Source of the DNA: Caryophanales bacterium
GTDB taxonomy: Bacteria; Bacillota; Bacilli; CAJFEE01
Length of the DNA: 64,000 bases
Direction of reading: 5' to 3'
Assembly (NCBI GenBank): GCA_029256085.1
Contig: JAQSYP010000001.1
Coordinates: forward strand, 310,001-374,000
Position numbers and translations under genes: made by a program. The notes under the pieces are model-generated. The model saw only the letters and a program-made list of their open reading frames with translations, had not been told where the DNA came from and made no database searches. Positions 1 to 64,000 of the stretch are shown in pieces (position 1 is the stretch's first letter; each line of letters starts with the position of its first letter).

Positions 1-148
1 TAGAATTACAGGTACTCTTATCGGTATCTTAATCCTTGGAGTAATAAATAATGGTTTAAATATGTTAGATGTTTCATCTTTCTATCAGAATGTTGTAAAA
101 GGTTCAGTTATCTTACTAGCGATACTATTGGATCGTAAAGATAAATAA
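1..148 (+). CDS. rbsC: Ribose ABC transporter permease RbsC, C-terminal end (partial)
   Basis: The window opens inside this gene; the last 48 codons are present, reading in frame from base 2 to a TAA stop. The tail runs through a GTLIGILILGVINNGLNML stretch, then a VSSFYQNVVKG segment, and ends in LLDRKDK, which is the typical end of RbsC-type sugar permeases. RbsC is the membrane channel of the ribose importer and works with the ATPase RbsA and the binding protein RbsB, whose gene follows 89 bases downstream. The 5' part lies outside the window, so subfamily assignment rests on this tail and on the neighbouring rbsB. Confidence 0.85.
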   Translation, partial: RITGTLIGILILGVINNGLNMLDVSSFYQNVVKGSVILLAILLDRKDK

Positions 149-237
149 AACCTAAACAATAAATTATTTTAGTAGAAATATCTATCATAATTAAATAAAT
201 TTTTAAGAAAAAACTATACTTAATGGGGGACAAAGAA

Positions 238-1155
238 ATGAAGAAATTACTTACTATTTTTGCAGCATTAACATTAATTTTTTCTCTAGCAGCTTGTAAC
301 AACAATGCTACCGAAGACAAAAAGACAGAAGACAAAGGTAAAGAAGCAACAAAGAAAATCGGAGTATCTCTTTCAACTTTAAACAATCCATTTTTCGTTA
401 CACTTAAGGGCGGAATTGAAGATCAGGCTAAGAGTCATGGTTATGAGGTTGTTACAGCAGATGCAGCAGACGATGCTTCTAAGCAATTAAACGATGTTCA
501 AGATTTCATCTCTAAAAAGGTTGATTTAATCATAATCAATCCTGTTGACTCTGACTCAGTAAAATCTGCTGTAGAAGCTGCGAATAAAGCTAATATTCCT
601 GTAATGACTGTTGACCGTTCAGCTAACGGCGGCGAAGTAGTTACACACATTGCTTCTGATAATGTAGCTGGTGGTGAAATGGCTGGACAATTCCTACTAG
701 AGCAAGTTGGCGATAATGCTAAAGTTGTTGAATTAGAAGGGGTTCCAGGTGCATCTGCAACACGTGACCGTGGTGAAGGTTTCCATAAGGTAGTAGACGG
801 TAAGGCAGATGTTGTTGCAAAACAAACGGCTAACTTTAATCGTCAACAAGGGTTAGATGTTATGACAAATATCATTAACTCTGGTAAAGATTTTAAAGGT
901 GTTTTTGCACATAATGATGAAATGGCTTTAGGTGCTGTTCAAGCTTTAAAAGCTGCTGGAAAATCTGATGTAGTAGTTGTAGGATTTGATGCTACTGATG
1001 ATGCAGTGAAAGCGGTTAAAGATGGTGAAATGAAAGCTACTGTTGCCCAAAAACCAGCTGAGATTGGTAAAATGGCAATAGATGCAGCGAAAGATTTCTT
1101 TGATGGAAAAACTTTAGAGAAGATGGTTAAAGTTCCATTAGAATTAGTTAAATAA
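238..1155 (+). CDS. rbsB: Ribose-binding lipoprotein RbsB
   Basis: Substrate-binding protein of the ribose ABC importer, 305 residues. It opens with a lipoprotein signal peptide (KK, hydrophobic core, lipobox LAAC with Cys20), so the mature protein should be lipid-anchored on the outer face of the membrane. The body is a periplasmic-binding-protein type 1 fold: GVSLSTLNNPFF near the N-terminus, DGVSD-like hinge segments, FAHNDEMALGA and VVGFDATDDA in the second lobe, all typical of RbsB. The ATG at 238 is chosen because GGGGA lies 7 bases before it; an in-frame ATG 15 bases upstream would lie ahead of that site. It follows rbsC and is the last gene of the operon, closed by a terminator. Confidence 0.93.
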   Translation: MKKLLTIFAALTLIFSLAACNNNATEDKKTEDKGKEATKKIGVSLSTLNNPFFVTLKGGIEDQAKSHGYEVVTADAADDASKQLNDVQDFISKKVDLIIINPVDSDSVKSAVEAANKANIPVMTVDRSANGGEVVTHIASDNVAGGEMAGQFLLEQVGDNAKVVELEGVPGASATRDRGEGFHKVVDGKADVVAKQTANFNRQQGLDVMTNIINSGKDFKGVFAHNDEMALGAVQALKAAGKSDVVVVGFDATDDAVKAVKDGEMKATVAQKPAEIGKMAIDAAKDFFDGKTLEKMVKVPLELVK

Positions 1156-1177
1156 TTATGTTTTAATAAATACGTTC

Positions 1178-1223
1178 AAAAATGACGACAAACGCACTGC
1201 GGTGTACTTGTCGTCATTTTTTT
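1178..1223 (+). terminator. Intrinsic terminator after rbsB
   Basis: A 14-bp perfect stem (bases 1178-1191 with 1208-1221; AATGACGACA arm) has a 16-base loop and runs into a T-tract. It closes the ribose operon. Confidence 0.9.
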
Positions 1224-1233
1224 GTTAGTTGTA

Positions 1234-1265
1234 AACCACTAGCCTAGTGTGGTGGTTCTAAAAAG
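1234..1265. repeat. Solitary IS200/IS605-like palindrome, copy 1
   Basis: A compact palindrome (CACTAG and CTAGTG arms separated by one base) is followed by GGTGGTTCTAAAAAG. The same 15 bases follow another palindrome at 59707-59736. No transposase gene is nearby. The layout resembles the subterminal hairpins of IS200/IS605 elements left as solo palindromes; the assignment is by resemblance only. Confidence 0.4.
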
Positions 1266-1356
1266 ATTGAGACTTTAAAACGGTCTAATGAAGACTTTGA
1301 ATGCAAATTAAAGTATAATAGATAGAAAATCTATATAACTACAAGCATGGTGACAT

Positions 1357-2712
1357 ATGAGAAAAAAGATTATTAAAACAACAGAACGGTTAACAATATC
1401 ACAAATAATCGTGTTATTTTATTTCTTTGCTGCGATTATATCGACAATTTTATTAACACTTCCTATTACGTTAAAAGATGGAGTTGAATTAAGCTTTATA
1501 GATGCTTTATTCACTGCAATAAGTGCAATAAGTGTTACAGGGCTATCAACTATAAATCTTAGTGAAACTTTAAGTGTACCAGGAACATTTATTTTTGCCT
1601 TTATTCTACAATTTGGCGGAATTGGTGTCATGGCTTTAGGTACGTTCTTTTGGTTATTAGTTGGAAAAAAGATAGGATTTAGAGAGAGACGCTTAATAAT
1701 GATTGATCAGAACGCGACTTCGCTTTCTGGCGTTGTTGACACTGTTAAGAATATATTAATAGCATTCATTGTTATAGAGCTAATAGGTACTATATTACTC
1801 GGTATTCATTTTATTAATTACTTTCCAACATGGCAGGAAGCATTTTTACAAGGCTTTTTCGCTTCGGTGAGTGCAGCCACAAATGCAGGATATGATATTA
1901 CCGGTAAATCCTTGTTGCCATTTGCAACAGATTATTATGTACAGTTAATTAATATTACTTTACTTGTTTTGGGAGCAATTGGTTATCCTGTATTAATTGA
2001 AGTAAGAAATTACTTCAGGCATAAAGGTGATTTGAAGTATCGTTTTTCATTATTTACAAAAGTAACTACACTTACCTATTTTCTACTAGTTGTAATTGGA
2101 ACAGCTTTTATTTATTTGTTTGAGAAAAAGAATTTCTTTGCAGATAAAAGCTGGCACGAATCGTTTTTCTACTCGTTATTTCAATCTGTTTCAACACGAA
2201 ACGGTGGACTAGCAACAATGGATGTTAGTGATTTCTCTACACCAACTCTTCTGCTAATTTGTTTATTAATGTTTATAGGAGCATCCCCTAGTAGTGTTGG
2301 TGGTGGTATAAGAACTACTACCTTTGCGATTGTGATTTTAAGTATTTTTTCATATGCACAAGGAAAAAACACAATTAAAGTCTTCAAAAAGGAAGTTGAT
2401 ATTGAAGATGTCTTTAAATCATACATAGTTATAACGACAGCAACAATAATTTGTGGCATCTCTGTTATACTACTTTCATTTATAGAACCTAGGTTTACAT
2501 TAATGGAAATATTATTTGAAGTTACTTCTGCTTTTGGAACTTCGGGGTTCTCTATGGGAATAACAGCTAATCTGAGTACTTTTGGTAAAATAATAATTAT
2601 GATATTAATGTTTATTGGAAGAGTTGGAATAATTTCATTTCTATTTATTATAAGAGGAACACCAAAGAAGGAAAGTATTCATTATCCAAAAGAACGTATT
2701 ATAATTGGTTAA
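1357..2712 (+). CDS. TrkH/KtrB-family potassium uptake membrane subunit (KtrD-like)
   Basis: A 451-residue polytopic membrane protein of the Trk/Ktr/HKT superfamily, the K+-conducting subunit of Ktr uptake systems. The fourfold membrane-pore-membrane repeat is visible through its selectivity-loop segments: ISVTGLST (about residue 60), AATNAGYD, STRNGGLAT, and TSAFGTSGFS near the C-terminus, each with the conserved filter glycine. A positively charged N-terminus precedes the first helix. GGTGA precedes the ATG. No KtrA/KtrC RCK-domain partner is adjacent, as with the unlinked ktrD of B. subtilis, so KtrD is the likelier orthologue, but KtrB cannot be excluded. In Bacillus, Ktr gating depends on a cytosolic ring that binds nucleotides and c-di-AMP. 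Confidence 0.85.
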   Translation: MRKKIIKTTERLTISQIIVLFYFFAAIISTILLTLPITLKDGVELSFIDALFTAISAISVTGLSTINLSETLSVPGTFIFAFILQFGGIGVMALGTFFWLLVGKKIGFRERRLIMIDQNATSLSGVVDTVKNILIAFIVIELIGTILLGIHFINYFPTWQEAFLQGFFASVSAATNAGYDITGKSLLPFATDYYVQLINITLLVLGAIGYPVLIEVRNYFRHKGDLKYRFSLFTKVTTLTYFLLVVIGTAFIYLFEKKNFFADKSWHESFFYSLFQSVSTRNGGLATMDVSDFSTPTLLLICLLMFIGASPSSVGGGIRTTTFAIVILSIFSYAQGKNTIKVFKKEVDIEDVFKSYIVITTATIICGISVILLSFIEPRFTLMEILFEVTSAFGTSGFSMGITANLSTFGKIIIMILMFIGRVGIISFLFIIRGTPKKESIHYPKERIIIG

Positions 2713-2739
2713 ATTAATTTAAGAATAGGATGAGGAATT

Positions 2740-2928
2740 TTGAAAGAAGTATCGTTTTTAGACAATTTAGCAAACAATTTAGCATTATCACTATTCGTTT
2801 TAGGAGTAGCTACAGTCCTATTAGCTAGAATTTTAAGCTCTTTTAAAGTTCCTGCTACAACACAAAGGTTTATTTTTGTTATAGTTGCATTTATATATAT
2901 TTTGCTTATGTATAAATCTAGACAATAA
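2740..2928 (+). CDS. Small hydrophobic protein of unknown function
   Basis: A 62-codon gene with a TTG start; GAGG lies 4-5 bases before the start region. The product has two likely membrane segments (residues about 14-28 and 42-57, FIFVIVAFIYILLMY) joined by a short basic loop. I do not recognise a family. It begins 27 bases after the K+ transporter stop with no terminator between, so co-transcription is likely. Whether it helps the transporter is a guess from position only. It ends just before a block of dispersed repeats. Confidence 0.55.
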   Translation: MKEVSFLDNLANNLALSLFVLGVATVLLARILSSFKVPATTQRFIFVIVAFIYILLMYKSRQ

Positions 2929-2997
2929 AATATTAACAAGAGAATATCAGGCTCTTTTTTGGTTCGCAAATAAGAAACTAGAAAGATACACTCGCAA

Positions 2998-3095
2998 ATG
3001 CTCGCTTTCCGCGGGCACGGCCTCAACTAATTTTTGCAAGTTTTACTTACAAAAATTGATTTTCGGCTCGTGCTGTTCCCGCTGGAGTCGAGCAT
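2998..3095 (+). repeat. Palindromic MITE-like element, copy 1
   Basis: The 98-bp unit is bounded by ATGCTCG and CGAGCAT and is strongly self-complementary: an outer CCGCGGGCACGG arm faces CCGTGC/GTTCCCG, and an inner TTTTTGCAAG arm faces a TTACAAAAA arm. It can fold into one long hairpin followed by TTTTTT, so it may also terminate transcription coming from the K+ transporter unit. The core recurs inverted at 59750-59890. With the next repeat it fills the 348-base gap before the VanZ-like gene. Confidence 0.75.
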
Positions 3096-3127
3096 TTTTT
3101 CACTATGAAATAAATTTACTAATTAAA

Positions 3128-3152
3128 AAGACTTGGCAAGGCCAAGTTTATT
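3128..3152 (+). terminator. Terminator-like hairpin between repeats
   Basis: GACTTGGC and GCCAAGTT arms form a short stem with a 2-base spacer, followed by TTATTT. A similar hairpin in reverse orientation (TTGGCTTTTGCCAA) lies beside the related element upstream of glyQ at about 59888-59904. Confidence 0.45.
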
Positions 3153-3154
3153 TA

Positions 3155-3267
3155 GCTAATACCGGAAAGTATAAACTTTTGCGTAGTTCATACTTTCCTA
3201 TCGCATAAGTGCAACTACGACTCTGCCGTCGCCCTTAAGGCTCGGCAATCGTCGAGTTTTCTTTATA
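3155..3267 (+). repeat. bcr1-like dispersed element, copy 1
   Basis: A 113-bp element almost identical to 47174-47284 and, inverted and shortened, to 19590-19652. Internal structure: a GGAAAGTAT/ATACTTTCC hairpin, a CGTAGTT/AACTACG pairing, and a terminal CTCGGC-AATC-GTCGAG hairpin followed by TTTTCTTT, which looks like an intrinsic terminator. TTTAT occurs at both borders (about 3148 and 3262). It resembles the bcr1 repeat described from the Bacillus cereus group, from memory and without a database check. Its right edge abuts the ribosome-binding site of the next gene. Confidence 0.75.
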
Positions 3268-3276
3268 GGAGGTTTT

Positions 3277-3867
3277 ATGTTAAAAAAGTTGAATATAGCT
3301 ATAATATCTCAAGTTATTTCTCTAATAGTAGTACTAATGACAGTTGATCTTTTATTATATCTACATCCGATTGCTTTTATAGTTATATGGGTTTGCACAA
3401 CACTAATTATTTTATATGTTGGAATGGTATGCCTAAATGTAAGAATTGTGATGAATTATAAAATAATTCTGTGGTGTATTATTTTTTATTCAATATGTCT
3501 ATTTTTCCTATTATTTTTTAGGCCTAGTGACCAAAGCTATAATACATATAATTTGCAACCGTTTAAAACAATAGATTTTTATCTTTCTGGTAAGGTTAGA
3601 CCACTAGTTTCTTTCTATAATTTATTTGCCAATATTGGTTTATTTGTGCCATTTGGTTTTTTTATCAGTATTAGAAAGAAATACTTCAATAACTCACTTA
3701 TACTTTTAGGTATTTTTTCTACTTTTATAATTTTTGCTATAGAAACAGCACAATTTTTAACTAAAAGAGGAAGTTTTGATATAGATGATATTATTCTTAA
3801 TTTATTAGGCATTTTAATTGGTAGTATTGTATTTCCTTTCATAAGCAAAAACATCGAAATTGTTTAG
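3277..3867 (+). CDS. VanZ-like family membrane protein
   Basis: A 196-residue membrane protein with about five hydrophobic segments. The VanZ-like signature is clear in the second half: NLFANIGLFVPFGFF, then ETAQFLTKRGSFDIDDIILN and NLLGILIGSIVF at the end. VanZ was named from a teicoplanin-resistance cluster, but most bacillar members are stand-alone proteins of unknown role, and no van genes are nearby. AGGAGG stands 6 bases before the ATG. The gene starts directly after a dispersed repeat, so its original promoter may have been displaced. Confidence 0.8.
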   Translation: MLKKLNIAIISQVISLIVVLMTVDLLLYLHPIAFIVIWVCTTLIILYVGMVCLNVRIVMNYKIILWCIIFYSICLFFLLFFRPSDQSYNTYNLQPFKTIDFYLSGKVRPLVSFYNLFANIGLFVPFGFFISIRKKYFNNSLILLGIFSTFIIFAIETAQFLTKRGSFDIDDIILNLLGILIGSIVFPFISKNIEIV

Positions 3868-3980
3868 TCAGCAAAAACAAAGTAAATACCAGATATTGGT
3901 CAATTAAAACCATCTCAAAAAACTAATAATAACTACGTTAAATGTGTAGATATTAGTAGAAATCATGAGAAGGTGAACTT

Positions 3981-5330
3981 ATGGCAGAATGTAATAATCC
4001 TACTGAAGCTAAAAAAGGCGACTTAAAATGGTGGCAATTATCTTTAATAGGTGTTGCTTGTATAATAGGGACTGGATTTTTTCTTGGGTCAAGCATTGCA
4101 ATAAAAAAGAGTGGTCCTTCTGTATTAATAGCATTTTTAACAGCTGCAGTACTAACATATATCGTATTTGGTTCACTAGCAAAAATGACTGCAGAACATC
4201 CAACTAAAGGTTCTTTCCGTTCATATGCTAAAGATGCATTTGGTAGATGGGCAGGTTTTAGCAACGGATGGGTATACTGGACTTCTGAGCTTTTAATAAT
4301 GGGGAGCCAATTGACAGCTCTAGGATTATTTGCACAGTTTTGGTTTCCAGACATGCCACTTTGGATGCTTACTTCGGTCTTTGGTGCTCTTGGATTAGGA
4401 GTTATTATTCTTGGTACAAAAGGCTTTGAAAAGGTAGAAAACATTTTTGCTGTAATGAAGTTAGCAGCTATACTAATGTTTATTATACTAGCAGTGATGG
4501 GTCTTTTTGGTTTCTTTGAAAATGGCGGGAAACAAAGTCCAACAGCCTTACTTAGTGATGATTTCTTCCCGAACGGTATTAAAGGCCTGTGGATGGCTCT
4601 TATATACGCATTTTATGCCTTTGGTGGTATTGAGGTTTTAGGTTTAATGGCATCTGAACTTAAAGATCCTAAGGATGCTCCTAAAGCTGGAAGTGTGATG
4701 TTAATTGTTTTAACGATAATATATGTTACTTCAATTGGATTAGCTTTAACGTTACATAAATGGGATAAGTTTAGTACTGAAGAAAGCCCATTTATTGTCG
4801 CATTAAAACAATATGAAATAAATTGGGTTCCCCATGTCTTTAATGGGGTGTTAATAATTGCCGGATTTTCAACGATGGTTGCTTCACTCTTTGCTATTAC
4901 AAATATTTTAGTACAGTTAGCAGAAGAAGGTGATGCACCTGAAATGTTTGCGAAGAAAAGTGGAAAAAAAGATACACCATATAGAGCTATTTGTTTAACG
5001 ACATCAGGATTAATATTATCTATACTAGTTTCGTTATTGTTACCAGATAATATATATGAGAACATAACAACTGCGGCAAGTTTAATGTTAATTTACACTT
5101 GGATGTTTATCCTATTTTCATATAAGAAAATTATTAAGTTAAGCGGTAAAGAAAAAATTAAACGCTATGTTGGAATTATAATAATTTTGTTGGCTGTTAG
5201 TGGAACAACGCTAGATAAATCAAGTAGATTAGGTTTTTTTATTAGCTTAGGCTTTTTAGCGATTATTGGCTTTTTGGCATATCGAGTTAATAAGAAAGAA
5301 CAACTCAAACCCCAAGTAAACAATAATTAA
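3981..5330 (+). CDS. APC-family amino-acid permease
   Basis: A 449-residue transporter of the amino acid-polyamine-organocation superfamily with about 12 transmembrane helices. The first helix carries the unwound substrate-binding motif GVACIIGTGFFLGSS (about residues 24-38), and helix 6 carries YAFYAFGGIEVLGLMASE, both standard for this family. The substrate is not evident; cationic or branched amino acids are possible. AGAAGGTGAA precedes the ATG. The gene is a single transcription unit closed by two consecutive hairpins. Upstream (3868-3980) I see no other gene. Confidence 0.85.
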   Translation: MAECNNPTEAKKGDLKWWQLSLIGVACIIGTGFFLGSSIAIKKSGPSVLIAFLTAAVLTYIVFGSLAKMTAEHPTKGSFRSYAKDAFGRWAGFSNGWVYWTSELLIMGSQLTALGLFAQFWFPDMPLWMLTSVFGALGLGVIILGTKGFEKVENIFAVMKLAAILMFIILAVMGLFGFFENGGKQSPTALLSDDFFPNGIKGLWMALIYAFYAFGGIEVLGLMASELKDPKDAPKAGSVMLIVLTIIYVTSIGLALTLHKWDKFSTEESPFIVALKQYEINWVPHVFNGVLIIAGFSTMVASLFAITNILVQLAEEGDAPEMFAKKSGKKDTPYRAICLTTSGLILSILVSLLLPDNIYENITTAASLMLIYTWMFILFSYKKIIKLSGKEKIKRYVGIIIILLAVSGTTLDKSSRLGFFISLGFLAIIGFLAYRVNKKEQLKPQVNNN

Positions 5331-5335
5331 AAAAA

Positions 5336-5392
5336 GTCCCTCAAAGAAGGGACATGTGCTGCCCGAGAGAAGATGTAATCTCTCGGCTTTTT
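5336..5392 (+). terminator. Double terminator after the permease gene
   Basis: Two hairpins in series: GTCCCT/AGGGAC (5336-5353) and CCGAGAGA/TCTCTCGG (5363-5386). The second is followed by CTTTTTA. Confidence 0.85.
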
Positions 5393-5399
5393 ATGTGTC

Positions 5400-5511
5400 G
5401 GATTAAAAAAGTTAAGAAACGGATTAAAAATTTAACATTTTGGATTAAATATTTAAGTTTTGGATTAAAAATAAACTATTTTAGATTAAAAAGATAAGAT
5501 ATTGGATCAAA
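5400..5511. repeat. Phased 21-bp repeat array (GGATTAAA, six copies)
   Basis: GGATTAAA or a one-base variant begins at 5400, 5421, 5442, 5462, 5483 and 5504, so spacing is 21, 21, 20, 21 and 21 bases. The DNA between is A/T only or nearly so. The array lies between two convergent genes and ends about 35 bases before the stop of the LysE-family gene. Confidence 0.75.
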
Positions 5512-5545
5512 TATAATATTTCATATATAAAAAACGAATTGGATT

Positions 5546-6172
5546 TTAAAAGAAAAGAGTAGATAATGCTTTATAACCAAAATAAATACCGAAACCTACT
5601 AGAGTTAAACCTGATATGTATGAAATACCTTTAAGAGCTCTACTTGTTAACACTCTTCTAAAAGTACTTGCAATCGTAGCCATTGTAATATCCCACAAGA
5701 CTAAACCTAACAAAATTGCACCACTATATATCATTAACTGTTCATTATTATATTTAGACGCTGTATTTGCAAGGATTGAGCCATAAATACCAAGCCAAAA
5801 TAAAATAGTCAGTGGATTAGACAAGGACATTAGGAATCCAGTTATAAATGTTTTTAAAAGTGATGTGTCGTTTTTGTTCTCATTCAAATAAACCCTTCCA
5901 GCAGTAATTAAACTCTCAATACCTGTCCAAATTAGAACGAAACATCCGAAAGCGTATAGAAATGTCTTGATTATAGGAGCATCAATAAAGTTGACAAAGC
6001 CCATATAAACTACCATCATATAAGCCATATCTGCAACTATTGAACCTAATCCAATAAACCAAGAATGAAGAAAACCATTTTTAATACCTTTGTCTATTTG
6101 TGCAGCATTAATAGGACCGATTGGAGCAGCTAAAGATATTCCGAGCAAGATATAGCTAAAAAATAAACTCAG
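5546..6172 (-). CDS. LysE/RhtB-family amino-acid exporter
   Basis: A membrane exporter of the LysE superfamily (208 residues with the start chosen here), with about six helices. The family hallmark GISLAAPIGPINAAQ is near the N-terminus, FITGFLMSLSNPLTILFW mid-protein. The first ATG/GTG/TTG start would be TTG at 6148, which cuts into the first helix and has no ribosome-binding site. A CTG at 6172 gives the usual N-terminus (MSLFFSYILLGISLAAP) and follows GAGAGGGGGG by about 8 bases, so I prefer CTG. The substrate cannot be read from the sequence. The gene is convergent with the permease. Confidence 0.8.
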   Translation of the reverse strand: MSLFFSYILLGISLAAPIGPINAAQIDKGIKNGFLHSWFIGLGSIVADMAYMMVVYMGFVNFIDAPIIKTFLYAFGCFVLIWTGIESLITAGRVYLNENKNDTSLLKTFITGFLMSLSNPLTILFWLGIYGSILANTASKYNNEQLMIYSGAILLGLVLWDITMATIASTFRRVLTSRALKGISYISGLTLVGFGIYFGYKALSTLFF

Positions 6173-6253
6173 AAGAAGTCCCCCCTCTCAAACTAATTTA
6201 AATAAGACCTGTACTATAATATTCAGCTTGTACCGCTAATAAAACCTCAATTA

Positions 6254-6286
6254 ACAAATAAAAAAACCTAGCAAATACACTAGGTT
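6254..6286 (-). terminator. Terminator after the glutathione peroxidase gene
   Basis: On the minus strand AACCTAG and CTAGGTT pair (6280-6286 with 6265-6271) and are followed by a T-rich tract. The stem overlaps the peroxidase stop codon. Confidence 0.7.
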
Positions 6287-6830
6287 AAAGTAAAGCTTCA
6301 ATTTCTGTTTCTAAATCCTTTGGATCTGTAGTTGGTTCAAATCTACCAACAACATTTCCAGTGCTGTCTATCAGAAATTTTGTGAAGTTCCATTTTATCG
6401 AGTTACCTTCAAGTAATTCTGGGAATTTATTATGTAAGACCTCTGTTAACCTTTGACCAATCGGGTGGTTTAAGTTTAACCCTTTATACGGTAATTGTTC
6501 ACTTAAGTATTTAAAAAGTGGATGTGCATCTTCACCCCTTACATTTGTTTTATCAAATAGTTGAAACGTAACTCCATAATTAAGTTTACAAAAATCCTGA
6601 ATTTCATCATTAGTTCCCGGTTCTTGCTCAGCGAATTGATTGCTAGGGAAGGCTAATATTTCTAGTCCTTTTGATTTATACTTCTTATATATATCTTCTA
6701 GGCCTTCGTATTGATGTGTGAATCCACATTTGCTAGCAGTATTAACAATTAGTAGTACTTTTCCTTTATAAGATTCTAGTGTTATTTCTTCTCCATTTAT
6801 TTTTCTAACTTTGAAATTATAAACGCTCAT
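6285..6830 (-). CDS. Glutathione peroxidase-family thiol peroxidase
   Basis: A 181-residue thioredoxin-fold peroxidase that reduces hydroperoxides. The catalytic tetrad is visible: Cys35 in NTASKCGFT, Gln65 in FPSNQF, and Trp147-Asn148 in KWNFTKF. Cys81 in FCKLNYGVTF is the likely resolving cysteine, so this is probably a two-cysteine enzyme using thioredoxin rather than glutathione, as in other bacillar members (BsaA family). Cysteine replaces selenocysteine. GAGGTAATTAG precedes the ATG. It is a single gene on the minus strand with its own terminator. Confidence 0.93.
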   Translation of the reverse strand: MSVYNFKVRKINGEEITLESYKGKVLLIVNTASKCGFTHQYEGLEDIYKKYKSKGLEILAFPSNQFAEQEPGTNDEIQDFCKLNYGVTFQLFDKTNVRGEDAHPLFKYLSEQLPYKGLNLNHPIGQRLTEVLHNKFPELLEGNSIKWNFTKFLIDSTGNVVGRFEPTTDPKDLETEIEALL

Positions 6831-6980
6831 CTAATTACCTCCTGTATAAATTTGCCACTATTTATGTTATTACTAGTCAATAATAAAAATACAAAATGTA
6901 AATAAAAAAATTGATTTGTTCTAAAATATAGATTAAAGTTTTTAAGTGAGTAATTAATTATCTACAAAGGAGTCTTAGAA

Positions 6981-7637
6981 ATGAATTCAAAGGGAAGAAT
7001 TTTTGCTGTAATAATTGGAATTATCGCTATTGTAGGTGTGTTTTTTGTATTTAACTACACCCCAGAGCCTGATAAAGAAAATAAAAAAGGAATTAATGTG
7101 GAAGGTCAACCGACAATAGGTGATAAAAACGCCAAAGTTCAAATTGTAGAGATGGGTGACATTATGTGTCCAGCTTGTAAGGTTTGGAGTTTACAATATT
7201 TCCCGGCAATTAAAGAAAGATTTATAGATACAGGAATGGCAAATTTTTCATTCGTAAATGTATTATTTCATGGTGATGCATCGATGGTAGGAGCTCAAGC
7301 TTTTGAAGCGGTTTATGAATTATATCCTGATCATTACTGGGAATATGTTCATAATTTATATGCTAAACAACCTGATAGCGCTAATCACGATCAGATATGG
7401 ATAAATTCAGAAGTTGTTGCTGATGTTGGTGAAGCGACTATCCCAAATTTCGATAGAGAAGCTTTTCTTGCAAAAATGAAAAGTCCAGAAGTTAATGAAA
7501 GAATAAATAAAGATGATTCTATCGTAAAAGAATCTGGTTTACAGCTTACACCAGGCATCTTTATAAATGGTGTTGAGCTTACAGACCCATTTGACTCTGA
7601 TAAAATAATTGAACTTATCGAAGAGGGGCAAAAGTAA
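6981..7637 (+). CDS. bdbD: Thiol-disulfide oxidoreductase BdbD (DsbA-like)
   Basis: A 218-residue membrane-anchored DsbA-like protein. It has one N-terminal hydrophobic anchor (residues about 7-25) and then an extracytoplasmic thioredoxin fold with the active site CPAC (Cys63, Cys66) and the cis-proline loop LTPG near the C-terminus. It introduces disulfides into exported proteins, including competence pseudopilin components in B. subtilis. AAAGGAG precedes the ATG. Its partner bdbC overlaps the stop by one base (TAATG), so they are co-transcribed and translationally coupled. Confidence 0.9.
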   Translation: MNSKGRIFAVIIGIIAIVGVFFVFNYTPEPDKENKKGINVEGQPTIGDKNAKVQIVEMGDIMCPACKVWSLQYFPAIKERFIDTGMANFSFVNVLFHGDASMVGAQAFEAVYELYPDHYWEYVHNLYAKQPDSANHDQIWINSEVVADVGEATIPNFDREAFLAKMKSPEVNERINKDDSIVKESGLQLTPGIFINGVELTDPFDSDKIIELIEEGQK

Positions 7638-8071
7638 TGAGGTTGGTTGATTCAAAATACAATGTATACTATTATGCAGCAGCTTGGATGGTAGCAATTG
7701 TAGCAACAATAGGAAGTTTATTTTATAGTGAAGTAATGAATTATATTCCATGCAGCTTATGCTGGTATCAAAGGATTTTCATGTATCCATTAGTAATCTT
7801 CCTTGGTCTTGCAACTTTTTATAACGAGTCTATAATCAAAAAATACATTTTATCAGTTTCAATCCCTGGGGGATTAATTGCGTTATACCATATTGGATTA
7901 CAAAAAATACCTGCAATGAAAAAAATTGAACCTTGCAAACAAGGTGTTCCTTGTTCAACTGATTATGTTGATTATTTAGGCTTTATCACAATCCCAGTAA
8001 TGTCACTTACAGCATTTTGTCTTATTACAATTCTTATTTTCTTTGTCAAAACTTCAAAAGAAAATGATTAG
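7637..8071 (+). CDS. bdbC: Disulfide formation protein BdbC (DsbB-like)
   Basis: A 144-residue four-helix membrane protein that reoxidises BdbD and passes electrons to quinone. The two cysteine pairs of the DsbB family are present: Cys39 and Cys42 in IPCSLCWYQR (with the conserved WYQR) and Cys100 and Cys106 in EPCKQGVPCST. Short length is normal for the bacillar BdbC group. It overlaps bdbD at TAATG and is followed by a terminator. Confidence 0.92.
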   Translation: MRLVDSKYNVYYYAAAWMVAIVATIGSLFYSEVMNYIPCSLCWYQRIFMYPLVIFLGLATFYNESIIKKYILSVSIPGGLIALYHIGLQKIPAMKKIEPCKQGVPCSTDYVDYLGFITIPVMSLTAFCLITILIFFVKTSKEND

Positions 8072-8079
8072 GATAATAG

Positions 8080-8125
8080 ACTGCAGACAAATTCGAATGA
8101 TTGCGAAAATGTCTGCAGTTTTTTT
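8080..8125 (+). terminator. Terminator after bdbDC
   Basis: ACTGCAGACA (8080-8089) pairs with TGTCTGCAGT (8110-8119), followed by a run of T. Confidence 0.9.
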
Positions 8126-8144
8126 GTATTAATGTAATATAGAA

Positions 8145-8345
8145 CTAAACTTTTCTTCTTGTTAGGTTATGGAATTTACCTTCATGTGCACCAGTGCAGT
8201 ATGGAGTGTTATTCGATAAACCACATCTACATAAATAACATTCCTCATTAGTTTCCATTAAAATTCCTTCTCCATCGAGTAATTCAGCTTGTCCTGATAC
8301 TACAAGTGGCCCGTTATCCATGGCTTGTATTTTCATGTTTGACAT
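8145..8345 (-). CDS. CDGSH-type iron-sulfur domain protein
   Basis: A 66-residue protein with a single CDGSH-like zinc-finger motif: Cys39-x-Cys41, Ser44, Pro48, Cys50 and His54 (CRCGLSNNTPYCTGAH). Three cysteines and one histidine would hold a 2Fe-2S cluster. The residue after the third cysteine is Thr where the name-giving motif has Asp. The ATG at 8345 is chosen because AGGAGG lies about 9 bases before it; an ATG 24 bases upstream precedes that site. Function is unknown; a redox or Fe-S role is an inference from the motif. Confidence 0.8.
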   Translation of the reverse strand: MSNMKIQAMDNGPLVVSGQAELLDGEGILMETNEECYLCRCGLSNNTPYCTGAHEGKFHNLTRRKV

Positions 8346-8492
8346 AAATACATTTCCTCCTAATTTCATTATGATTGTAGTATTTGTTTTACGTAATTCA
8401 TTATGTATAGGTGTGACTAAAATTTTGTTTTAGTTTCAGAAAATAGTAAAATATATAAGTATAAATTAAACTTAGAGAATGGATGATACAGA

Positions 8493-9167
8493 ATGAATAA
8501 CAAAGAGTCAAAGAAACAAGAAATCCTAGATGCATTCAATTTCCGTCATGCGACGAAAGAATTTGATCCATCAAAGAAAATCTCGGATGAGGATTTCGAG
8601 TTTTTACTTGAAGTTGGCCGATTATCACCAAGTTCAGTTGGGTTTGAGCCATGGAAATTCATAGTAATTCAAAATCAAGAATTAAGAGAAAAATTAAAGG
8701 CAGTTTCATGGGGAGCACAAAAACAGCTACCAACTGCAAGTCATTATGTTGCAATTCTTGCTCGTAAAAATGTAGAGTACAATTCTGATTATGTACTTAG
8801 ACTTCAAAAAGAAGTTAAGAAAGTACCTGAGGAATTATTCGAACCAATGATGGAAAGATACAAGAATTTTCAACAAAACGATCAACACTTATTCGATACT
8901 GATAGAGCACTTTTTGATTGGTCAAGTAAGCAAACATACATAGTTCTAGGTAATATGATGAGTGCAGCTGCCCAAATAGGAATCGATTCATGCCCAATAG
9001 AAGGGTTCAACTATGATAAAGTTCGTGAAATATTCGAAGCAGAAGACCTACTTGAGGGTGGCAATTTAGATGTTTCAGTTATGGTAGCATTCGGTTATAG
9101 AATAATGGAACCGAAGCGTGAAAAAACAAGAAGATGTTTAGATGAAATTGTTCAGTGGATCTACTAA
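8493..9167 (+). CDS. NAD(P)H nitroreductase family protein (YfkO-like)
   Basis: A 224-residue FMN-dependent nitroreductase-fold enzyme. The N-terminal [12 protein letters not shown] (FMN phosphate-binding Arg/His region) and [15 protein letters not shown] motif, the central [20 protein letters not shown], and the C-terminal VAFGYR are characteristic. Length fits the YfkO/NfsB group. It likely reduces nitroaromatics or quinones using NAD(P)H; the natural substrate is unknown. It stands alone between its own promoter region and a terminator. Confidence 0.88.
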
Positions 9168-9187
9168 AATTATATATATATGAATGT

Positions 9188-9216
9188 AACCTCTTTGCCA
9201 TGCAGAGAGGTTTTTA
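9188..9216 (+). terminator. Terminator after the nitroreductase gene
   Basis: AACCTCT (9188-9194) pairs with AGAGGTT (9206-9212), followed by T residues. Confidence 0.85.
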
Positions 9217-9285
9217 TATCATTTTATTAATTTCAAAAAATGTTTTATAGTAAATACATTGTAACTAAAGGAGAAGATAGAAACG

Positions 9286-9663
9286 ATGGATTTACCAAAT
9301 ATAAAAAAAGATAATAAAAATAAACTTGGAAATATAGCTTTTACAATTTTCTACTTATCATTTCCAGCTATTATGATATATAAGATTTTATTTAATGATT
9401 CTATAAACGTAACAGAGATTAAGTATTATTATAGTTCTAAAGAAGATAATTATTATTATAGAATTTACACTGATGAAAATTCATTCAGCGTTTTAGAAGA
9501 AAACTTAAAAATAGATATATATAAAGATGGATCAAATGAGTCAAAGCTAAATAAAATATCAAAAATAGGAAAGAAAGAGGAAGAGTGGAAAGTTCAATTG
9601 ACCAAGAGTAAAGCAGATGAATTACAGAAAAATAAATATGTGAAACTTTTTAAAGAGAAATAG
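9286..9663 (+). CDS. Hypothetical membrane-anchored protein upstream of ribD
   Basis: A 125-residue protein that I do not recognise. Residues 15-35 form one hydrophobic segment (IAFTIFYLSFPAIMIYKILF). The remainder is rich in Lys, Glu, Tyr and Asn, with a YYYSSKEDNYYYRIYT tract suggesting beta strands, and is probably extracytoplasmic. AAAGGAGAAG precedes the ATG. It ends 14 bases before ribD with no terminator between, so ribD is probably transcribed with it. No link to riboflavin can be inferred from its sequence. Confidence 0.6.
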   Translation: MDLPNIKKDNKNKLGNIAFTIFYLSFPAIMIYKILFNDSINVTEIKYYYSSKEDNYYYRIYTDENSFSVLEENLKIDIYKDGSNESKLNKISKIGKKEEEWKVQLTKSKADELQKNKYVKLFKEK

Positions 9664-9677
9664 AGGTGTGAATTATA

Positions 9678-10769
9678 GTGGATAATCATGAGTTTTATAT
9701 GAAGCTTGCACTACAGAATGCTTCCTCGATGCAAGGGCAAACATACCCTAACCCTCTCGTTGGGGCAGTAATAGTTAATGACAATAGAATAGTTGGAATT
9801 GGTGCTCATATGAAAGCTGGAGAGCCTCATGCAGAAATTCATGCAATAAACATGGCTGGGGATAATGTAAAGGGTGGAACTATATACGTTACACTCGAAC
9901 CGTGTTCACACCATGGAAAAACTGGTCCGTGTGCAGAAGCTATTGTAAAGGCAGGTATTTCAAAAGTAATCGTCGCAACCCTCGATCCAAATCCAATTGT
10001 ATCAGGAAGAGGAATTAAGATATTAAGAGATGCTGGTATCGAAGTAACTGTAGGTGTTTGTGAAGACGAATCGAAAAAAATGAATGAGGTTTTTACCAAA
10101 TTTATAATCCATAGAATCCCTTTTGTAACAGTGAAATCGGCAACAACTCTTGACGGGAAAATATCAGCATATACTTCAGACAGTAAATGGATAACTTCTG
10201 AAAGTGCAAGGAATGATGTACATAAATTAAGAAATGAAAATAGTGCGATTTTAGTGGGAGTTAATACTGTGATTAAAGATAATCCTGAACTCACAACTAG
10301 AATTCCGAATGGTCGTAATCCTGTTAGAATAATCCTTGATTCTACACTTAGAATCCCATTGGATTCGAAAGTAATAACAGATAAAAAAGCTAAGACATGG
10401 GTGTTTACTAGTGAAAATCACTCTTTAGAAATTAAACAAAAACTAGAAAGTTTAGGTATATCTGTCTTTGTAACAAGTGGCGAGAAAAGGGTAAATATAA
10501 AAGACACTTTGAGAATATTAGGTGAGAATTTTTTATCTTCCGTACTTGTTGAAGGCGGTGGTGAAGTAAATGCTGCATTTTTTGAAAACGGATTAGTAGA
10601 TAAAACAATTGTGTATATTGCACCTAAATTAATTGGAGGCAAGACAGCACCAACATTTTTTGAAGGTGTAGGTATTGAAAAAATGAGCGAAGCAATCGAG
10701 CTAATAGATATTGAAATTGTTAAGCTTGGCAAAGATTACAGGATTACTGGCTATCCAATTTATAATTAA
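9678..10769 (+). CDS. ribD: Bifunctional riboflavin deaminase/reductase RibD
   Basis: A 363-residue two-domain enzyme of riboflavin synthesis. The N-terminal pyrimidine deaminase has the zinc site HAE (His51, Glu53) and PCSHHGKTGPC (Cys76, Cys85). The C-terminal reductase (from about residue 147) has TLDGKIS, SKWITSE and the VEGGGEVNAAF loop. It makes 5-amino-6-ribitylamino-uracil phosphate. The start is GTG at 9678 after GAGGTG. Unlike the classic Bacillus rib operon, this gene is upstream of, and separated from, the FMN riboswitch and ribE-ribBA-ribH, and no riboswitch precedes it. Confidence 0.95.
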   Translation: MDNHEFYMKLALQNASSMQGQTYPNPLVGAVIVNDNRIVGIGAHMKAGEPHAEIHAINMAGDNVKGGTIYVTLEPCSHHGKTGPCAEAIVKAGISKVIVATLDPNPIVSGRGIKILRDAGIEVTVGVCEDESKKMNEVFTKFIIHRIPFVTVKSATTLDGKISAYTSDSKWITSESARNDVHKLRNENSAILVGVNTVIKDNPELTTRIPNGRNPVRIILDSTLRIPLDSKVITDKKAKTWVFTSENHSLEIKQKLESLGISVFVTSGEKRVNIKDTLRILGENFLSSVLVEGGGEVNAAFFENGLVDKTIVYIAPKLIGGKTAPTFFEGVGIEKMSEAIELIDIEIVKLGKDYRITGYPIYN

Positions 10770-10783
10770 GGCGGAAACTAAAA

Positions 10784-11362
10784 ATGAAATTTGGGTTCGA
10801 TGTAGACGACACTCTAATTAACTTACGAGAGCACGCATTTCACATTTATAACAAGAAGTTAAATAGTAATGTACCATTGGAGAACTTCGAATCTCTCAAA
10901 TCACTGGAAATTCATGAAGCATTCGGTTTATCTGCTCAACGAGGTGGAGAGATGTGGAATAGTTTACTAGATGAGATTTATTATACAAACTGTAGACCGT
11001 TTCCACATTCAGTCGAAACACTTAAAAGGCTTGTAGATTTAGGGCATGAAGTTTTTTATATTACAGCTCGTGAATCTAAACATCAGGATGCTACAAAAAA
11101 GTGGTTAATTGAAAACGGCTTTCCTGTTAAGGATAGTCACTTTTTTTGTGGTATGAAGGATATTGAAAAGTTGAAAATTATTACTGAGCTTCAATTAGAC
11201 TATTATTTTGATGACAAACCAGCAGTGTTAGAAAATATGTTAGATCTGCCGATAAAAATTTATGCCAAAGACAATTCGTACAATAAACAAATAGAACTGC
11301 CACGTATTACGTGTTGGTCTGAATTACAAGAAATAATAGAACAAGACAAAAAGGACAATTAA
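10784..11362 (+). CDS. HAD-family 5'-nucleotidase (NT5C-like)
   Basis: A 192-residue HAD phosphatase of the 5'(3')-deoxyribonucleotidase type. Motif I is FDVDDTL (nucleophile Asp6, acid Asp8), motif II is YITARE, and motif IV is YYFDDKP. It has the small helical cap of this group. It sits 14 bases after ribD in the same unit, which makes it a positional candidate for the phosphatase step between RibD and lumazine synthase, but the family usually acts on nucleotides, so this is only an inference. A GGCGGA-like site precedes the ATG. Confidence 0.8.
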   Translation: MKFGFDVDDTLINLREHAFHIYNKKLNSNVPLENFESLKSLEIHEAFGLSAQRGGEMWNSLLDEIYYTNCRPFPHSVETLKRLVDLGHEVFYITARESKHQDATKKWLIENGFPVKDSHFFCGMKDIEKLKIITELQLDYYFDDKPAVLENMLDLPIKIYAKDNSYNKQIELPRITCWSELQEIIEQDKKDN

Positions 11363-11367
11363 CTTTT

Positions 11368-12447
11368 ATGATCATTTTAATAGCTATATTTATTTTTATT
11401 GTTGTTGTATATGCATTTTTGAATCTATATCCTGACTTTGGAGGAAGAGTTACTAAAGAAAAACTACAGGTATACTCTAATCTAAGTTATTTTAAAAAAA
11501 ATAAGTTCGTTAATGAAGTGCATACGAGTATGGATATGTCTGTAAGATCTATGATTTCAATACTTATTGATTATATAAAAGGTAATCCTAGAAGCAAACC
11601 TAACAAAGAAATTCCAATAGAATCATATAAATTATCAAATCATCATCCGAAAATCACATGGTTCGGACACTCAACTATTTTATTAGAAATAGACGGAAAA
11701 AGGTTGTTAATAGATCCGATGTTTGGTAAAGCACCTTCTCCATTTCCTTGGCTAGGGTTAGGTAGATTTAGTAAAAAACTACCTATAGAGATTGAAGATC
11801 TTCCAAAAATAGATGCCGTTATTATTTCGCATGACCACTATGATCATCTTGATTATTATTCAATAAAAAAATTAAAGGCTAAGACTACTAAATTTTTTGT
11901 TCCACTTGGGGTAGGCATCCATTTAGAAAGATGGGATGTTGATTCTAAGAATATAAGCGAACATGGTTGGTGGGAAGAAGTTAGTTTTGATGCCTTAAAA
12001 CTTGTTTGTACTCCTTCTAGACATTTCTCAGGTAGAAGTTTAACGGACCGAGATGCTACCTTATGGTGTTCATGGACAATATTAGGAGAAAATAAGAGTA
12101 TATATTTTAGTGGTGATACTGGATATGGACCGCATTTTAAAGAAATAGGAGAAAAATACGGACCATTTGATATAACGTTACTTGAATGCGGACAATATGA
12201 TAGTCGTTGGTCTGAAATACATATGATGCCAGAACAAACCGTAGAGGCACATATTGATTTAAAGGGAAAACTATTAATTCCAATCCATTGGTCAGCATTC
12301 ATCTTATCTTTACATGACTGGAATGACCCTGTAAAGCGCGTGACTAATGCGGCTAATAGAAAGAACCAGTTTATATCAACACCGAAGATTGGTGAGCCAG
12401 TATTGCTTGGAACAGATTCTTATCCAAAAACAATTTGGTGGGAATAG
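11368..12447 (+). CDS. Membrane-anchored MBL-fold hydrolase (NAPE-PLD/RomA-like)
   Basis: A 359-residue metallo-beta-lactamase-fold protein with one N-terminal hydrophobic helix (residues 2-20). The metal ligands are present: the early WFGHST strand, SHDHYDHLD (His155, His157, Asp159, His160), PSRHFSGR, FSGDTGYG and PIHWSAF. This arrangement matches N-acyl-phosphatidylethanolamine phospholipase D-like proteins. The actual substrate in bacilli is not known. It starts 5 bases after the nucleotidase stop and is the last gene of the ribD unit. Confidence 0.82.
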   Translation: MIILIAIFIFIVVVYAFLNLYPDFGGRVTKEKLQVYSNLSYFKKNKFVNEVHTSMDMSVRSMISILIDYIKGNPRSKPNKEIPIESYKLSNHHPKITWFGHSTILLEIDGKRLLIDPMFGKAPSPFPWLGLGRFSKKLPIEIEDLPKIDAVIISHDHYDHLDYYSIKKLKAKTTKFFVPLGVGIHLERWDVDSKNISEHGWWEEVSFDALKLVCTPSRHFSGRSLTDRDATLWCSWTILGENKSIYFSGDTGYGPHFKEIGEKYGPFDITLLECGQYDSRWSEIHMMPEQTVEAHIDLKGKLLIPIHWSAFILSLHDWNDPVKRVTNAANRKNQFISTPKIGEPVLLGTDSYPKTIWWE

Positions 12448-12451
12448 ATGT

Positions 12452-12481
12452 TTGACACGCAGGGGTTATCAATGAGATATT
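12452..12481 (+). promoter_or_regulatory. Putative sigma-A promoter of the rib operon
   Basis: TTGACA (12452-12457) is spaced 18 bases from GATATT (12476-12481), which places transcription start just before the FMN riboswitch. The match in the -10 box is imperfect. Confidence 0.5.
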
Positions 12482-12500
12482 AAAAGTAATAAAACTTAAT

Positions 12501-12611
12501 ATATCTTCAGGGCAGGGTGAAATTCCCTACCGGCGGTATAGCCCGCGAGCCATATGGCAGATTCGGTTAAATTCCGAAGCCGACAGTAAAGTCTGGATGA
12601 AAGAAGATAAA
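12501..12611 (+). promoter_or_regulatory. FMN riboswitch (RFN element)
   Basis: The conserved RFN core is intact: the closing stem TATCTTC (12502-12508) with GAAGATA (12603-12609), AGGGCAGGGTGAAATTCCC, CCGGCGGTATAGCCCGCGAG, and the AATTCCGAAGCCGACAGTAAAGTC block. It senses FMN and controls the ribE-ribBA-ribH transcript through the terminator at 12659-12686. The 5' CAGGGC of the aptamer region can pair with the terminator arm, giving the alternative fold. Confidence 0.97.
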
Positions 12612-12658
12612 AACAGTTATTCTACTAATACGTATAGTAGATTATTTATGTTTATTTT

Positions 12659-12690
12659 GCCCTGAAAAAAATTTTCAGGGCTTTTTATTT
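12659..12690 (+). terminator. FMN-riboswitch-controlled terminator
   Basis: GCCCTGAAAA (12659-12668) pairs with TTTTCAGGGC (12672-12681) and is followed by TTTTTATTTT. Located between the aptamer and ribE, it is the expression platform. Confidence 0.93.
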
Positions 12691-12735
12691 TATACATAGG
12701 AAATACTAATTAAGATATGAGAGGAGGAATCATAT

Positions 12736-13386
12736 TTGTTCACGGGTTTAGTTGAAGAAATCGGCTTGGTTGAATCAATTGTTAAATCAACAAAGTCAGC
12801 CAAAATAACAATAAAAGCACGAAAAGTACTTGAGGATGTTAAATTAGGGGATAGTATTAGCACAAATGGAGTTTGCTTAACTGTAACTTCCTTTGAAAGT
12901 GGCAAGTTCTATGTAGATGTAATGGCAGAAACAATGAGACGAAGTAATTTAAATGGGTTGTATCCAGGTGCTGAAGTTAATCTAGAACGTGCATTAAGAT
13001 TAGGGGATAGATTAGGTGGGCACATTGTGAGTGGCCATATTGATGGTACGGGAATAATAAAGAAGTTTGAACAAGAAGATAATGCTGTATGGATTAATAT
13101 ATCGACTTCACCAGAAATACTAAAATACGTAGTGCAAAAAGGATCAATCGCAATTGATGGGGTTAGTTTAACCGTTGCATATGTAGATGAAACTATTTTT
13201 AAAGTATCAATAATTCCTCATACTAAAGATTTAACGACTCTATTAAGAAAAAAGATTGGTGACGAAGTAAATTTAGAGTGCGATATGATAGGGAAATATA
13301 TTGAGAAACTTTTAGGATCGAAGGAACAAGCGCCAATAAAAAGTGGTATAGATTTTAATTTTCTAAGTAAAAATGGTTTTGCGTAA
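12736..13386 (+). CDS. ribE: Riboflavin synthase RibE
   Basis: A 216-residue riboflavin synthase that dismutates two lumazine molecules to riboflavin. It shows the internal duplication of the family: MFTGLVEEIG at the N-terminus and two lumazine-binding barrels, with GVCLTV in the first and GVSLTV in the second, and GGHIVSGHIDG between. The start is TTG at 12736 after GAGGAGGA. It is the first gene after the FMN riboswitch. Confidence 0.96.
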   Translation: MFTGLVEEIGLVESIVKSTKSAKITIKARKVLEDVKLGDSISTNGVCLTVTSFESGKFYVDVMAETMRRSNLNGLYPGAEVNLERALRLGDRLGGHIVSGHIDGTGIIKKFEQEDNAVWINISTSPEILKYVVQKGSIAIDGVSLTVAYVDETIFKVSIIPHTKDLTTLLRKKIGDEVNLECDMIGKYIEKLLGSKEQAPIKSGIDFNFLSKNGFA

Positions 13387-13413
13387 TTAATTGTGATAAG
13401 GAGGACTGATATA

Positions 13414-14637
13414 ATGTATAAGTTTAATACAATTGATGAAGCAATTGAAGATATTAGATCAGGGAAAATGATTGTAGTGATAGATGATGAGGATAGGGAA
13501 AACGAAGGCGATTTACTAATGGCTGCTGAGAAAGTTACACCTGAAGCAATAAACTTTATGGCTAAACACGGACGAGGGTTAATATGTATGCCTGTAATTA
13601 GCGAGAGGCTGAAGGATCTAGACTTTGGCCCAATGGTTGTTAATAATACAGACTCGCATCAAACTGCATTTACAGTTTCAATAGATGCTGTTGGAACAAC
13701 AACTGGAATCTCTGCATTTGAGCGTTCTGATACAATTCTAAAAGTTCTAGATCCAAACGCCCATCCCAAGGATTTTAAAAGACCGGGTCATATTTTCCCA
13801 CTAGAAGCTAAAAAAGGTGGAGTTCTTAGAAGAGCTGGTCATACAGAGGCTGCAGTCGATTTAGCACAGATGGCAGGACTTTATCCTGCGGGAGTAATAT
13901 GTGAAATAATGAATGATGACGGTACGATGGCTAGAACTAATGAGTTAATGGAATATGTGAAATTACATAACCTGAAAATTATAACGATCGCCGACCTAAT
14001 ATCTTATCGAAGAGAAAAAGAGTTTCTTATAAAAAGAGTAACTGAAGCAAAAATGCCAACTGAATTTGGTGAATTTAAAATGGTGGGATTTGAAAATGTC
14101 TTGAATGGCGAACATCATGTAGCCTTAGTTAAAGGGGATATTGACAACAGTGATGAACCAGTTTTTGTTCGAGTTCACTCTGAATGTTTAACGGGTGATG
14201 CGTTTGGTTCTTTAAGGTGTGATTGTGGTGAACAGCTTGCTGCTGCTTTGAGTAAAATTGAAGCAGAAGGAAGAGGAGTTCTGTTGTATATGCGTCAAGA
14301 AGGAAGAGGAATTGGGTTAATTAATAAAATCAGGGCATATGCTCTTCAGGATCAAGGCATGGATACTGTTGAGGCAAATCTGGCACTTGGTTTTCCGGAA
14401 GATATGCGTGATTATGGGATTGGGGCGCAGATGCTAGTAGATTTAGGAGTAAAGAAAATTAATCTATTAACAAACAATCCTCGAAAAATATCAGGTTTAA
14501 CCGGATACGGCATCGAAATTGTTAATAGAGTGCCTATACAGATGAATCATAATGAAAAAAATGAACAGTATTTAAAAACAAAACAAGAAAAGCTAGGACA
14601 TATGCTAAGCTTTGAAGTAAATTTGGGAGGAAACTAA
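13414..14637 (+). CDS. ribBA: Bifunctional DHBP synthase/GTP cyclohydrolase II RibBA
   Basis: A 407-residue fusion. The N-terminal half is 3,4-dihydroxy-2-butanone-4-phosphate synthase ([22 protein letters not shown]). The C-terminal half is GTP cyclohydrolase II with the zinc cysteines in [19 protein letters not shown] and the [10 protein letters not shown] motif. These are the two entry enzymes of riboflavin synthesis. The ATG at 13414 follows AAGGAGGA by 8 bases; a further ATG 21 bases upstream would precede that site. It lies between ribE and ribH. Confidence 0.96.
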
Positions 14638-14638
14638 A

Positions 14639-15100
14639 ATGAAAATTTATGAAGGAAAATTAATCTCACAAGGTTTAAAATACGGAATTATTGTCGGTCG
14701 TTTTAACGAATTTATTGGTGGAAAACTTTTGAGTGGAGCAATTGATGGATTAAAACGACACGGAGCTGAAGAAAGTGAAATTGAAGTAACTTGGGTACCA
14801 GGTGCTTTTGAAATACCACTTGTAGCTAAGAAAATAGCAAACAGCGGAAAATACGATGCTGTTATTTGTCTTGGTGCAGTAATTAGAGGTGCAACTCCAC
14901 ACTTTGATTACGTATCTAATGAAGTAACTAAAGGTGTAGCAAGCGTTTCGCTCGATTCGGAAATACCTGTAGTATTCGGTGTTTTAACCGTAGATTCTAT
15001 TGAGCAGGCAATTGAACGAGCAGGTACAAAGGCTGGAAACAAGGGCTACGAAGCAGCAGTAACTGCAATAGAAATGGCGAATTTAATTAAGCAACTGTAA
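14639..15100 (+). CDS. ribH: 6,7-dimethyl-8-ribityllumazine synthase RibH
   Basis: A 153-residue lumazine synthase that condenses the RibB and RibD pathway products and forms 60-mer shells in Bacillus. Motifs: [30 protein letters not shown] (catalytic His) and GVLTVDS. It begins 1 base after the ribBA stop with GGGAGGAA as ribosome-binding site, and closes the operon. Confidence 0.96.
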
Positions 15101-15113
15101 TTTGGTAAAACAG

Positions 15114-15140
15114 TCCTCATCTGTTAAGATGAGGATTTTT
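15114..15140 (+). terminator. Terminator after ribH
   Basis: TCCTCATCT (15114-15122) pairs with AGATGAGGA (15127-15135), then TTTTT. Confidence 0.92.
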
Positions 15141-15273
15141 AAATTCACAAATCCTTCCGAAAAATGACATAAATTTAGAAAATTCACAAAATGTGCATTG
15201 ATATTAACAAATTCATTATATAACCTTAAGGGGTATATAAAATTAAAATAAAACATCGGGGGATGTAATATTT

Positions 15274-16959
15274 ATGTCAATGAAGTCTAAATTTTTGCTA
15301 TTAAATGTTGTGATTTTAGTTTTATTTTTAGGGAATATTAGCTATTTGATTTATAGTTTGGATAGCGCATCTAAGAAATTAGTAGAACTAGAAAATAGAG
15401 ATCTAAAAATCACACTAGCTTCTGAAAAATTAAAATTAAACACTATTCAAGTCCAACAATGGCTAACTGACATAAGTGCAACTAGAGCACATGAAGGATA
15501 CGATGACGGCTTTGTTGAAGCAGAAGCACATGCTAATGAGTTCCGAAAAACAATAAAGGAATTAGAAAAAATTGATATTGAAAATAAAAATAATTTAAAC
15601 GAATTTTCAACTTCATTTGAATCGTATTACTTAATGGGAACTGAAATGGCAAATGCATATATAGAACATGGACCTTCTAAGGGTAATGAAATAATGGATG
15701 AGTTCGATACATTTGCTTCAGACATTAATTCAAAGATTGAAAATTACAGAGTAGAGGCAGCAAAGTCTATTGAACATAAAATAAAGAGCATTGAAGAATC
15801 CATTAGTTATGCGAAAATAATTTCAAGTATATCGGTTATCATTACATCGTTAATTACGTTAATATCTTCTTATTTATTTACTATTCCAGTTGTTAACTCG
15901 ATTAAGTATCTGAACGAGAAGAGCCAAAAGTATGCGACAGGTGATCTCTCTGATGAAATTGAAATTAACCGTAAAGATGAAGTTGGAGAACTTGCAAATG
16001 CAATGAGTATTATGCAACAAAATTTACGTAGAGTTGTACAAGACGTATCTTTAGCTTCAAATAACGTTAGTAGCAGAAGTAATGAGCTAAGTAGTGTTAC
16101 AACAGAAGTTAAAAACAGTAATATTCATATTGTAACGACGATACAGGAATTAGCATCTGGTGCTGACTCACAGGCTGCAAGTGCTAATGATCTTTTAAGA
16201 ACAATGGAAGATTTCTCTCAAAGAATAAAACTTGCATCTGATAGTGGAGAAAATATTATTAATTACTCTAATAATGTTTTAGATATGACAAAAGGCGGAA
16301 GTCATGATATGCAAACTTCTGTGAGCACTATGAAGAAAATTAACACCATTGTAAAAGAATCTGTGGAAAACGTCAGAAGTCTAGATAACGAAACTAAAGA
16401 AATTTATAAACTTGTAAATGTAATACAAGAAATTGCAACACAAACTAATTTATTATCTTTAAACGCTGCAATTGAAGCTGCTCGTGCTGGAGAACAAGGT
16501 AAAGGTTTTGCAATAGTAGCTAATGAAGTTAGAAAGCTTGCAGAACAAGTTTCTAATTCAGTATCAGATATAACAAATATAGTTACTAAAATACAAGGCG
16601 ACTCTAGTAAAGTTGTTCAAACGCTAGAATCAGGTTATGTAGATGTGGAAGAAGGTACAAAACAAATACAAATGACAGGCGAAAAGTTTGTTGAAATTGA
16701 AAACTATGTATCAGAAATGGTTAACCAAATTCATAATATTGGCAACCACTTCTCCCATTTAACAAATAGCAGTAAAGAAATGAATAGTTTTATAGAAGTA
16801 GTAGCATCTGTTACGCAAGAATCTGCTGCTGGTATAGAGGAAATATCTGCAACAATACAACAAACAAGTGCTTCTTTTGAAGATATAAGCTACAATGTAG
16901 AGCAATTGTCAAATCTTGCAAACCAACTTAATAACGAAATAAGGACTTTCAAATTATAA
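15274..16959 (+). CDS. Methyl-accepting chemotaxis protein
   Basis: A 561-residue chemoreceptor. TM1 is residues 7-27, a helical extracellular sensor of about 145 residues follows (four-helix-bundle type; ligand unknown), TM2 is about 180-200, a HAMP domain follows ([21 protein letters not shown]), and the C-terminal signalling hairpin has its tip at [20 protein letters not shown]. It ends without a receptor-methylation pentapeptide tether. TCGGGGGATG precedes the ATG. It is monocistronic and convergent with sigK. A TTGATA box lies at 15198, but no clear sigma-D promoter is seen. Confidence 0.92.
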
Positions 16960-16970
16960 GACAAATGAAG

Positions 16971-17000
16971 AAAAGCTTGCGAAATTTCGCAAGCTTTTTA
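16971..17000. terminator. Bidirectional terminator between chemoreceptor and sigK
   Basis: AAAAGCTTGCGAAA pairs with TTTCGCAAGCTTTT, with A residues on one side and T residues on the other, so it can serve both convergent genes. Confidence 0.9.
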
Positions 17001-17720
17001 TTTACCCTTTTTACCTTTTTTCTCTTTTTCATGTCTCACGAATTCGTGAAACATCTTCATTAAGGCTCGTTTTTCGATTCTAGAAACGTAACTTCGGGAA
17101 ATTCCTAACTTTTTCGCAATTTCTCTTTGTGTTTGTTCTTCTTCCATATCTAGACCAAATCGACAAACTATAACTTCGCGCTCTCGCTCATCTAATAGAT
17201 AAATATATTCTTTTATTTGATCAATTTGCATATTGAGTTGAATAGTATCAATTACATCTTCATCTTCTGATTTCAAAATATCTAACAAATTAATCTCATT
17301 ACCTTCTTTATCTTGACCAATTGGATCATGCAATGAAACATCTTTTTTTGTTTTCTTAAGGGCACGTAAATGCATTAATATTTCATTTTCTATACATCTA
17401 GCCGCATACGTAGCGAGCTTAGTCCCTTTACTTTGTGAATAGCTTTCAATTGCTTTAATGAGGCCGATAGTACCTATAGAAATTAAATCTTCTGTGTCTT
17501 CACCAGTGTTTTCGAACTTCTTAACGATATGCGCAACCAAACGTAAGTTGTGCTCAATAAGTACATTTCTAGCGTTTCGATCACCCTGATCTAATAAATC
17601 TAAGTATTTTTGTTCTTCAGCTGGTGGTAGTGGTTGAGGGAAGGCGTTATTCTTAACGAAGGTAACAAACACGAATAACTCTTTAAATAAGTAGACAAGT
17701 GCAGTAAGGATTGTTGACAT
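16998..17720 (-). CDS. sigK: RNA polymerase sigma-K factor precursor
   Basis: A 240-residue pro-sigma-K, the late mother-cell sporulation sigma factor. The N-terminal pro-region of about 20 hydrophobic residues ([17 protein letters not shown]) precedes the VKNNAFPQP junction where SpoIVFB cleaves. Region 2 ([36 protein letters not shown]) and region 4 helix-turn-helix ([23 protein letters not shown]) are intact. The gene is continuous and not split by a skin-type element. The ATG at 17720 has AGGAGGA 6 bases upstream; an ATG two codons earlier is too close to that site. Confidence 0.95.
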
Positions 17721-17926
17721 ATACATTCCTCCTAGGCAAAATATTCTTGTTGTTATATTTATGATGTAAATAGTGAATTTGTGTCTGTACAATTTGAAAT
17801 GTATATAAATAGAAACGGATAAGCTTTTGAAGAAGGACAAACCTAAATATAGGTAAATACCCTTTTTCTTCACCTCCTAATTTGTACATCATAACTTATA
17901 TTATAGGTTGTAAGGGAGGGAAAAAT

Positions 17927-18127
17927 ATGTATCCAGGATATTGTGGTATTTCGCCGGTTTCTACTCCATGTGTTCCAGTTCCAGTATATGGTGGTTATGG
18001 TGGAGGTTACGGTAGTGGTTGGTGGATTGCATTAGCTGTAATTATTTTTATTATATTTATCTTCTGGGGCTTTTGGGGCTTTGGTGTTAATGGGAATGTA
18101 ACAGGTTGTGGTGTAAGAAATTGTTAA
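17927..18127 (+). CDS. YjcZ-like small sporulation protein
   Basis: A 66-residue protein with a Gly/Tyr-rich stretch (YGGYGGGYGSG), one hydrophobic helix (WWIALAVIIFIIFIFWGFWGF) and a Cys-containing tail. The glycine-rich run followed by a single helix is typical of the YjcZ family of short spore-associated proteins in bacilli. Position next to and divergent from sigK fits, but the match is by architecture only. The ATG at 17927 follows GGGAGGG; 15 upstream codons in frame lack a ribosome-binding site. Confidence 0.6.
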   Translation: MYPGYCGISPVSTPCVPVPVYGGYGGGYGSGWWIALAVIIFIIFIFWGFWGFGVNGNVTGCGVRNC

Positions 18128-18141
18128 TACACCAAAAAAAT

Positions 18142-18170
18142 AAGACTCTAGTTGGCTAGAGTCTTTTACA
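18142..18170. terminator. Terminator between the YjcZ-like gene and pssA
   Basis: AAGACTCTAG (18142-18151) pairs with CTAGAGTCTT (18156-18165) with a TTGG loop; T residues follow on the plus strand and A-rich DNA flanks the other side, so it is probably bidirectional. Confidence 0.88.
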
Positions 18171-18705
18171 TTTTTTTGATTTTTGTTGTACTTATCATCG
18201 CAAATGCTAAGAATAGTGTTATAAGCATATATACTTGGGCTGGAATGATATGTGCTCCTAAGTAGCTAAGTGTTAATAAACAGCCAGCAGCAGTGATAGG
18301 TAAACCTTGGAAATATCCTGTACTTTCTGTTATATTAAAACGAGCTAGTCTAAAAGCTCCGCAAGCAATGTAAATGATTGCGAAGAAAGCACCTGGGGCA
18401 CTAAATTCTTGTAACACAGAAGTGTAAATTAATAGTGCTGGTGCAACACCAAATGATATTACATCACAAAGTGAATCAAGTTGTTTACCAAGCTCGGACT
18501 CAATATTTAATTTTCTTGCAACTAATCCGTCAAATCTATCTAATAACGCAGCCATGAATATAAAAATTAATGCTAAATTATATTCGCCCTTTATTGTCCA
18601 AATAAACGAAAAAGATCCTAATGATAGGTTTCCAAGTGTTATAATATTAGCCGTATTAGCTTTCATTTTTCTAATTGTTTGGTCTATATAGTCTAATATG
18701 AACAT
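18166..18705 (-). CDS. pssA: CDP-diacylglycerol-serine O-phosphatidyltransferase PssA
   Basis: A 179-residue membrane enzyme of the CDP-alcohol phosphatidyltransferase family. The catalytic signature is visible as DRFDGLVARKLNIESELGKQLDSLCD (D-x2-D-G-x2-A-R-x8-G-x3-D-x3-D). It makes phosphatidylserine from CDP-diacylglycerol and serine. The start at 18705 follows GGGAGTGAG. In B. subtilis pssA and psd are in one operon; here psd is divergent from pssA with about 108 bases between, so shared regulation would have to act on both promoters. Confidence 0.92.
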   Translation of the reverse strand: MFILDYIDQTIRKMKANTANIITLGNLSLGSFSFIWTIKGEYNLALIFIFMAALLDRFDGLVARKLNIESELGKQLDSLCDVISFGVAPALLIYTSVLQEFSAPGAFFAIIYIACGAFRLARFNITESTGYFQGLPITAAGCLLTLSYLGAHIIPAQVYMLITLFLAFAMISTTKIKKM

Positions 18706-18813
18706 GAATACTCACTCCCTTTTCAAAAAGAAGAGAATTTCTCTTCTAGATGCTGTACAATAATTGTATTATCTAAACATAGATACGTAAAGTAGAAATT
18801 TCTAGGAGGACAT

Positions 18814-19593
18814 ATGCTAAGACAAAAATTGTATCGTTTCTTAATAGAACTAACGAACTCAAGACTAACATCATACTTACTGAAACGGTTAGCTTTATCA
18901 AAAAAAAGCAAATTTCTAATCAAATCATTCGCAAATACATATCAGATAGATTTGGCCGAAATGGAGAAAAAAATAGAAGAATATACAAGCTTGCATGATT
19001 TCTTCACTAGAAGACTTAAACCTAATTCCAGAACTTTTGAGTCAAGCCCTAATACTATTATTAGTCCAGTTGATGGAAAAATAGAAGAGTTTGGAAAAAT
19101 AAATGAGCACTCAGTAATACATGCAAAAAACAGGCCTTATAGTGTTATTGAAATGTTAGGTAATGATGAAGCGGCTAATAAATATATTAATGGTCATTTT
19201 ATTGTTATTTACCTTAGTCCACAGAACTATCATCGAATTCATTGTCCACTTAATGGAAAAGTAGTTAGACAAGTTACACTTGGTGGAAAGTCTTATCCAG
19301 TTAATAACTTAGGACTTAAATATGGTAAAGACCCTTTATCAAAAAACTTTAGAATTGTGTCTGAAATTCAAAATAATAATAAACATTATTCTTTAATAAA
19401 AGTTGGAGCAATGTTTGTAAATTCTATTGAACTTCTTCATAGCTCTGAGCTAGTTGAAAAGGGAGAAGAGGTAGGTTATTTTAGTTTCGGATCGACTGTG
19501 GTTCTTCTTTTTGAAGAAGGTTCTGTTGAATTATCTGATCTAAAATCTAAACAAAAAGTAAGATTAGGTGATAAAATAGGAGTTTGGAAATAA
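18814..19593 (+). CDS. psd: Phosphatidylserine decarboxylase Psd
   Basis: A 259-residue proenzyme that converts phosphatidylserine to phosphatidylethanolamine. Motifs: TSLHDFFTRRLKP, SPVDGKIEEFGKI, the YLSPQNYHRIHCP catalytic His segment, and near the end FSFGSTVVLLFE, where autocleavage before Ser of GST creates the pyruvoyl group. AGGAGG precedes the ATG. The TAA stop lies at the very edge of an inverted bcr1-like element (from 19590), whose terminal bases include it. Confidence 0.94.
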   Translation: MLRQKLYRFLIELTNSRLTSYLLKRLALSKKSKFLIKSFANTYQIDLAEMEKKIEEYTSLHDFFTRRLKPNSRTFESSPNTIISPVDGKIEEFGKINEHSVIHAKNRPYSVIEMLGNDEAANKYINGHFIVIYLSPQNYHRIHCPLNGKVVRQVTLGGKSYPVNNLGLKYGKDPLSKNFRIVSEIQNNNKHYSLIKVGAMFVNSIELLHSSELVEKGEEVGYFSFGSTVVLLFEEGSVELSDLKSKQKVRLGDKIGVWK

Positions 19594-19652
19594 AGAAAAC
19601 TCGGCGATTGCCGAGCCTTTAGGAGCGCAGTAGTTGCACTTATGCGTTTATA
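19590..19652 (-). repeat. bcr1-like dispersed element, shortened copy
   Basis: In inverse orientation this 63-bp copy keeps one end (CGCATAAGTGCAACTAC), a changed middle, and the terminal CTCGGC-AATC-GCCGAG-TTTTCTTTA hairpin, but lacks the GGAAAGTAT hairpin half of the copies at 3155 and 47174. It is bordered by ATAAA on the left and TTTAT on the right. Confidence 0.7.
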
Positions 19653-19654
19653 GC

Positions 19655-19689
19655 CAAAAAAAAGAGTTAAGGCTTTTAGACTTAACTCT
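19655..19689 (-). terminator. Terminator of sda
   Basis: On the minus strand AGAGTTAAG (19689-19681) pairs with CTTAACTCT (19671-19663), followed by eight T residues. Confidence 0.88.
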
Positions 19690-19706
19690 AAGTAATAATG
19701 TTTGAT

Positions 19707-19841
19707 TTACTTGCTAATTCTGTGACCTAAAGAACGACGCACGATTTCGTACTCAATTAAGTAAATAAAGTCTGTGCTTAAATGTAGTTCTTTTGCTTTG
19801 AAGTAGGAGATAATGAGCAAGTCATCTGGAAGTTGTCTCAT
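19707..19841 (-). CDS. sda: Sporulation histidine kinase inhibitor Sda
   Basis: A 44-residue checkpoint protein (begins [19 protein letters not shown], ends RRSLGHRIS) matching Sda over its whole length. Sda forms a helical hairpin that binds the phosphotransfer domain of sporulation kinase KinA and blocks the phosphorelay when replication is perturbed. GAGGAAT precedes the ATG. It lies next to yqeG as in other Bacillus. Its upstream region has a plausible sigma-A promoter and a cluster of DnaA boxes, matching the DnaA-dependent control known for B. subtilis sda. Confidence 0.93.
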
Positions 19842-19878
19842 ATTAATTCCTCCTATTAATAGTGTTGTTTGTGATTAA

Positions 19879-19907
19879 AATCTAACATGTTTATACTATT
19901 AATACAA
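19879..19907 (-). promoter_or_regulatory. Putative sda promoter
   Basis: On the minus strand TTGTAT (19907-19902) is 17 bases from TAGATT (19884-19879), with TG one base before the -10 box. The DnaA boxes begin 9 bases upstream of the -35. Confidence 0.55.
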
Positions 19908-19915
19908 TAGAAATG

Positions 19916-20015
19916 TTACCCACAAAGAAGTGTGTATAAGCTGTGGATTTATTGGTGATAAGTTGTTAAATCACTTGTCAAATATGTAGGGATAATGTTG
20001 ATAATCTTATCCACA
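19916..20015. promoter_or_regulatory. DnaA-box cluster between sda and yqeG
   Basis: Two perfect boxes are present: TTATACACA (minus strand, 19931-19939) and TTATCCACA (20007-20015). TTACCCACA (19916-19924) has one mismatch. AAATCCACA (minus, 19942-19950) and TTATCCCTA (minus, 19987-19995) are weaker. Five candidate sites within 100 bases upstream of sda fit replication-initiation-linked control. Confidence 0.8.
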
Positions 20016-20036
20016 GGTGTTGACAGAAGTTGTTTT

Positions 20037-20065
20037 TTGTCGAAATGTTTTTAGAATAATATAAA
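20037..20065 (+). promoter_or_regulatory. Putative promoter of the yqeG operon
   Basis: TTGTCG (20037-20042), 17-base spacer, TATAAA (20060-20065). It lies 83 bases before the yqeG start and about 22 bases after the last DnaA box. Confidence 0.5.
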
Positions 20066-20147
20066 ATTCTACAAAATATTCGCCAAATATGAGTTGTTAT
20101 TGTAGAAATTTGTATGCGACTATAGTATTACATATGAGGTGTTAATA

Positions 20148-20669
20148 ATGTTAAAGAAGTTTTTACCAGATAGCCATTTTAAAAATGTGTATAACATCAC
20201 TCCAGAGTATTTAAAAAGCTTTGGCATAAAAGGAATTATCACAGATCTAGACAATACACTAATCGAATGGGATAAACCTAATGCAACTCCAGATCTTATT
20301 AAATGGTTTGAACATTTGAAAGAAAATGGTGTTAAGGTTGCCGTAGTATCTAACAATAATCGAGAACGTGTTAGGATTTTCTGTGAACCACTTGGGATTC
20401 CTTTCTTCTATAAAGCAAGAAAGCCTTTAACGAATGCATTTAAAAGTGCTCTAAATTCACTAAATCTTGAAAAAGATGAAGTTTGTGTTGTAGGAGATCA
20501 GTTGTTAACAGATATTTTAGGTGGAAATAATTTAGGTGTACATACTATCTTAGTAGTTCCGGTAGCGAGCACTGATGGATTTGTTACACGTTTCAACCGT
20601 AAAGTGGAGCGAAGAATTCTAAAAATGCTTCGCCAACGAGGTTTGCTGAAGTGGGAGGAAGTTAAATAA
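20148..20669 (+). CDS. yqeG: YqeG family HAD IIIA-type phosphatase
   Basis: A 173-residue HAD hydrolase. Motif I is TDLDNTLIEWD, motif II VVSNNN, and the late GDQLLTDILGGN is motif IV. The C-terminus (VPVASTDGFVTRFNRKVERRIL) is typical of YqeG, an essential-looking gene of unknown substrate in B. subtilis. The ATG at 20148 follows GAGGTG by 6 bases. It heads the yqeG-to-yqeM operon and shares one base with yqeH (TAATG). Confidence 0.92.
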   Translation: MLKKFLPDSHFKNVYNITPEYLKSFGIKGIITDLDNTLIEWDKPNATPDLIKWFEHLKENGVKVAVVSNNNRERVRIFCEPLGIPFFYKARKPLTNAFKSALNSLNLEKDEVCVVGDQLLTDILGGNNLGVHTILVVPVASTDGFVTRFNRKVERRILKMLRQRGLLKWEEVK

Positions 20670-21769
20670 TGGAACAATTTAAGTGTATAGGCTGTGGTGT
20701 TGATTTACAAAATGATGACCCAAAGAAGCTTGGTTTTGTTCCATCATTTGAAAATGTTGATAACCTTGTTTGCAAAAGATGTTTTCGCCTGAAAAATTAT
20801 AACGAATTGCAAGAAGCAGGACTTACAGAAGATGACTTTTTAAAAATTCTTAATAATATAGGAACAAAGAAAGCTTTAATTGTAAAAATTGTTGATATAT
20901 TCGACTTTAATGGAAGTTGGATTAATGGTATACACAGGTTTGTAGGGAGTAATGAAGTAATTTTAGTCGGAAATAAAGTAGATTTAATTCCAAAGTCAGT
21001 GAAAGCGAATAAAATTATTAATTGGATGCGAGGAGCTGCGAGAGATCAAGGTCTTAAACCGTTAGATGTTCATCTAATTAGCGCAGTAAAAGGCACAGGT
21101 GTTGAAGAATTATTGGAATCTATTGAAGTTTCAAGAAAAGGTAAAGATGTTTATGTTGTTGGATGCACAAATGTTGGTAAGTCCACTTTAATAAACAAAA
21201 TAATTAAAATTGCATCTGAATCTGATGATAATGTAATTACAACATCACATTTCCCAGGAACTACTTTAGATGTAATTGAGATTCCTTTTGATGACGAATC
21301 ATCACTTTACGACACTCCTGGTTTAATTAATAAACACCAGTTAGCTCACTATGTAAGTAGTAAAACCCTAAAGTATATTACACCAAAAAAAGAAGTTAAA
21401 CAGCAAGTTTATCAATTGAATAGTGGACAAACACTCTATATTGCAGGGTTAGCAAGATTTGATTTTGTAAGTGGAGAGAGAAATTCATTTGTATGTTATT
21501 TTCCTAATGATTTAAACATACACAGAACGAAGCTAGAAAATGCTGATGAATTATATATCAAGCACGCTGGAACATTACTCTCACCACCGAGTCCAGATGA
21601 ATTAAATGATATTCCAAAATTAGTTTCAAGAGACTTTACAATAAATGAAGATAAAACAGACATTGTATTCTCAGGATTAGGTTGGATTACTATTCCAAAT
21701 AGCGGTGTTAAAATTACTGCACATGCACCTAAAGGAGTAGGAATCTTTACTAGAAAATCTTTAATATAA
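20669..21769 (+). CDS. yqeH: Ribosome biogenesis GTPase YqeH
   Basis: A 366-residue circularly permuted GTPase needed for 30S subunit assembly. The N-terminal zinc finger has CIGC and CKRC. The G motifs appear in permuted order: G4 GNKVDLIP first, G5 SAVKGTG, then G1 GCTNVGKST and G3 DTPG. The C-terminal domain is RNA-binding. It overlaps yqeG by one base and is followed by aroE 13 bases later. Confidence 0.95.
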   Translation: MEQFKCIGCGVDLQNDDPKKLGFVPSFENVDNLVCKRCFRLKNYNELQEAGLTEDDFLKILNNIGTKKALIVKIVDIFDFNGSWINGIHRFVGSNEVILVGNKVDLIPKSVKANKIINWMRGAARDQGLKPLDVHLISAVKGTGVEELLESIEVSRKGKDVYVVGCTNVGKSTLINKIIKIASESDDNVITTSHFPGTTLDVIEIPFDDESSLYDTPGLINKHQLAHYVSSKTLKYITPKKEVKQQVYQLNSGQTLYIAGLARFDFVSGERNSFVCYFPNDLNIHRTKLENADELYIKHAGTLLSPPSPDELNDIPKLVSRDFTINEDKTDIVFSGLGWITIPNSGVKITAHAPKGVGIFTRKSLI

Positions 21770-21782
21770 TTGAGGTATTTTT

Positions 21783-22628
21783 ATGAAATGCTATGGTGTA
21801 ATCGGTGATCCTATAGGACATTCTCTTTCCCCAGTTATGCACAATTCGCAATTTAATACTTTTGGAATTGATGCAATATATCTTCCATTTCATGTTAATA
21901 ATGAGGGACTTAGAAATGCGATTGATGGGATGCGAGGTCTGAAAATAAGAGGTATGAGCGTTACAATTCCTCATAAAGAATCAATAATAAAACACCTAGA
22001 TGCGATTGATGAAGAGGCCTCTAAGATTGGTGCAGTAAATACGATAATTAACGAAAATAATAAACTCATTGGTACAAATACTGACGGTAAAGGTTTCATT
22101 AATTCTGTAATTGATTATGGGTTTTCTTTAAATGATAAAAAAGTTCTAATTATTGGTGCAGGTGGAGCTTCAAGAGCTATTATTTATAGGTTATCTTTAA
22201 GTGGAGTTTCAAGTATCACCGTGGCAAATAGAACAACTAGTAGAGCTGAGGAGCTATTATCTGAAATAGGTATTGACTGCAAAAATACAGTAATCAGTCT
22301 TAATGATGTAAGTGAGATAATTGATGAATTTGATTTAGTAGTTAATACAACTTCAGTAGGGATGAGTCCGAATATTAGTGATATACCATTTACTTTTAAT
22401 AAAGTAAAAAAAGGGAGTCACTTTATCGATATCATTTATAATCCATACGAAACAAAATTTTTAAATAGAGCATCTTCACTTGGTGCTACTGTTCAGAATG
22501 GAATAGGGATGTTTATACATCAAGGAGCAATAGCTTTTGAACTTTGGACAGGTAAAGAGGCAAACATAAAATTAATGGAAAAAGTAGTAGTAGAAAGGTT
22601 AGGCGAAAAAAATAATGCTAACAGGTAA
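21783..22628 (+). CDS. aroE: Shikimate dehydrogenase AroE
   Basis: A 281-residue NADPH-dependent shikimate dehydrogenase. The substrate domain has GDPIGHSLSPVMHN and VTIPHKE (catalytic Lys), with NTDGKGF; the nucleotide domain has IIGAGGASRAI and NRTTSRA. It catalyses the reduction of 3-dehydroshikimate. It overlaps yhbY by 14 bases, a tight coupling typical of this operon. Confidence 0.95.
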   Translation: MKCYGVIGDPIGHSLSPVMHNSQFNTFGIDAIYLPFHVNNEGLRNAIDGMRGLKIRGMSVTIPHKESIIKHLDAIDEEASKIGAVNTIINENNKLIGTNTDGKGFINSVIDYGFSLNDKKVLIIGAGGASRAIIYRLSLSGVSSITVANRTTSRAEELLSEIGIDCKNTVISLNDVSEIIDEFDLVVNTTSVGMSPNISDIPFTFNKVKKGSHFIDIIYNPYETKFLNRASSLGATVQNGIGMFIHQGAIAFELWTGKEANIKLMEKVVVERLGEKNNANR

Positions 22629-22905
22629 ACAGAAAAGATTTTTACGTTCACAGGCACATCATTTAACACCAGTTTTTCAAGTAGGAAAAGGTGGAGTTAA
22701 TGAAAACATGATTAAGCAGTTAGACGAAGTACTTGAGGCAAGGGAATTAATAAAAGTAAATATTCTTCAAAACTGTGATGAGCCACGTGATGTAGTGGCT
22801 GAACAACTCGTTGAAGGAACTAATGCTGAGCTAGTTCAAGTAATTGGAAAGATAATTGTGTTATATAAAGAGTCTGTAAATAAAAAAACAATTAACTTAC
22901 CATAA
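22615..22905 (+). CDS. yhbY: CRM-domain RNA-binding protein YhbY (YqeI)
   Basis: A 96-residue protein consisting of one CRM domain (LTGKQKRFLRSQAHHLTP at the N-terminus, then VGKGGVNENM with the GxxG loop, and ELIKVNIL). Such proteins associate with pre-50S ribosomal particles. It lies within the ribosome-related operon between aroE and nadD. Confidence 0.92.
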   Translation: MLTGKQKRFLRSQAHHLTPVFQVGKGGVNENMIKQLDEVLEARELIKVNILQNCDEPRDVVAEQLVEGTNAELVQVIGKIIVLYKESVNKKTINLP

Positions 22906-22918
22906 GTAGGGGTGCTTT

Positions 22919-23488
22919 ATGGAACGGATAGGAATTTTAGGAGGAACTTTTGATCCGCCGCATTTAGGACATCTAATTATTGCTAATGAGGTTTATCATG
23001 AGTTTAAACTTAATAAAGTTCTATTTCTTCCTGCATGGATTCCTCCGCATAAAGAGAGTGATAAAATTACAGATCCATATGTAAGGCTAGAATTATTAAA
23101 GATATTAATAAATAAAATACCTTACTTCGAAATTGATGAGACAGAAATAGTAAATAAGGGAAAGATAAAATACACGTACGATACAGTCCAGATCTTAAAA
23201 GAAAAATTCCAAGACGATGATCTATACTTTATAATTGGTGCTGATCAAATTGAGAAACTTGATAGCTGGCATAAGATTGATCAATTACAGGAAGACATCA
23301 AGTTCGTAGGGGTTAATAGAAAAAATTACTCATCAAAAACTATTTATAATATCCAACATATCGAGATTCCTACTATTGAGATATCATCAACTTTAATAAA
23401 AAACAGATTAAGATCTAACAAAGATGTTAAATTTCTTGTTCCTGATGAGGTATTTGAATACATAAGGGAGAAGAAGATCTATGGATAG
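22919..23488 (+). CDS. nadD: Nicotinate-nucleotide adenylyltransferase NadD
   Basis: A 189-residue nucleotidyltransferase of NAD synthesis that joins nicotinate mononucleotide to ATP. Motifs: GGTFDPPHLGHLI at the N-terminus, LFLPAWIPPHK, FIIGADQ, and EISSTLIKNRL (ISSTxIR-type). It overlaps the next gene by 8 bases. Confidence 0.95.
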   Translation: MERIGILGGTFDPPHLGHLIIANEVYHEFKLNKVLFLPAWIPPHKESDKITDPYVRLELLKILINKIPYFEIDETEIVNKGKIKYTYDTVQILKEKFQDDDLYFIIGADQIEKLDSWHKIDQLQEDIKFVGVNRKNYSSKTIYNIQHIEIPTIEISSTLIKNRLRSNKDVKFLVPDEVFEYIREKKIYG

Positions 23489-24038
23489 ACAAATGGCTAT
23501 TAATGCAATAAGAAAAAAGTTAAAAGAAAGTCGATTTGATCATTCAATTCGTGTATATGAAACAGCTATGAAGTTAAATGAAATATACCGGGTTGATGAA
23601 GAAAAATTAGCTTTAGCTTCAATTTTACATGACTATGCAAAAAATTTATCAATACCTGAAACAGAGCAAATACTTAAACGAGCAGGTTGTTACGAAAAAG
23701 AACTATCATATAATTCGGAAGTTTGGCATTCATATGCTGGGTCTGAACTTGTAAAAACTGATTTAGGAATAACTGATTCAGAAATTCTTCAGGCAATAAG
23801 TTATCATACAACTGGCAACATCTCAATGACTTTATTGGACAAGCTTGTTTTTATAGCAGATTATATTGAGCCTGCAAGGGATTTCCCAGGTGTTGAAAAA
23901 GTACGTGAACTAGTTTTAGTTGATATTGATAAAGCATTGCTAAAAGCATTGTGCTTAACTATAAATTTCTTGTTGCAAAGTAACATTCCAATCGCTATTG
24001 ATACTATCGAGATTTATAATAAATTAGTAAAAAAATAA
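23481..24038 (+). CDS. yqeK: YqeK family HD-domain hydrolase
   Basis: A 185-residue HD-domain metal hydrolase. Metal ligands appear in HSIRVYETA, ILHDYAKN (HD pair), EVWHSYAG, and ISYHTTGN, with IADYIEPAR late. YqeK proteins are symmetric diadenosine tetraphosphate hydrolases. Position between nadD and rsfS is conserved. Confidence 0.93.
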   Translation: MDRQMAINAIRKKLKESRFDHSIRVYETAMKLNEIYRVDEEKLALASILHDYAKNLSIPETEQILKRAGCYEKELSYNSEVWHSYAGSELVKTDLGITDSEILQAISYHTTGNISMTLLDKLVFIADYIEPARDFPGVEKVRELVLVDIDKALLKALCLTINFLLQSNIPIAIDTIEIYNKLVKK

Positions 24039-24055
24039 AAAAGGGAGCTGATTTT

Positions 24056-24409
24056 ATGGATTCTATGGAGTTAGCTAAGTTAGCTTATGAAGCAGTAGAT
24101 TCTAAAAAAGCTGAATCAATTGTATGTTTAAAAATGCAAGGAATCAGTGTAATATCAGATTATTTTATAATTTGTCATGGAAATAATGAGAAACAAGTTC
24201 AAGCGATTGCAAAAGAGGTAAAAAGTAAGGCAGAGGAAGCAAATTCCAATATTAAGCGTATTGAAGGTTATGATGAAGCTAAATGGATATTGGTTGACCT
24301 AGGTGATGTTGTAGTACATGTATTTAATAAGGACGAGAGGGTTTATTATAATCTCGAGAAATTATGGGGAGATGCTCCACAAATTCAATCTCAACTTGGT
24401 GCCATTTAA
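24056..24409 (+). CDS. rsfS: Ribosome silencing factor RsfS
   Basis: A 117-residue protein that binds L14 on the large subunit and prevents subunit joining when nutrients are short. Motifs: DYFIICHGNNEKQVQAIA and the C-terminal WILVDLGDVVVHVFNKDERVYYNLEKLWGDA region, spread over the usual length. AAAGGGAGCTG precedes the ATG. The stop overlaps the yqeM start (TAATG). Confidence 0.95.
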   Translation: MDSMELAKLAYEAVDSKKAESIVCLKMQGISVISDYFIICHGNNEKQVQAIAKEVKSKAEEANSNIKRIEGYDEAKWILVDLGDVVVHVFNKDERVYYNLEKLWGDAPQIQSQLGAI

Positions 24410-25161
24410 TGAGCTATGAAGTATTAGCATATTATTATGATGACCTAATGCAGGATGTTGAGTACGAAAACTGGTTTCATTTCTTTGGAGAAAACTGCAA
24501 GAAATTTAATCTTGATAAAAACATAGAAATCCTAGACCTTGGTTGTGGTACTGGGATTTTTATTAGTTTACTTCTTGAAAAGAACTATGAAAATGTTTAT
24601 GGTTTTGATCTATCCGATGAAATGCTCTCTGTAGCGTATGAAAGGTTAGAAGAGCAAGGGCATAACGCTATGCTTTTTCAAGGAGATATGACAGATTTTC
24701 AATTAGAAAAACAATTCGATGTAATTACTATATTTTGTGACGGCTTAAATTACTTAAGTAACGATGACGATGTAATAAAAACATTTAATCAAGTTAAGAA
24801 ACATCTCCGACCTGGTGGCCTTTTAATGTTTGATGTGCATTCAATTCATAAAATTAGTACAGCCTTTAATAATAAAACATATTCAACAGTTGAAGATGAC
24901 TATGCACTTATTTGGGCTACATTTAACGGAGAAACCGAGTATTCTGTTGAACACGAGCTGACATTCTTTATTCAAAATGAAGAAGGTTCTTTTGACAAAT
25001 ATACCGAATTTCAGAAGCAACGCACTTTTCCAATTGAAAAATACAAGCAATGGCTTAAAGATGAAAATTTTAGTGAAATTGAATTTTTAGGTGATTTCAG
25101 TAAGGAAAATGAAATTTCCACTAGTGAAAGAATTCTCTTTTGTGCACAATATTGTGGTTAA
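24409..25161 (+). CDS. yqeM: Class I SAM-dependent methyltransferase YqeM
   Basis: A 250-residue methyltransferase. The SAM-binding motif I is ILDLGCGTGIF, followed by GFDLSDEML and the late HLRPGGLLMFDVHS. The substrate is not known. The ATG at 24409 is chosen over an earlier in-frame one because it couples to the rsfS stop and matches the YqeM start SYEVLAYYYDDLM. It is the last gene of the operon. Confidence 0.9.
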   Translation: MSYEVLAYYYDDLMQDVEYENWFHFFGENCKKFNLDKNIEILDLGCGTGIFISLLLEKNYENVYGFDLSDEMLSVAYERLEEQGHNAMLFQGDMTDFQLEKQFDVITIFCDGLNYLSNDDDVIKTFNQVKKHLRPGGLLMFDVHSIHKISTAFNNKTYSTVEDDYALIWATFNGETEYSVEHELTFFIQNEEGSFDKYTEFQKQRTFPIEKYKQWLKDENFSEIEFLGDFSKENEISTSERILFCAQYCG

Positions 25162-25165
25162 ATAG

Positions 25166-25200
25166 AAAATAAACCATTTAGACAAAATGGTTTATTTTTT
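25166..25200. terminator. Bidirectional terminator between yqeM and comER
   Basis: A 14-bp stem (AAAATAAACCATTT with AAATGGTTTATTTT) between the two convergent genes, with T residues after the plus-strand arm. Confidence 0.9.
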
Positions 25201-25214
25201 TTAATATCAAATTG

Positions 25215-26054
25215 TTAACACTGTTTAGGATTTACATTACTATTTTGTTTTGAGATTAATTCTTTATCTTCTAAAAACTTGTTATTTGTGCTAATAAATA
25301 ATTCATTGAACATTGTACCAAGATGTTTATCAAAAACCTTTATTCCTTCTCCAGTTATACCACCTTTAACACAAACTTTTTCAATTAGTTCAGGTAACGT
25401 GAATTTTTTTGTCTCAAGGAGCTTTCCTAATCCTATTATCATTTCTGTTGTTAGGTCTACTGCTAATTCCTTATCAATTAATGTTTCTTCAGTTGAAGCT
25501 TCAATCATTCTCTCCAGTAGGTAGGCTACGAATGCAGGACCACAGCTTACTAAATCACTGGCTACACGGGTAACTTTTTCGTCAATATAATATGGATTTG
25601 AAATACACTCAAATAAAGAATTTATCGTTACTTGCATGTCGGGAGTTACCCTATCACTATATGAAATTAAAGAAGCACCGCTGAATGCACTATTCGTAAT
25701 ACTAGGTATTACACGAGCAACCATACAAGATACATTTGATTCCAACTGTTGGATTGATAACGGACTTGTAATAGAAACAACACAACAGTCATTACTAATA
25801 TACTTACCAACTTCATCAAACACTTTTTTAAAATCTAGAGGTTTTACACAAATAAATAAAATGTCGCTTCGACTTGCAACATCAGCTGCATTAGTAAAAA
25901 CATTTATTTCAGGATATATTTTTTTAATATCCAATGCCTTTGCTAGGCTGCGGTTTGTAATATACAGTTGCGATTCCTCTAGTGTATTAGAGTTAATAAA
26001 TGCCTCCAGTAATATGCGACCCATGTTTCCAGTTCCAATGAATCCAACATTCAT
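25215..26054 (-). CDS. comER: ComER, late competence pyrroline-5-carboxylate reductase-like protein
   Basis: A 279-residue NAD(P)-binding protein of the ProC family. The Rossmann motif GFIGTGNMG is at the N-terminus, and the VSCGPAFVAYLLE and CVKGGITGEGI segments near the C-terminus match the family. ComER is encoded divergently from comEA in Bacillus, as here; it is not needed for DNA uptake itself and has been linked to sporulation and biofilm regulation. The ATG at 26054 has GGAGGGG upstream. Confidence 0.92.
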   Translation of the reverse strand: MNVGFIGTGNMGRILLEAFINSNTLEESQLYITNRSLAKALDIKKIYPEINVFTNAADVASRSDILFICVKPLDFKKVFDEVGKYISNDCCVVSITSPLSIQQLESNVSCMVARVIPSITNSAFSGASLISYSDRVTPDMQVTINSLFECISNPYYIDEKVTRVASDLVSCGPAFVAYLLERMIEASTEETLIDKELAVDLTTEMIIGLGKLLETKKFTLPELIEKVCVKGGITGEGIKVFDKHLGTMFNELFISTNNKFLEDKELISKQNSNVNPKQC

Positions 26055-26144
26055 AATTAACCCCTCCAAATAAATACAGTCCATAACTAATAAATATGTG
26101 TAAAAGACAAAAGATATGATGATGTAGAAGAAGGAGGAATTCTA

Positions 26145-26747
26145 ATGTTGAAAGGAATTGTTGAGGAGTATAAGATACAAATAATGATTATAGTAATTAT
26201 CACTCTAGCAAGCTTTGGCTATATCATTATGGATCAGGGGAAAGAGGATGAAAAAATATTTGTTAAAGAAGTTAACATGGTGAAACCTGAAACCTCTCAA
26301 AAAAGTGATACACAAAAAAATTCAGATGTTTATATTGATATAAAAGGACAAGTAGCCAAGCCAGGCGTTTATATATTAAAATCTGATAATAGAATTCAAG
26401 ATGTTATTAATTTAGCGGGTGGTTTTTTAAGTGATGCCGAGACTAAATCAGTAAATCTAGCTCAAAAATTAACTGATGAGATGGTAATATATGTTCCGAA
26501 AAAAGGGGAAATAGAGGCAAACGTTGTTCCAACATCTCAACAAGGTAGTGTTGAAAAACTAAATATCAATAGCGCAGACGTTGCAGATTTTGATAGTTTA
26601 CCTGGCATAGGACCTTCTAAGGCTAAAAATATAATAGAATTTAGAGATTCACAAGGCGGATTTAAATCAATCGAGGAATTAAAAGAGGTTAATGGGATAG
26701 GAGAAAGTACTTTTGAGAAACTAAAGGATTTAATTGATATTAAATAG
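26145..26747 (+). CDS. comEA: Competence DNA receptor ComEA
   Basis: A 200-residue membrane-anchored DNA-binding protein for transformation. TM helix at residues 12-27, a variable linker, an SLBB domain (about 55-115, IDIKGQVAKPGVYIL), and a C-terminal helix-hairpin-helix pair (LNINSADVADFDSLPGIGPSKA and VNGIGESTFEKL). AGGAGGAAT precedes the ATG. It is divergent from comER and starts the comE operon. Confidence 0.95.
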   Translation: MLKGIVEEYKIQIMIIVIITLASFGYIIMDQGKEDEKIFVKEVNMVKPETSQKSDTQKNSDVYIDIKGQVAKPGVYILKSDNRIQDVINLAGGFLSDAETKSVNLAQKLTDEMVIYVPKKGEIEANVVPTSQQGSVEKLNINSADVADFDSLPGIGPSKAKNIIEFRDSQGGFKSIEELKEVNGIGESTFEKLKDLIDIK

Positions 26748-26813
26748 TATATTGACGTTATATAAAATCCTTATTAATGTTATATATAATAAAATACTTG
26801 GGAGGCTTTATTC

Positions 26814-27386
26814 GTGCGAATTTCTTGGAATCAATATTTCATGACTCAGAGTAAATTGTTAGCAAAAAGGAGCACATGCACTAGACTTGCAGTTGGAGCA
26901 ACTATTGTTAGAGATAAAAGGATTATTGCTGGAGGTTACAACGGTTCAATTAAAGGAAGTGAGCATTGCATAGATGAAGGTTGTTATGTAGTTGATAATC
27001 ATTGCATTAGAACTATTCATGCAGAAATGAATGCAATTATTCAATGTTCAAAATTTGGAGTCAGTACAGATAATGCTGAGATATACGTTACACATTTCCC
27101 TTGTATTCAATGTTCAAAATCAATAATTCAAGCAGGGATTAAAAAAGTATACTATGAAATCGACTATAAAAATAACCCTTATGCTATTACTCTTTTTGAA
27201 CAAGCAGGAGTTGAAGTTGAACAAGTATATGTAAATGACCAAATTTTAGTATCAAATGAAATGAGTGAGTTTGTTAACTCATTATTAGAAAAATTGGCAA
27301 CAACTCTAGACGAAGAAGAATATAATGGAATTCTTGTACAAGCACAAAAATATTTTCAAATAAAGGGCAAAAAACCTAGTTTATGA
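26814..27386 (+). CDS. comEB: dCMP deaminase-like ComEB
   Basis: A 190-residue zinc deaminase. The metal site reads HAEMNAI and PCIQC, and extra Cys/His residues (CIDEGC, NHCIR) provide the structural second zinc of dCMP deaminases. It likely converts dCMP to dUMP and is not essential for transformation in B. subtilis. Start is GTG at 26814 after GGGAGG. It overlaps comEC by 4 bases. Confidence 0.94.
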   Translation: MRISWNQYFMTQSKLLAKRSTCTRLAVGATIVRDKRIIAGGYNGSIKGSEHCIDEGCYVVDNHCIRTIHAEMNAIIQCSKFGVSTDNAEIYVTHFPCIQCSKSIIQAGIKKVYYEIDYKNNPYAITLFEQAGVEVEQVYVNDQILVSNEMSEFVNSLLEKLATTLDEEEYNGILVQAQKYFQIKGKKPSL

Positions 27387-29641
27387 GATTTTATATTTGC
27401 GCTCCGACTACAATTTTATCAATATTGTTAGCAATTAAACCAGAAACAAGGGGAGCGATTATCGCTCTCCTGTTTTTTTACAATATTTTTCTCTTACTAT
27501 TGTATGAGAGAATATTTTTTGTTGTTTTGAATGTTCTACTTTCGATAGTTTTTATAACATCCTCGGTATATCATTTGGACAAATTCCATGAACATTATGT
27601 TAAGTCAGATGTCAAATTTATAGGGAAAATGCTAGTTGATTCTAAACCTAAGCTAATAGATGACAATGTTTTCTTTGTTGGAAAGTTAGAAAATAAACTT
27701 AAAGTGAATGTAAGAGTAAAAAAATGTTATTGCGAGGAGCTAAGTTATGGAGAATATATTTATACTGAAGGGGTAATTAAGCCAATAAGTAGTACTAAAA
27801 ATTTTGCAGGTTTTAGTAATGAAACGTATTTAATAGATAATCATTTTATCGGTTCACTTGTTACTAATAAAATTACCAAATTAGAACATAGTAAATCTTA
27901 TTTTTATAAGTTAAACGCTTTTAGGAATAGACTAATAGAACTGTATAGTAGCTATTCTGATCACATAACTGTTGGGTTTATGTTAGCTTTAGTAGTGGGC
28001 GATCGGGATACATTATCTGATGAAATTCAAATCCTTTTTCAAAAGTTTGGCTTAGTTCACCTAATAGCCATTTCAGGTATGCAAGTACATATACTTACCT
28101 TTGGGCTCTATAAACTATTTATTAGGTGTGGAATTACTAAAGAAAGAACCCAAGTATTTTTACTAATTCTACAACCAATTATTTGTATTCTGACAGGTAT
28201 GTCATCCTCTGTAATTAGATCAACCTTCACTACAGGGTTATATTTATTTACAAAAATAAGCAAACTAAAATTTTTGAATATAGATATTTTAGCGATATCC
28301 TTTGTTATTTTATTGTTATTTGAACCACTAAATTTATTAGATATTGGTTTTCAATTGTCATATGTTAACTCACTTGCACTTCTCCTATCAATAAAATTCC
28401 TAAACGGAAAAGACTACTTTAAAACAATATTTAATTCTTCAATAATTTGTCAGTTAGTATCGTTCCCAATTCTTATTAATAACTTTAATGGCTTTTCTCT
28501 GCTTTCTATCCCACTAAATCTAATATGTATTCCCTTAATTAACATATTAATCTTTCCAATTTCGTTATTTCTTATTGTTTGTCTTCCAATAGTTAGTAAT
28601 TATTACTCATATAAAATACTTCTAGTACCGTCTGATAACATATTAAAAAAACTAATGTCAATATTAAGTAATCTAGATAAATATAATATCGAGTTATTAT
28701 TTCCAACGATAAACTTGATGCTGATAATTATTGAAACAATGCTTATTGTTTTAATTTTTTATTACTTTGAGCAAGGAGAAAAACTTAAATATAAAATAGT
28801 TAGCTATTTAACTATTATTGTATTATTTGGTCATATTTTTCAGCCATATTTAGATTCAAAGTACAGTATTACAATGCTTGATGTTGGACAAGGTGATTGT
28901 ATTTTAATTAAAACAAGTTATAACAGAGAAACAATTGTTGTAGATACAGGTGGGAATTTCCTAGCTAAAAACAGTAAATTTATGGTGAATTCAATTATAA
29001 TTCCCACATTAAAATCACATGGAGTTTCACAAATTGATTATCTAATTATCACACATGGAGACTTTGATCACGCAGGAAACGTTAACGAAGTTCTCAAACA
29101 AGTTAAAGTAAAAAATATTTTATTTGGATTAAAGAAAAGTTTAACTTCATTAGAAAAGGGTGTAATAAATTTCGCGAAACAAAACAAAATAAAAATCCAT
29201 AGTATTAATCAACTGCATAAGTTGAAGTTAGCTAACGGATTAATAGAATTCTTAACTCCTTATTCAGATACTTTAGAAGGAAATTCAAGTTCGATAACTT
29301 TTATTTTGAGTTGTTATAATTACAAATTTTTATTCACTGGAGATCTTGAAAACGAAGGAGAGGAATGGTTGTTAAAAAACTATAACTTCCCAGAAATCGA
29401 TGTATTAAAAGTGTCGCATCATGGTAGTAAGGGTGCGACAAGTGATAAATTTCTACAAGAAATAAGACCGAAATTATCACTAATTTCGGTAGGTAAGAAT
29501 AATCTGTATAAACACCCGCACAAAGAAGTATTACGTAGACTAGAAAGTATAAATTCTAATGTTTACCGTACTGATTTAAGTGGTGCGATAAAATTAGTTA
29601 TATCTGAAAAATCTGTAACCATTTTAACAGCACGACCATAG
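27383..29641 (+). CDS. comEC: DNA internalisation channel ComEC
   Basis: A 752-residue protein that carries single-stranded DNA through the membrane. Order: two N-terminal helices, an OB-fold-like segment (about 70-150), a competence domain with multiple helices (VGDRDTL, HLIAISGMQVHIL, PSSVIRS-like), and a C-terminal MBL domain (ITMLDVGQGDCILI, THGDFDHAGN, FTGDLE, SHHGSKGAT). The whole length is intact. The start ATG overlaps the comEB stop. No terminator follows directly on the plus strand. Confidence 0.95.
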   Translation: MRFYICAPTTILSILLAIKPETRGAIIALLFFYNIFLLLLYERIFFVVLNVLLSIVFITSSVYHLDKFHEHYVKSDVKFIGKMLVDSKPKLIDDNVFFVGKLENKLKVNVRVKKCYCEELSYGEYIYTEGVIKPISSTKNFAGFSNETYLIDNHFIGSLVTNKITKLEHSKSYFYKLNAFRNRLIELYSSYSDHITVGFMLALVVGDRDTLSDEIQILFQKFGLVHLIAISGMQVHILTFGLYKLFIRCGITKERTQVFLLILQPIICILTGMSSSVIRSTFTTGLYLFTKISKLKFLNIDILAISFVILLLFEPLNLLDIGFQLSYVNSLALLLSIKFLNGKDYFKTIFNSSIICQLVSFPILINNFNGFSLLSIPLNLICIPLINILIFPISLFLIVCLPIVSNYYSYKILLVPSDNILKKLMSILSNLDKYNIELLFPTINLMLIIIETMLIVLIFYYFEQGEKLKYKIVSYLTIIVLFGHIFQPYLDSKYSITMLDVGQGDCILIKTSYNRETIVVDTGGNFLAKNSKFMVNSIIIPTLKSHGVSQIDYLIITHGDFDHAGNVNEVLKQVKVKNILFGLKKSLTSLEKGVINFAKQNKIKIHSINQLHKLKLANGLIEFLTPYSDTLEGNSSSITFILSCYNYKFLFTGDLENEGEEWLLKNYNFPEIDVLKVSHHGSKGATSDKFLQEIRPKLSLISVGKNNLYKHPHKEVLRRLESINSNVYRTDLSGAIKLVISEKSVTILTARP

Positions 29642-29653
29642 TATAAAGTAGAA

Positions 29654-29687
29654 ATAAAAAAAGACTGTACACAAGATTACAGTCTTA
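29654..29687 (-). terminator. Terminator of yqzM
   Basis: On the minus strand AAGACTGTA pairs with TACAGTCTT (29661-29686), followed by TTTTTTTATTT. The stem overlaps the yqzM stop codon region. Confidence 0.85.
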
Positions 29688-29819
29688 TAAATTAATTTCT
29701 TTTATTATTTGAGCAACGATAAAAACGGTTGCGAAGAATCCAATCCATATGAAAAAAGCTACTCCTGAATCTGTTAAGTCATTACTCTTACATTGTACAT
29801 CTTTTTCAAATTCATTCAT
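29685..29819 (-). CDS. yqzM: YqzM family small membrane protein
   Basis: A 44-residue protein beginning MNEFEKDVQCKSNDLTDSG, then a hydrophobic helix (FFIWIGFFATVFIVAQII). The N-terminal sequence and the single helix match YqzM, which is found between comEC and holA in many Bacillus species. GGGGGTGAAG precedes the ATG. Function is unknown. Confidence 0.88.
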   Translation of the reverse strand: MNEFEKDVQCKSNDLTDSGVAFFIWIGFFATVFIVAQIIKEINL

Positions 29820-29865
29820 TTCTTCACCCCCATATATTTAAGTATAAATTAAAATTTAATAGATT

Positions 29866-30043
29866 TGTGTAGCGATAATGTGAATAAAAACATTGTCAAG
29901 CTATAGTTACACATATGAATGTTGCGTTGTGTCAAACTATTTTCACAGACGCAACAATCGTTAAAGTTTAAGTATCCTAGGACTTAAACTTTGACGTTGA
30001 CATAGATGCGAGGGAACTACTATTGTAGTTCCTTCTTTAATTT
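29866..30043 (+). ncRNA. Candidate structured RNA between yqzM and holA
   Basis: Four consecutive hairpins occur within 178 bases. 1: TAGC-GATAATG (29870-29880) with CATTGTC-AA-GCTA (29891-29903), extended by TGTGT/ACACA. 2: GTTGCGT-TGTG (29921-29931) with CACA-G-ACGCAAC (29944-29955). 3: CGTTAAAGTTTAAGT (29959-29973) with ACTTAAACTTTGACG (29982-29996), 15 bp with one G-U. 4: GGAACTAC (30013-30020) with GTAGTTCC (30025-30032), then TTCTTTAATTT, terminator-like. The T-rich tail sets the plus strand. No open reading frame uses the region and I do not match it to a known family. It could be a small RNA or a holA leader. Confidence 0.5.
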
Positions 30044-30121
30044 ATGAAGCTTTCTTTACATATTTTAAAATCAAACATAAAATAAAATAGCATATTGTAT
30101 TTACGAAAGAGGATGAACTAA

Positions 30122-31114
30122 TTGGCTGATAATCATAACATTATTTTATTATATGGTCTAGAAAATTACATTATTAATGAACGCATTAATTTTTACACTA
30201 ATAAATTTCTGTCAGAAGAAGATAAAGAATTTAATCTGATTACTTATGATATGCAAGAAACTGTTATTAGCGCAGCAATTGAAGATGCTGAAACAATGCC
30301 GTTTTTTGGAGATTATAAAGTAATTATCTTAAGAAACTGTAAATTTCTGACTGGTGAAAAACAGAAAATAGAACAAAATCTCGATATATTAATTAACTAT
30401 ATAGAAAACCCATCACCTTTTACGATTCTTATTCTAGAAACTCCAAATGAGAAATTAGATGAAAGAAAAAAGGTAGTAAAAAAACTTAAAGAATTAGTTA
30501 AGGTTCACGAGTGTAATCAATTGAGTATACAAGAGGTTGAAAATTGGATTCTGCGAGAGTGTCAAAAAAATGGTGTTAAAATTTCTAATGAAACAATTAA
30601 TAAAATTATTGATCGAGTTGGACAAAACATTACTAACTTAAAAAATGAACTACAAAAGTGCTTTTTATATCTACATAATGAACAGGAAAAAGTAATTACA
30701 GATGAATTAATTAACTTGATAATGTCAAGATCTTTAGAGGACAATGTATTCGTATTAACAGATTACATTACAGCATATAAAGTAACCGATGCGCTTCAAG
30801 CCCTCGCTGACTTAAGAAAGCAAAATATTGAAGCCCAAATTATAGTAGGTGTATTAGCTGGACATTTACGACTACTTTTGCAAGTTAAGACGTTAATGGA
30901 AAAAGGGTACGCACAAAACCAATTAATGAATATGCTAAATTTAAAACCTTTCCGATTAAAGAAAGCAATGCAAATTGTTCAAACGAAAAAGCTAGAAGAA
31001 TTAAAACTGTGGCTAATGAAGTTGTCTGAGGTAGATATGGGGGTAAAGAGAGGACCAAATAGCCCGTATTCGTATATAGAATTATACATCTTATCTTTTG
31101 GTAAAGGTAAATAA
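30122..31114 (+). CDS. holA: DNA polymerase III delta subunit HolA (YqeN)
   Basis: A 330-residue clamp-loader wrench subunit, an AAA+-like protein that opens the sliding clamp. The N-terminal half has NIILLYGLENYIINE and MPFFGDYKVIILRN; the C-terminal part has the collar domain (IIVGVLAGHLRLLLQVKTL). Start is TTG at 30122 after AGAGGATG. It is followed by a shared terminator with rpsT. Confidence 0.92.
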   Translation: MADNHNIILLYGLENYIINERINFYTNKFLSEEDKEFNLITYDMQETVISAAIEDAETMPFFGDYKVIILRNCKFLTGEKQKIEQNLDILINYIENPSPFTILILETPNEKLDERKKVVKKLKELVKVHECNQLSIQEVENWILRECQKNGVKISNETINKIIDRVGQNITNLKNELQKCFLYLHNEQEKVITDELINLIMSRSLEDNVFVLTDYITAYKVTDALQALADLRKQNIEAQIIVGVLAGHLRLLLQVKTLMEKGYAQNQLMNMLNLKPFRLKKAMQIVQTKKLEELKLWLMKLSEVDMGVKRGPNSPYSYIELYILSFGKGK

Positions 31115-31119
31115 AAAAT

Positions 31120-31149
31120 AAAACGACCCATTTCCAGGGTCGTTTTATT
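31120..31149. terminator. Bidirectional terminator between holA and rpsT
   Basis: AATAAAACGACCC pairs with GGGTCGTTTTATT across a short loop, and lies between convergent genes. Confidence 0.9.
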
Positions 31150-31417
31150 ATGCGTTAGCAATTGTGTTTAACTTTATAGCTAAACGTGATTTTTGACGAG
31201 CAGCAGCGTTTTTATGGATTAATCCTTTGCTAGCAGCCTTATCAAGTTTCTTTGAAGCTAATGCGAATGATGCTTGAGCCTTTTCAGTCTCGTTTAATTC
31301 AACGATTGCTTCGAAATTTTTAACAGCAGTACGCATTGCTGATTTTTGAGCAGCATTTTGAGCACGACGTTTATTGTTAGTTTTAACACGTTTAATCGCA
31401 GATTTGATATTTGCCAT
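31148..31417 (-). CDS. rpsT: 30S ribosomal protein S20
   Basis: An 89-residue, Lys/Arg/Ala-rich helical protein ([20 protein letters not shown] at the start, [17 protein letters not shown] near the end), the usual S20 pattern; it binds 16S rRNA. The ATG at 31417 follows GAGGTG; an ATG three codons earlier lies next to that site. It is monocistronic with its own promoter. Confidence 0.96.
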
Positions 31418-31487
31418 GCCTTTCACCTCCGACCCCTAAGACTTAAATTAAAGACAATAGTCTAAAATATTACATAGAACACATGCT

Positions 31488-31516
31488 ATTTTATCAAAAT
31501 TAATCTTTATTTACAA
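31488..31516 (-). promoter_or_regulatory. Putative rpsT promoter
   Basis: Minus strand TTGTAA (31516-31511), 17-base spacer, TAAAAT (31493-31488). Confidence 0.6.
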
Positions 31517-31608
31517 CACAATTATATAATTTTGAATAATTAAAGACAAATTTAGAATTAATTAACATAAATTGGAAAAAATATATAAACGAATAAGGAG
31601 GTTTTATG

Positions 31609-32712
31609 ATGAAAAAATTAGATTTAAGTCAATATGCAGTGAGAACTGATTTAGCATTAGAAGCTAGAGAGCTAATAAATGAACGTGAATCATCACAAAA
31701 AGAAGAATTAAATGGAGTTTTTGTTGAAGAGAAAGAAGATGATGGAATTCTAATCACCAAAATCGAAGTAACAGCTGATGGAGAAGAAGTTATTGGTAAG
31801 AAGAAGGGACATTATATAACGATTGAGGTACAAGGAATAAGGGAACAAGATACGCCTTTACAGCAAAGAGTTGAAAAGGTGTTCGCTGAACAATTAAATT
31901 ACTTTATTTCAAACCTTGGGCTAAAAGAAGATAGCACAGCTTTAATTGTAGGGTTAGGTAATAAAAATGTTACACCAGATGCACTTGGACCATTAGTATG
32001 TGAGCAAGTTCTAATTACGAAACACTTATTCACTTTACAACCTGAGTCTGTAGAGGAAGGATATCGATCAGTTTGTGCAATCGCACCTGGAGTGATGGGG
32101 ACAACTGGGATTGAAACAGCTGAAATTATTGCTGCAGTAATTGATAGAGTTAAACCAGATTTTGTTATCGCAATAGATGCGCTAGCAGCTCGCTCAATTG
32201 ATAGAGTAAATTCTACGATTCAAATTACAAATACTGGAATTCATCCTGGTTCTGGTGTAGGTAATAAGCGAAAAGAACTTAGTAAAGAAGTGCTTGGAAT
32301 ACCGGTTATTGCTATTGGTGTACCAACTGTAGTTGATGCAGTTACAATTGCGAGTAATGCAATCGACTTTATGATGAAGCACTTCGGTAGAGAAATTAAG
32401 GAATTAGATAAACCATCACGTGCATTATTACCAGCAGGATTTTCGTTTGGAAAGAAAAAGGCTTTAACAGAAGAAGATATGCTACCAGATGATAAAAAAT
32501 CAGCATATCTAGGAGTTGTTGGAACTCTATCAGATGATGAAAAGAGAAAGTTAATATTTGAAGTTCTTTCACCACTCGGGCATAACCTAATGGTTACCCC
32601 GAAGGAAGTTGATACATTCATAGAGGATATGTCAAATATTCTTGCAAGCGGATTAAATGCAGCACTACACACGAATATTAACCAAGATAATGTTGGAAGT
32701 TATACACATTAA
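31609..32712 (+). CDS. gpr: Germination protease Gpr
   Basis: A 367-residue zymogen that degrades small acid-soluble spore proteins during germination. The short N-terminal propeptide precedes the [11 protein letters not shown] segment, which resembles SASP cleavage sites. The [18 protein letters not shown]-like block, [12 protein letters not shown] and IGVPTVVDA are conserved family motifs. Two adjacent ATGs exist (31606 and 31609); the second is 7 bases after AAGGAGG and is preferred. It is transcribed before spoIIP with about 90 bases between. Confidence 0.95.
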
Positions 32713-32802
32713 TGTTCTACTTATCGAGACTTGTTCATATCATTTAGCAAATAGATTGAAGTTAATGATAGATTTAATCAAGTTTTGAAAGGATAGAAAA
32801 TA

Positions 32803-33963
32803 ATGAGATCAAAAGCATTCGGAGCAATTATAGCGCTAGTTTCTACTAAAAAATTTACTAGAATTTTTGTTAGCTTTATTTTAATAAACTTTCTTACCTT
32901 TAGTGTAGTTAGTACATTAACTGCTTTGAAGCCTAAATATAGACTTTCTTCATCGTATATAAATGAATTTTTAAATCAGTATAATGGAAAAATTTTTTTA
33001 TTTCTTTTGGGACAAGAAAGTCAATATTTTAATTACTCAATTAAAACAGATATGAAAAACTTAGTTTTATCGAAGTTACTAGTAGAATTGGGTACGAGCA
33101 TTAATATTAGTGATCCAAGAAGTTTATTAGGAAATGAGATACCAGGCTTTCGCCTATTTGACACTCAATTGATTGTAGCAGAAAAGGATACTAATTACTC
33201 AAATGTATTTATTGAAACTTCTCCTCCATTAGACTTTCTATCTAATGATACTGTCGTAGATGAGGAGAAGATTCCAGTTCCTACTTCACCTAAACCAATA
33301 ACGCCGCCTACAAGAACAACTAATGGCAGAAACGTTATTTATATTTATCATACTCATACTAGAGAATCATTTTTACCATTACTAAAAGGTACTACAGATG
33401 CAAACAAATCTTTTAATAGTAAAGCTAATATTACTTTAGTAGGTGCGAATCTAGCTAAAGAGTTAGAACAAAGAGGAATAGGTTCATTACTAGACAAAAC
33501 TGATTTTACAGGGATCCTGCTTCAAAGCAAACAGACTTATGCAAAATCTTACGATGTCTCAAGAAAAAATGTAGCCCAATCTTTAAAAAATAATAAGGAT
33601 CTAAGATTTATTTTTGATTTACACCGTGATGCAGCTCCTAAGAAAAATACAACATCAACAATAAAGGGAAAAAATTATGCACGTATAACCTTTGTAGTTG
33701 GTGGAGAATATCAAAACTATGAGAAAAACTTGAAATTTGCTACTGATTTACATTACATGTTAAATAACAAGTATCCTGGTATTAGTCGAAGTGTTGTCCT
33801 AAAAAAAGGTGTTGGTGTTAATGGTAAATACAATCAAGATTTATCTTCAAATGCACTAACAGTTGAATTCGGTGGAATTCATAATGATTTAAATGAGCTT
33901 TACAATACAACTGAGGTATTCGCAGAAGTATTCACAGATTATTATTGGAAGAACTCTAAGTAA
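32803..33963 (+). CDS. spoIIP: Stage II sporulation protein P (SpoIIP)
   Basis: A 386-residue membrane-anchored peptidoglycan amidase/endopeptidase of the DMP engulfment complex with SpoIID and SpoIIM. One N-terminal TM (about residues 20-42), a Pro/Thr linker, then the SpoIIP domain with zinc-ligand segments YIYHTHTRESF and FDLHRDA, and a late VEFGG motif. It is needed for septal thinning and engulfment. GAAAGGAT precedes the ATG. yqxA follows 11 bases later. Confidence 0.94.
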   Translation: MRSKAFGAIIALVSTKKFTRIFVSFILINFLTFSVVSTLTALKPKYRLSSSYINEFLNQYNGKIFLFLLGQESQYFNYSIKTDMKNLVLSKLLVELGTSINISDPRSLLGNEIPGFRLFDTQLIVAEKDTNYSNVFIETSPPLDFLSNDTVVDEEKIPVPTSPKPITPPTRTTNGRNVIYIYHTHTRESFLPLLKGTTDANKSFNSKANITLVGANLAKELEQRGIGSLLDKTDFTGILLQSKQTYAKSYDVSRKNVAQSLKNNKDLRFIFDLHRDAAPKKNTTSTIKGKNYARITFVVGGEYQNYEKNLKFATDLHYMLNNKYPGISRSVVLKKGVGVNGKYNQDLSSNALTVEFGGIHNDLNELYNTTEVFAEVFTDYYWKNSK

Positions 33964-33974
33964 GGAGGAGCAAG

Positions 33975-34313
33975 ATGAAAAAATATTTAATAAAATGCTT
34001 TTTACTTACATTCGTAATGTTTTTTGGAGTTCTTTTTGGAATGCAGATGGCAAGCGAAGGAATTAATAAAACACGAGGCATTAAAGACGATAAATTTAAG
34101 CCTGCTTTCCTTGTATCTAAAGCCGATAATGAAGGTGTAATAAAAGCGGATGTTTTAGGAACTAAAGTAACCTCTGAGGATATATTGAAAAAGCAAAAAG
34201 AACTTGAGGATATAAAGGCTTTTAACTTTTTTTCTGAAGTAGGTAATTTTATCTCAGACTCAATTGATACAGCTGCAAATTTCTTACTTGAGAAAATATT
34301 TGGAAATTCATAA
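33975..34313 (+). CDS. yqxA: YqxA family protein (DUF3679)
   Basis: A 112-residue protein with an N-terminal hydrophobic segment (FLLTFVMFFGVLFGMQMAS) followed by a charged extracytoplasmic region and an amphipathic C-terminus. The GMQMASEGI motif after the helix is typical of YqxA, encoded directly after spoIIP in Bacillus. Its role is unknown. AAGGAGGAG precedes the ATG, and a terminator follows. Confidence 0.85.
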   Translation: MKKYLIKCFLLTFVMFFGVLFGMQMASEGINKTRGIKDDKFKPAFLVSKADNEGVIKADVLGTKVTSEDILKKQKELEDIKAFNFFSEVGNFISDSIDTAANFLLEKIFGNS

Positions 34314-34337
34314 AAGTAGCCATTTGGCTACTTTTTC
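34312..34337 (+). terminator. Terminator after yqxA
   Basis: AAAAGTAGCC pairs with GGCTACTTTT, loop ATTT, then T residues. The stem begins next to the yqxA stop. Confidence 0.9.
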
Positions 34338-34359
34338 TCTGTTAACTGTTCTTTGTTTA

Positions 34360-34388
34360 TTGCTTATTGACAGTAGTCTTGTTATAAT
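34360..34388 (+). promoter_or_regulatory. Putative lepA promoter
   Basis: TTGCTT (34360-34365), 17-base spacer, TATAAT (34383-34388), about 40 bases before the start codon. Confidence 0.6.
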
Positions 34389-34428
34389 CTAGGCTAGTGT
34401 ATTGTGGAGTTTTATAGGAGTGATAACA

Positions 34429-36252
34429 ATGAACAGAGAAGATAGATTAGACCGACAATCAAGAAAAAGAAATTTTTCAATAATTGCTCATATAGATCAT
34501 GGTAAATCTACATTAGCAGATAGGATATTAGAAAAAACAAATGCGCTGACTCAACGAGAAATGAAGGATCAACTTCTTGATTCGATGGATCTTGAACGTG
34601 AGCGTGGTATAACAATTAAGTTAAACGCAGTGCAACTAAAATACAATGCAAAAGATGGAAAGGAATATACATTTCATCTAATCGATACTCCAGGTCATGT
34701 AGATTTTACATATGAGGTGTCAAGAAGTCTTGCTGCATGTGAAGGTGCAATATTAGTAGTAGACGCAGCTCAAGGTATTGAAGCACAGACTTTGGCAAAC
34801 GTATATTTAGCACTTGATAATGATTTAGAAATACTGCCTGTTATAAATAAAATTGATTTGCCAAGTGCAGAACCTGAGCGAGTAAGGCAAGAGGTTGAAG
34901 ATGTAATTGGGCTTGATGCTTCAGAGGCTGTATTAGCATCTGCAAAAGCAGGGATTGGTATTGAAGAAATCCTTGAACAAGTCGTGGAAAAAGTACCTGC
35001 TCCACAAGGCGATCCTGATGCACCTTTACAAGCTCTTATTTTTGACTCATTATATGATTCTTATCGCGGTGTAATTGTATACATTAGAATAGTTCAGGGT
35101 ACTGTAAAGCCTGGTGATAAAATCAGATTTATGGCAACTGGAAAAGAGTTTGAGGTTGCTGAAGTAGGTGTGTTGACGCCTAAAATAGTTCCACTTGATG
35201 AACTTACAGTTGGTGATGTTGGATATTTGACTGCAGCTATAAAAAATGTCTCTGATACGAGAGTAGGGGATACTGTTACATTAGTTAGCAAACCAGCTAA
35301 AGAACAGCTTCCTGGTTATAGAAAATTAAATCCGATGGTATTCTGTGGTTTATACCCTATTGATACAGCTAAATATGTTGACTTGCGTGAAGCGCTTGAA
35401 AGATTAGAGTTAAACGATTCTGCGTTGCAATTTGAGCCTGAAACTTCTCAAGCTTTAGGATTCGGTTTCCGCTGTGGATTTTTAGGACTACTTCACATGG
35501 ACGTTATCCAGGAACGTATTGAGCGTGAATTTAATATTGATTTAATAACTACAGCACCAAGCGTAATTTATAGAGTAACGAAAACAGATGGCGAAGAGTT
35601 CCTTGTAGATAACCCTTCTAATATGCCTGACCCACAAACTATTGAAAAGATTGAAGAACCTTACGTGAAGGCAAAAATCATGGTTCCAAATGATTATGTA
35701 GGAGCAGTTATGGAAATTTGCCAAAATAAGCGGGGTACATTCTTAGATATGCAATATCTTGATACAACACGTGTAACACTTGAATATGATATCCCATTAT
35801 CTGAGATAGTTTATGATTTCTTTGACCAACTTAAATCTAGTACAAAAGGATATGCATCATTTGACTATGAACTAATTGGTTATAAAGTTTCAAGGCTTGC
35901 TAAGATGGATATACTACTTAACAACGAAAAAGTAGATGCGTTTAGCTTCATAGTTCATAAAGATTCAGCTTATCAACGAGGAAAAATCATCGTTGAGAAG
36001 TTAAAAGAATTAATCCCAAGGCAACAATTCGAGGTTCCTATTCAGGCAACTTTAGGTCAAAAAATTGTAGCTAGATCAACAATAAAGGCTTTACGTAAAA
36101 ACGTATTAGCGAAATGTTACGGTGGAGATATATCTCGTAAACGTAAATTATTAGATAAGCAAAAAGAAGGTAAGAAACGAATGAAGTCAGTTGGATCTGT
36201 TGAAGTTCCACAAGAGGCGTTCATGGCAGTATTAAAAGTAACTGAAGATTAA
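34429..36252 (+). CDS. lepA: Elongation factor 4 (LepA)
   Basis: A 607-residue translational GTPase. G1 AHIDHGKST, the switch region RERGITIK, G3 DTPGHVDF and G4 [10 protein letters not shown] are present. The C-terminus has the LepA-specific [24 protein letters not shown] and [14 protein letters not shown] stretch. It acts on stalled or mis-translocated ribosomes. The ATG at 34429 follows TAGGAGTG; 9 upstream in-frame codons lack such a site. Confidence 0.96.
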
Positions 36253-36258
36253 ACCATT

Positions 36259-36287
36259 AAGCCGCGGTCTAACTGCGGCTTTTATTA
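36259..36287 (+). terminator. Terminator after lepA
   Basis: AAGCCGC (36259-36265) pairs with GCGGCTT (36275-36281), then TTTATT. Confidence 0.85.
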
Positions 36288-36427
36288 ACTTTTATTTATG
36301 TTTTTGAAGTGACATAATTCGACAAGTGGAAGATAAAAGTCCTAAAGTGGAAGATAAAACAGTTAAAAGTGCTTTGACTATACTGAAAAAGACCAGCCAA
36401 AGTGAAATAAATATGTTGGAGGTAAAA

Positions 36428-37561
36428 ATGGCTCCGAAAGCAGTATATATTCATATACCTTTTTGTACTCAGATATGCAATTATTGTGATTTTAACAAGG
36501 TATATGCCAAAGGGCAGAATATTGATAAATATTTAGAAGCATTAGAGAAAGAGATTACTTTATACGTTTCCGAAAGTGTAGAAGTGGAAACAATTTATAT
36601 AGGAGGCGGTACTCCTACTGCTTTAGATGAAAAACAACTTGTAAAATTATTTTCAATAATTCATCGCTACTTTAACGTAAATAGTAGTACTGAATTCACG
36701 ATTGAAGCTAATCCAGGTGATATTGATACTGAAAAAATTAAGATATTAAAACACAATGGAATTAATAGAATAAGCCTTGGAGTCCAAAGTTTTAATGACC
36801 AGTTATTAAAAATTATTGGAAGAGAGCACACTGGTTTACAAGCTACTAAAAGTATCGAATTGATAAATTCATCTAATATTGAAAATATCAATCTGGACCT
36901 AATATACGCTTTGCCAACACAAGATTTACTAGATTGGAAAAAAACTTTGACGCACGCTATCAATTTACCAATAAAGCATATCTCAGCATATAGTTTAATA
37001 ATTGAACCCAAAACTATCTTTTATATAAAGGCAGAGAAAGGTGAAATAGAACTTCCATCTAATGATATAGAGGCTGAAATGTATGAGTTCGCAATGAACA
37101 ATTTAGCAGAAAGTAGTTTTAATCAATATGAAATAAGTAATTTCTCAAAATATGGTTATGAAAGTAAGCATAATTTAAAATACTGGAACAATGAGGAATA
37201 CTACGGATTTGGAGCAGGGGCACATTCATACATAAATAGTACTAGAGTAAGAAATATTGGGACAACATCTCACTATTTAAAAGCATTAGAGAAAAATATT
37301 AAACCAATCCTTGAAATGAATACACTGTCACAACAAGAGAAGATTGAAGAAGAATTATTTCTAGGTCTAAGAAAAATTAAAGGTATTAACATAAATAATT
37401 TCAGGAAAAGATATAGTTTGGATTTACTAAACTACTATAATAACGAAATTAATGATCTAATATTAAGTGGACTTTTAGAACTAGACGGTGATCAATTAAA
37501 GTTAACAAAGAACGGTCTTTATTTTGGAAATGACGTTTTTATGAAATTTATAAAAGATTAA
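36428..37561 (+). CDS. hemW: Radical SAM haem chaperone HemW
   Basis: A 377-residue radical SAM protein related to HemN. The cluster motif CTQICNYCDF (CxxxCxxC) follows YIHIPF, then GGGTPTAL, and the HemN C-terminal domain. It lacks the N-terminal tail of true coproporphyrinogen dehydrogenases, which fits HemW, a haem-binding chaperone. The ATG at 36428 has GGAGG 5 bases upstream. An in-frame GTG 102 bases earlier is possible but has no ribosome-binding site; that stretch contains a 15-bp direct repeat with a 21-base period. Confidence 0.92.
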   Translation: MAPKAVYIHIPFCTQICNYCDFNKVYAKGQNIDKYLEALEKEITLYVSESVEVETIYIGGGTPTALDEKQLVKLFSIIHRYFNVNSSTEFTIEANPGDIDTEKIKILKHNGINRISLGVQSFNDQLLKIIGREHTGLQATKSIELINSSNIENINLDLIYALPTQDLLDWKKTLTHAINLPIKHISAYSLIIEPKTIFYIKAEKGEIELPSNDIEAEMYEFAMNNLAESSFNQYEISNFSKYGYESKHNLKYWNNEEYYGFGAGAHSYINSTRVRNIGTTSHYLKALEKNIKPILEMNTLSQQEKIEEELFLGLRKIKGININNFRKRYSLDLLNYYNNEINDLILSGLLELDGDQLKLTKNGLYFGNDVFMKFIKD

Positions 37562-37580
37562 GTTCTTTGACTACAATTAA

Positions 37581-37609
37581 TTGACAATTGGAGTTGATTT
37601 TGATAATTT
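37581..37609 (+). promoter_or_regulatory. Putative promoter of the hrcA-grpE-dnaK operon
   Basis: TTGACA (37581-37586) with TAATTT at 37604 after 17 bases; an alternative -10 TATAGA lies at 37613. The CIRCE operator begins at 37620, close to the expected start of transcription. Confidence 0.5.
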
Positions 37610-37619
37610 TATTATAGAA

Positions 37620-37646
37620 TTAGCACTCATCAAACAGGAGTGCTAA
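37620..37646 (+). promoter_or_regulatory. CIRCE operator
   Basis: A perfect TTAGCACTC-N9-GAGTGCTAA inverted repeat (arms 37620-37628 and 37638-37646), the binding site of HrcA, located 16 bases before hrcA. It shuts the heat-shock operon at normal temperature. Confidence 0.97.
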
Positions 37647-37661
37647 CAGAGGTGATTGAAT

Positions 37662-38690
37662 ATGCTAACTGATCGTCAATTATTGATTTTACAAGTTATT
37701 GTTGATGACTTCATCAACTCTGCGCAGCCAGTTGGATCAAGAACACTTTCAAAAAAGGATAGTATTAAACTTAGCTCTGCAACTGTTAGAAATGAAATGT
37801 CTGAACTAGAGGAAAAGGGTTTTATTGAAAAGCCCCATACTTCAGCTGGAAGGATTCCTTCTCAAAAGGGATATCGTTTCTATGTTGATAACCTTTTACC
37901 ACAAATAAATGTAGAGGAAAAAACTATTCAAAAAGTAACAACTCTACTACATAATAAATTCCAGATTCGAGAAAAGGTTATACACAAGGCGGCTAATCTA
38001 CTTTCTGAAATTAGCGACTACACAGCAATAGCTCTAGGTTCGATGGTAACTGAGAATAGGCTTAAGAGAATTCAGATAGTGCCACTTACAGATACTACTG
38101 CAGTAATGATTATAATTACAAATAAAGGGCATGTTCAAAATCAAATTGTTAATATTCCTCAAAGTATGGATGCATCTGATATTGAAAAATTTGTAAACAT
38201 AATAAATCAAAAGTTAGTAAATGTACCAATTGCAAGTCTTGGTATAGCCATACAAAAAGAAGTTAAGCAACTACTTCACCAAAATATAAATAACTATGAA
38301 ACGTTATTAAATCACTTTCAGAGTCCCAATTTTGATGAGTCTTCAAAAAATTTCATGCATGTAAGCGGAAAGACGAAAATGTTCAATCAACCCGAATTCA
38401 TGGACATTGAGAAAATAAGAACTCTTTTAGAAATGCTTGAAGAAGACGATCAACTTATAAATTTGGTTAAGCCTAGAAAAGAAGGAATAACAGTAACGAT
38501 TGGTAAGGAAAACAACATTGAAAAGCTTGAAAATTGTACAATCGTGACTGCTACCTATTCATTAGGGGAAGAAAAGTTAGGAACACTAGCTTTACTCGGA
38601 CCAACAAGAATGGAATATTCAAAGGTAATACCATTATTAAAGTTATTTACACATCAATTAAGCTTATTAAATGATGATAACTATAAATAA
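37662..38690 (+). CDS. hrcA: Heat-inducible transcription repressor HrcA
   Basis: A 342-residue repressor that binds CIRCE and needs GroEL for activity. An N-terminal winged helix (MLTDRQLLILQVIVDDFI, PVGSRTLSKKD, SSATVRNEMSELEEKGFIEK, PHTSAGRIPS) is followed by a GAF-like domain and a C-terminal dimerisation part. The ATG at 37662 follows AGAGGTGA. The CIRCE lies in its own leader, so the operon is autoregulated. Confidence 0.96.
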   Translation: MLTDRQLLILQVIVDDFINSAQPVGSRTLSKKDSIKLSSATVRNEMSELEEKGFIEKPHTSAGRIPSQKGYRFYVDNLLPQINVEEKTIQKVTTLLHNKFQIREKVIHKAANLLSEISDYTAIALGSMVTENRLKRIQIVPLTDTTAVMIIITNKGHVQNQIVNIPQSMDASDIEKFVNIINQKLVNVPIASLGIAIQKEVKQLLHQNINNYETLLNHFQSPNFDESSKNFMHVSGKTKMFNQPEFMDIEKIRTLLEMLEEDDQLINLVKPRKEGITVTIGKENNIEKLENCTIVTATYSLGEEKLGTLALLGPTRMEYSKVIPLLKLFTHQLSLLNDDNYK

Positions 38691-38703
38691 GGAGGTGAAT
38701 TCA

Positions 38704-39294
38704 TTGCTAGATAAATACGAAGAAGCAACTAATAGCGATGAAGTTACTAACGAAGGTATAAATGTGAATGAAGAAAGTTTAAAAGAAGAAGTAACTGACA
38801 ATGATTGTGAAGTAGAAAACAATAATACAGAATTAGATTTACTTCATAATAAAATTAGTTCACTTGAACTTGAGCTTGAAGAAGCTAAAAATAAATATTT
38901 AAGACTGCAAGCAGACTTCGAAAATAATAAGCGCAGAGCTAAATTAGATTATGAATCTGCACTAAAATACGGAATACAAACTTTAGTCACAAATCTACTT
39001 CCAGCTTTAGATAATTTCGAAAGAGCTTTAAACATTGAAGCAGAAAACGATCAAGCAAAATCAATACTTCAAGGTGTTGAAATGGTATATAAGCAACTTC
39101 AACAAGCATTGGTAAATGAGGGATTAGAAATTATTCAAGCCGAGGGTCAGCAGTTCGATCCTTATATTCATCAAGCAGTAATGCAAATCAACGATGATAG
39201 CTATGAGCCAAATATAATCGTTCAGGAGCTACAAAAAGGGTATAAATTAAAAGATAAAGTAATTAGACCTTCAATGGTAAAGGTAAATGGATAA
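38704..39294 (+). CDS. grpE: Nucleotide exchange factor GrpE
   Basis: A 196-residue co-chaperone of DnaK. An acidic N-terminal tail precedes the long coiled coil (LELELEEAKNKYLRLQADFEN), and the C-terminal beta domain has the VNEGLEII and FDPYIHQAVMQ motifs. The likely start is TTG at 38704, 6 bases after AAGGAGGTG; earlier in-frame ATGs lie before this site, inside hrcA. It overlaps no gene and precedes dnaK. Confidence 0.94.
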   Translation: MLDKYEEATNSDEVTNEGINVNEESLKEEVTDNDCEVENNNTELDLLHNKISSLELELEEAKNKYLRLQADFENNKRRAKLDYESALKYGIQTLVTNLLPALDNFERALNIEAENDQAKSILQGVEMVYKQLQQALVNEGLEIIQAEGQQFDPYIHQAVMQINDDSYEPNIIVQELQKGYKLKDKVIRPSMVKVNG

Positions 39295-39299
39295 CTTAA

Positions 39300-41144
<1,845 letters not shown>

Positions 41145-41145
41145 T

Positions 41146-41187
41146 AAAAAAGTCAAAGCCAGCATTGCTTGGCTTTGACTTTTTTAA
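41146..41187 (+). terminator. Terminator after dnaK
   Basis: AAAAAAGTCAAAGCC (41146-41160) pairs with GGCTTTGACTTTTTT (41171-41185). It separates dnaK from dnaJ. Confidence 0.93.
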
Positions 41188-41203
41188 AGTACTTATTTTT
41201 GTT

Positions 41204-41271
41204 GATTTTCGCTTTAGGCTCGCGAAGTGTCCCAGGAAAGTGAGCACCGAAAGCGGAAATCAATATTTAAA
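41204..41271. repeat. Palindromic MITE-like element, short copy in the dnaK-dnaJ gap
   Basis: GTTGATTTTCGCTTTAGG and CCGAAAGCGGAAATCAAT form imperfect inverted repeats around a 30-base centre. The outer arm resembles the end of the element at 59750-59890. The rest of the gap (41272-41365) is A/T-rich with no gene. Confidence 0.6.
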
Positions 41272-41423
41272 ATATATTTTTAATATTTTTTCAGTGGCCT
41301 AAAAAGCGCTTTAAGCGAGCAGATTCTAAACAGGAACATTAAAATAGCATTTAAAGTAATAAAATATTGTACAGCTCTAATGGATTTTAATAATATAAAA
41401 AGCAGCTAATTTTAGATTATCGA

Positions 41424-41453
41424 TTGAACATTATAACAGTTAAATGATAGAAT
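41424..41453 (+). promoter_or_regulatory. Putative dnaJ promoter
   Basis: TTGAAC (41424-41429), 18-base spacer, TAGAAT (41448-41453). A second candidate, TTGTAC with TAATAT, lies at 41367-41396. Either would serve dnaJ separately from the CIRCE operon. Confidence 0.45.
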
Positions 41454-41480
41454 AAACTTCGTGTGGAAAGGAGTCGGCAT

Positions 41481-42608
41481 ATGAGTAAAAGAGATTATTA
41501 TGAAGTTTTAGGTGTAGATAAATCTGCGTCTAAAGATGAGATAAAAAAAGCATTTAGAAAGTTAGCGAAACAATATCATCCAGACGTTAGCCAAGAGGCA
41601 AATGCTGAGGAGAAATTTAAAGAAATACAAGAAGCATATGAAGTACTAGGTGATGATAGTAAGAAAGCACAATATGATCAGTTTGGGCATGCAGGACCGG
41701 GCGGTGGCTTTGGTGGTGGAGGATTCAATTCTGGTGATTTTAGTGGTTTTGGTTTTGATGATATATTCTCTTCAATATTTGGAGGCGGTGGAGGACGACG
41801 ACGTGATCCTAATGCTCCAAGACAAGGTGAAGATTTACATTTCGCAATGACCATTACTTTTGAAGAAGCAGCTTTTGGTATTGAAAGAGAAGTAGAATTA
41901 CCGAAAGAAGATTTATGTAATACTTGTAATGGCAGTGGGGCTAAACCAGGAACAAGTCCTGTAACTTGTGGAACATGTCATGGTTCTGGTCAAATCTCTG
42001 TTGAACAAGCTACTCCGTTTGGTAGAGTAGTAAATAGAAGATCATGTCATGTTTGTAATGGAAAAGGTAAAACTATTAAAGATAAATGTTCTACTTGCCA
42101 CGGTAATGGTAGGGTACAAGTTAAGAGCAAAATTAATGTTAAAATTCCAGCAGGGATCGATCATGGCCAGCAAATTAGAGTACCAGGTAAAGGGGAGCCA
42201 GGATTAAATGGCGGTCCTTCTGGAGACTTATATGTTTCTATCAGAATAAAACAACATGAATACTTTGAACGTGATGGAGACGATGTTTATTTAGAAATGC
42301 CAATTACTTTTGTTCAAGCCGCTTTGGGAGCTGAAGTTGAAGTTCCAACAATTCATGGCAAAGTAATGTTAAAAATTCCAACAGGAACACAAACTGGTAC
42401 TAAATTTAGACTAAAAGGTAAAGGTATTCAAAACGTGCATGGTTATGGTAAAGGTGACCAACACGTAATAGTCAAAATTGTAACTCCTAAAAAGTTAACA
42501 TCTAAACAAAAAGAACTACTAAGCGAATTTGAACAATTAGACAACGGTGCAAATACTGAGAGTATTTTTGCGAAATTTAAACGAGCTTTTACTGGTGACA
42601 ATAAATAA
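41481..42608 (+). CDS. dnaJ: Chaperone protein DnaJ
   Basis: A 375-residue type I Hsp40. The J domain has YHPDVS (HPD), then a Gly/Phe-rich region, four zinc-finger repeats ([32 protein letters not shown]), and a C-terminal substrate domain. It stimulates DnaK ATPase. The ATG at 41481 has AAAGGAG upstream. Unlike the compact B. subtilis operon, it is separated from dnaK by a terminator and a repeat, so it probably has its own promoter. Confidence 0.97.
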
Positions 42609-42630
42609 TAATTGATTGGGGTTGGTAGAT

Positions 42631-43566
42631 TTGAAATGGTCGGAGCTAAGTATTCACACAACACAAGAGGCTGTTGAACCGATAACAAATATCTTACATG
42701 AGGCTGGAGCAAGTGGGGTTGTCATTGAGGATCCATTTGATCTATTCAAGGAAAGAGAAAATGTTTTCGGGGAAATCTACCAGCTCAACCCAGATGATTA
42801 TCCAACAGAAGGTGTAATTGTAAAAGCTTATTTACCAGTTAATAGCTTTATTGGAGAAACAGTTGACCAAATAAAAGAAGCTATTAACAATTTGATTCTT
42901 TTTGAGATCGATTTAGGTTTAAATGAAATAAGTCTTTCTGAAGTAAATGAAGAAGAATGGGCGACAGCTTGGAAGAAATACTACCATCCTGTACAAATTT
43001 CAGAAAAGTTTACTGTAGTTCCTACATGGGAAGAATATGAAATAAAATCACCAGATGAGAAAATAATCGAACTTGATCCCGGTATGGCGTTTGGTACAGG
43101 AACACATCCAACGACAGTATTATGTATAAGAGCGATTGAGAAGGTTGTAAAACCTGGTGATGAGGTCGTGGACGTTGGAACTGGTTCAGGGGTACTTAGT
43201 ATTGCAGCTGCTAAATTAGATGCAAAAAAAGTATTTGCCTATGACTTAGATGAAATTGCCGTTCACAGTGCAACTTTAAATATTAAAATTAACAAGGTTT
43301 TAGATCTAGTAGAAGTCTCACAAAGTAATTTGCTATCCTCTTATACAGGAGCAGCCGATGTCATTGTTGCTAATTTATTAGCTGAGATCGTTATTAGATT
43401 ATCACCTGATGCAATTACAAAGATCAAACCGAATGGCAAATTTATTGTTAGTGGCATTATTCAAACAAAGAAAATTGATGTAATTAACCAACTTGAAAAA
43501 GATGGCTTTGTAATCGATGAAGTAATGGAAATGGAAGACTGGGTAGCAATCATAGCTCATTCATAG
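42631..43566 (+). CDS. prmA: Ribosomal protein L11 methyltransferase PrmA
   Basis: A 311-residue methyltransferase for L11. Motifs: KWSELSIHT at the N-terminus, [12 protein letters not shown] and the SAM-binding [19 protein letters not shown] at 42631 is chosen since it aligns with the [11 protein letters not shown] start of B. subtilis PrmA; GGGGTTGG lies upstream. It follows dnaJ by 22 bases. Confidence 0.93.
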
Positions 43567-43577
43567 GAGGCGCTCAG

Positions 43578-44333
43578 GTGCAAAGATATTTTATAGCTAA
43601 CGAACAGCTTATAAATAATACTATTACACTTCACTCTGATGACGCGCATCATGTTAAAAACGTGATGCGTTTTCGCATTGGAGATAATTTAGTTTGCATT
43701 AATGAAAATGAACAAACTTTCAAGTGTGAAATCCTTGAATTAAATAGTGATAAAGTTATAGTAAGGATTGTCGAAGAGTTAAAGGAAGACAGAGAGCTAC
43801 CGGTAAATGTAACTATTGCCCAAGGCATGCCAAAGGGTGAGAAATTGGAGCTAGTTTTACAAAAAGGTACAGAACTAGGTTTGAGAAGTTATGTCCCATT
43901 AAAAACTAAAAGAACAATCGTAAAATTTGATGATAAAAAAGAGAAGAAAAAAATTGAACGATGGGAAAAGATTGTAAAAGAGGCTGCGGAGCAATCGTAC
44001 CGTAGTAGGATACCTACAATTGAATCTCCAATAAATTTAAAGGAACTGGTCTCATTTTCAAGCCAGTATACTTTCAAATTAGTCGCATATGAGGAAACAG
44101 CAAAAGGATCAGAAGAAAAATCCAATTTGAAATACGTTTTAGACAATATAAAAACTGGCGATAGTATTTTGGTAGTCTTTGGTCCAGAAGGTGGCCTTGA
44201 TGAAGATGAGGTATTATTTCTTGAGAATAATGGATTTATCACTTGTGCCTTAGGTCCAAGAATTCTAAGGACAGAAACAGCACCATTATATTTATTATCA
44301 GCAGTGTCGTACCAATTAGAATTATTGAGGTGA
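43578..44333 (+). CDS. rsmE: 16S rRNA m3U1498 methyltransferase RsmE
   Basis: A 251-residue SPOUT-class methyltransferase with a trefoil knot. The N-terminal PUA-like part is followed by the knot motifs VVFGPEGGLDEDE and CALGPRILRTETAPL. Start is GTG at 43578 after AGGAGG. It lies between prmA and mtaB as in other Bacillus. Confidence 0.94.
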   Translation: MQRYFIANEQLINNTITLHSDDAHHVKNVMRFRIGDNLVCINENEQTFKCEILELNSDKVIVRIVEELKEDRELPVNVTIAQGMPKGEKLELVLQKGTELGLRSYVPLKTKRTIVKFDDKKEKKKIERWEKIVKEAAEQSYRSRIPTIESPINLKELVSFSSQYTFKLVAYEETAKGSEEKSNLKYVLDNIKTGDSILVVFGPEGGLDEDEVLFLENNGFITCALGPRILRTETAPLYLLSAVSYQLELLR

Positions 44334-44338
44334 TAGAT

Positions 44339-45655
44339 TTGCAGACAGTAGCATTTCAAACTTTGGGGTGTAAAGTTAATCATTATGAAACTGAAGCTAT
44401 ATGGAAGCTTTTTAGTGATGAAGGATACACTAGAGTTGATTTTGAAGAGGAAGCAGATGTATATATTATTAATACTTGTACAGTAACAAATACCGGTGAC
44501 AAGAAAAGTCGACAAGTAATTAGAAGAGCAATTAGAACAAACCCAGAGGCAGTTATATGTGTAACTGGATGTTATGCACAAACCTCACCAGCTGATATTT
44601 TAGCAATACCAGGTGTTGATCTCGTTATTGGGACTCAAGATAGAGATAAGCTCCTTGACTATATCAATCAGTATCATGAAGAAAGACAACCACTAAATTT
44701 AGTGAAAAATATAATGAAGACTCGTAAATTTGAGAATTTAGCTGTTGAGAACTTTTCAGATAGAACTAGAGCAACATTGAAAATTCAAGAGGGATGTAAT
44801 AACTTCTGTACGTTCTGTATTATTCCTTGGGCAAGGGGATTAATGCGCTCTAGAGATCCACAAGATGTAATAAATCAAGCACAAAAGCTAATTGACAGTG
44901 GATATCACGAAATAGTATTGACGGGCATACATACTGGTGGATACGGTGAGGATTTAGAGGAATATTCATTGGCGAAACTACTAGTGGATTTAGATGCTAA
45001 ACTAAAAGGTGATGTTCGAATTAGAATATCATCAATTGAGGCTACACAAATAAGTGATGAAGTTATTAAATTATTAGCTAGATCAGATAAATTTGTAAAA
45101 CATTTACATGTTCCACTTCAGTCGGGTTCACAAACAGTTCTCAAGCGAATGAAGCGAAAGTATACGATGGAGCAATTTGCAGATAGAATTAAAGCTTTAC
45201 AAACTGCAATTCCTGATATAGCAATTACTTCTGATGTAATTGTAGGATTTCCAGCAGAAACTGAGGCGGAGTTTTTAGAAACTTACAACTTTATAGTTGA
45301 AAATAGATTTACAGAGCTACACGTTTTTCCATATTCAAAGAGAACTGGTACACCTGCAGCGATTATGACTGAACAGTTACCAGAAGAAATAAAAAATATT
45401 AGAGTTCATAAGCTTATAGAATTATCTAACCAATTAGCTAAAGAATATGCATCAAAATTTGAAGGCCAAATTGTTAATGTTATACCAGAAGAAGTATCCA
45501 AAGAGGAAGGATCTGAAAATTGCTTAGTAGGATACTCAGATAATTACTTAAAGGTAATTTTTAATGCAAGCTATGATTCAATAGGAAAAATTTTAAAGGT
45601 TAAAATTACAAAATCTGGTTACCCTCTAAATGAAGGTGAAGTTGTTAATTCTTAA
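44339..45655 (+). CDS. mtaB: tRNA t6A37 methylthiotransferase MtaB (YqeV)
   Basis: A 438-residue radical SAM methylthiotransferase that turns t6A37 into ms2t6A37. The N-terminal UPF0004 domain has [18 protein letters not shown] and VTGCYAQ; the radical SAM domain has the CNNFCTFC motif and GCNNF-to-RS(R) segment. A C-terminal TRAM domain follows. The TTG at 44339 follows GAGGTGA; extension further upstream runs inside rsmE. Confidence 0.93.
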
Positions 45656-45684
45656 ATAAAGAATATTCTAAAAGGGTGATAAAA

Positions 45685-46350
45685 GTGAACGTAAATAAAC
45701 TAATAGACCATACTGTATTAAAGGCTGAAACAAATAAACAAACAATTGAGAAATTGTGTAATGAAGCAAAAGAGTATGACTTTGCATCTGTTTGTGTTAA
45801 TCCAACCTGGGTTAAAACGGCATCTGAAATTTTAAAGAATACCGATGTTTTAGTTTGTACAGTAATTGGATTTCCACTTGGAGCAACTACTTCTGAAGTT
45901 AAAGCATTTGAAACTAAAAATGCGATTGAAAATGGTGCGCAGGAAATAGATATGGTAATAAATATAGGTGCACTTAAAGATGGAGATAATGATTTAGTAG
46001 AGAAGGATATTAAATCAGTAGTTTCAGAAGCAAAAGGAAAAGCAATTGTAAAAGTTATAATAGAAACTTCTTTATTAACAGATGAAGAAAAAAGAAGAGC
46101 ATGTGAACTAGCTGTAAAAGCTGGTGCAGATTTTGTTAAAACATCTACTGGCTTCTCAACGGGTGGAGCAACTGCCCAAGATATAAAACTTATGAGAGGC
46201 GTTGTAGGGCCTAATATTGGGGTTAAAGCATCAGGAGGGGTAAGAGACCTTTCAGATGCTAATAAAATGGTAGAGGCTGGCGCAACGCGTATAGGGACGA
46301 GTGCAGGTGTATCTATAGTAAAAGGTGAACAATCTGAATCAACATATTAA
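45685..46350 (+). CDS. deoC: Deoxyribose-phosphate aldolase DeoC
   Basis: A 221-residue class I aldolase splitting 2-deoxyribose-5-phosphate into glyceraldehyde-3-phosphate and acetaldehyde. The Schiff-base Lys lies in [18 protein letters not shown] and VKASGGVRD are also conserved. The GTG at 45685 has AAGGGTG upstream; another GTG 9 bases earlier overlaps that site. It is in the place that B. subtilis leaves empty between yqeV and rpsU, as in several other bacilli. Confidence 0.92.
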
Positions 46351-46376
46351 GTGTGTTCATTTATATCCATAATATC

Positions 46377-46405
46377 TTGACCATTTAGGGTTATTATATT
46401 ATAAT
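46377..46405 (+). promoter_or_regulatory. Sigma-A promoter of rpsU-yqeY
   Basis: TTGACC (46377-46382), 17-base spacer, TATAAT (46400-46405): a near-consensus promoter between deoC and rpsU. Confidence 0.75.
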
Positions 46406-46413
46406 TTTGAAAG

Positions 46414-46449
46414 GCATGTTAGAGTTATTCCTAGAACATGCTTTATAAT
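46414..46449 (+). promoter_or_regulatory. Hairpin at the 5' end of the rpsU leader
   Basis: GCATGTT (46414-46420) pairs with AACATGC (46435-46441), followed by TTTATAATTTT. It begins about 8 bases after the -10 box, so it would be the 5' end of the rpsU transcript. It could be a terminator for readthrough from deoC or an attenuator. Confidence 0.55.
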
Positions 46450-46484
46450 TTTCTTGTTTGCGTTGTTCGGAGGGAGGGAAAAAG

Positions 46485-46658
46485 ATGTCTAAAACGGTAG
46501 TTCGTAAAAATGAATCCCTAGAGGAAGCTCTTAAACGTTTCAAACGTGCCGTATCTAAGACTGGTACGCTTGCTGAAGTTAGGAAGCGTGAGTACTATGA
46601 AAAGCCAAGCGTAAAGCGTAAGAAGAAATCTGAGGCAGCTCGTAAGCGTAAATTCTAA
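46485..46658 (+). CDS. rpsU: 30S ribosomal protein S21
   Basis: A 57-residue, highly basic ribosomal protein ([20 protein letters not shown] at the start, [14 protein letters not shown] at the end), full S21 length. The ATG at 46485 follows GGAGGGAGGG; an upstream in-frame ATG precedes that site. yqeY follows 13 bases later. Confidence 0.96.
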
Positions 46659-46671
46659 AGTAGGTGTACGT

Positions 46672-47118
46672 ATGAGTCTATTAGATCGTCTCAATAGCGA
46701 TATGAAAGATGCTATGAGAAATAAAGATAAAGAAAAACTTTCAGTAATTCGCATGGTCAAAGCATCAATTCAAAATGATGCAATAAAGCTCATGAAGCAA
46801 GAATTAACTGAAGATGAACAGTTGACAGTCTTAACACGTGAACTTAAACAACGTAAAGACTCCCTCCAAGAGTTCGAAAAAGCAGGGCGAGATGACCTTG
46901 TTGAAAAGCTAAAAACAGAAATTTCTATACTTCATGCCTATTTGCCAGAACAGCTTTCAGAAGAAGAATTAGTTACAATCATAAAGCAAACAATTTCCGA
47001 CGTAAATGCTAGTTCTAAGGCTGATATGGGGAAAGTAATGGGAGCAGTTCTTCCTAAAGTTAAAGGTAAAGCTGACGGTGGTTTAGTAAGTAAACTTGTT
47101 CAGCAACTACTAAATTAA
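46672..47118 (+). CDS. yqeY: GatB/YqeY domain protein
   Basis: A 148-residue helical protein whose C-terminus ([33 protein letters not shown]) matches the tRNA-binding tail of GatB and GatE. Role unproven; it may bind tRNA. It is cotranscribed with rpsU, a conserved pair. Confidence 0.9.
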
Positions 47119-47131
47119 ATATAATTAAAAC

Positions 47132-47172
47132 AAAGCTTGTTAAGATAAAACTTATCTTAACAAGCTTTTTTA
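47132..47172 (+). terminator. Terminator after yqeY
   Basis: A 17-bp perfect stem (47132-47148 with 47152-47168; AAAGCTTGTTAAG arm) followed by T residues. Confidence 0.92.
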
Positions 47173-47173
47173 A

Positions 47174-47284
47174 GCTAATAGGAAAGTATAAACTCCTGCG
47201 TAGTTCATACTTTCCTAACGCATAAGTGCAACTACGGCTCTGCCGTCGCCCTTAAGGCTCGGCAATCGCCGAGTTTTCTTTATA
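47174..47284 (+). repeat. bcr1-like dispersed element, copy 2
   Basis: Near-identical to 3155-3267 (one 2-base deletion and a few substitutions), with the same GGAAAGTAT/ATACTTTCC hairpin, CGTAGTT/AACTACG pairing, and CTCGGC-AATC-GCCGAG-TTTTCTTTATAG end. Located directly after the yqeY terminator. Between it and the glcF terminator (47285-47448) I see a 7-bp ACTAGAT/ATCTAGT palindrome but no gene. Confidence 0.75.
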
Positions 47285-47445
47285 GATTTTAACCCGACTA
47301 GATAAATCTAGTATCCTTTGGCTATATAGAAACTTCTATCATTTTCGAACCAGAATATATTTGAATAAATGATTAGTATTTTCAATGAACCTAATAAATA
47401 TCGGTAGAGCACTAACACAATTTGATGAAGGCCTTTTTATCAGAT

Positions 47446-47484
47446 ACAAAAAAGCTACACCATTAAGTAACAATGGTGTAGCTT
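47446..47484 (-). terminator. Terminator after glcF
   Basis: On the minus strand AAGCTACACCATT pairs with AATGGTGTAGCTT (47484-47472 with 47464-47452), followed by TTTTTTG. Confidence 0.9.
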
Positions 47485-47490
47485 GATAAA

Positions 47491-48867
47491 TTATTTCGTA
47501 ACAATATTACCTGTTTCCATTAAATGTTCTGATGCTTCAACTAGTAAGTCAACGATATGAACGCCACGCATGTTTTTGCTTAAGCCTTCCTTTTCGATTC
47601 CTAGCTTCATTTGAAGTAAACAACCAGGGTTAGCAGTTACAACAGTTTTTGCATCAGTCTTTCTAACTTGAACCATTTTGTAGTCAAGATATTTCATAGA
47701 CATTTCAGCTTCAACAATGTTATAAACCCCTGCAGAGCCACAACAACGATCTGCTTCGTTCATTTCGATATAAGTTGCACCTTTAATCGCCTTTAATAAA
47801 GTACGAGGCTCTACCCAAGTCTTCATTACATTTTTTAAGTGACAAGAATCTTGATATGTTATAATTTGCTCTTGTCCTTCAGGTAAACGAAGGTCAAGTT
47901 GGTGGAAATCAAGTTGTACAAGAATCTTTGTTATATCCATAATCTTATCTACGAAAGCTTGTGCGCGATCAGCATATTCTGCATCATCGTGTAAAAGGTG
48001 AGCGTAATCTACTAAGAATGCACCACAACCACCAGCATTACTAATAATATAATCAACATTAAGATCCTCGAACGCTTTAATATTACGCTTAGCTAAATCC
48101 TTCGAACCTTCTTTTTCACCAGCATGACCATGTAATGCACCACAACAAGCTTGTGTCTCAGGGATAACAATCTCGCATCCAGCTAACTTCAATAACTTAA
48201 TAGTTGAGTTATTTGTTTCCATAAATACTGTATCCATTAAGCAACCTTTGAAGAATGCAACACGTTTCTTCGGTGTTCCTATAGGCATAACATGTGTTGG
48301 ACGGTTTTTTAATTGCTTAAATGTTGGAGCAGGCGGAAGTACATTATCAATATGTTTAAGTGTAGAAGGGAATAGGCTCATTATTCCTAGACCATGTACA
48401 ACTTTCTTTAAACCAGTTCTTTGATAAATACCAACTAAGCCGATTACATTTGACATTACTTTAGGTTTTACAAATAACTGTTCGAAAACAGCCTTACGTA
48501 AAACACGTACTGGTAATGAAAACTTCTTATTTTGATTTATGATGTCACGAGCTTGTTCAAGCAAGAAACCGTATTTAACACCTGATGGACATACTGTTTC
48601 ACAAGCACGACAACCTAAACAATGTTGTAAAGTATCTTCAACGTCTTTATCAGGAGTAATAAGTCCGTCAACAACACCTTTTATTAATGCGATTCTTCCG
48701 CGAGGCGAATGTGTCTCCTTAAATCCAGATTGAACATAAGTAGGACAGCTTGGTAAACAAAATCCGCAACGCATACAATTTAATAAATCATCATAATTCT
48801 TTGAGCTTGGATCATAATGCTCTTGGAATTTTTTTTGTATAACTTTACGTTCTGCTGCAGTTGTCAT
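47491..48867 (-). CDS. glcF: Glycolate oxidase iron-sulfur subunit GlcF
   Basis: A 458-residue protein with two 4Fe-4S motifs near the N-terminus (CMRCGFCLPSCP and CLGCRACETVCP) and two CCG domains (ETQACCGALHGH and ADRCCGSAG). It passes electrons from glycolate oxidation to the respiratory chain. It overlaps the end of glcD by 4 bases on the minus strand, so the two are coupled. Not part of this locus in B. subtilis. Confidence 0.93.
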   Translation of the reverse strand: MTTAAERKVIQKKFQEHYDPSSKNYDDLLNCMRCGFCLPSCPTYVQSGFKETHSPRGRIALIKGVVDGLITPDKDVEDTLQHCLGCRACETVCPSGVKYGFLLEQARDIINQNKKFSLPVRVLRKAVFEQLFVKPKVMSNVIGLVGIYQRTGLKKVVHGLGIMSLFPSTLKHIDNVLPPAPTFKQLKNRPTHVMPIGTPKKRVAFFKGCLMDTVFMETNNSTIKLLKLAGCEIVIPETQACCGALHGHAGEKEGSKDLAKRNIKAFEDLNVDYIISNAGGCGAFLVDYAHLLHDDAEYADRAQAFVDKIMDITKILVQLDFHQLDLRLPEGQEQIITYQDSCHLKNVMKTWVEPRTLLKAIKGATYIEMNEADRCCGSAGVYNIVEAEMSMKYLDYKMVQVRKTDAKTVVTANPGCLLQMKLGIEKEGLSKNMRGVHIVDLLVEASEHLMETGNIVTK

Positions 48868-50276
48868 CGACTAACCACCACTCTTTTTTTAGTTTCCTTA
48901 GCAAACATCTTGCCAGGGTTCATGATGTTATTTGGATCAATTGCATCCTTAATAGCTTTCATAACAAGCATGCCTTCAGGTCCCATTTTCCATTCTAGGT
49001 AAGGAGCCTTCATCGCACCAACGCCATGTTCACCAGTAATTGTTCCACCTAGGCTAATAGCAACTTCGAAGATTTCTTCAAAAGCTTGCTCTACTCTGTG
49101 GAATTCTTCTTTATCTCTTACGTCAGTAGGACAAGTTGGGTGAAGATTTCCATCACCAGCGTGACCAAATGTTGCAATATTTACATTATACTTATCAGCG
49201 ATTCTGATAATTTCCTTAAGCATAGTAGCAACTTCGCTACGTGGAACAGTAGCATCTTCTAGAACTGTTGTTGGCTTTAGGCGAGCAAGTGCAGATAATG
49301 CAGTACGACGTGCTTGAGTTAATTTCTCAGCTTCTACGTTATCTTTTGCAACTTGAACGTCAACAGCATTTAGATTACGACAGATTTCTTCCATCTTCTT
49401 CATATCACGCTCTACAACTTCAGCTGGGCCATCTTGTTCGATAAGAAGTACTGCTTGAACATCAGTTGGTAAACCAATCTTTGAATAGTCTTCAACAACT
49501 TTTAAAGTTGCTTGGTCCATTATTTCAAGTGTTGTTGGGATAATCTTGTTAGCAATAATTTTTGAAACTGCTTGACCAGCAGAATCAATGTCTTGGTAAA
49601 TTGCAAGCATTGTCTTCTTAGTTTCTGGATATGGTACTAATTTAAGAGTTGCCTCAGTAATAACACCTAGAGTACCTTCTGAACCTACCATTAATCTAGT
49701 TAAATCATAGCCTGCTACATCTTTAGCAAGTTTACCGCCTGTTTTTAAGATATCTCCGTTTGGCATTACAACTTCTAATGCTAATACGTAATCACGTGTA
49801 ACCCCGTATTTAAGTCCACGTAATCCACCACTGTTTTCAGCAATGTTTCCACCGATATGAGATGTCTTCATTGAGCCTGGATCTGGTGGATAGAATAATC
49901 CTAATTTTTCAACTGCAGTATTTAAAGTTAATGTAATAACACCTGGTTGAACAGTAACAGTTAAGTTCTCTTCATCAATTTCAACAATTTGATTCATACG
50001 TGTGAATAATAGAACTAATCCACCGTGTAATGGAGTTGTTCCACCTGAAAGGTTAGTAGCGTTTCCACGAGCAATTACAGGAACCTTATGCTCATTACAA
50101 ACCTTTACTATTTCAGAAACTTCTTTTGTATTAGCAGGTTGAACTACTACATCTGGCATTGCTTGAAAATCAGGAGTAGAATCGTATGAATATGCTAATC
50201 TTCCAGCATCAGAATAATCAACATATTCTTTACCTACTATAGCTGTAAGTTTGTCAATAATTTGTTGTTGTAACAT
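48864..50276 (-). CDS. glcD: Glycolate oxidase FAD-binding subunit GlcD
   Basis: A 470-residue FAD-linked oxidase. The FAD_binding_4 domain has VVVQPANTKEVSEIVK and PVIARGNATNLSGGT; the C-terminal domain has the FGHAGDGNLHP and GTITGEHGVG motifs. It oxidises glycolate, or possibly D-lactate, to the 2-oxo acid. GAGGATAAG precedes the ATG. The gene starts an operon with glcF, downstream of a CdaR-like regulator gene. Confidence 0.94.
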   Translation of the reverse strand: MLQQQIIDKLTAIVGKEYVDYSDAGRLAYSYDSTPDFQAMPDVVVQPANTKEVSEIVKVCNEHKVPVIARGNATNLSGGTTPLHGGLVLLFTRMNQIVEIDEENLTVTVQPGVITLTLNTAVEKLGLFYPPDPGSMKTSHIGGNIAENSGGLRGLKYGVTRDYVLALEVVMPNGDILKTGGKLAKDVAGYDLTRLMVGSEGTLGVITEATLKLVPYPETKKTMLAIYQDIDSAGQAVSKIIANKIIPTTLEIMDQATLKVVEDYSKIGLPTDVQAVLLIEQDGPAEVVERDMKKMEEICRNLNAVDVQVAKDNVEAEKLTQARRTALSALARLKPTTVLEDATVPRSEVATMLKEIIRIADKYNVNIATFGHAGDGNLHPTCPTDVRDKEEFHRVEQAFEEIFEVAISLGGTITGEHGVGAMKAPYLEWKMGPEGMLVMKAIKDAIDPNNIMNPGKMFAKETKKRVVVSR

Positions 50277-50348
50277 TTCTTATCCTCCAAACATAATTTT
50301 GATTCAAACTAAATCAAGTATTTTTAGTACCTAATAATATAATAAAAA

Positions 50349-50375
50349 AAGCGGGGACATCCCGCTATGTACATA
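50349..50375 (-). terminator. Terminator after the CdaR-like regulator gene
   Basis: Minus strand AGCGGG and CCCGCT pair (50366-50361 with 50355-50350), followed by TTTTTTTATT. It separates the regulator from glcD. Confidence 0.85.
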
Positions 50376-50398
50376 TATACAAAAATACAACGCTTACA

Positions 50399-51511
50399 CT
50401 ACCTTAGTTTTGTACTATTATCTAAAATTGATGTACCAAGGTAAAATGTCACAAGATTTTCGAATTTCTTAATACTAATTCCAGTTTTTTCTTCAATTTT
50501 TTTTAATCGATAATGAAGTGTATTAATATGAATGTGCATTTCTTCAGCTGTTTCTTTAATTGATAAGTTATTTTTGAAAAAGTATCTTAAAGTTCCTATT
50601 AACTGTTCATCATAAATTAATGGGTCTATCGTTCTTTTTAAGTATTCTTTTTTTATATCAGAAGGTATTTCTCTAAGTAGCATCTCAATTCGCAAATGTT
50701 CTTCGAATATAAGCTCCTTCTTTCTTATAGATTCTTCAAGAGCAAGACAAGATTGTTCATAAGAAATGTATAATTTATTTGGATGTACAACTTGTCCAAC
50801 TCCAATGAAAATATCTGAGTCAAAAAGTAATTTGTATTCCTTTTTTAAGTCTTCTAACTGAAGTCTTAATGTATTTGAAGTTCTCGAACCTTCTAATAGA
50901 ACGAGGAACCTGTCACTTCCCCAACTTATTATATAGTCTTTTTTATCTTTTAATAATTTATGTGTAATAAATTTGATGAATTTTTCAGATCTTGAATCTT
51001 GATTGTCAGTTGCAAATAAAATAATTTGCCTATTTTTATCAGTATCAAAGTTAATTAGTTTAGCTCTATCGACCAAATCTGTAGTGAGATTCTTTAATTG
51101 TAACCAATCAAACACAAATGAAACGAGTGTTTTTTGTTCCCAATCAATTTGCTCCGTAATATATTTCTCATGAATCATTAATTCAGTCATTTTTTTTAAT
51201 AATTTTCCGTAAGGCATTACTTTATCTGGATTACCAGTTATCCCTATAACACCAATTACTTTTTGATTATATATAAGTGGAAAATTAACTCCTGGTTTAA
51301 CCCCGCGAAACTTATGTAAATCTGATTCATCAATTATTAGATTTTTTTTAGTTCGAATACACTCAAGGGCACCTTCATGAAATTTATTAAGCCTTCTTGA
51401 ATCTGTACTTGCTACTATGTAACCCTCGTTACTAACAATAATAATATCTTCACTAATAAGTTTTTTAACTTCGTGTATGATCTTTTTGGCAAGCCTCGGC
51501 AATAATTCCAA
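50399..51511 (-). CDS. CdaR-family transcriptional regulator
   Basis: A 370-residue regulator. The N-terminal half matches the sugar-diacid recognition domain (EDIIIVSNEGYIVASTDSRR, GVKPGVNFPLIYNQKVIGVIG), and the C-terminal PucR-type helix-turn-helix (FFKNNLSIKETAEEMHIHIN, LHYRLKKIEEKTGI) binds DNA. Start TTG at 51511 follows AAGGAGGGA by about 8 bases; an ATG 42 bases earlier precedes that site. It lies upstream of glcD on the same strand behind its own terminator, so it is the likely regulator of glycolate use. Confidence 0.85.
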   Translation of the reverse strand: MELLPRLAKKIIHEVKKLISEDIIIVSNEGYIVASTDSRRLNKFHEGALECIRTKKNLIIDESDLHKFRGVKPGVNFPLIYNQKVIGVIGITGNPDKVMPYGKLLKKMTELMIHEKYITEQIDWEQKTLVSFVFDWLQLKNLTTDLVDRAKLINFDTDKNRQIILFATDNQDSRSEKFIKFITHKLLKDKKDYIISWGSDRFLVLLEGSRTSNTLRLQLEDLKKEYKLLFDSDIFIGVGQVVHPNKLYISYEQSCLALEESIRKKELIFEEHLRIEMLLREIPSDIKKEYLKRTIDPLIYDEQLIGTLRYFFKNNLSIKETAEEMHIHINTLHYRLKKIEEKTGISIKKFENLVTFYLGTSILDNSTKLR

Positions 51512-51596
51512 GAGATATCCCTCCTTACTACTAAGGTAATTATAATTCAACATTAAGAATAATAAAATAAAATTACTTTGCCCAAGTATAATAAAA

Positions 51597-51649
51597 ATTT
51601 ACAATGCAACAATTAAACATTTACAATATGCCAATTAAAAATTTACAAA
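51597..51649. repeat. Three-copy 22-base repeat upstream of the second chemoreceptor
   Basis: ATTTACAA starts at 51597, 51619 and 51641, with related AATTAAA tracts between. It lies in the divergent gap between the CdaR-like regulator and the chemoreceptor gene. Confidence 0.45.
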
Positions 51650-51690
51650 AGAACGTGATAATTAACTTATCAAATACAAAGGGTGAAATT

Positions 51691-53421
51691 ATGTTGCGTT
51701 TCTTTAGTAAAGAAAGACTTTTAAAATATCTCAAGATGCCTACTATTCCTAAAGTTTCAAAACGAACCTTTTCTTTGAAAGCAAGAATTTTATTTCTAAT
51801 CTTAGTATGTATTCTAATATCAAATGGTATTAATAGTGTAATTACTTTCAACTCTTCTAAGAAAACGACATTAAGATTTATTGAACATAGGTTAAACCGT
51901 GAGACAGAAATAATGAATGAGACTGCCCAAAATTTAATGTTTATACACTCCAACGATAAAGATGAGTTTATAAAAAAATTCGAAAGAAATGTCAGTCAAC
52001 AAAAGGCAAAGTTGGCTCAGGAAGGCTTAATTGGTGACTTTTTCATTATTAATAATGAACATCAACAATCTTTTAAAATTAGTAGAAATAGTAAACTAAT
52101 CCTTGACAAGAATACACTCTTAAAAATAAATAAGAAAGAAAATGGCATTTTACGTACTAATATAAATGGGAATTCATATACAGTTGCCTTTACAAAAATA
52201 CAAGAACTTAAAGGTATTTATACGTTTATACTTCCGACTGATACTTATTTAAACGAGTTAAATAAAGCGTTTGAGTTTACTCTTATGTCAACGATTGTAT
52301 CAATTATAGGTGCTGCTATTCTTTGTAGTTCGCTTTTACACGGATTACTGAGGCCTCTTGGAATGCTGCAATTACATATGAATAAAATTAAAGGTGGTTC
52401 ATTATCTGAAATAAATATAAATACATCTATACCAGAAATATCGAGTTTAATATTGAATTTTAATAACATGATATCATCAATGAAATTAATGTTTCAGAGT
52501 ATAAATGAAACTGTAGCTACATTGGAAAAGACAGGAATTAAATTAAATAATAATTCTTTAACAGCAGTAAACATAAATGGAGAATTAGTAAATATTTTAG
52601 ATGAGGTTAAAGAGAACTCAAAGAAAAATAAAGAAGAAACACATTCTCACTTAGAAGTTATAGAGATAATCAATGAACATATTACTAGTTTAATTAAAGC
52701 TATAGAAAAATTATTTTTTAGTTCAGAATTTCTCGAATCTAGAGCTAGAAATGGTGAAGAATCAGTATGTGAGTTAGTAGATCAAATAAAAATTATTGAA
52801 ACTGATTTTGAAAATATTTTTAAGGAAATAAATGAACTGGCTTTATCAACTAAAGAAATTGAGAAGATTGTTATTTTAATTGAAAATATATCTAGTCAAA
52901 CAAAACTCTTAGCATTAAATGCGGCTATCGAGGCTGCAAGGGCAGGTGAATCAGGGAAAGGTTTTTCTGTTGTTGCAAGTGAAGTTAGATTACTTGCAGA
53001 TCAAACTACACATGCTACTAAGGAAATATCAAATACAATTGAAAAAATGATCAGCAATACTAGTGAAGTGGTTAATAATTATGAGGTTGTATTTGACAAG
53101 ACTAAAAAACATTTTATAACGACACAAGAAACAAAAGAAACTTTTTTTAGTGTGTTTTCAGAGATACAAAAAACAACAGATATTTTGAAACTTATGAGGT
53201 CCGAGTTAACATTTTTGGAGACATCAATACCAAATTTAAATCGTTCAACACAAAATTTTAATGAACTAGCAAACAGAAATGTTGAAGGTTCAGAAAAAGC
53301 ACTTGAAATATCTATTATTGAGCAAGAAAGTATTAGTGCTATAAAAATAATTGGAGATAAACTACAATCCCAATCTAAACAATTAAGTGATAAAACAACG
53401 ATATTTAAAATACAAGACTAA
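51691..53421 (+). CDS. Methyl-accepting chemotaxis protein
   Basis: A 576-residue chemoreceptor. Its N-terminus is basic (about 35 residues), TM1 is near 37-55, an extracytoplasmic sensor of about 120 residues follows, TM2 is near 195-215, and a weak HAMP region precedes the signalling hairpin, whose tip is [21 protein letters not shown]. The ATG at 51691 has AAGGGTGA upstream. It is divergent from the CdaR-like regulator of the glycolate genes. Its ligand is not evident. Confidence 0.9.
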
Positions 53422-53448
53422 ACTTATGAATAGAAATACCATCAGATT

Positions 53449-53492
53449 GTCTACAAAAGGCATCGAGACTTTAATTCTCGGTGCCTTTTGTC
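53449..53492 (+). terminator. Terminator after the second chemoreceptor
   Basis: ACAAAAGGCATCGAG pairs with CTCGGTGCCTTTTGT (one G-U/mismatch), with CATTTT after it. Confidence 0.7.
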
Positions 53493-53640
53493 ATTTTAAG
53501 TGACTAATATATGTTTAAAAACAAAAATCTTTTCTAAACTCTTTTTTAAAAGCATACATATTTAAATAGACACTGTGTATTTATTAAATATAATTATTGA
53601 CTGCAAAAAGGAGGGAAGGCGTCATTACGCCAACAAATAC

Positions 53641-53919
53641 ATGAAAAATTTTCAACGTGATGTAAAAAAATGGTTAGCAGACCAGTTCGATTTACCTCCA
53701 GATGTACTATTAGATCAACCAAAGATAAATATTATAGCTCCATTTTCATTTTATATTGAGAATCATAGAGGTTTAGTTTCCTTTTCTGAAAATGAAGTTA
53801 GACTTCTAATTCAAGACGGTGAGTTACTTATTAAAGGTAATAACTTCTTAATAAAAAGTATTACACCAACTGATTTGATGCTTAAAGGAATCATAGAAGA
53901 TTTGAAAATTAAAAATTAG
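53641..53919 (+). CDS. yqfC: Sporulation protein YqfC
   Basis: A 92-residue sporulation protein (WLADQFDLPPDVLLDQPKIN, then RGLVSFSENEVRLLIQDGELL), homologous along its length to YqfC, a mother-cell gene. The only reasonable start is ATG 53641, but AAGGAGGG lies about 24 bases upstream. Between them GGCGT-CATT-ACGCC (53618-53631) can form a hairpin that would bring the two closer. yqfD follows 14 bases later. CATACATA at 53553 resembles a sigma-E -10 box. Confidence 0.88.
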   Translation: MKNFQRDVKKWLADQFDLPPDVLLDQPKINIIAPFSFYIENHRGLVSFSENEVRLLIQDGELLIKGNNFLIKSITPTDLMLKGIIEDLKIKN

Positions 53920-53933
53920 TGTAGGGGAAGCCA

Positions 53934-55112
53934 ATGAAAAATGAATGGTTGAGATATGTCAAAGGATCAATTTCAATTACCATTACTGGTGAAAATAAAA
54001 TACCATTTGTAAATGAGTGTCTAAATTCTGGAGTTGAACTCTGGGACCTTAAAACACTAAGTAATGGTGATTTTAATTGTTGTATTTTGCTAAAAGATAT
54101 TCGTAAAATTAGAAGTATAAGGTTTAAGTATAAGTGTAAGATAAGATTTCAGAAAAGAATAGGATTACCTTTTTTCTTAAAAAAAGCGTTTAAAAATGCA
54201 GGTTTTTCTGTTGGTGCATTATTATTTCTGGCTTTAATTTTTCTTTTATCCAACATGGTTTGGGATATTAAAATTACTGGAGCAGCACCTGACCTTGAGT
54301 ATAAATTACATAAGCAATTAACTAAGGAAGGTATAAAAAGAGGTGCTTTACAGTTTTTTATTCCATCTCCTCAGGAAATTCAAAAAAGACTTACTGACAC
54401 CAATTCAGAAATTACATGGGTGGGTGTCAATGTTAAAGGCACAGTACTTCATTTTCGAATTGTTGAAAAAACAATTCAAAAGCCTCCAAATAAATTAAAG
54501 CCACGTCATTTAGTTGCAACAAAAAAAGCAGTAATTGAAAAAATATTTGTAGAAAAAGGCCAAGCTTTAGTCGGAATTAATGATTATGTAGAACCAGGTC
54601 AAGTGTTAGTTACGGGGTTGGTGGGTAAAGATAAGAAGTTTAAAAAGGTTGCTGCTAAAGCAGAAGTTATTGGTGAAACATGGTACAAGTCCTCGGTTGA
54701 AGTAACTTTAAATAAAAAAATAGAAGTTCTCACTGGTAAAAATTATACTAATTATTCAGTTAAGGTTAGTAATACTAGTATACCTATACCATTATTTAAC
54801 AAAAAGGAATTTTCTAAAACTGAATCGATGAAATCCGTTGTTCCAGTTTATTTCTTAAAGTGGCAGCTTCCATTTTATATTGGTAAAGAAAGAGTTTTTG
54901 AAAAGGAAATAATTGAACTGAATTATACCGTCGATCAAGCGAAATTTACAGCTAAAGAAATAGCAACAAGAAACGTTAAACAATTATTGAATACTGATGC
55001 AAAAATAAAGGGTATAAAAGTTTTGCGTCAACAAACAACTAATGGTAAAGTAGTAATGTTATTTCATTTCCAAGTTTTGGAAAACATTGGTGTTTATAAT
55101 AGTATTCGATAA
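53934..55112 (+). CDS. yqfD: Sporulation protein YqfD
   Basis: A 392-residue membrane protein with one TM near residues 88-108 and a large C-terminal extracytoplasmic domain; it begins with a YVKGSISITITG segment typical of YqfD. Under sigma-E control in B. subtilis; it is needed for stable forespore development. It is part of yqfC-yqfD-phoH with short spacers, TAGGGGAAG preceding the ATG. Confidence 0.9.
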   Translation: MKNEWLRYVKGSISITITGENKIPFVNECLNSGVELWDLKTLSNGDFNCCILLKDIRKIRSIRFKYKCKIRFQKRIGLPFFLKKAFKNAGFSVGALLFLALIFLLSNMVWDIKITGAAPDLEYKLHKQLTKEGIKRGALQFFIPSPQEIQKRLTDTNSEITWVGVNVKGTVLHFRIVEKTIQKPPNKLKPRHLVATKKAVIEKIFVEKGQALVGINDYVEPGQVLVTGLVGKDKKFKKVAAKAEVIGETWYKSSVEVTLNKKIEVLTGKNYTNYSVKVSNTSIPIPLFNKKEFSKTESMKSVVPVYFLKWQLPFYIGKERVFEKEIIELNYTVDQAKFTAKEIATRNVKQLLNTDAKIKGIKVLRQQTTNGKVVMLFHFQVLENIGVYNSIR

Positions 55113-55124
55113 GGAGTCGAACGA

Positions 55125-56087
55125 ATGACAGACGAATTAAAGATTATTGAACAGCAACTTGAAAGCAATGAAGAAGCAATTGCTCTGTTTGGGGTTAGGG
55201 ATAATTATCTAAAAATTATAGAACAAATGCTAAATGTGAATATTGTTTCTAGAGGAGAGCAAATTTCTATAACAGGTAACAGTGAGAATCTTGCCATCGT
55301 TGAAAAATTGTTCGATACATTACTAACATTAATAAGAAAAGGTCATGAGTTACAAGAAAGAGACATTTTGTATATTACACAATTGCATATAAATAAAAAG
55401 CCATTTGATATTGAAGACTTATTTGATACCGCAATTATGAAGAATACTCGTGGTAAAACAATTCGTGCTAAAACATTTGGGCAAAGAGAATACATTAATG
55501 CCATTAGAAAAAACGATCTTGTACTTGGTATAGGTCCTGCTGGTACTGGAAAAACATACTTAGCAGTTGTCATGGCAGTTAATGCATTGAAAAATAACCA
55601 AGTTAAAAAAATAGTTCTAACTCGTCCTGCAGTTGAGGCAGGAGAAAGTTTAGGATTTTTACCAGGTGACTTAAAAGAAAAGGTTGATCCATATTTAAGA
55701 CCTCTTTATGATGCCTTACATGATGTTTTAGGACAAGAACATACTTTAAGAATGATGGAAAAGGGTATAATTGAAGTAGCGCCATTAGCTTATATGCGTG
55801 GAAGAACACTTGAGGATGCATTTGTAATATTAGACGAGGCTCAAAATACAACTATTTCTCAAATGAAAATGTTCTTAACACGACTTGGTTTCAATTCGAA
55901 AATGGTTGTTAATGGAGATAGGTCACAAGTTGATTTACCTAAGGGTGTTCGCTCTGGATTAGAAACAGCGATTGAAGTATTGAATGATGTTAAAGGGTGT
56001 TCTCTAATATTTTTAGACCATACTGATGTAGTACGTCATCCATTAGTTCAAAGAATTATAGTTGCATTTGAAAAAGCCAAACTTTAA
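55125..56087 (+). CDS. phoH: PhoH family protein
   Basis: A 320-residue cytoplasmic P-loop NTPase. Walker A is GPAGTGKTYLA, Walker B VILDEAQNTT, then the conserved NGDRSQVDLP; the C-terminal half follows the AEAGESLGFLPGDLKEKVDPYLRPLYDAL pattern. Its N-terminal KH-like part may bind RNA. Followed by a terminator instead of the pgpH gene that normally stands here. Confidence 0.93.
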   Translation: MTDELKIIEQQLESNEEAIALFGVRDNYLKIIEQMLNVNIVSRGEQISITGNSENLAIVEKLFDTLLTLIRKGHELQERDILYITQLHINKKPFDIEDLFDTAIMKNTRGKTIRAKTFGQREYINAIRKNDLVLGIGPAGTGKTYLAVVMAVNALKNNQVKKIVLTRPAVEAGESLGFLPGDLKEKVDPYLRPLYDALHDVLGQEHTLRMMEKGIIEVAPLAYMRGRTLEDAFVILDEAQNTTISQMKMFLTRLGFNSKMVVNGDRSQVDLPKGVRSGLETAIEVLNDVKGCSLIFLDHTDVVRHPLVQRIIVAFEKAKL

Positions 56088-56098
56088 TTATAAACATA

Positions 56099-56140
56099 GG
56101 GTTTCAGAAAGTGTACTTTCTGAAATCCTTTTTCTTTTTT
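56099..56140 (+). terminator. Terminator after phoH
   Basis: GGGTTTCAGAAAGT pairs with ACTTTCTGAAATCC, followed by TTTTTCTTTTTT. It lies in the position where pgpH is usual. Confidence 0.9.
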
Positions 56141-56220
56141 ATTTCAAAATTTGCTATTAGTTTTTCAGAGTGGTAATCTTTTATTAACCTGAAAAATATT
56201 AAATTTGAGGGAGGGATATG

Positions 56221-56688
56221 ATGGCTTTAACAATTGATTTTTTAGATGAAAAAGGGTTACTAACAGAATCAGTAATAACAAATTTAGACAGTTTACTAAA
56301 ATTTGCTGCCAACAAGTTGGACTTTAATTCTGATGCTGAAGTGTCAGTAAGTTTTGTTGATAACAACGAAATTCAAGAGCTTAATAAACAATATAGAAAT
56401 AAAGATTATGCAACTGATGTTTTATCGTTCCCATTAGAAGACGATATCGACGAGATCGCTGTCATTACAGGTCCAGAAGTAGCAATAGGTGATATAATAA
56501 TATCTGTAGAAAAGGCTAAAGAGCAGGCAGAAGAATATAATCATACACTTGAGAGAGAGCTAGGTTTTCTAATTCTTCATGGCTTCCTACATTTAATTGG
56601 ATATGATCATGAAACAGAAGATGATGAAAAGATTATGTTTAGTCTTCAGAAAGAGATTTTAGAAGAATATGGGTTACACAGGGGCTAA
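56221..56688 (+). CDS. ybeY: Endoribonuclease YbeY
   Basis: A 155-residue zinc endoribonuclease for rRNA maturation and quality control. The metal triad appears as HGFLHLIGYDH, preceded by the DVLSFPLE segment; both are conserved. Two adjacent ATGs (56218, 56221) follow GAGGGAGGG; the second has the better spacing. It overlaps dgkA by 20 bases. Confidence 0.93.
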   Translation: MALTIDFLDEKGLLTESVITNLDSLLKFAANKLDFNSDAEVSVSFVDNNEIQELNKQYRNKDYATDVLSFPLEDDIDEIAVITGPEVAIGDIIISVEKAKEQAEEYNHTLERELGFLILHGFLHLIGYDHETEDDEKIMFSLQKEILEEYGLHRG

Positions 56689-57064
56689 CTATCGCTTTTA
56701 TAATAAATTAAAACATGCATTAAACGGATTGTTTCTTGCTCTAAAACACGAAGTACATATAAAAGTGCATATCACAGCTACTCTCATTGTTTTTGTTTTA
56801 GGCTTTACCCTAAAATTAAAAGCTATAGAATTAATAATTCTATTACTAGTTGTTGGTTCCGTGATTACTACAGAACTTATTAACTCTGCTATAGAAAGAG
56901 TAGTTGATCTTATAACAGATGAATATCATCCAATAGCAGGTCAGGCAAAAGATATAGCCGCTGGAGCTGTATTATTTTCAGTAATAATAGCTGTTATAAT
57001 TGGCTTAATAATATTTATACCTTATCTCAAATTTTTAACATCTGAGTTAAAAGTATTTTTTTGA
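56669..57064 (+). CDS. dgkA: Undecaprenol/diacylglycerol kinase DgkA
   Basis: A 131-residue membrane kinase with three helices. The family motif TTELINSAIERVVDLI and the KDIAAGAVLFS stretch carry the active-site Glu and Asp. In Gram-positive bacteria this enzyme phosphorylates undecaprenol. It overlaps ybeY and cdd starts 14 bases after its stop. Confidence 0.9.
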   Translation: MGYTGANYRFYNKLKHALNGLFLALKHEVHIKVHITATLIVFVLGFTLKLKAIELIILLLVVGSVITTELINSAIERVVDLITDEYHPIAGQAKDIAAGAVLFSVIIAVIIGLIIFIPYLKFLTSELKVFF

Positions 57065-57078
57065 AAGGGTTGTTATTA

Positions 57079-57486
57079 GTGGATATAAAGCAATTAGTAC
57101 AGGATGCAATAGCTGCTAGAGAGACTGCATATGTACCATATTCAAAATTCAAGGTTGGTGCTGCATTACTTTCTGAGGATGGTACTGTCTATAAAGGCTG
57201 CAACATTGAGAATGCCTCATTTGGATTAACTAATTGTGCTGAACGTACTGCTGTATTTAAAGCAGTATCAGAAGGTAAACGTAAATTCAATGCAATTGCA
57301 ATTGTTGCTGATACTGAAGGGCCAGTATCACCATGTGGTGCTTGTCGTCAAGTATTGGCTGAATTTTTAGATCAAAACTCAAAAGTGTTTTTGTCTAATT
57401 TAAATGGTAATATATATGAAACAACAGTGCAGGAATTACTGCCTGGAGCTTTTAAATCGGGGGATATGAATGACAGAAAAGTTTAA
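57079..57486 (+). CDS. cdd: Cytidine deaminase Cdd
   Basis: A 135-residue zinc deaminase for cytidine and deoxycytidine. The zinc ligands are in NCAERTAVF and [11 protein letters not shown]; the N-terminal [13 protein letters not shown] is typical. The GTG at 57079 is about 9 bases after AAAGGG; an earlier TTG lies ahead of that site. It overlaps era by 17 bases. Confidence 0.94.
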
Positions 57487-58378
57487 ATCAGGTTTTGTTT
57501 CCATAATAGGAAGACCCAATGTGGGTAAATCAACATTTTTGAATCATGTTGTAGGTCAAAAAATTGCTATTATGAGTGATAAACCACAAACAACAAGAAA
57601 TAAAATACAAGGAGTTTATACTTCTAATGATAGCCAAATTGTCTTTATAGATACTCCTGGTATTCATAAACCTAAGCATAAATTAGGTGATTTTATGATG
57701 AAGGTTGCGCAGAATACCTTAGGAGAAGTCGACGCTGTTTTATTTATGGTGAATGCCACTGAGAAATTCGGAAGAGGCGAAGAGTTTATCTTAGAAAGAC
57801 TACAAAATGTTGATGTTCCAGTCTTTCTAGTTATTAATAAAATAGACTTAGTTAGTCCTGAAGAGCTTTTTAAAACTATTGAATCATATAAGGATCGATA
57901 TAATTTTAGTGAAATTGTGCCAATTTCTGCATTACAGGGAAATAACGTCGAGACATTAATAAAGCAAATTGAAAAGTATCTTGAAGAAGGCCCAATGTTT
58001 TACCCGGCAGATCAGGTTACTGATCATCCTGAAAGATTTATTATTGCTGAGTTAGTAAGAGAAAAAGTTCTACATCTTACTCATGAAGAAATACCGCACT
58101 CTATTGCAGTATTTACTGAGAAGATTTCAACTGAAAATGAAGGTAGAAATATTGATGTAAATGCTACTATTATTGTAGAAAGACCATCGCAAAAGGGGAT
58201 AATTATTGGCAAGCAAGGACAAATGCTAAAAGAAATAGGAACTAGGGCACGTAAGGACATTGAAATGCTGCTTGGATCTAAGGTGTATTTGGAACTATGG
58301 GTTCGAGTTGAGAAAAATTGGCGTGATAAAGTTGGTTATTTAAGAGAAATCGGTTATTCTGAAGATGATTATAGATAA
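57470..58378 (+). CDS. era: GTPase Era
   Basis: A 302-residue GTPase for 16S rRNA maturation. G1 [10 protein letters not shown]3 [11 protein letters not shown]4 NKIDLV, and a C-terminal KH domain with [15 protein letters not shown]. The overlap with cdd suggests coupling. After it, a 93-base gap leads to yqzL. Confidence 0.97.
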
Positions 58379-58471
58379 TTACCAATAATTAAACAGAATG
58401 AAACAAATGGGAGTGGAGATTTTAATAGTATAGGTTGGGATACTTCGTTTTATTATGAAAGGAATGGTAAT

Positions 58472-58615
58472 ATGTTAGATTTTACCTGGAAAGTATTTAG
58501 TAAAACAGGTAGTATCGATTCTTATCTCCTCTATAAGGAGCTTGAAAGAGAAAACAATGCCTCTGGAGACCAAGGAAACGAAGCAAATACTAATGAAGAA
58601 TCTCCAATAATTTAG
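58472..58615 (+). CDS. yqzL: YqzL family small protein
   Basis: A 47-residue protein beginning MLDFTWKVFSKTGSIDSYLL, which matches the YqzL family, and ending in an acidic tail. YqzL is located between era and recO in Bacillus, as here. AAAGGAATGG precedes the ATG. Function is unknown. Confidence 0.88.
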   Translation: MLDFTWKVFSKTGSIDSYLLYKELERENNASGDQGNEANTNEESPII

Positions 58616-58630
58616 ATTGTTAACATTTTA

Positions 58631-58668
58631 TCGAACTAGAGTAAGTTTTCTAGCTCGATTTTTTTTAC
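58631..58668 (+). terminator. Terminator after yqzL
   Basis: TCGAACTAGA (58631-58640) pairs with TCTAGCTCGA (58649-58658) with one mismatch, followed by eight T residues. Confidence 0.88.
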
Positions 58669-58714
58669 TTATAATGATAAGTTAAGTTTAGAATGCTTTT
58701 CGAAAGAGGTGTGA

Positions 58715-59461
58715 ATGTTGTTTGAAAAGCTTGAAGGAATAGTTATAAGAGTAAAAGATTATGGTGAAAGTGATAAACTTGTGTGGATTTACACAAGGGA
58801 AAAAGGGAAAATTTCTTGCATTGCTAAGGGTGCAAAAAGACCAAATAGTAGACTGGCTGCTTGTACACAACTTTTTACATATGGAATTTTTGTGATTCAA
58901 CCTAGTAGTGGTTTATCAACTATAAGACAAGGTGATGTTATAAATAACTTATCATCAATAAAGAAAGATATAGTGCTAACAGCATACTCAGCATATGTAT
59001 GTGAACTTTTAGATAAAGTTACGGAAGAGAAAATAAGTAATCCATACTTATTTCAACTCGTTATGCAAGTGATTGTTTATATTGATGAAGGAATAGATGC
59101 TGAAATATTAAAACAAATTTATGATGTTAAAATGTTGGAAGTTTTAGGAATAAAGCCAAGGCTATTATCATGTAGCTTGTGTGATAGAAATGAGAGTTTA
59201 GTCGGTTTTTCCTTGAAAAATGGTGGTATGTTGTGTAATACATGTGCTCATCAAGATAGTAATATTATTTTTTTGCGCGGGCAATTAGTTAAACTGTTAA
59301 TGATTTACTCAGTACTTGATATTACAAATCTGGGAAAAATAAATGTAAGTGAAGAATCCAAACAAATTCTTTCTAGAATTATAAATAATTACTATGATGA
59401 GTATAGCGGATTACACTTAAAATCTAAAAAGTTTCTTGAACAACTTGATTTATTTGTTTAA
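58715..59461 (+). CDS. recO: DNA repair protein RecO
   Basis: A 248-residue recombination mediator that loads RecA on SSB-coated DNA. An N-terminal OB fold (FEKLEGIVIRVKDYGESDKLV) is followed by a helical domain, with a zinc finger of CSLC and CNTC. AGAGGTGTGA precedes the ATG. It stands alone between terminator and T-box. Confidence 0.94.
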   Translation: MLFEKLEGIVIRVKDYGESDKLVWIYTREKGKISCIAKGAKRPNSRLAACTQLFTYGIFVIQPSSGLSTIRQGDVINNLSSIKKDIVLTAYSAYVCELLDKVTEEKISNPYLFQLVMQVIVYIDEGIDAEILKQIYDVKMLEVLGIKPRLLSCSLCDRNESLVGFSLKNGGMLCNTCAHQDSNIIFLRGQLVKLLMIYSVLDITNLGKINVSEESKQILSRIINNYYDEYSGLHLKSKKFLEQLDLFV

Positions 59462-59499
59462 TATTAGTAAAATTTCAACTAAGTATATATTTAAAATGT

Positions 59500-59697
59500 G
59501 TAATGATAGAAAAGAGTACAGACAAGCCTTTATATAAGCGAACCTAGGATAGTGAAAGCTAGGCTATAAAGATGTTTGGAAGGCGTTCTTGAACACATAA
59601 TTAAGTGATTCTAGCTAAGCTAGAATAATTAGGGTGGAACCGCGGGTAACTCTCGTCCCTATTGCATTTTGCAATAGAGATGAGAGTTTTTTATTTT
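59500..59697 (+). promoter_or_regulatory. Glycine T-box leader of glyQ-glyS
   Basis: A T-box riboswitch. Stem I has the GAACCTAGG/AGCTAGG arms; a GGC codon at 59582-59584 (glycine) is the likely specifier; the T-box sequence AGGGTGGAACCGCG (59630-59643) is perfect. The terminator AACTCTCGTC... with GATGAGAGTT ends in TTTTTTATTTTT. It reads uncharged tRNA-Gly and permits readthrough into glyQS when glycine is short. Confidence 0.93.
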
Positions 59698-59706
59698 TAG
59701 ATGAAT

Positions 59707-59736
59707 ACCACCGGCTAGGTCGGTGGTTCTAAAAAG
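59707..59736. repeat. Solitary IS200/IS605-like palindrome, copy 2
   Basis: ACCACCG and CGGTGGT arms with a 7-base loop, followed by GGTGGTTCTAAAAAG-type sequence identical over 15 bases to 1251-1265. It lies 10 bases after the T-box terminator. Confidence 0.4.
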
Positions 59737-59749
59737 CTTATATTACTTT

Positions 59750-59890
59750 TGTTGATTTGTGCTTTCGGCGCTCGAAATGCATGCATTTCGCCAACGGGAA
59801 CAGCACGAGCCGAAAATCCATTTTTGCAAGCTCACTTGCAAAAATTAGTTGAGGCCGTGCCCGTGGAAAGCGAGCGCCTAAGCGAAATTT
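59750..59890 (-). repeat. Palindromic MITE-like element between T-box and glyQ
   Basis: About 141 bp with imperfect terminal inverted repeats (GTGCTTTCGGCGCTCG and CGAGCGCCTAAGCG), an 18-base perfect palindrome CGAAATGCATGCATTTCG, a CGGGAACAGCACG/GGCCGTGCCCG pair, and an inner TTTTTGCAAG/CTTGCAAAAA hairpin. The core is the reverse complement of the element at 2998-3095. Readthrough glyQS mRNA must include it. Confidence 0.75.
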
Positions 59891-59932
59891 GGCTTTTGCC
59901 AAGTCTATTTTATTTTAATGGAGGTTTTAAAG

Positions 59933-60817
59933 ATGAATTTTCAAAATATGATTTTTACTTTACAAAAGCATTGGTCTGATCAAGGTTGTGTATTAATGCA
60001 GGCATATGATGTTGAAAAAGGTGCTGGTACATTAAGTCCATATACTTTCTTAAGAAGCTTAGGGCCTGAACCGTGGAATGTAGCATATGTAGAACCTTCA
60101 AGAAGACCAGCAGATGGTCGCTATGGTGAAAATCCAAACCGCCTTTATCAACATCATCAATTTCAAGTAATTATGAAACCTTCTCCTGATAACATTCAAG
60201 ATTTATATCTTGATTCTTTAAAGGCACTAGGTATTAACCCGTTGGAACACGATATTCGTTTTGTTGAAGACAATTGGGAACATCCTGCTTTAGGTGCAGC
60301 TGGATTAGGTTGGGAAGTATGGTTAGATGGTATGGAAGTAACTCAGTTTACCTATTTTCAACAAGTAGGAGGATTAGAGTGTAAACCAGTAGCGGTTGAA
60401 ATTACATATGGACTAGAAAGATTAGCGTCGTATATACAAGATAAAGATAATGTTTTTGATTTAGAATGGACAAATGGTGTTACATATAGAGATATTTTTG
60501 GTCAGCCTGAATTTGAACATTCGAAATATACTTTTGAAGAAAGTAATGTTGAAATGCTATTTGCTACATTTTCAACCTTCGAAAAGGAAGCACATAGTTT
60601 GATGGATAAAGGACTAGTGTATCCAGCATATGACTATGTATTGAAATGTTCACATATGTTCAATTTACTAGATGCAAGAGGTGCGATATCAGTTACTGAA
60701 AGAACAGGTTATATTGGAAGAATAAGAACTTTGGCTAGAAGTATTGCCAAGACTTATTACAATGAAAGAGAAAAGCTTGGCTTTCCAATGTTAAATCAAA
60801 AGGTTGGTGACAAATAA
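59933..60817 (+). CDS. glyQ: Glycyl-tRNA synthetase alpha subunit GlyQ
   Basis: A 294-residue class II synthetase subunit. Motifs: [36 protein letters not shown] and the [10 protein letters not shown] stretch. The ATG at 59933 has TGGAGG upstream; a codon 15 bases earlier lies inside the ribosome-binding region. The last base overlaps the glyS start (TAATG). Confidence 0.97.
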
Positions 60818-62895
60818 TGAATAAATTTCCTTTACTATTAGAAATAGGTGTAGAAGATTTACCTGCACGTTTCATAAACGAATCAATAGAACAACTTAAA
60901 ATAAAGGTATCGAATTTTTTAAATGAAAATCGGGTTTCATTTGGTGAAATTACCGAATATTCAACACCTAGGAGACTTGCATTAATTATTTCTGATATAG
61001 ATGAATTTTCAAAATCAATAGAAATAGAAGCAAAAGGACCTGCGAAGAAAATTGCTCAAGATTCTGATGGTAATTGGACAAAGGCAGCTGTTGGTTTTGC
61101 GACAGGACAAGGTGCTACAACTAATGATTTATTTTTTAAAGAAGTTAAAGGCATTGAGTATGCGTATGTTATTAAGAAAGAAGAAGGAAAAAGGACACAT
61201 GATCTACTTATGAATTTAGATAGTGTTATTACTTCAATGACATTTCCAAAGAGTATGCGCTGGGGAAGTGAGGATCTACGTTTTATTAGACCTATTAAAT
61301 GGTTAATTTGTTTATTAGGTGAAGATGTTGTGCCATTACAGATTACGAATGTTGTTGCTTCCAATGTAACTAGAGGACACAGATTCTTGGGGAAAAATGT
61401 TGAATTAAATTCTCCTGCTGACTATGTTAATAAATTAGCTGAACAGCATGTAGTTGCTGACTATAACGAACGAAAGCAACTAATAGTTAATCAAATTAAT
61501 GAGCTTGAATTAAAGAATAATTGGGTTATACCAACTGATTTAGAGTTATTAGACGAAGTAATTAATTTAGTTGAATATCCTACTATATTAGTTGGAGACT
61601 TTAATGATAACTTCTTAAGAATTCCTGATGAAGTTTTAATTACAACAATGAAAGAGCATCAAAGGTATTTTCCAGTTAAATCAACTGATGGTAAATTATT
61701 GCCACATTTCGTTACTGTGAGAAATGGTACTAGTCATGCACTTGAAACAGTAAAGAAAGGTAACGAAAAGGTTTTATCTGCGAGATTATCTGATGCAGCA
61801 TTTTTCTACGACGAAGATCAAAAGAGAACTATTGATTTTAACTTAGCAAAACTAAAAACAGTTGTTTTCCATGAAGAGTTAGGTACTATTACAGATAAAA
61901 TTAACCGATTAACTAGTGTAACAGATAGCATTTCAAATTTATTAAAATTGAGTGATGTAGAAGCACAAAAGTTAGAAAGAGCTGCTAGTATTTGTAAGTT
62001 TGATTTAGTTTCCAATATGGTATATGAATTCCCAGAACTACAAGGAATTATGGGTGAAAAATATTCATTAATTTTTGGTGAAGATAGTGATGTTGCTACA
62101 GCAATTAATGAGCACTACATGCCAAGAAATTCAGAAGATGGTTTACCTAATAGTCAAATTGGAGCTGCGTTAAGTATACTTGATAAATTGGACACGATTG
62201 TTGGGTTCTTTGGGATAGGCTTAATTCCAACTGGGTCCCAAGATCCATATGGATTACGAAGACAAGCAGCAGGAATTGTACAAATTCTGTTGGACAGAAA
62301 TTGGGGAATAATTTTAACAGATCTTGTTAAACCAATATACGAAGAATATCTAAAGAATGAGTCAATTAAGAAGAGTTACAACGAATTAATAAATGATATA
62401 ACTAATTTCTTTGGATTAAGGGTTAAAGCTTTGCTACAAGAAAAAAACATTCGATTCGATATAATTGATGCAGTATTAGCATCTGAATGTTTTAATGTAG
62501 TCAAAATAGTTAAAAAAGGATATGTACTTCAAAATGAACTTTCTAATGAAGGTTTTAAAGAATTTATAGAGTCTCTAAACAGAGTTATAAATATTTCTAA
62601 GAAAGGGACACCTGGTATTGTTAATAAGGAACTCCTCCTAACTACTGAAGAATTACAACTTTTCAATGCTATAAATGAGATTGAAGTCGAATATCATTCA
62701 TACTTAAAGCAAGATGAATTTGATAAAGCGTTTGCTGTGCTGAAATCATTACAACCAAAGATTAATATGTATTTTGATAATGTAATGGTAATGACTGACA
62801 ACGAGCAATTAAAAAATAATCGCCTAACAATGTTAAGTAATATTAGTAGATTTATTTTAATGTTTGCAAATACTTCATTAATAAATACAAAATAA
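60817..62895 (+). CDS. glyS: Glycyl-tRNA synthetase beta subunit GlyS
   Basis: A 692-residue beta subunit. It begins LLLEIGVEDLPARFI, has the HD-like central domain and DPYGLRRQAAGI motif, and ends with an anticodon-binding domain (FDNVMVMTDNEQLKNNRLTML). It pairs with GlyQ as an alpha2-beta2 enzyme. Translationally coupled to glyQ. Confidence 0.97.
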   Translation: MNKFPLLLEIGVEDLPARFINESIEQLKIKVSNFLNENRVSFGEITEYSTPRRLALIISDIDEFSKSIEIEAKGPAKKIAQDSDGNWTKAAVGFATGQGATTNDLFFKEVKGIEYAYVIKKEEGKRTHDLLMNLDSVITSMTFPKSMRWGSEDLRFIRPIKWLICLLGEDVVPLQITNVVASNVTRGHRFLGKNVELNSPADYVNKLAEQHVVADYNERKQLIVNQINELELKNNWVIPTDLELLDEVINLVEYPTILVGDFNDNFLRIPDEVLITTMKEHQRYFPVKSTDGKLLPHFVTVRNGTSHALETVKKGNEKVLSARLSDAAFFYDEDQKRTIDFNLAKLKTVVFHEELGTITDKINRLTSVTDSISNLLKLSDVEAQKLERAASICKFDLVSNMVYEFPELQGIMGEKYSLIFGEDSDVATAINEHYMPRNSEDGLPNSQIGAALSILDKLDTIVGFFGIGLIPTGSQDPYGLRRQAAGIVQILLDRNWGIILTDLVKPIYEEYLKNESIKKSYNELINDITNFFGLRVKALLQEKNIRFDIIDAVLASECFNVVKIVKKGYVLQNELSNEGFKEFIESLNRVINISKKGTPGIVNKELLLTTEELQLFNAINEIEVEYHSYLKQDEFDKAFAVLKSLQPKINMYFDNVMVMTDNEQLKNNRLTMLSNISRFILMFANTSLINTK

Positions 62896-62897
62896 CA

Positions 62898-62921
62898 TCG
62901 GAGGATTTTTTTCCTCCGATA
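62898..62921. terminator. Hairpin after glyS, possible terminator
   Basis: ATCGGAGGA pairs with TCCTCCGAT with a T-rich loop. No T-tract follows the stem on the plus strand, so termination is uncertain. Confidence 0.45.
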
Positions 62922-63008
62922 CATGTCATTATCTATTAATTGTTTTATAATAATGATGCTTAATGTATAATTATGGTATTAAATAGATAGGAATATGACA
63001 GATAGGGG

Positions 63009-63650
63009 GTGTCCAACATAGAACTTAATAAGCGCCAGGATCAAATACTAGAAATAGTTAAGGAAAAAGGTCCTATCACAGGTGAACAAATCGCAGACCT
63101 TCTAAATTTAACTAGAGCAACATTAAGACCCGATTTGGCAATTCTTACAATGACTGGATACTTAGAAGCTAGGCCACGTGTTGGATATTTCTACGCAGGA
63201 AAATCTGGTGGATTACATATTTCAGAAAAAATTAATAAAATAATGGTGAAAGATTATCAATCAATTCCAGTTGTAGTTAATAATAATGTATCTGTTTACG
63301 ATGCGATTTGTACGATGTTCTTAGAAGATGTTGGTACACTATTTGTTGTTGATGAAAATTCAATTCTCGTAGGTGTCCTATCAAGAAAAGATTTATTGAG
63401 AGCAAGTCTAGGTAGTCAAAACTTAAATACAATTCCAGTTAACATAATTATGACGAGAATGCCAAACATTACAATGTGTACGCGAGACGAATTAATAATA
63501 AATGTTGCTGATAAACTTATTGAAAAGCAAATTGATGCTTTACCAATTGTTAAAGAAACAGATAAAGGCTATGAGGTAGTTGGTCGAATTACAAAAACAA
63601 ATATCACAAAATTATTAGTAGATATTGCTAATGATGAGTTAATGATATAA
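63009..63650 (+). CDS. ccpN: Gluconeogenesis repressor CcpN
   Basis: A 213-residue repressor of gapB and pckA in B. subtilis. The N-terminal winged helix ([40 protein letters not shown]) is followed by two CBS domains ([19 protein letters not shown] and [13 protein letters not shown]). Start is GTG at 63009, inside a GGGGGTG run, giving the [10 protein letters not shown]-terminus of the family. ppsR is next, a known functional partner. Confidence 0.93.
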
Positions 63651-63663
63651 ACAGGGGGTAACT

Positions 63664-64000
63664 ATGGAAAAACCTATTATTTATATTGTTTCTGATTCAG
63701 TTGGAGAAACAGCTGATTTAGTAATTAAAGCAGCAGTAAGTCAATTTGATGTAGCGATGGATATTAAAAGAGTTCCTTATGTAGAAGATAAAACAACAGT
63801 AAAAGAGCTAGTGTCAATGGCGAAGCTACAAGGGGCCATTATAGGTTTTACACTAGTAAAACCAGATATTAGAAACTACTTACTTCAAGAAGCTGCCAAA
63901 ATCGGGGTTGAGGTTTTTGATATTATTGGACCAATAATTGATAAGATGCAAAATATATATGATATTACACCGAAGTATGAACCTGGTATTGTAAGAAAAC
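63664..64000 (+). CDS. ppsR: PPDK/PEP synthase regulatory protein PpsR (YqfL), partial
   Basis: The first 112 codons of a DUF299-type bifunctional kinase/phosphorylase ([20 protein letters not shown] at the start); the window ends inside the gene. In this family the enzyme controls pyruvate phosphate dikinase or PEP synthase by phosphorylation; in B. subtilis YqfL modulates CcpN. AGGGGGTAAC precedes the ATG, and it follows ccpN by 13 bases. Confidence 0.92.

Follow-up and report, generated by a model that had tools for sequence, protein, structure and literature searches.

Half of the feature that the initial annotation placed between yqzM and holA is a genuine RNA family. We rate it as a new family within a known kind of RNA, the sporulation-linked small RNAs, with an unusual loop that is kept self-complementary. 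With moderate confidence, we propose from the sequence that the comEC/yqzM-holA gap of spore-forming Bacilli encodes a small RNA of about 90-100 nt that is a unit of its own, is probably expressed in the forespore, and dimerises. Whether this new family is both expressed in the forespore and at work as a kissing-loop homodimer, in which selection keeps the loop self-complementary via repeated compensatory changes, we regard as evenly balanced.

Hairpins of the gap upstream of holA

The initial annotation had proposed four successive hairpins, of a density unlikely by chance, as one candidate structured RNA of about 180 nt on the plus strand. In the window (the whole stretch of 64,000 nucleotides that was analysed) all four are present where it had placed them, with base pair and bulge counts slightly different from those it gave (Table 1). 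Nucleotides 29840-30060 fold at -70.5 kcal/mol compared to -38.8 +/- 4.1 kcal/mol in dinucleotide shuffles (z -7.67, 0/200), a fold well beyond chance. A terminator scan also found the T-tailed fourth hairpin; nucleotides 30005-30045 fold with a z of -6.37, and the region of this second conserved hairpin is significant in 90% of the members. Hairpins 1 and 2 exceed chance in the window sequence (z -5.0), but the equivalent stretch is unstructured in four relatives (z +0.84, -0.66, +0.52 and -0.04), and they were rejected as parts of the RNA. Because hairpins 1 and 2 are unconserved and overlap the predicted promoter, the RNA would be about 95 nt long and not about 180 nt. The plus-strand structured RNA was borne out, reduced from four hairpins to the third and the fourth, the only conserved ones.

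Table 1. Features in and around the yqzM-holA gap of the window.
Feature	Position	Strand	Remarks
yqzM	29685-29819	-	neighbour on the opposite strand; identity from gene order and the naming in the initial annotation
Hairpin 1	29866-29913	+	16 bp, 8-nt bulge
Hairpins 1 and 2	29866-29959	+	present in the window, unconserved; overlap the predicted promoter; probably outside the RNA
Predicted sigma-F/G-type promoter	29911-29939	+	ACATA (29911-29915), 14-nt spacer, TGTCAAACTA (29930-29939); would place the 5' end near 29946
Hairpin 2	29917-29959	+	about 12-14 bp with bulges
Predicted small RNA	29946-30043	+	about 95-100 nt; fold z -7.43; putative ends, set by the promoter match and by hairpin 4
Hairpin 3 (P1)	29959-29996	+	15 bp, one G-U; compensatory changes across the family; 57.2 bits in R1 and 57.2 bits in R2
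Loop hexamer CCTAGG	29976-29981	+	self-complementary; proposed loop-loop dimer contact
End of P1 and single-stranded linker	29995-30007	+	CGTTGACATAGAT; family consensus CGUUYAUAUARAU; near-invariant columns in A3 and A7
Hairpin 4 (P2)	30010-30035	+	11 bp, then TTTAATTT; T-rich tail to 30043; intrinsic-terminator-like
Sigma-A-like holA promoter	30055-30083	+	TTTACA, 17 nt, TAAAAT; lies 3' of the RNA
holA, DNA polymerase III delta subunit	30122-31114	+	neighbour; homologues in 397/399 Bacilli genomes

The conserved unit consists of a 14-15 bp hairpin (P1), the linker GUUYAUAUARAU and a second, terminator-like hairpin, which in relatives is sequence-variable and usually GC-rich and is often followed by a short or weak U-tail. 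P1 with a palindromic hexamer in its loop, the linker and the second hairpin were found in most of the regions upstream of holA among the 30 best holA homologues. Since the stems diverge, plain DNA similarity yields one other genome only (G001), where the match again lies just upstream of holA; its third hairpin keeps the loop GTATCCTAGG, and its stem bases differ, mostly in a compensating manner.

The initial annotation had proposed covariation in the orthologous gaps as a check, and strong covariation was found there. Among 19 sequences, 12 of the 14 P1 pairs changed on both sides (score 0.655 compared to 0.237 in shuffles). Thirteen of the 14 pairs did so among 84 distinct sequences, with a score of 0.694 compared to 0.233 +/- 0.013 in shuffles and at most 0.16 in slid controls, these controls being biased in favour of the structure because it was drawn from the same sequences. 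This larger alignment (A5, 86 rows) was fitted to the model and leans towards the model structure; one of its rows (L122) is probably a false member and was excluded from A6 and from R2. The MAFFT alignments A3 and A7 agree on the covariation. As the members are phylogenetically related, all such counts are of non-independent events.

The RNA is a previously uncatalogued family, absent from Rfam 15. Its copy in the window and those of ten relatives gave nothing above the gathering scores of the Rfam 15 covariance models, and matches at relaxed E-values were at chance level only; the initial annotation had likewise recognised no known family and had suggested the Rfam search. No description of the family was found in the literature searched. 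Elsewhere in the window, an FMN riboswitch (12499-12612, plus strand) and a T-box leader (59494-59663, plus strand) lie above Rfam gathering scores and are ordinary.

Distribution among spore-forming Bacilli

Of 399 Bacilli genomes, covariance models match roughly one in four: 98 in R1 at E<=0.1, and 94 in R2 at E<=0.05, A6 and hence R2 including two antisense artefacts among 92 rows. R3 extended the set by more divergent members, among them a family with the loop GGGCCC and a Paenibacillus-like genus with UUCUAGAA. The genus and family labels of the G-numbered genomes are putative, drawn from the named loci and genome size. The RNA is present as one copy per genome and in one orientation relative to holA. 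holA lies downstream of the RNA and shares its strand in 47 of the 48 members checked (the contig of the 48th ends too early) and in 16/16 R3 matches checked; the whole-genome searches imposed no linkage to holA, although the models had been trained on holA-linked sequences. The distance to holA is usually 75-300 nt, with 390 nt (L073) and 629 nt (L181) as longer cases. In one genome (G048; L175, 1060-1112) the copy lies about 1.2 kb upstream of holA and does not adjoin it.

Several candidate matches were set aside. Weak secondary matches away from holA (G098:C12, G210:C11 and G246) were treated as chance, as was L122 (G295), which has no holA within 1 kb, and pattern matches in an Aerococcaceae and a Tenericutes contig (L086, L101) were unconfirmed by the covariance model. 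On the other side of the gap, a promoter-like block for yqzM on the minus strand (window about 29820-29865; TAGATT, 17 nt, TATACT in relatives) is conserved.

Strong R2 matches are confined to spore formers, a pattern that is phylogenetically confounded: they occur in 89 of 267 SpoIVA-positive and in 0 of 132 SpoIVA-negative genomes (Fisher p 8e-19, from lists compared by eye, with species that are not independent and a phylogeny that confounds the test). In a SpoIVA-negative genus inside a positive family, the RNA is absent from 5/5 genomes. Outside the class, the phylum-wide R2 scan yielded no genome with the RNA, and none of 40 spore-forming Bacilli from other genera or families matched R3. 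Because many spore-forming families do without the RNA, it is not essential to sporulation.

Transcription unit and P1 loop

Upstream of P1, the sigma-F/G-type pattern ATA-N14/15-GG..A...TA is found in 46 of 87 members compared to 0.38 in shuffles. The pattern was settled after reading the sequences, and control genes therefore outweigh the shuffle as a test. Relaxed to AT[AG], it was found in 9 of 21 promoters of gpr, a sigma-F/G gene that served as positive control, in 3/90 holA-side controls and in 1/90 antisense controls. About half of the members are without the exact pattern, including the Brevibacillus-like and Paenibacillus-like groups and the window, whose copy deviates at one base (T in place of the first G) and keeps the position and spacing. 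On the proposed reading, sigma-F and/or sigma-G RNA polymerase would transcribe the RNA in the forespore, with the second hairpin as its end.

Two further upstream elements were observed. Brevibacillus-like members (L029, L106, L114 and others) carry another conserved block, GGCACC-N-GCGTANNGTA...CAAGCACCCCCTGC, which perhaps belongs to another sporulation sigma factor. In Geobacillus/Anoxybacillus-like members (L020, L027, L070 and others), a conserved dyad, TGACAAnAGTTGTCA, immediately precedes the -35 element; it is partly found in the window at 29906-29915 and is possibly a regulator site.

After the second hairpin, a sigma-A-like pattern is present in 37 of 90 members (about 40%), the window included, compared to 3.2 in shuffles. 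With such a promoter for holA behind it, the RNA looks like a unit of its own and not like a holA leader. Both options had been offered by the initial annotation, and the independent small RNA fits best. A cis-acting leader or attenuator would start upstream of P1 and use the second hairpin as a conditional terminator for read-through into holA. Such an arrangement would suit the constant place of the RNA ahead of holA on one strand and the often weak U-tails after the second hairpin, and in B. amyloliquefaciens FZB42 the 5'UTR of holA was reported to overlap the yqzM RNA (PMC4634765). It is opposed by the sigma-A-like promoter 3' of the second hairpin and by the copies lying about 1.2 kb (G048) and 629 nt (L181) from holA. 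Moreover, an unsystematic look at P1 and the second hairpin revealed no alternative antiterminator pairing. We consider the leader unlikely.

The independent small RNA is distinguished by the loop of P1. Ninety of 104 distinct members have a perfect 6-nt palindrome at the centre of this hairpin, compared to 17.2 (maximum 30) in shuffled loops and to 11/74 for the second hairpin. Hairpins elsewhere in the loci were discarded as an invalid control, as perfect inverted repeats hold palindromes by construction. The palindrome is spelled CCUAGG in 44 members, CCCGGG in 22, UCUAGA in 15, GGGCCC in five, UCCGGA in two and otherwise in two. Within the hexamer, pair 3-4 (UA 57, CG 28) and pair 1-6 (CG 68, UA 9, UG 7) covary. 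A layout of 2-3 nt, hexamer and 1 nt is kept in 81 of the 89 members of the set used for these pair counts. Some members have imperfect palindromes, several of these exceptions being G-U versions, and in L181 and L189 the palindrome is absent. L016 (2607-2665) has a larger loop (CCTACGGCTAGGG), which looks like a palindrome split by an insertion.

P1 hence carries the conserved, covarying and self-complementary apical loop by which a kissing loop may be recognised. The symmetry is kept through sequence change, as would be expected if the loop of one molecule paired with that of another, and self-complementary loops of this kind imply putative loop-loop homodimers. In the dimer-initiation hairpin (DIS) of retroviruses, two copies join through a 6-nt loop palindrome with unpaired bases on both sides. 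The geometry of the P1 loop and its predicted contact resemble the DIS in the manner of working only; the origins are unrelated, and dimerisation of the bacterial RNA is a prediction.

An independent RNA that stays monomeric, its loop palindrome pairing with another RNA of the same palindrome or binding a protein, would agree with the evidence insofar as this covers the self-complementarity of the loop alone. A fixed protein site would, however, not need a symmetry that survives changes from CCUAGG to CCCGGG, UCUAGA, UCCGGA and GGGCCC, and any separate partner would need to track each loop change, whereas self-pairing requires no second locus. The monomer is likewise unlikely in our judgement. 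Highly improbable is an inverted repeat acting at the DNA level as operator or recombination site, for although the repeat has a central palindrome and in some lineages the conserved dyad just upstream, its stem varies freely with compensatory changes, unlike that of an operator, it occurs once per genome in one orientation relative to holA, and on one side only it is followed by a conserved linker, with a terminator-like hairpin after that.

In the proposed dimer, two molecules would pair via their P1 loops, each with 2-3 nt, the 6-nt palindrome and 1 nt. A protein or target mRNAs would then meet two copies of the conserved linker GUUYAUAUARAU, displayed by the dimer, and the RNA would act in trans and not on holA in cis. 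The role in trans is the least certain step of this proposal.

Relation to known RNAs and biological meaning

CsfG is reportedly a forespore small RNA of endospore formers, and its locus is ylbG-ylbH. The candidate has a predicted promoter of the same class, with the exact pattern in about half of its members, and its predicted expression is most like that of CsfG. It lies at another locus, and the two are provisionally set apart on this ground and on the lack of any Rfam match for the candidate in the window and its relatives. PMC9147052 summarises CsfG as having no known mRNA target. The same paper describes Bvs196 (S547) of Bacillus velezensis, a sporulation-specific small RNA for which a sigma-F/G promoter and an intrinsic terminator are predicted. 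It resembles the candidate in these features and in its link to sporulation, but with 294 nt and a position between hinT and ecsA it is a different gene. In Bacillus subtilis, S962 is listed as an independent transcript antisense to yqzM that follows the comE genes (PMC7317962). S962 may include the B. subtilis copy of the RNA; it is a transcribed segment only, to which PMC7317962 assigns neither structure nor ends nor function.

Only a few small RNAs are known from the developing spore. The fixed place of this one beside holA in many spore-forming families, among them species with tractable genetics, makes the function of an RNA of the spore stage directly testable. If the proposal is true, homodimerisation could be read here from sequence alone, in a bacterial small RNA whose loop is selected for self-pairing, and such a case would be both unusual and clean.
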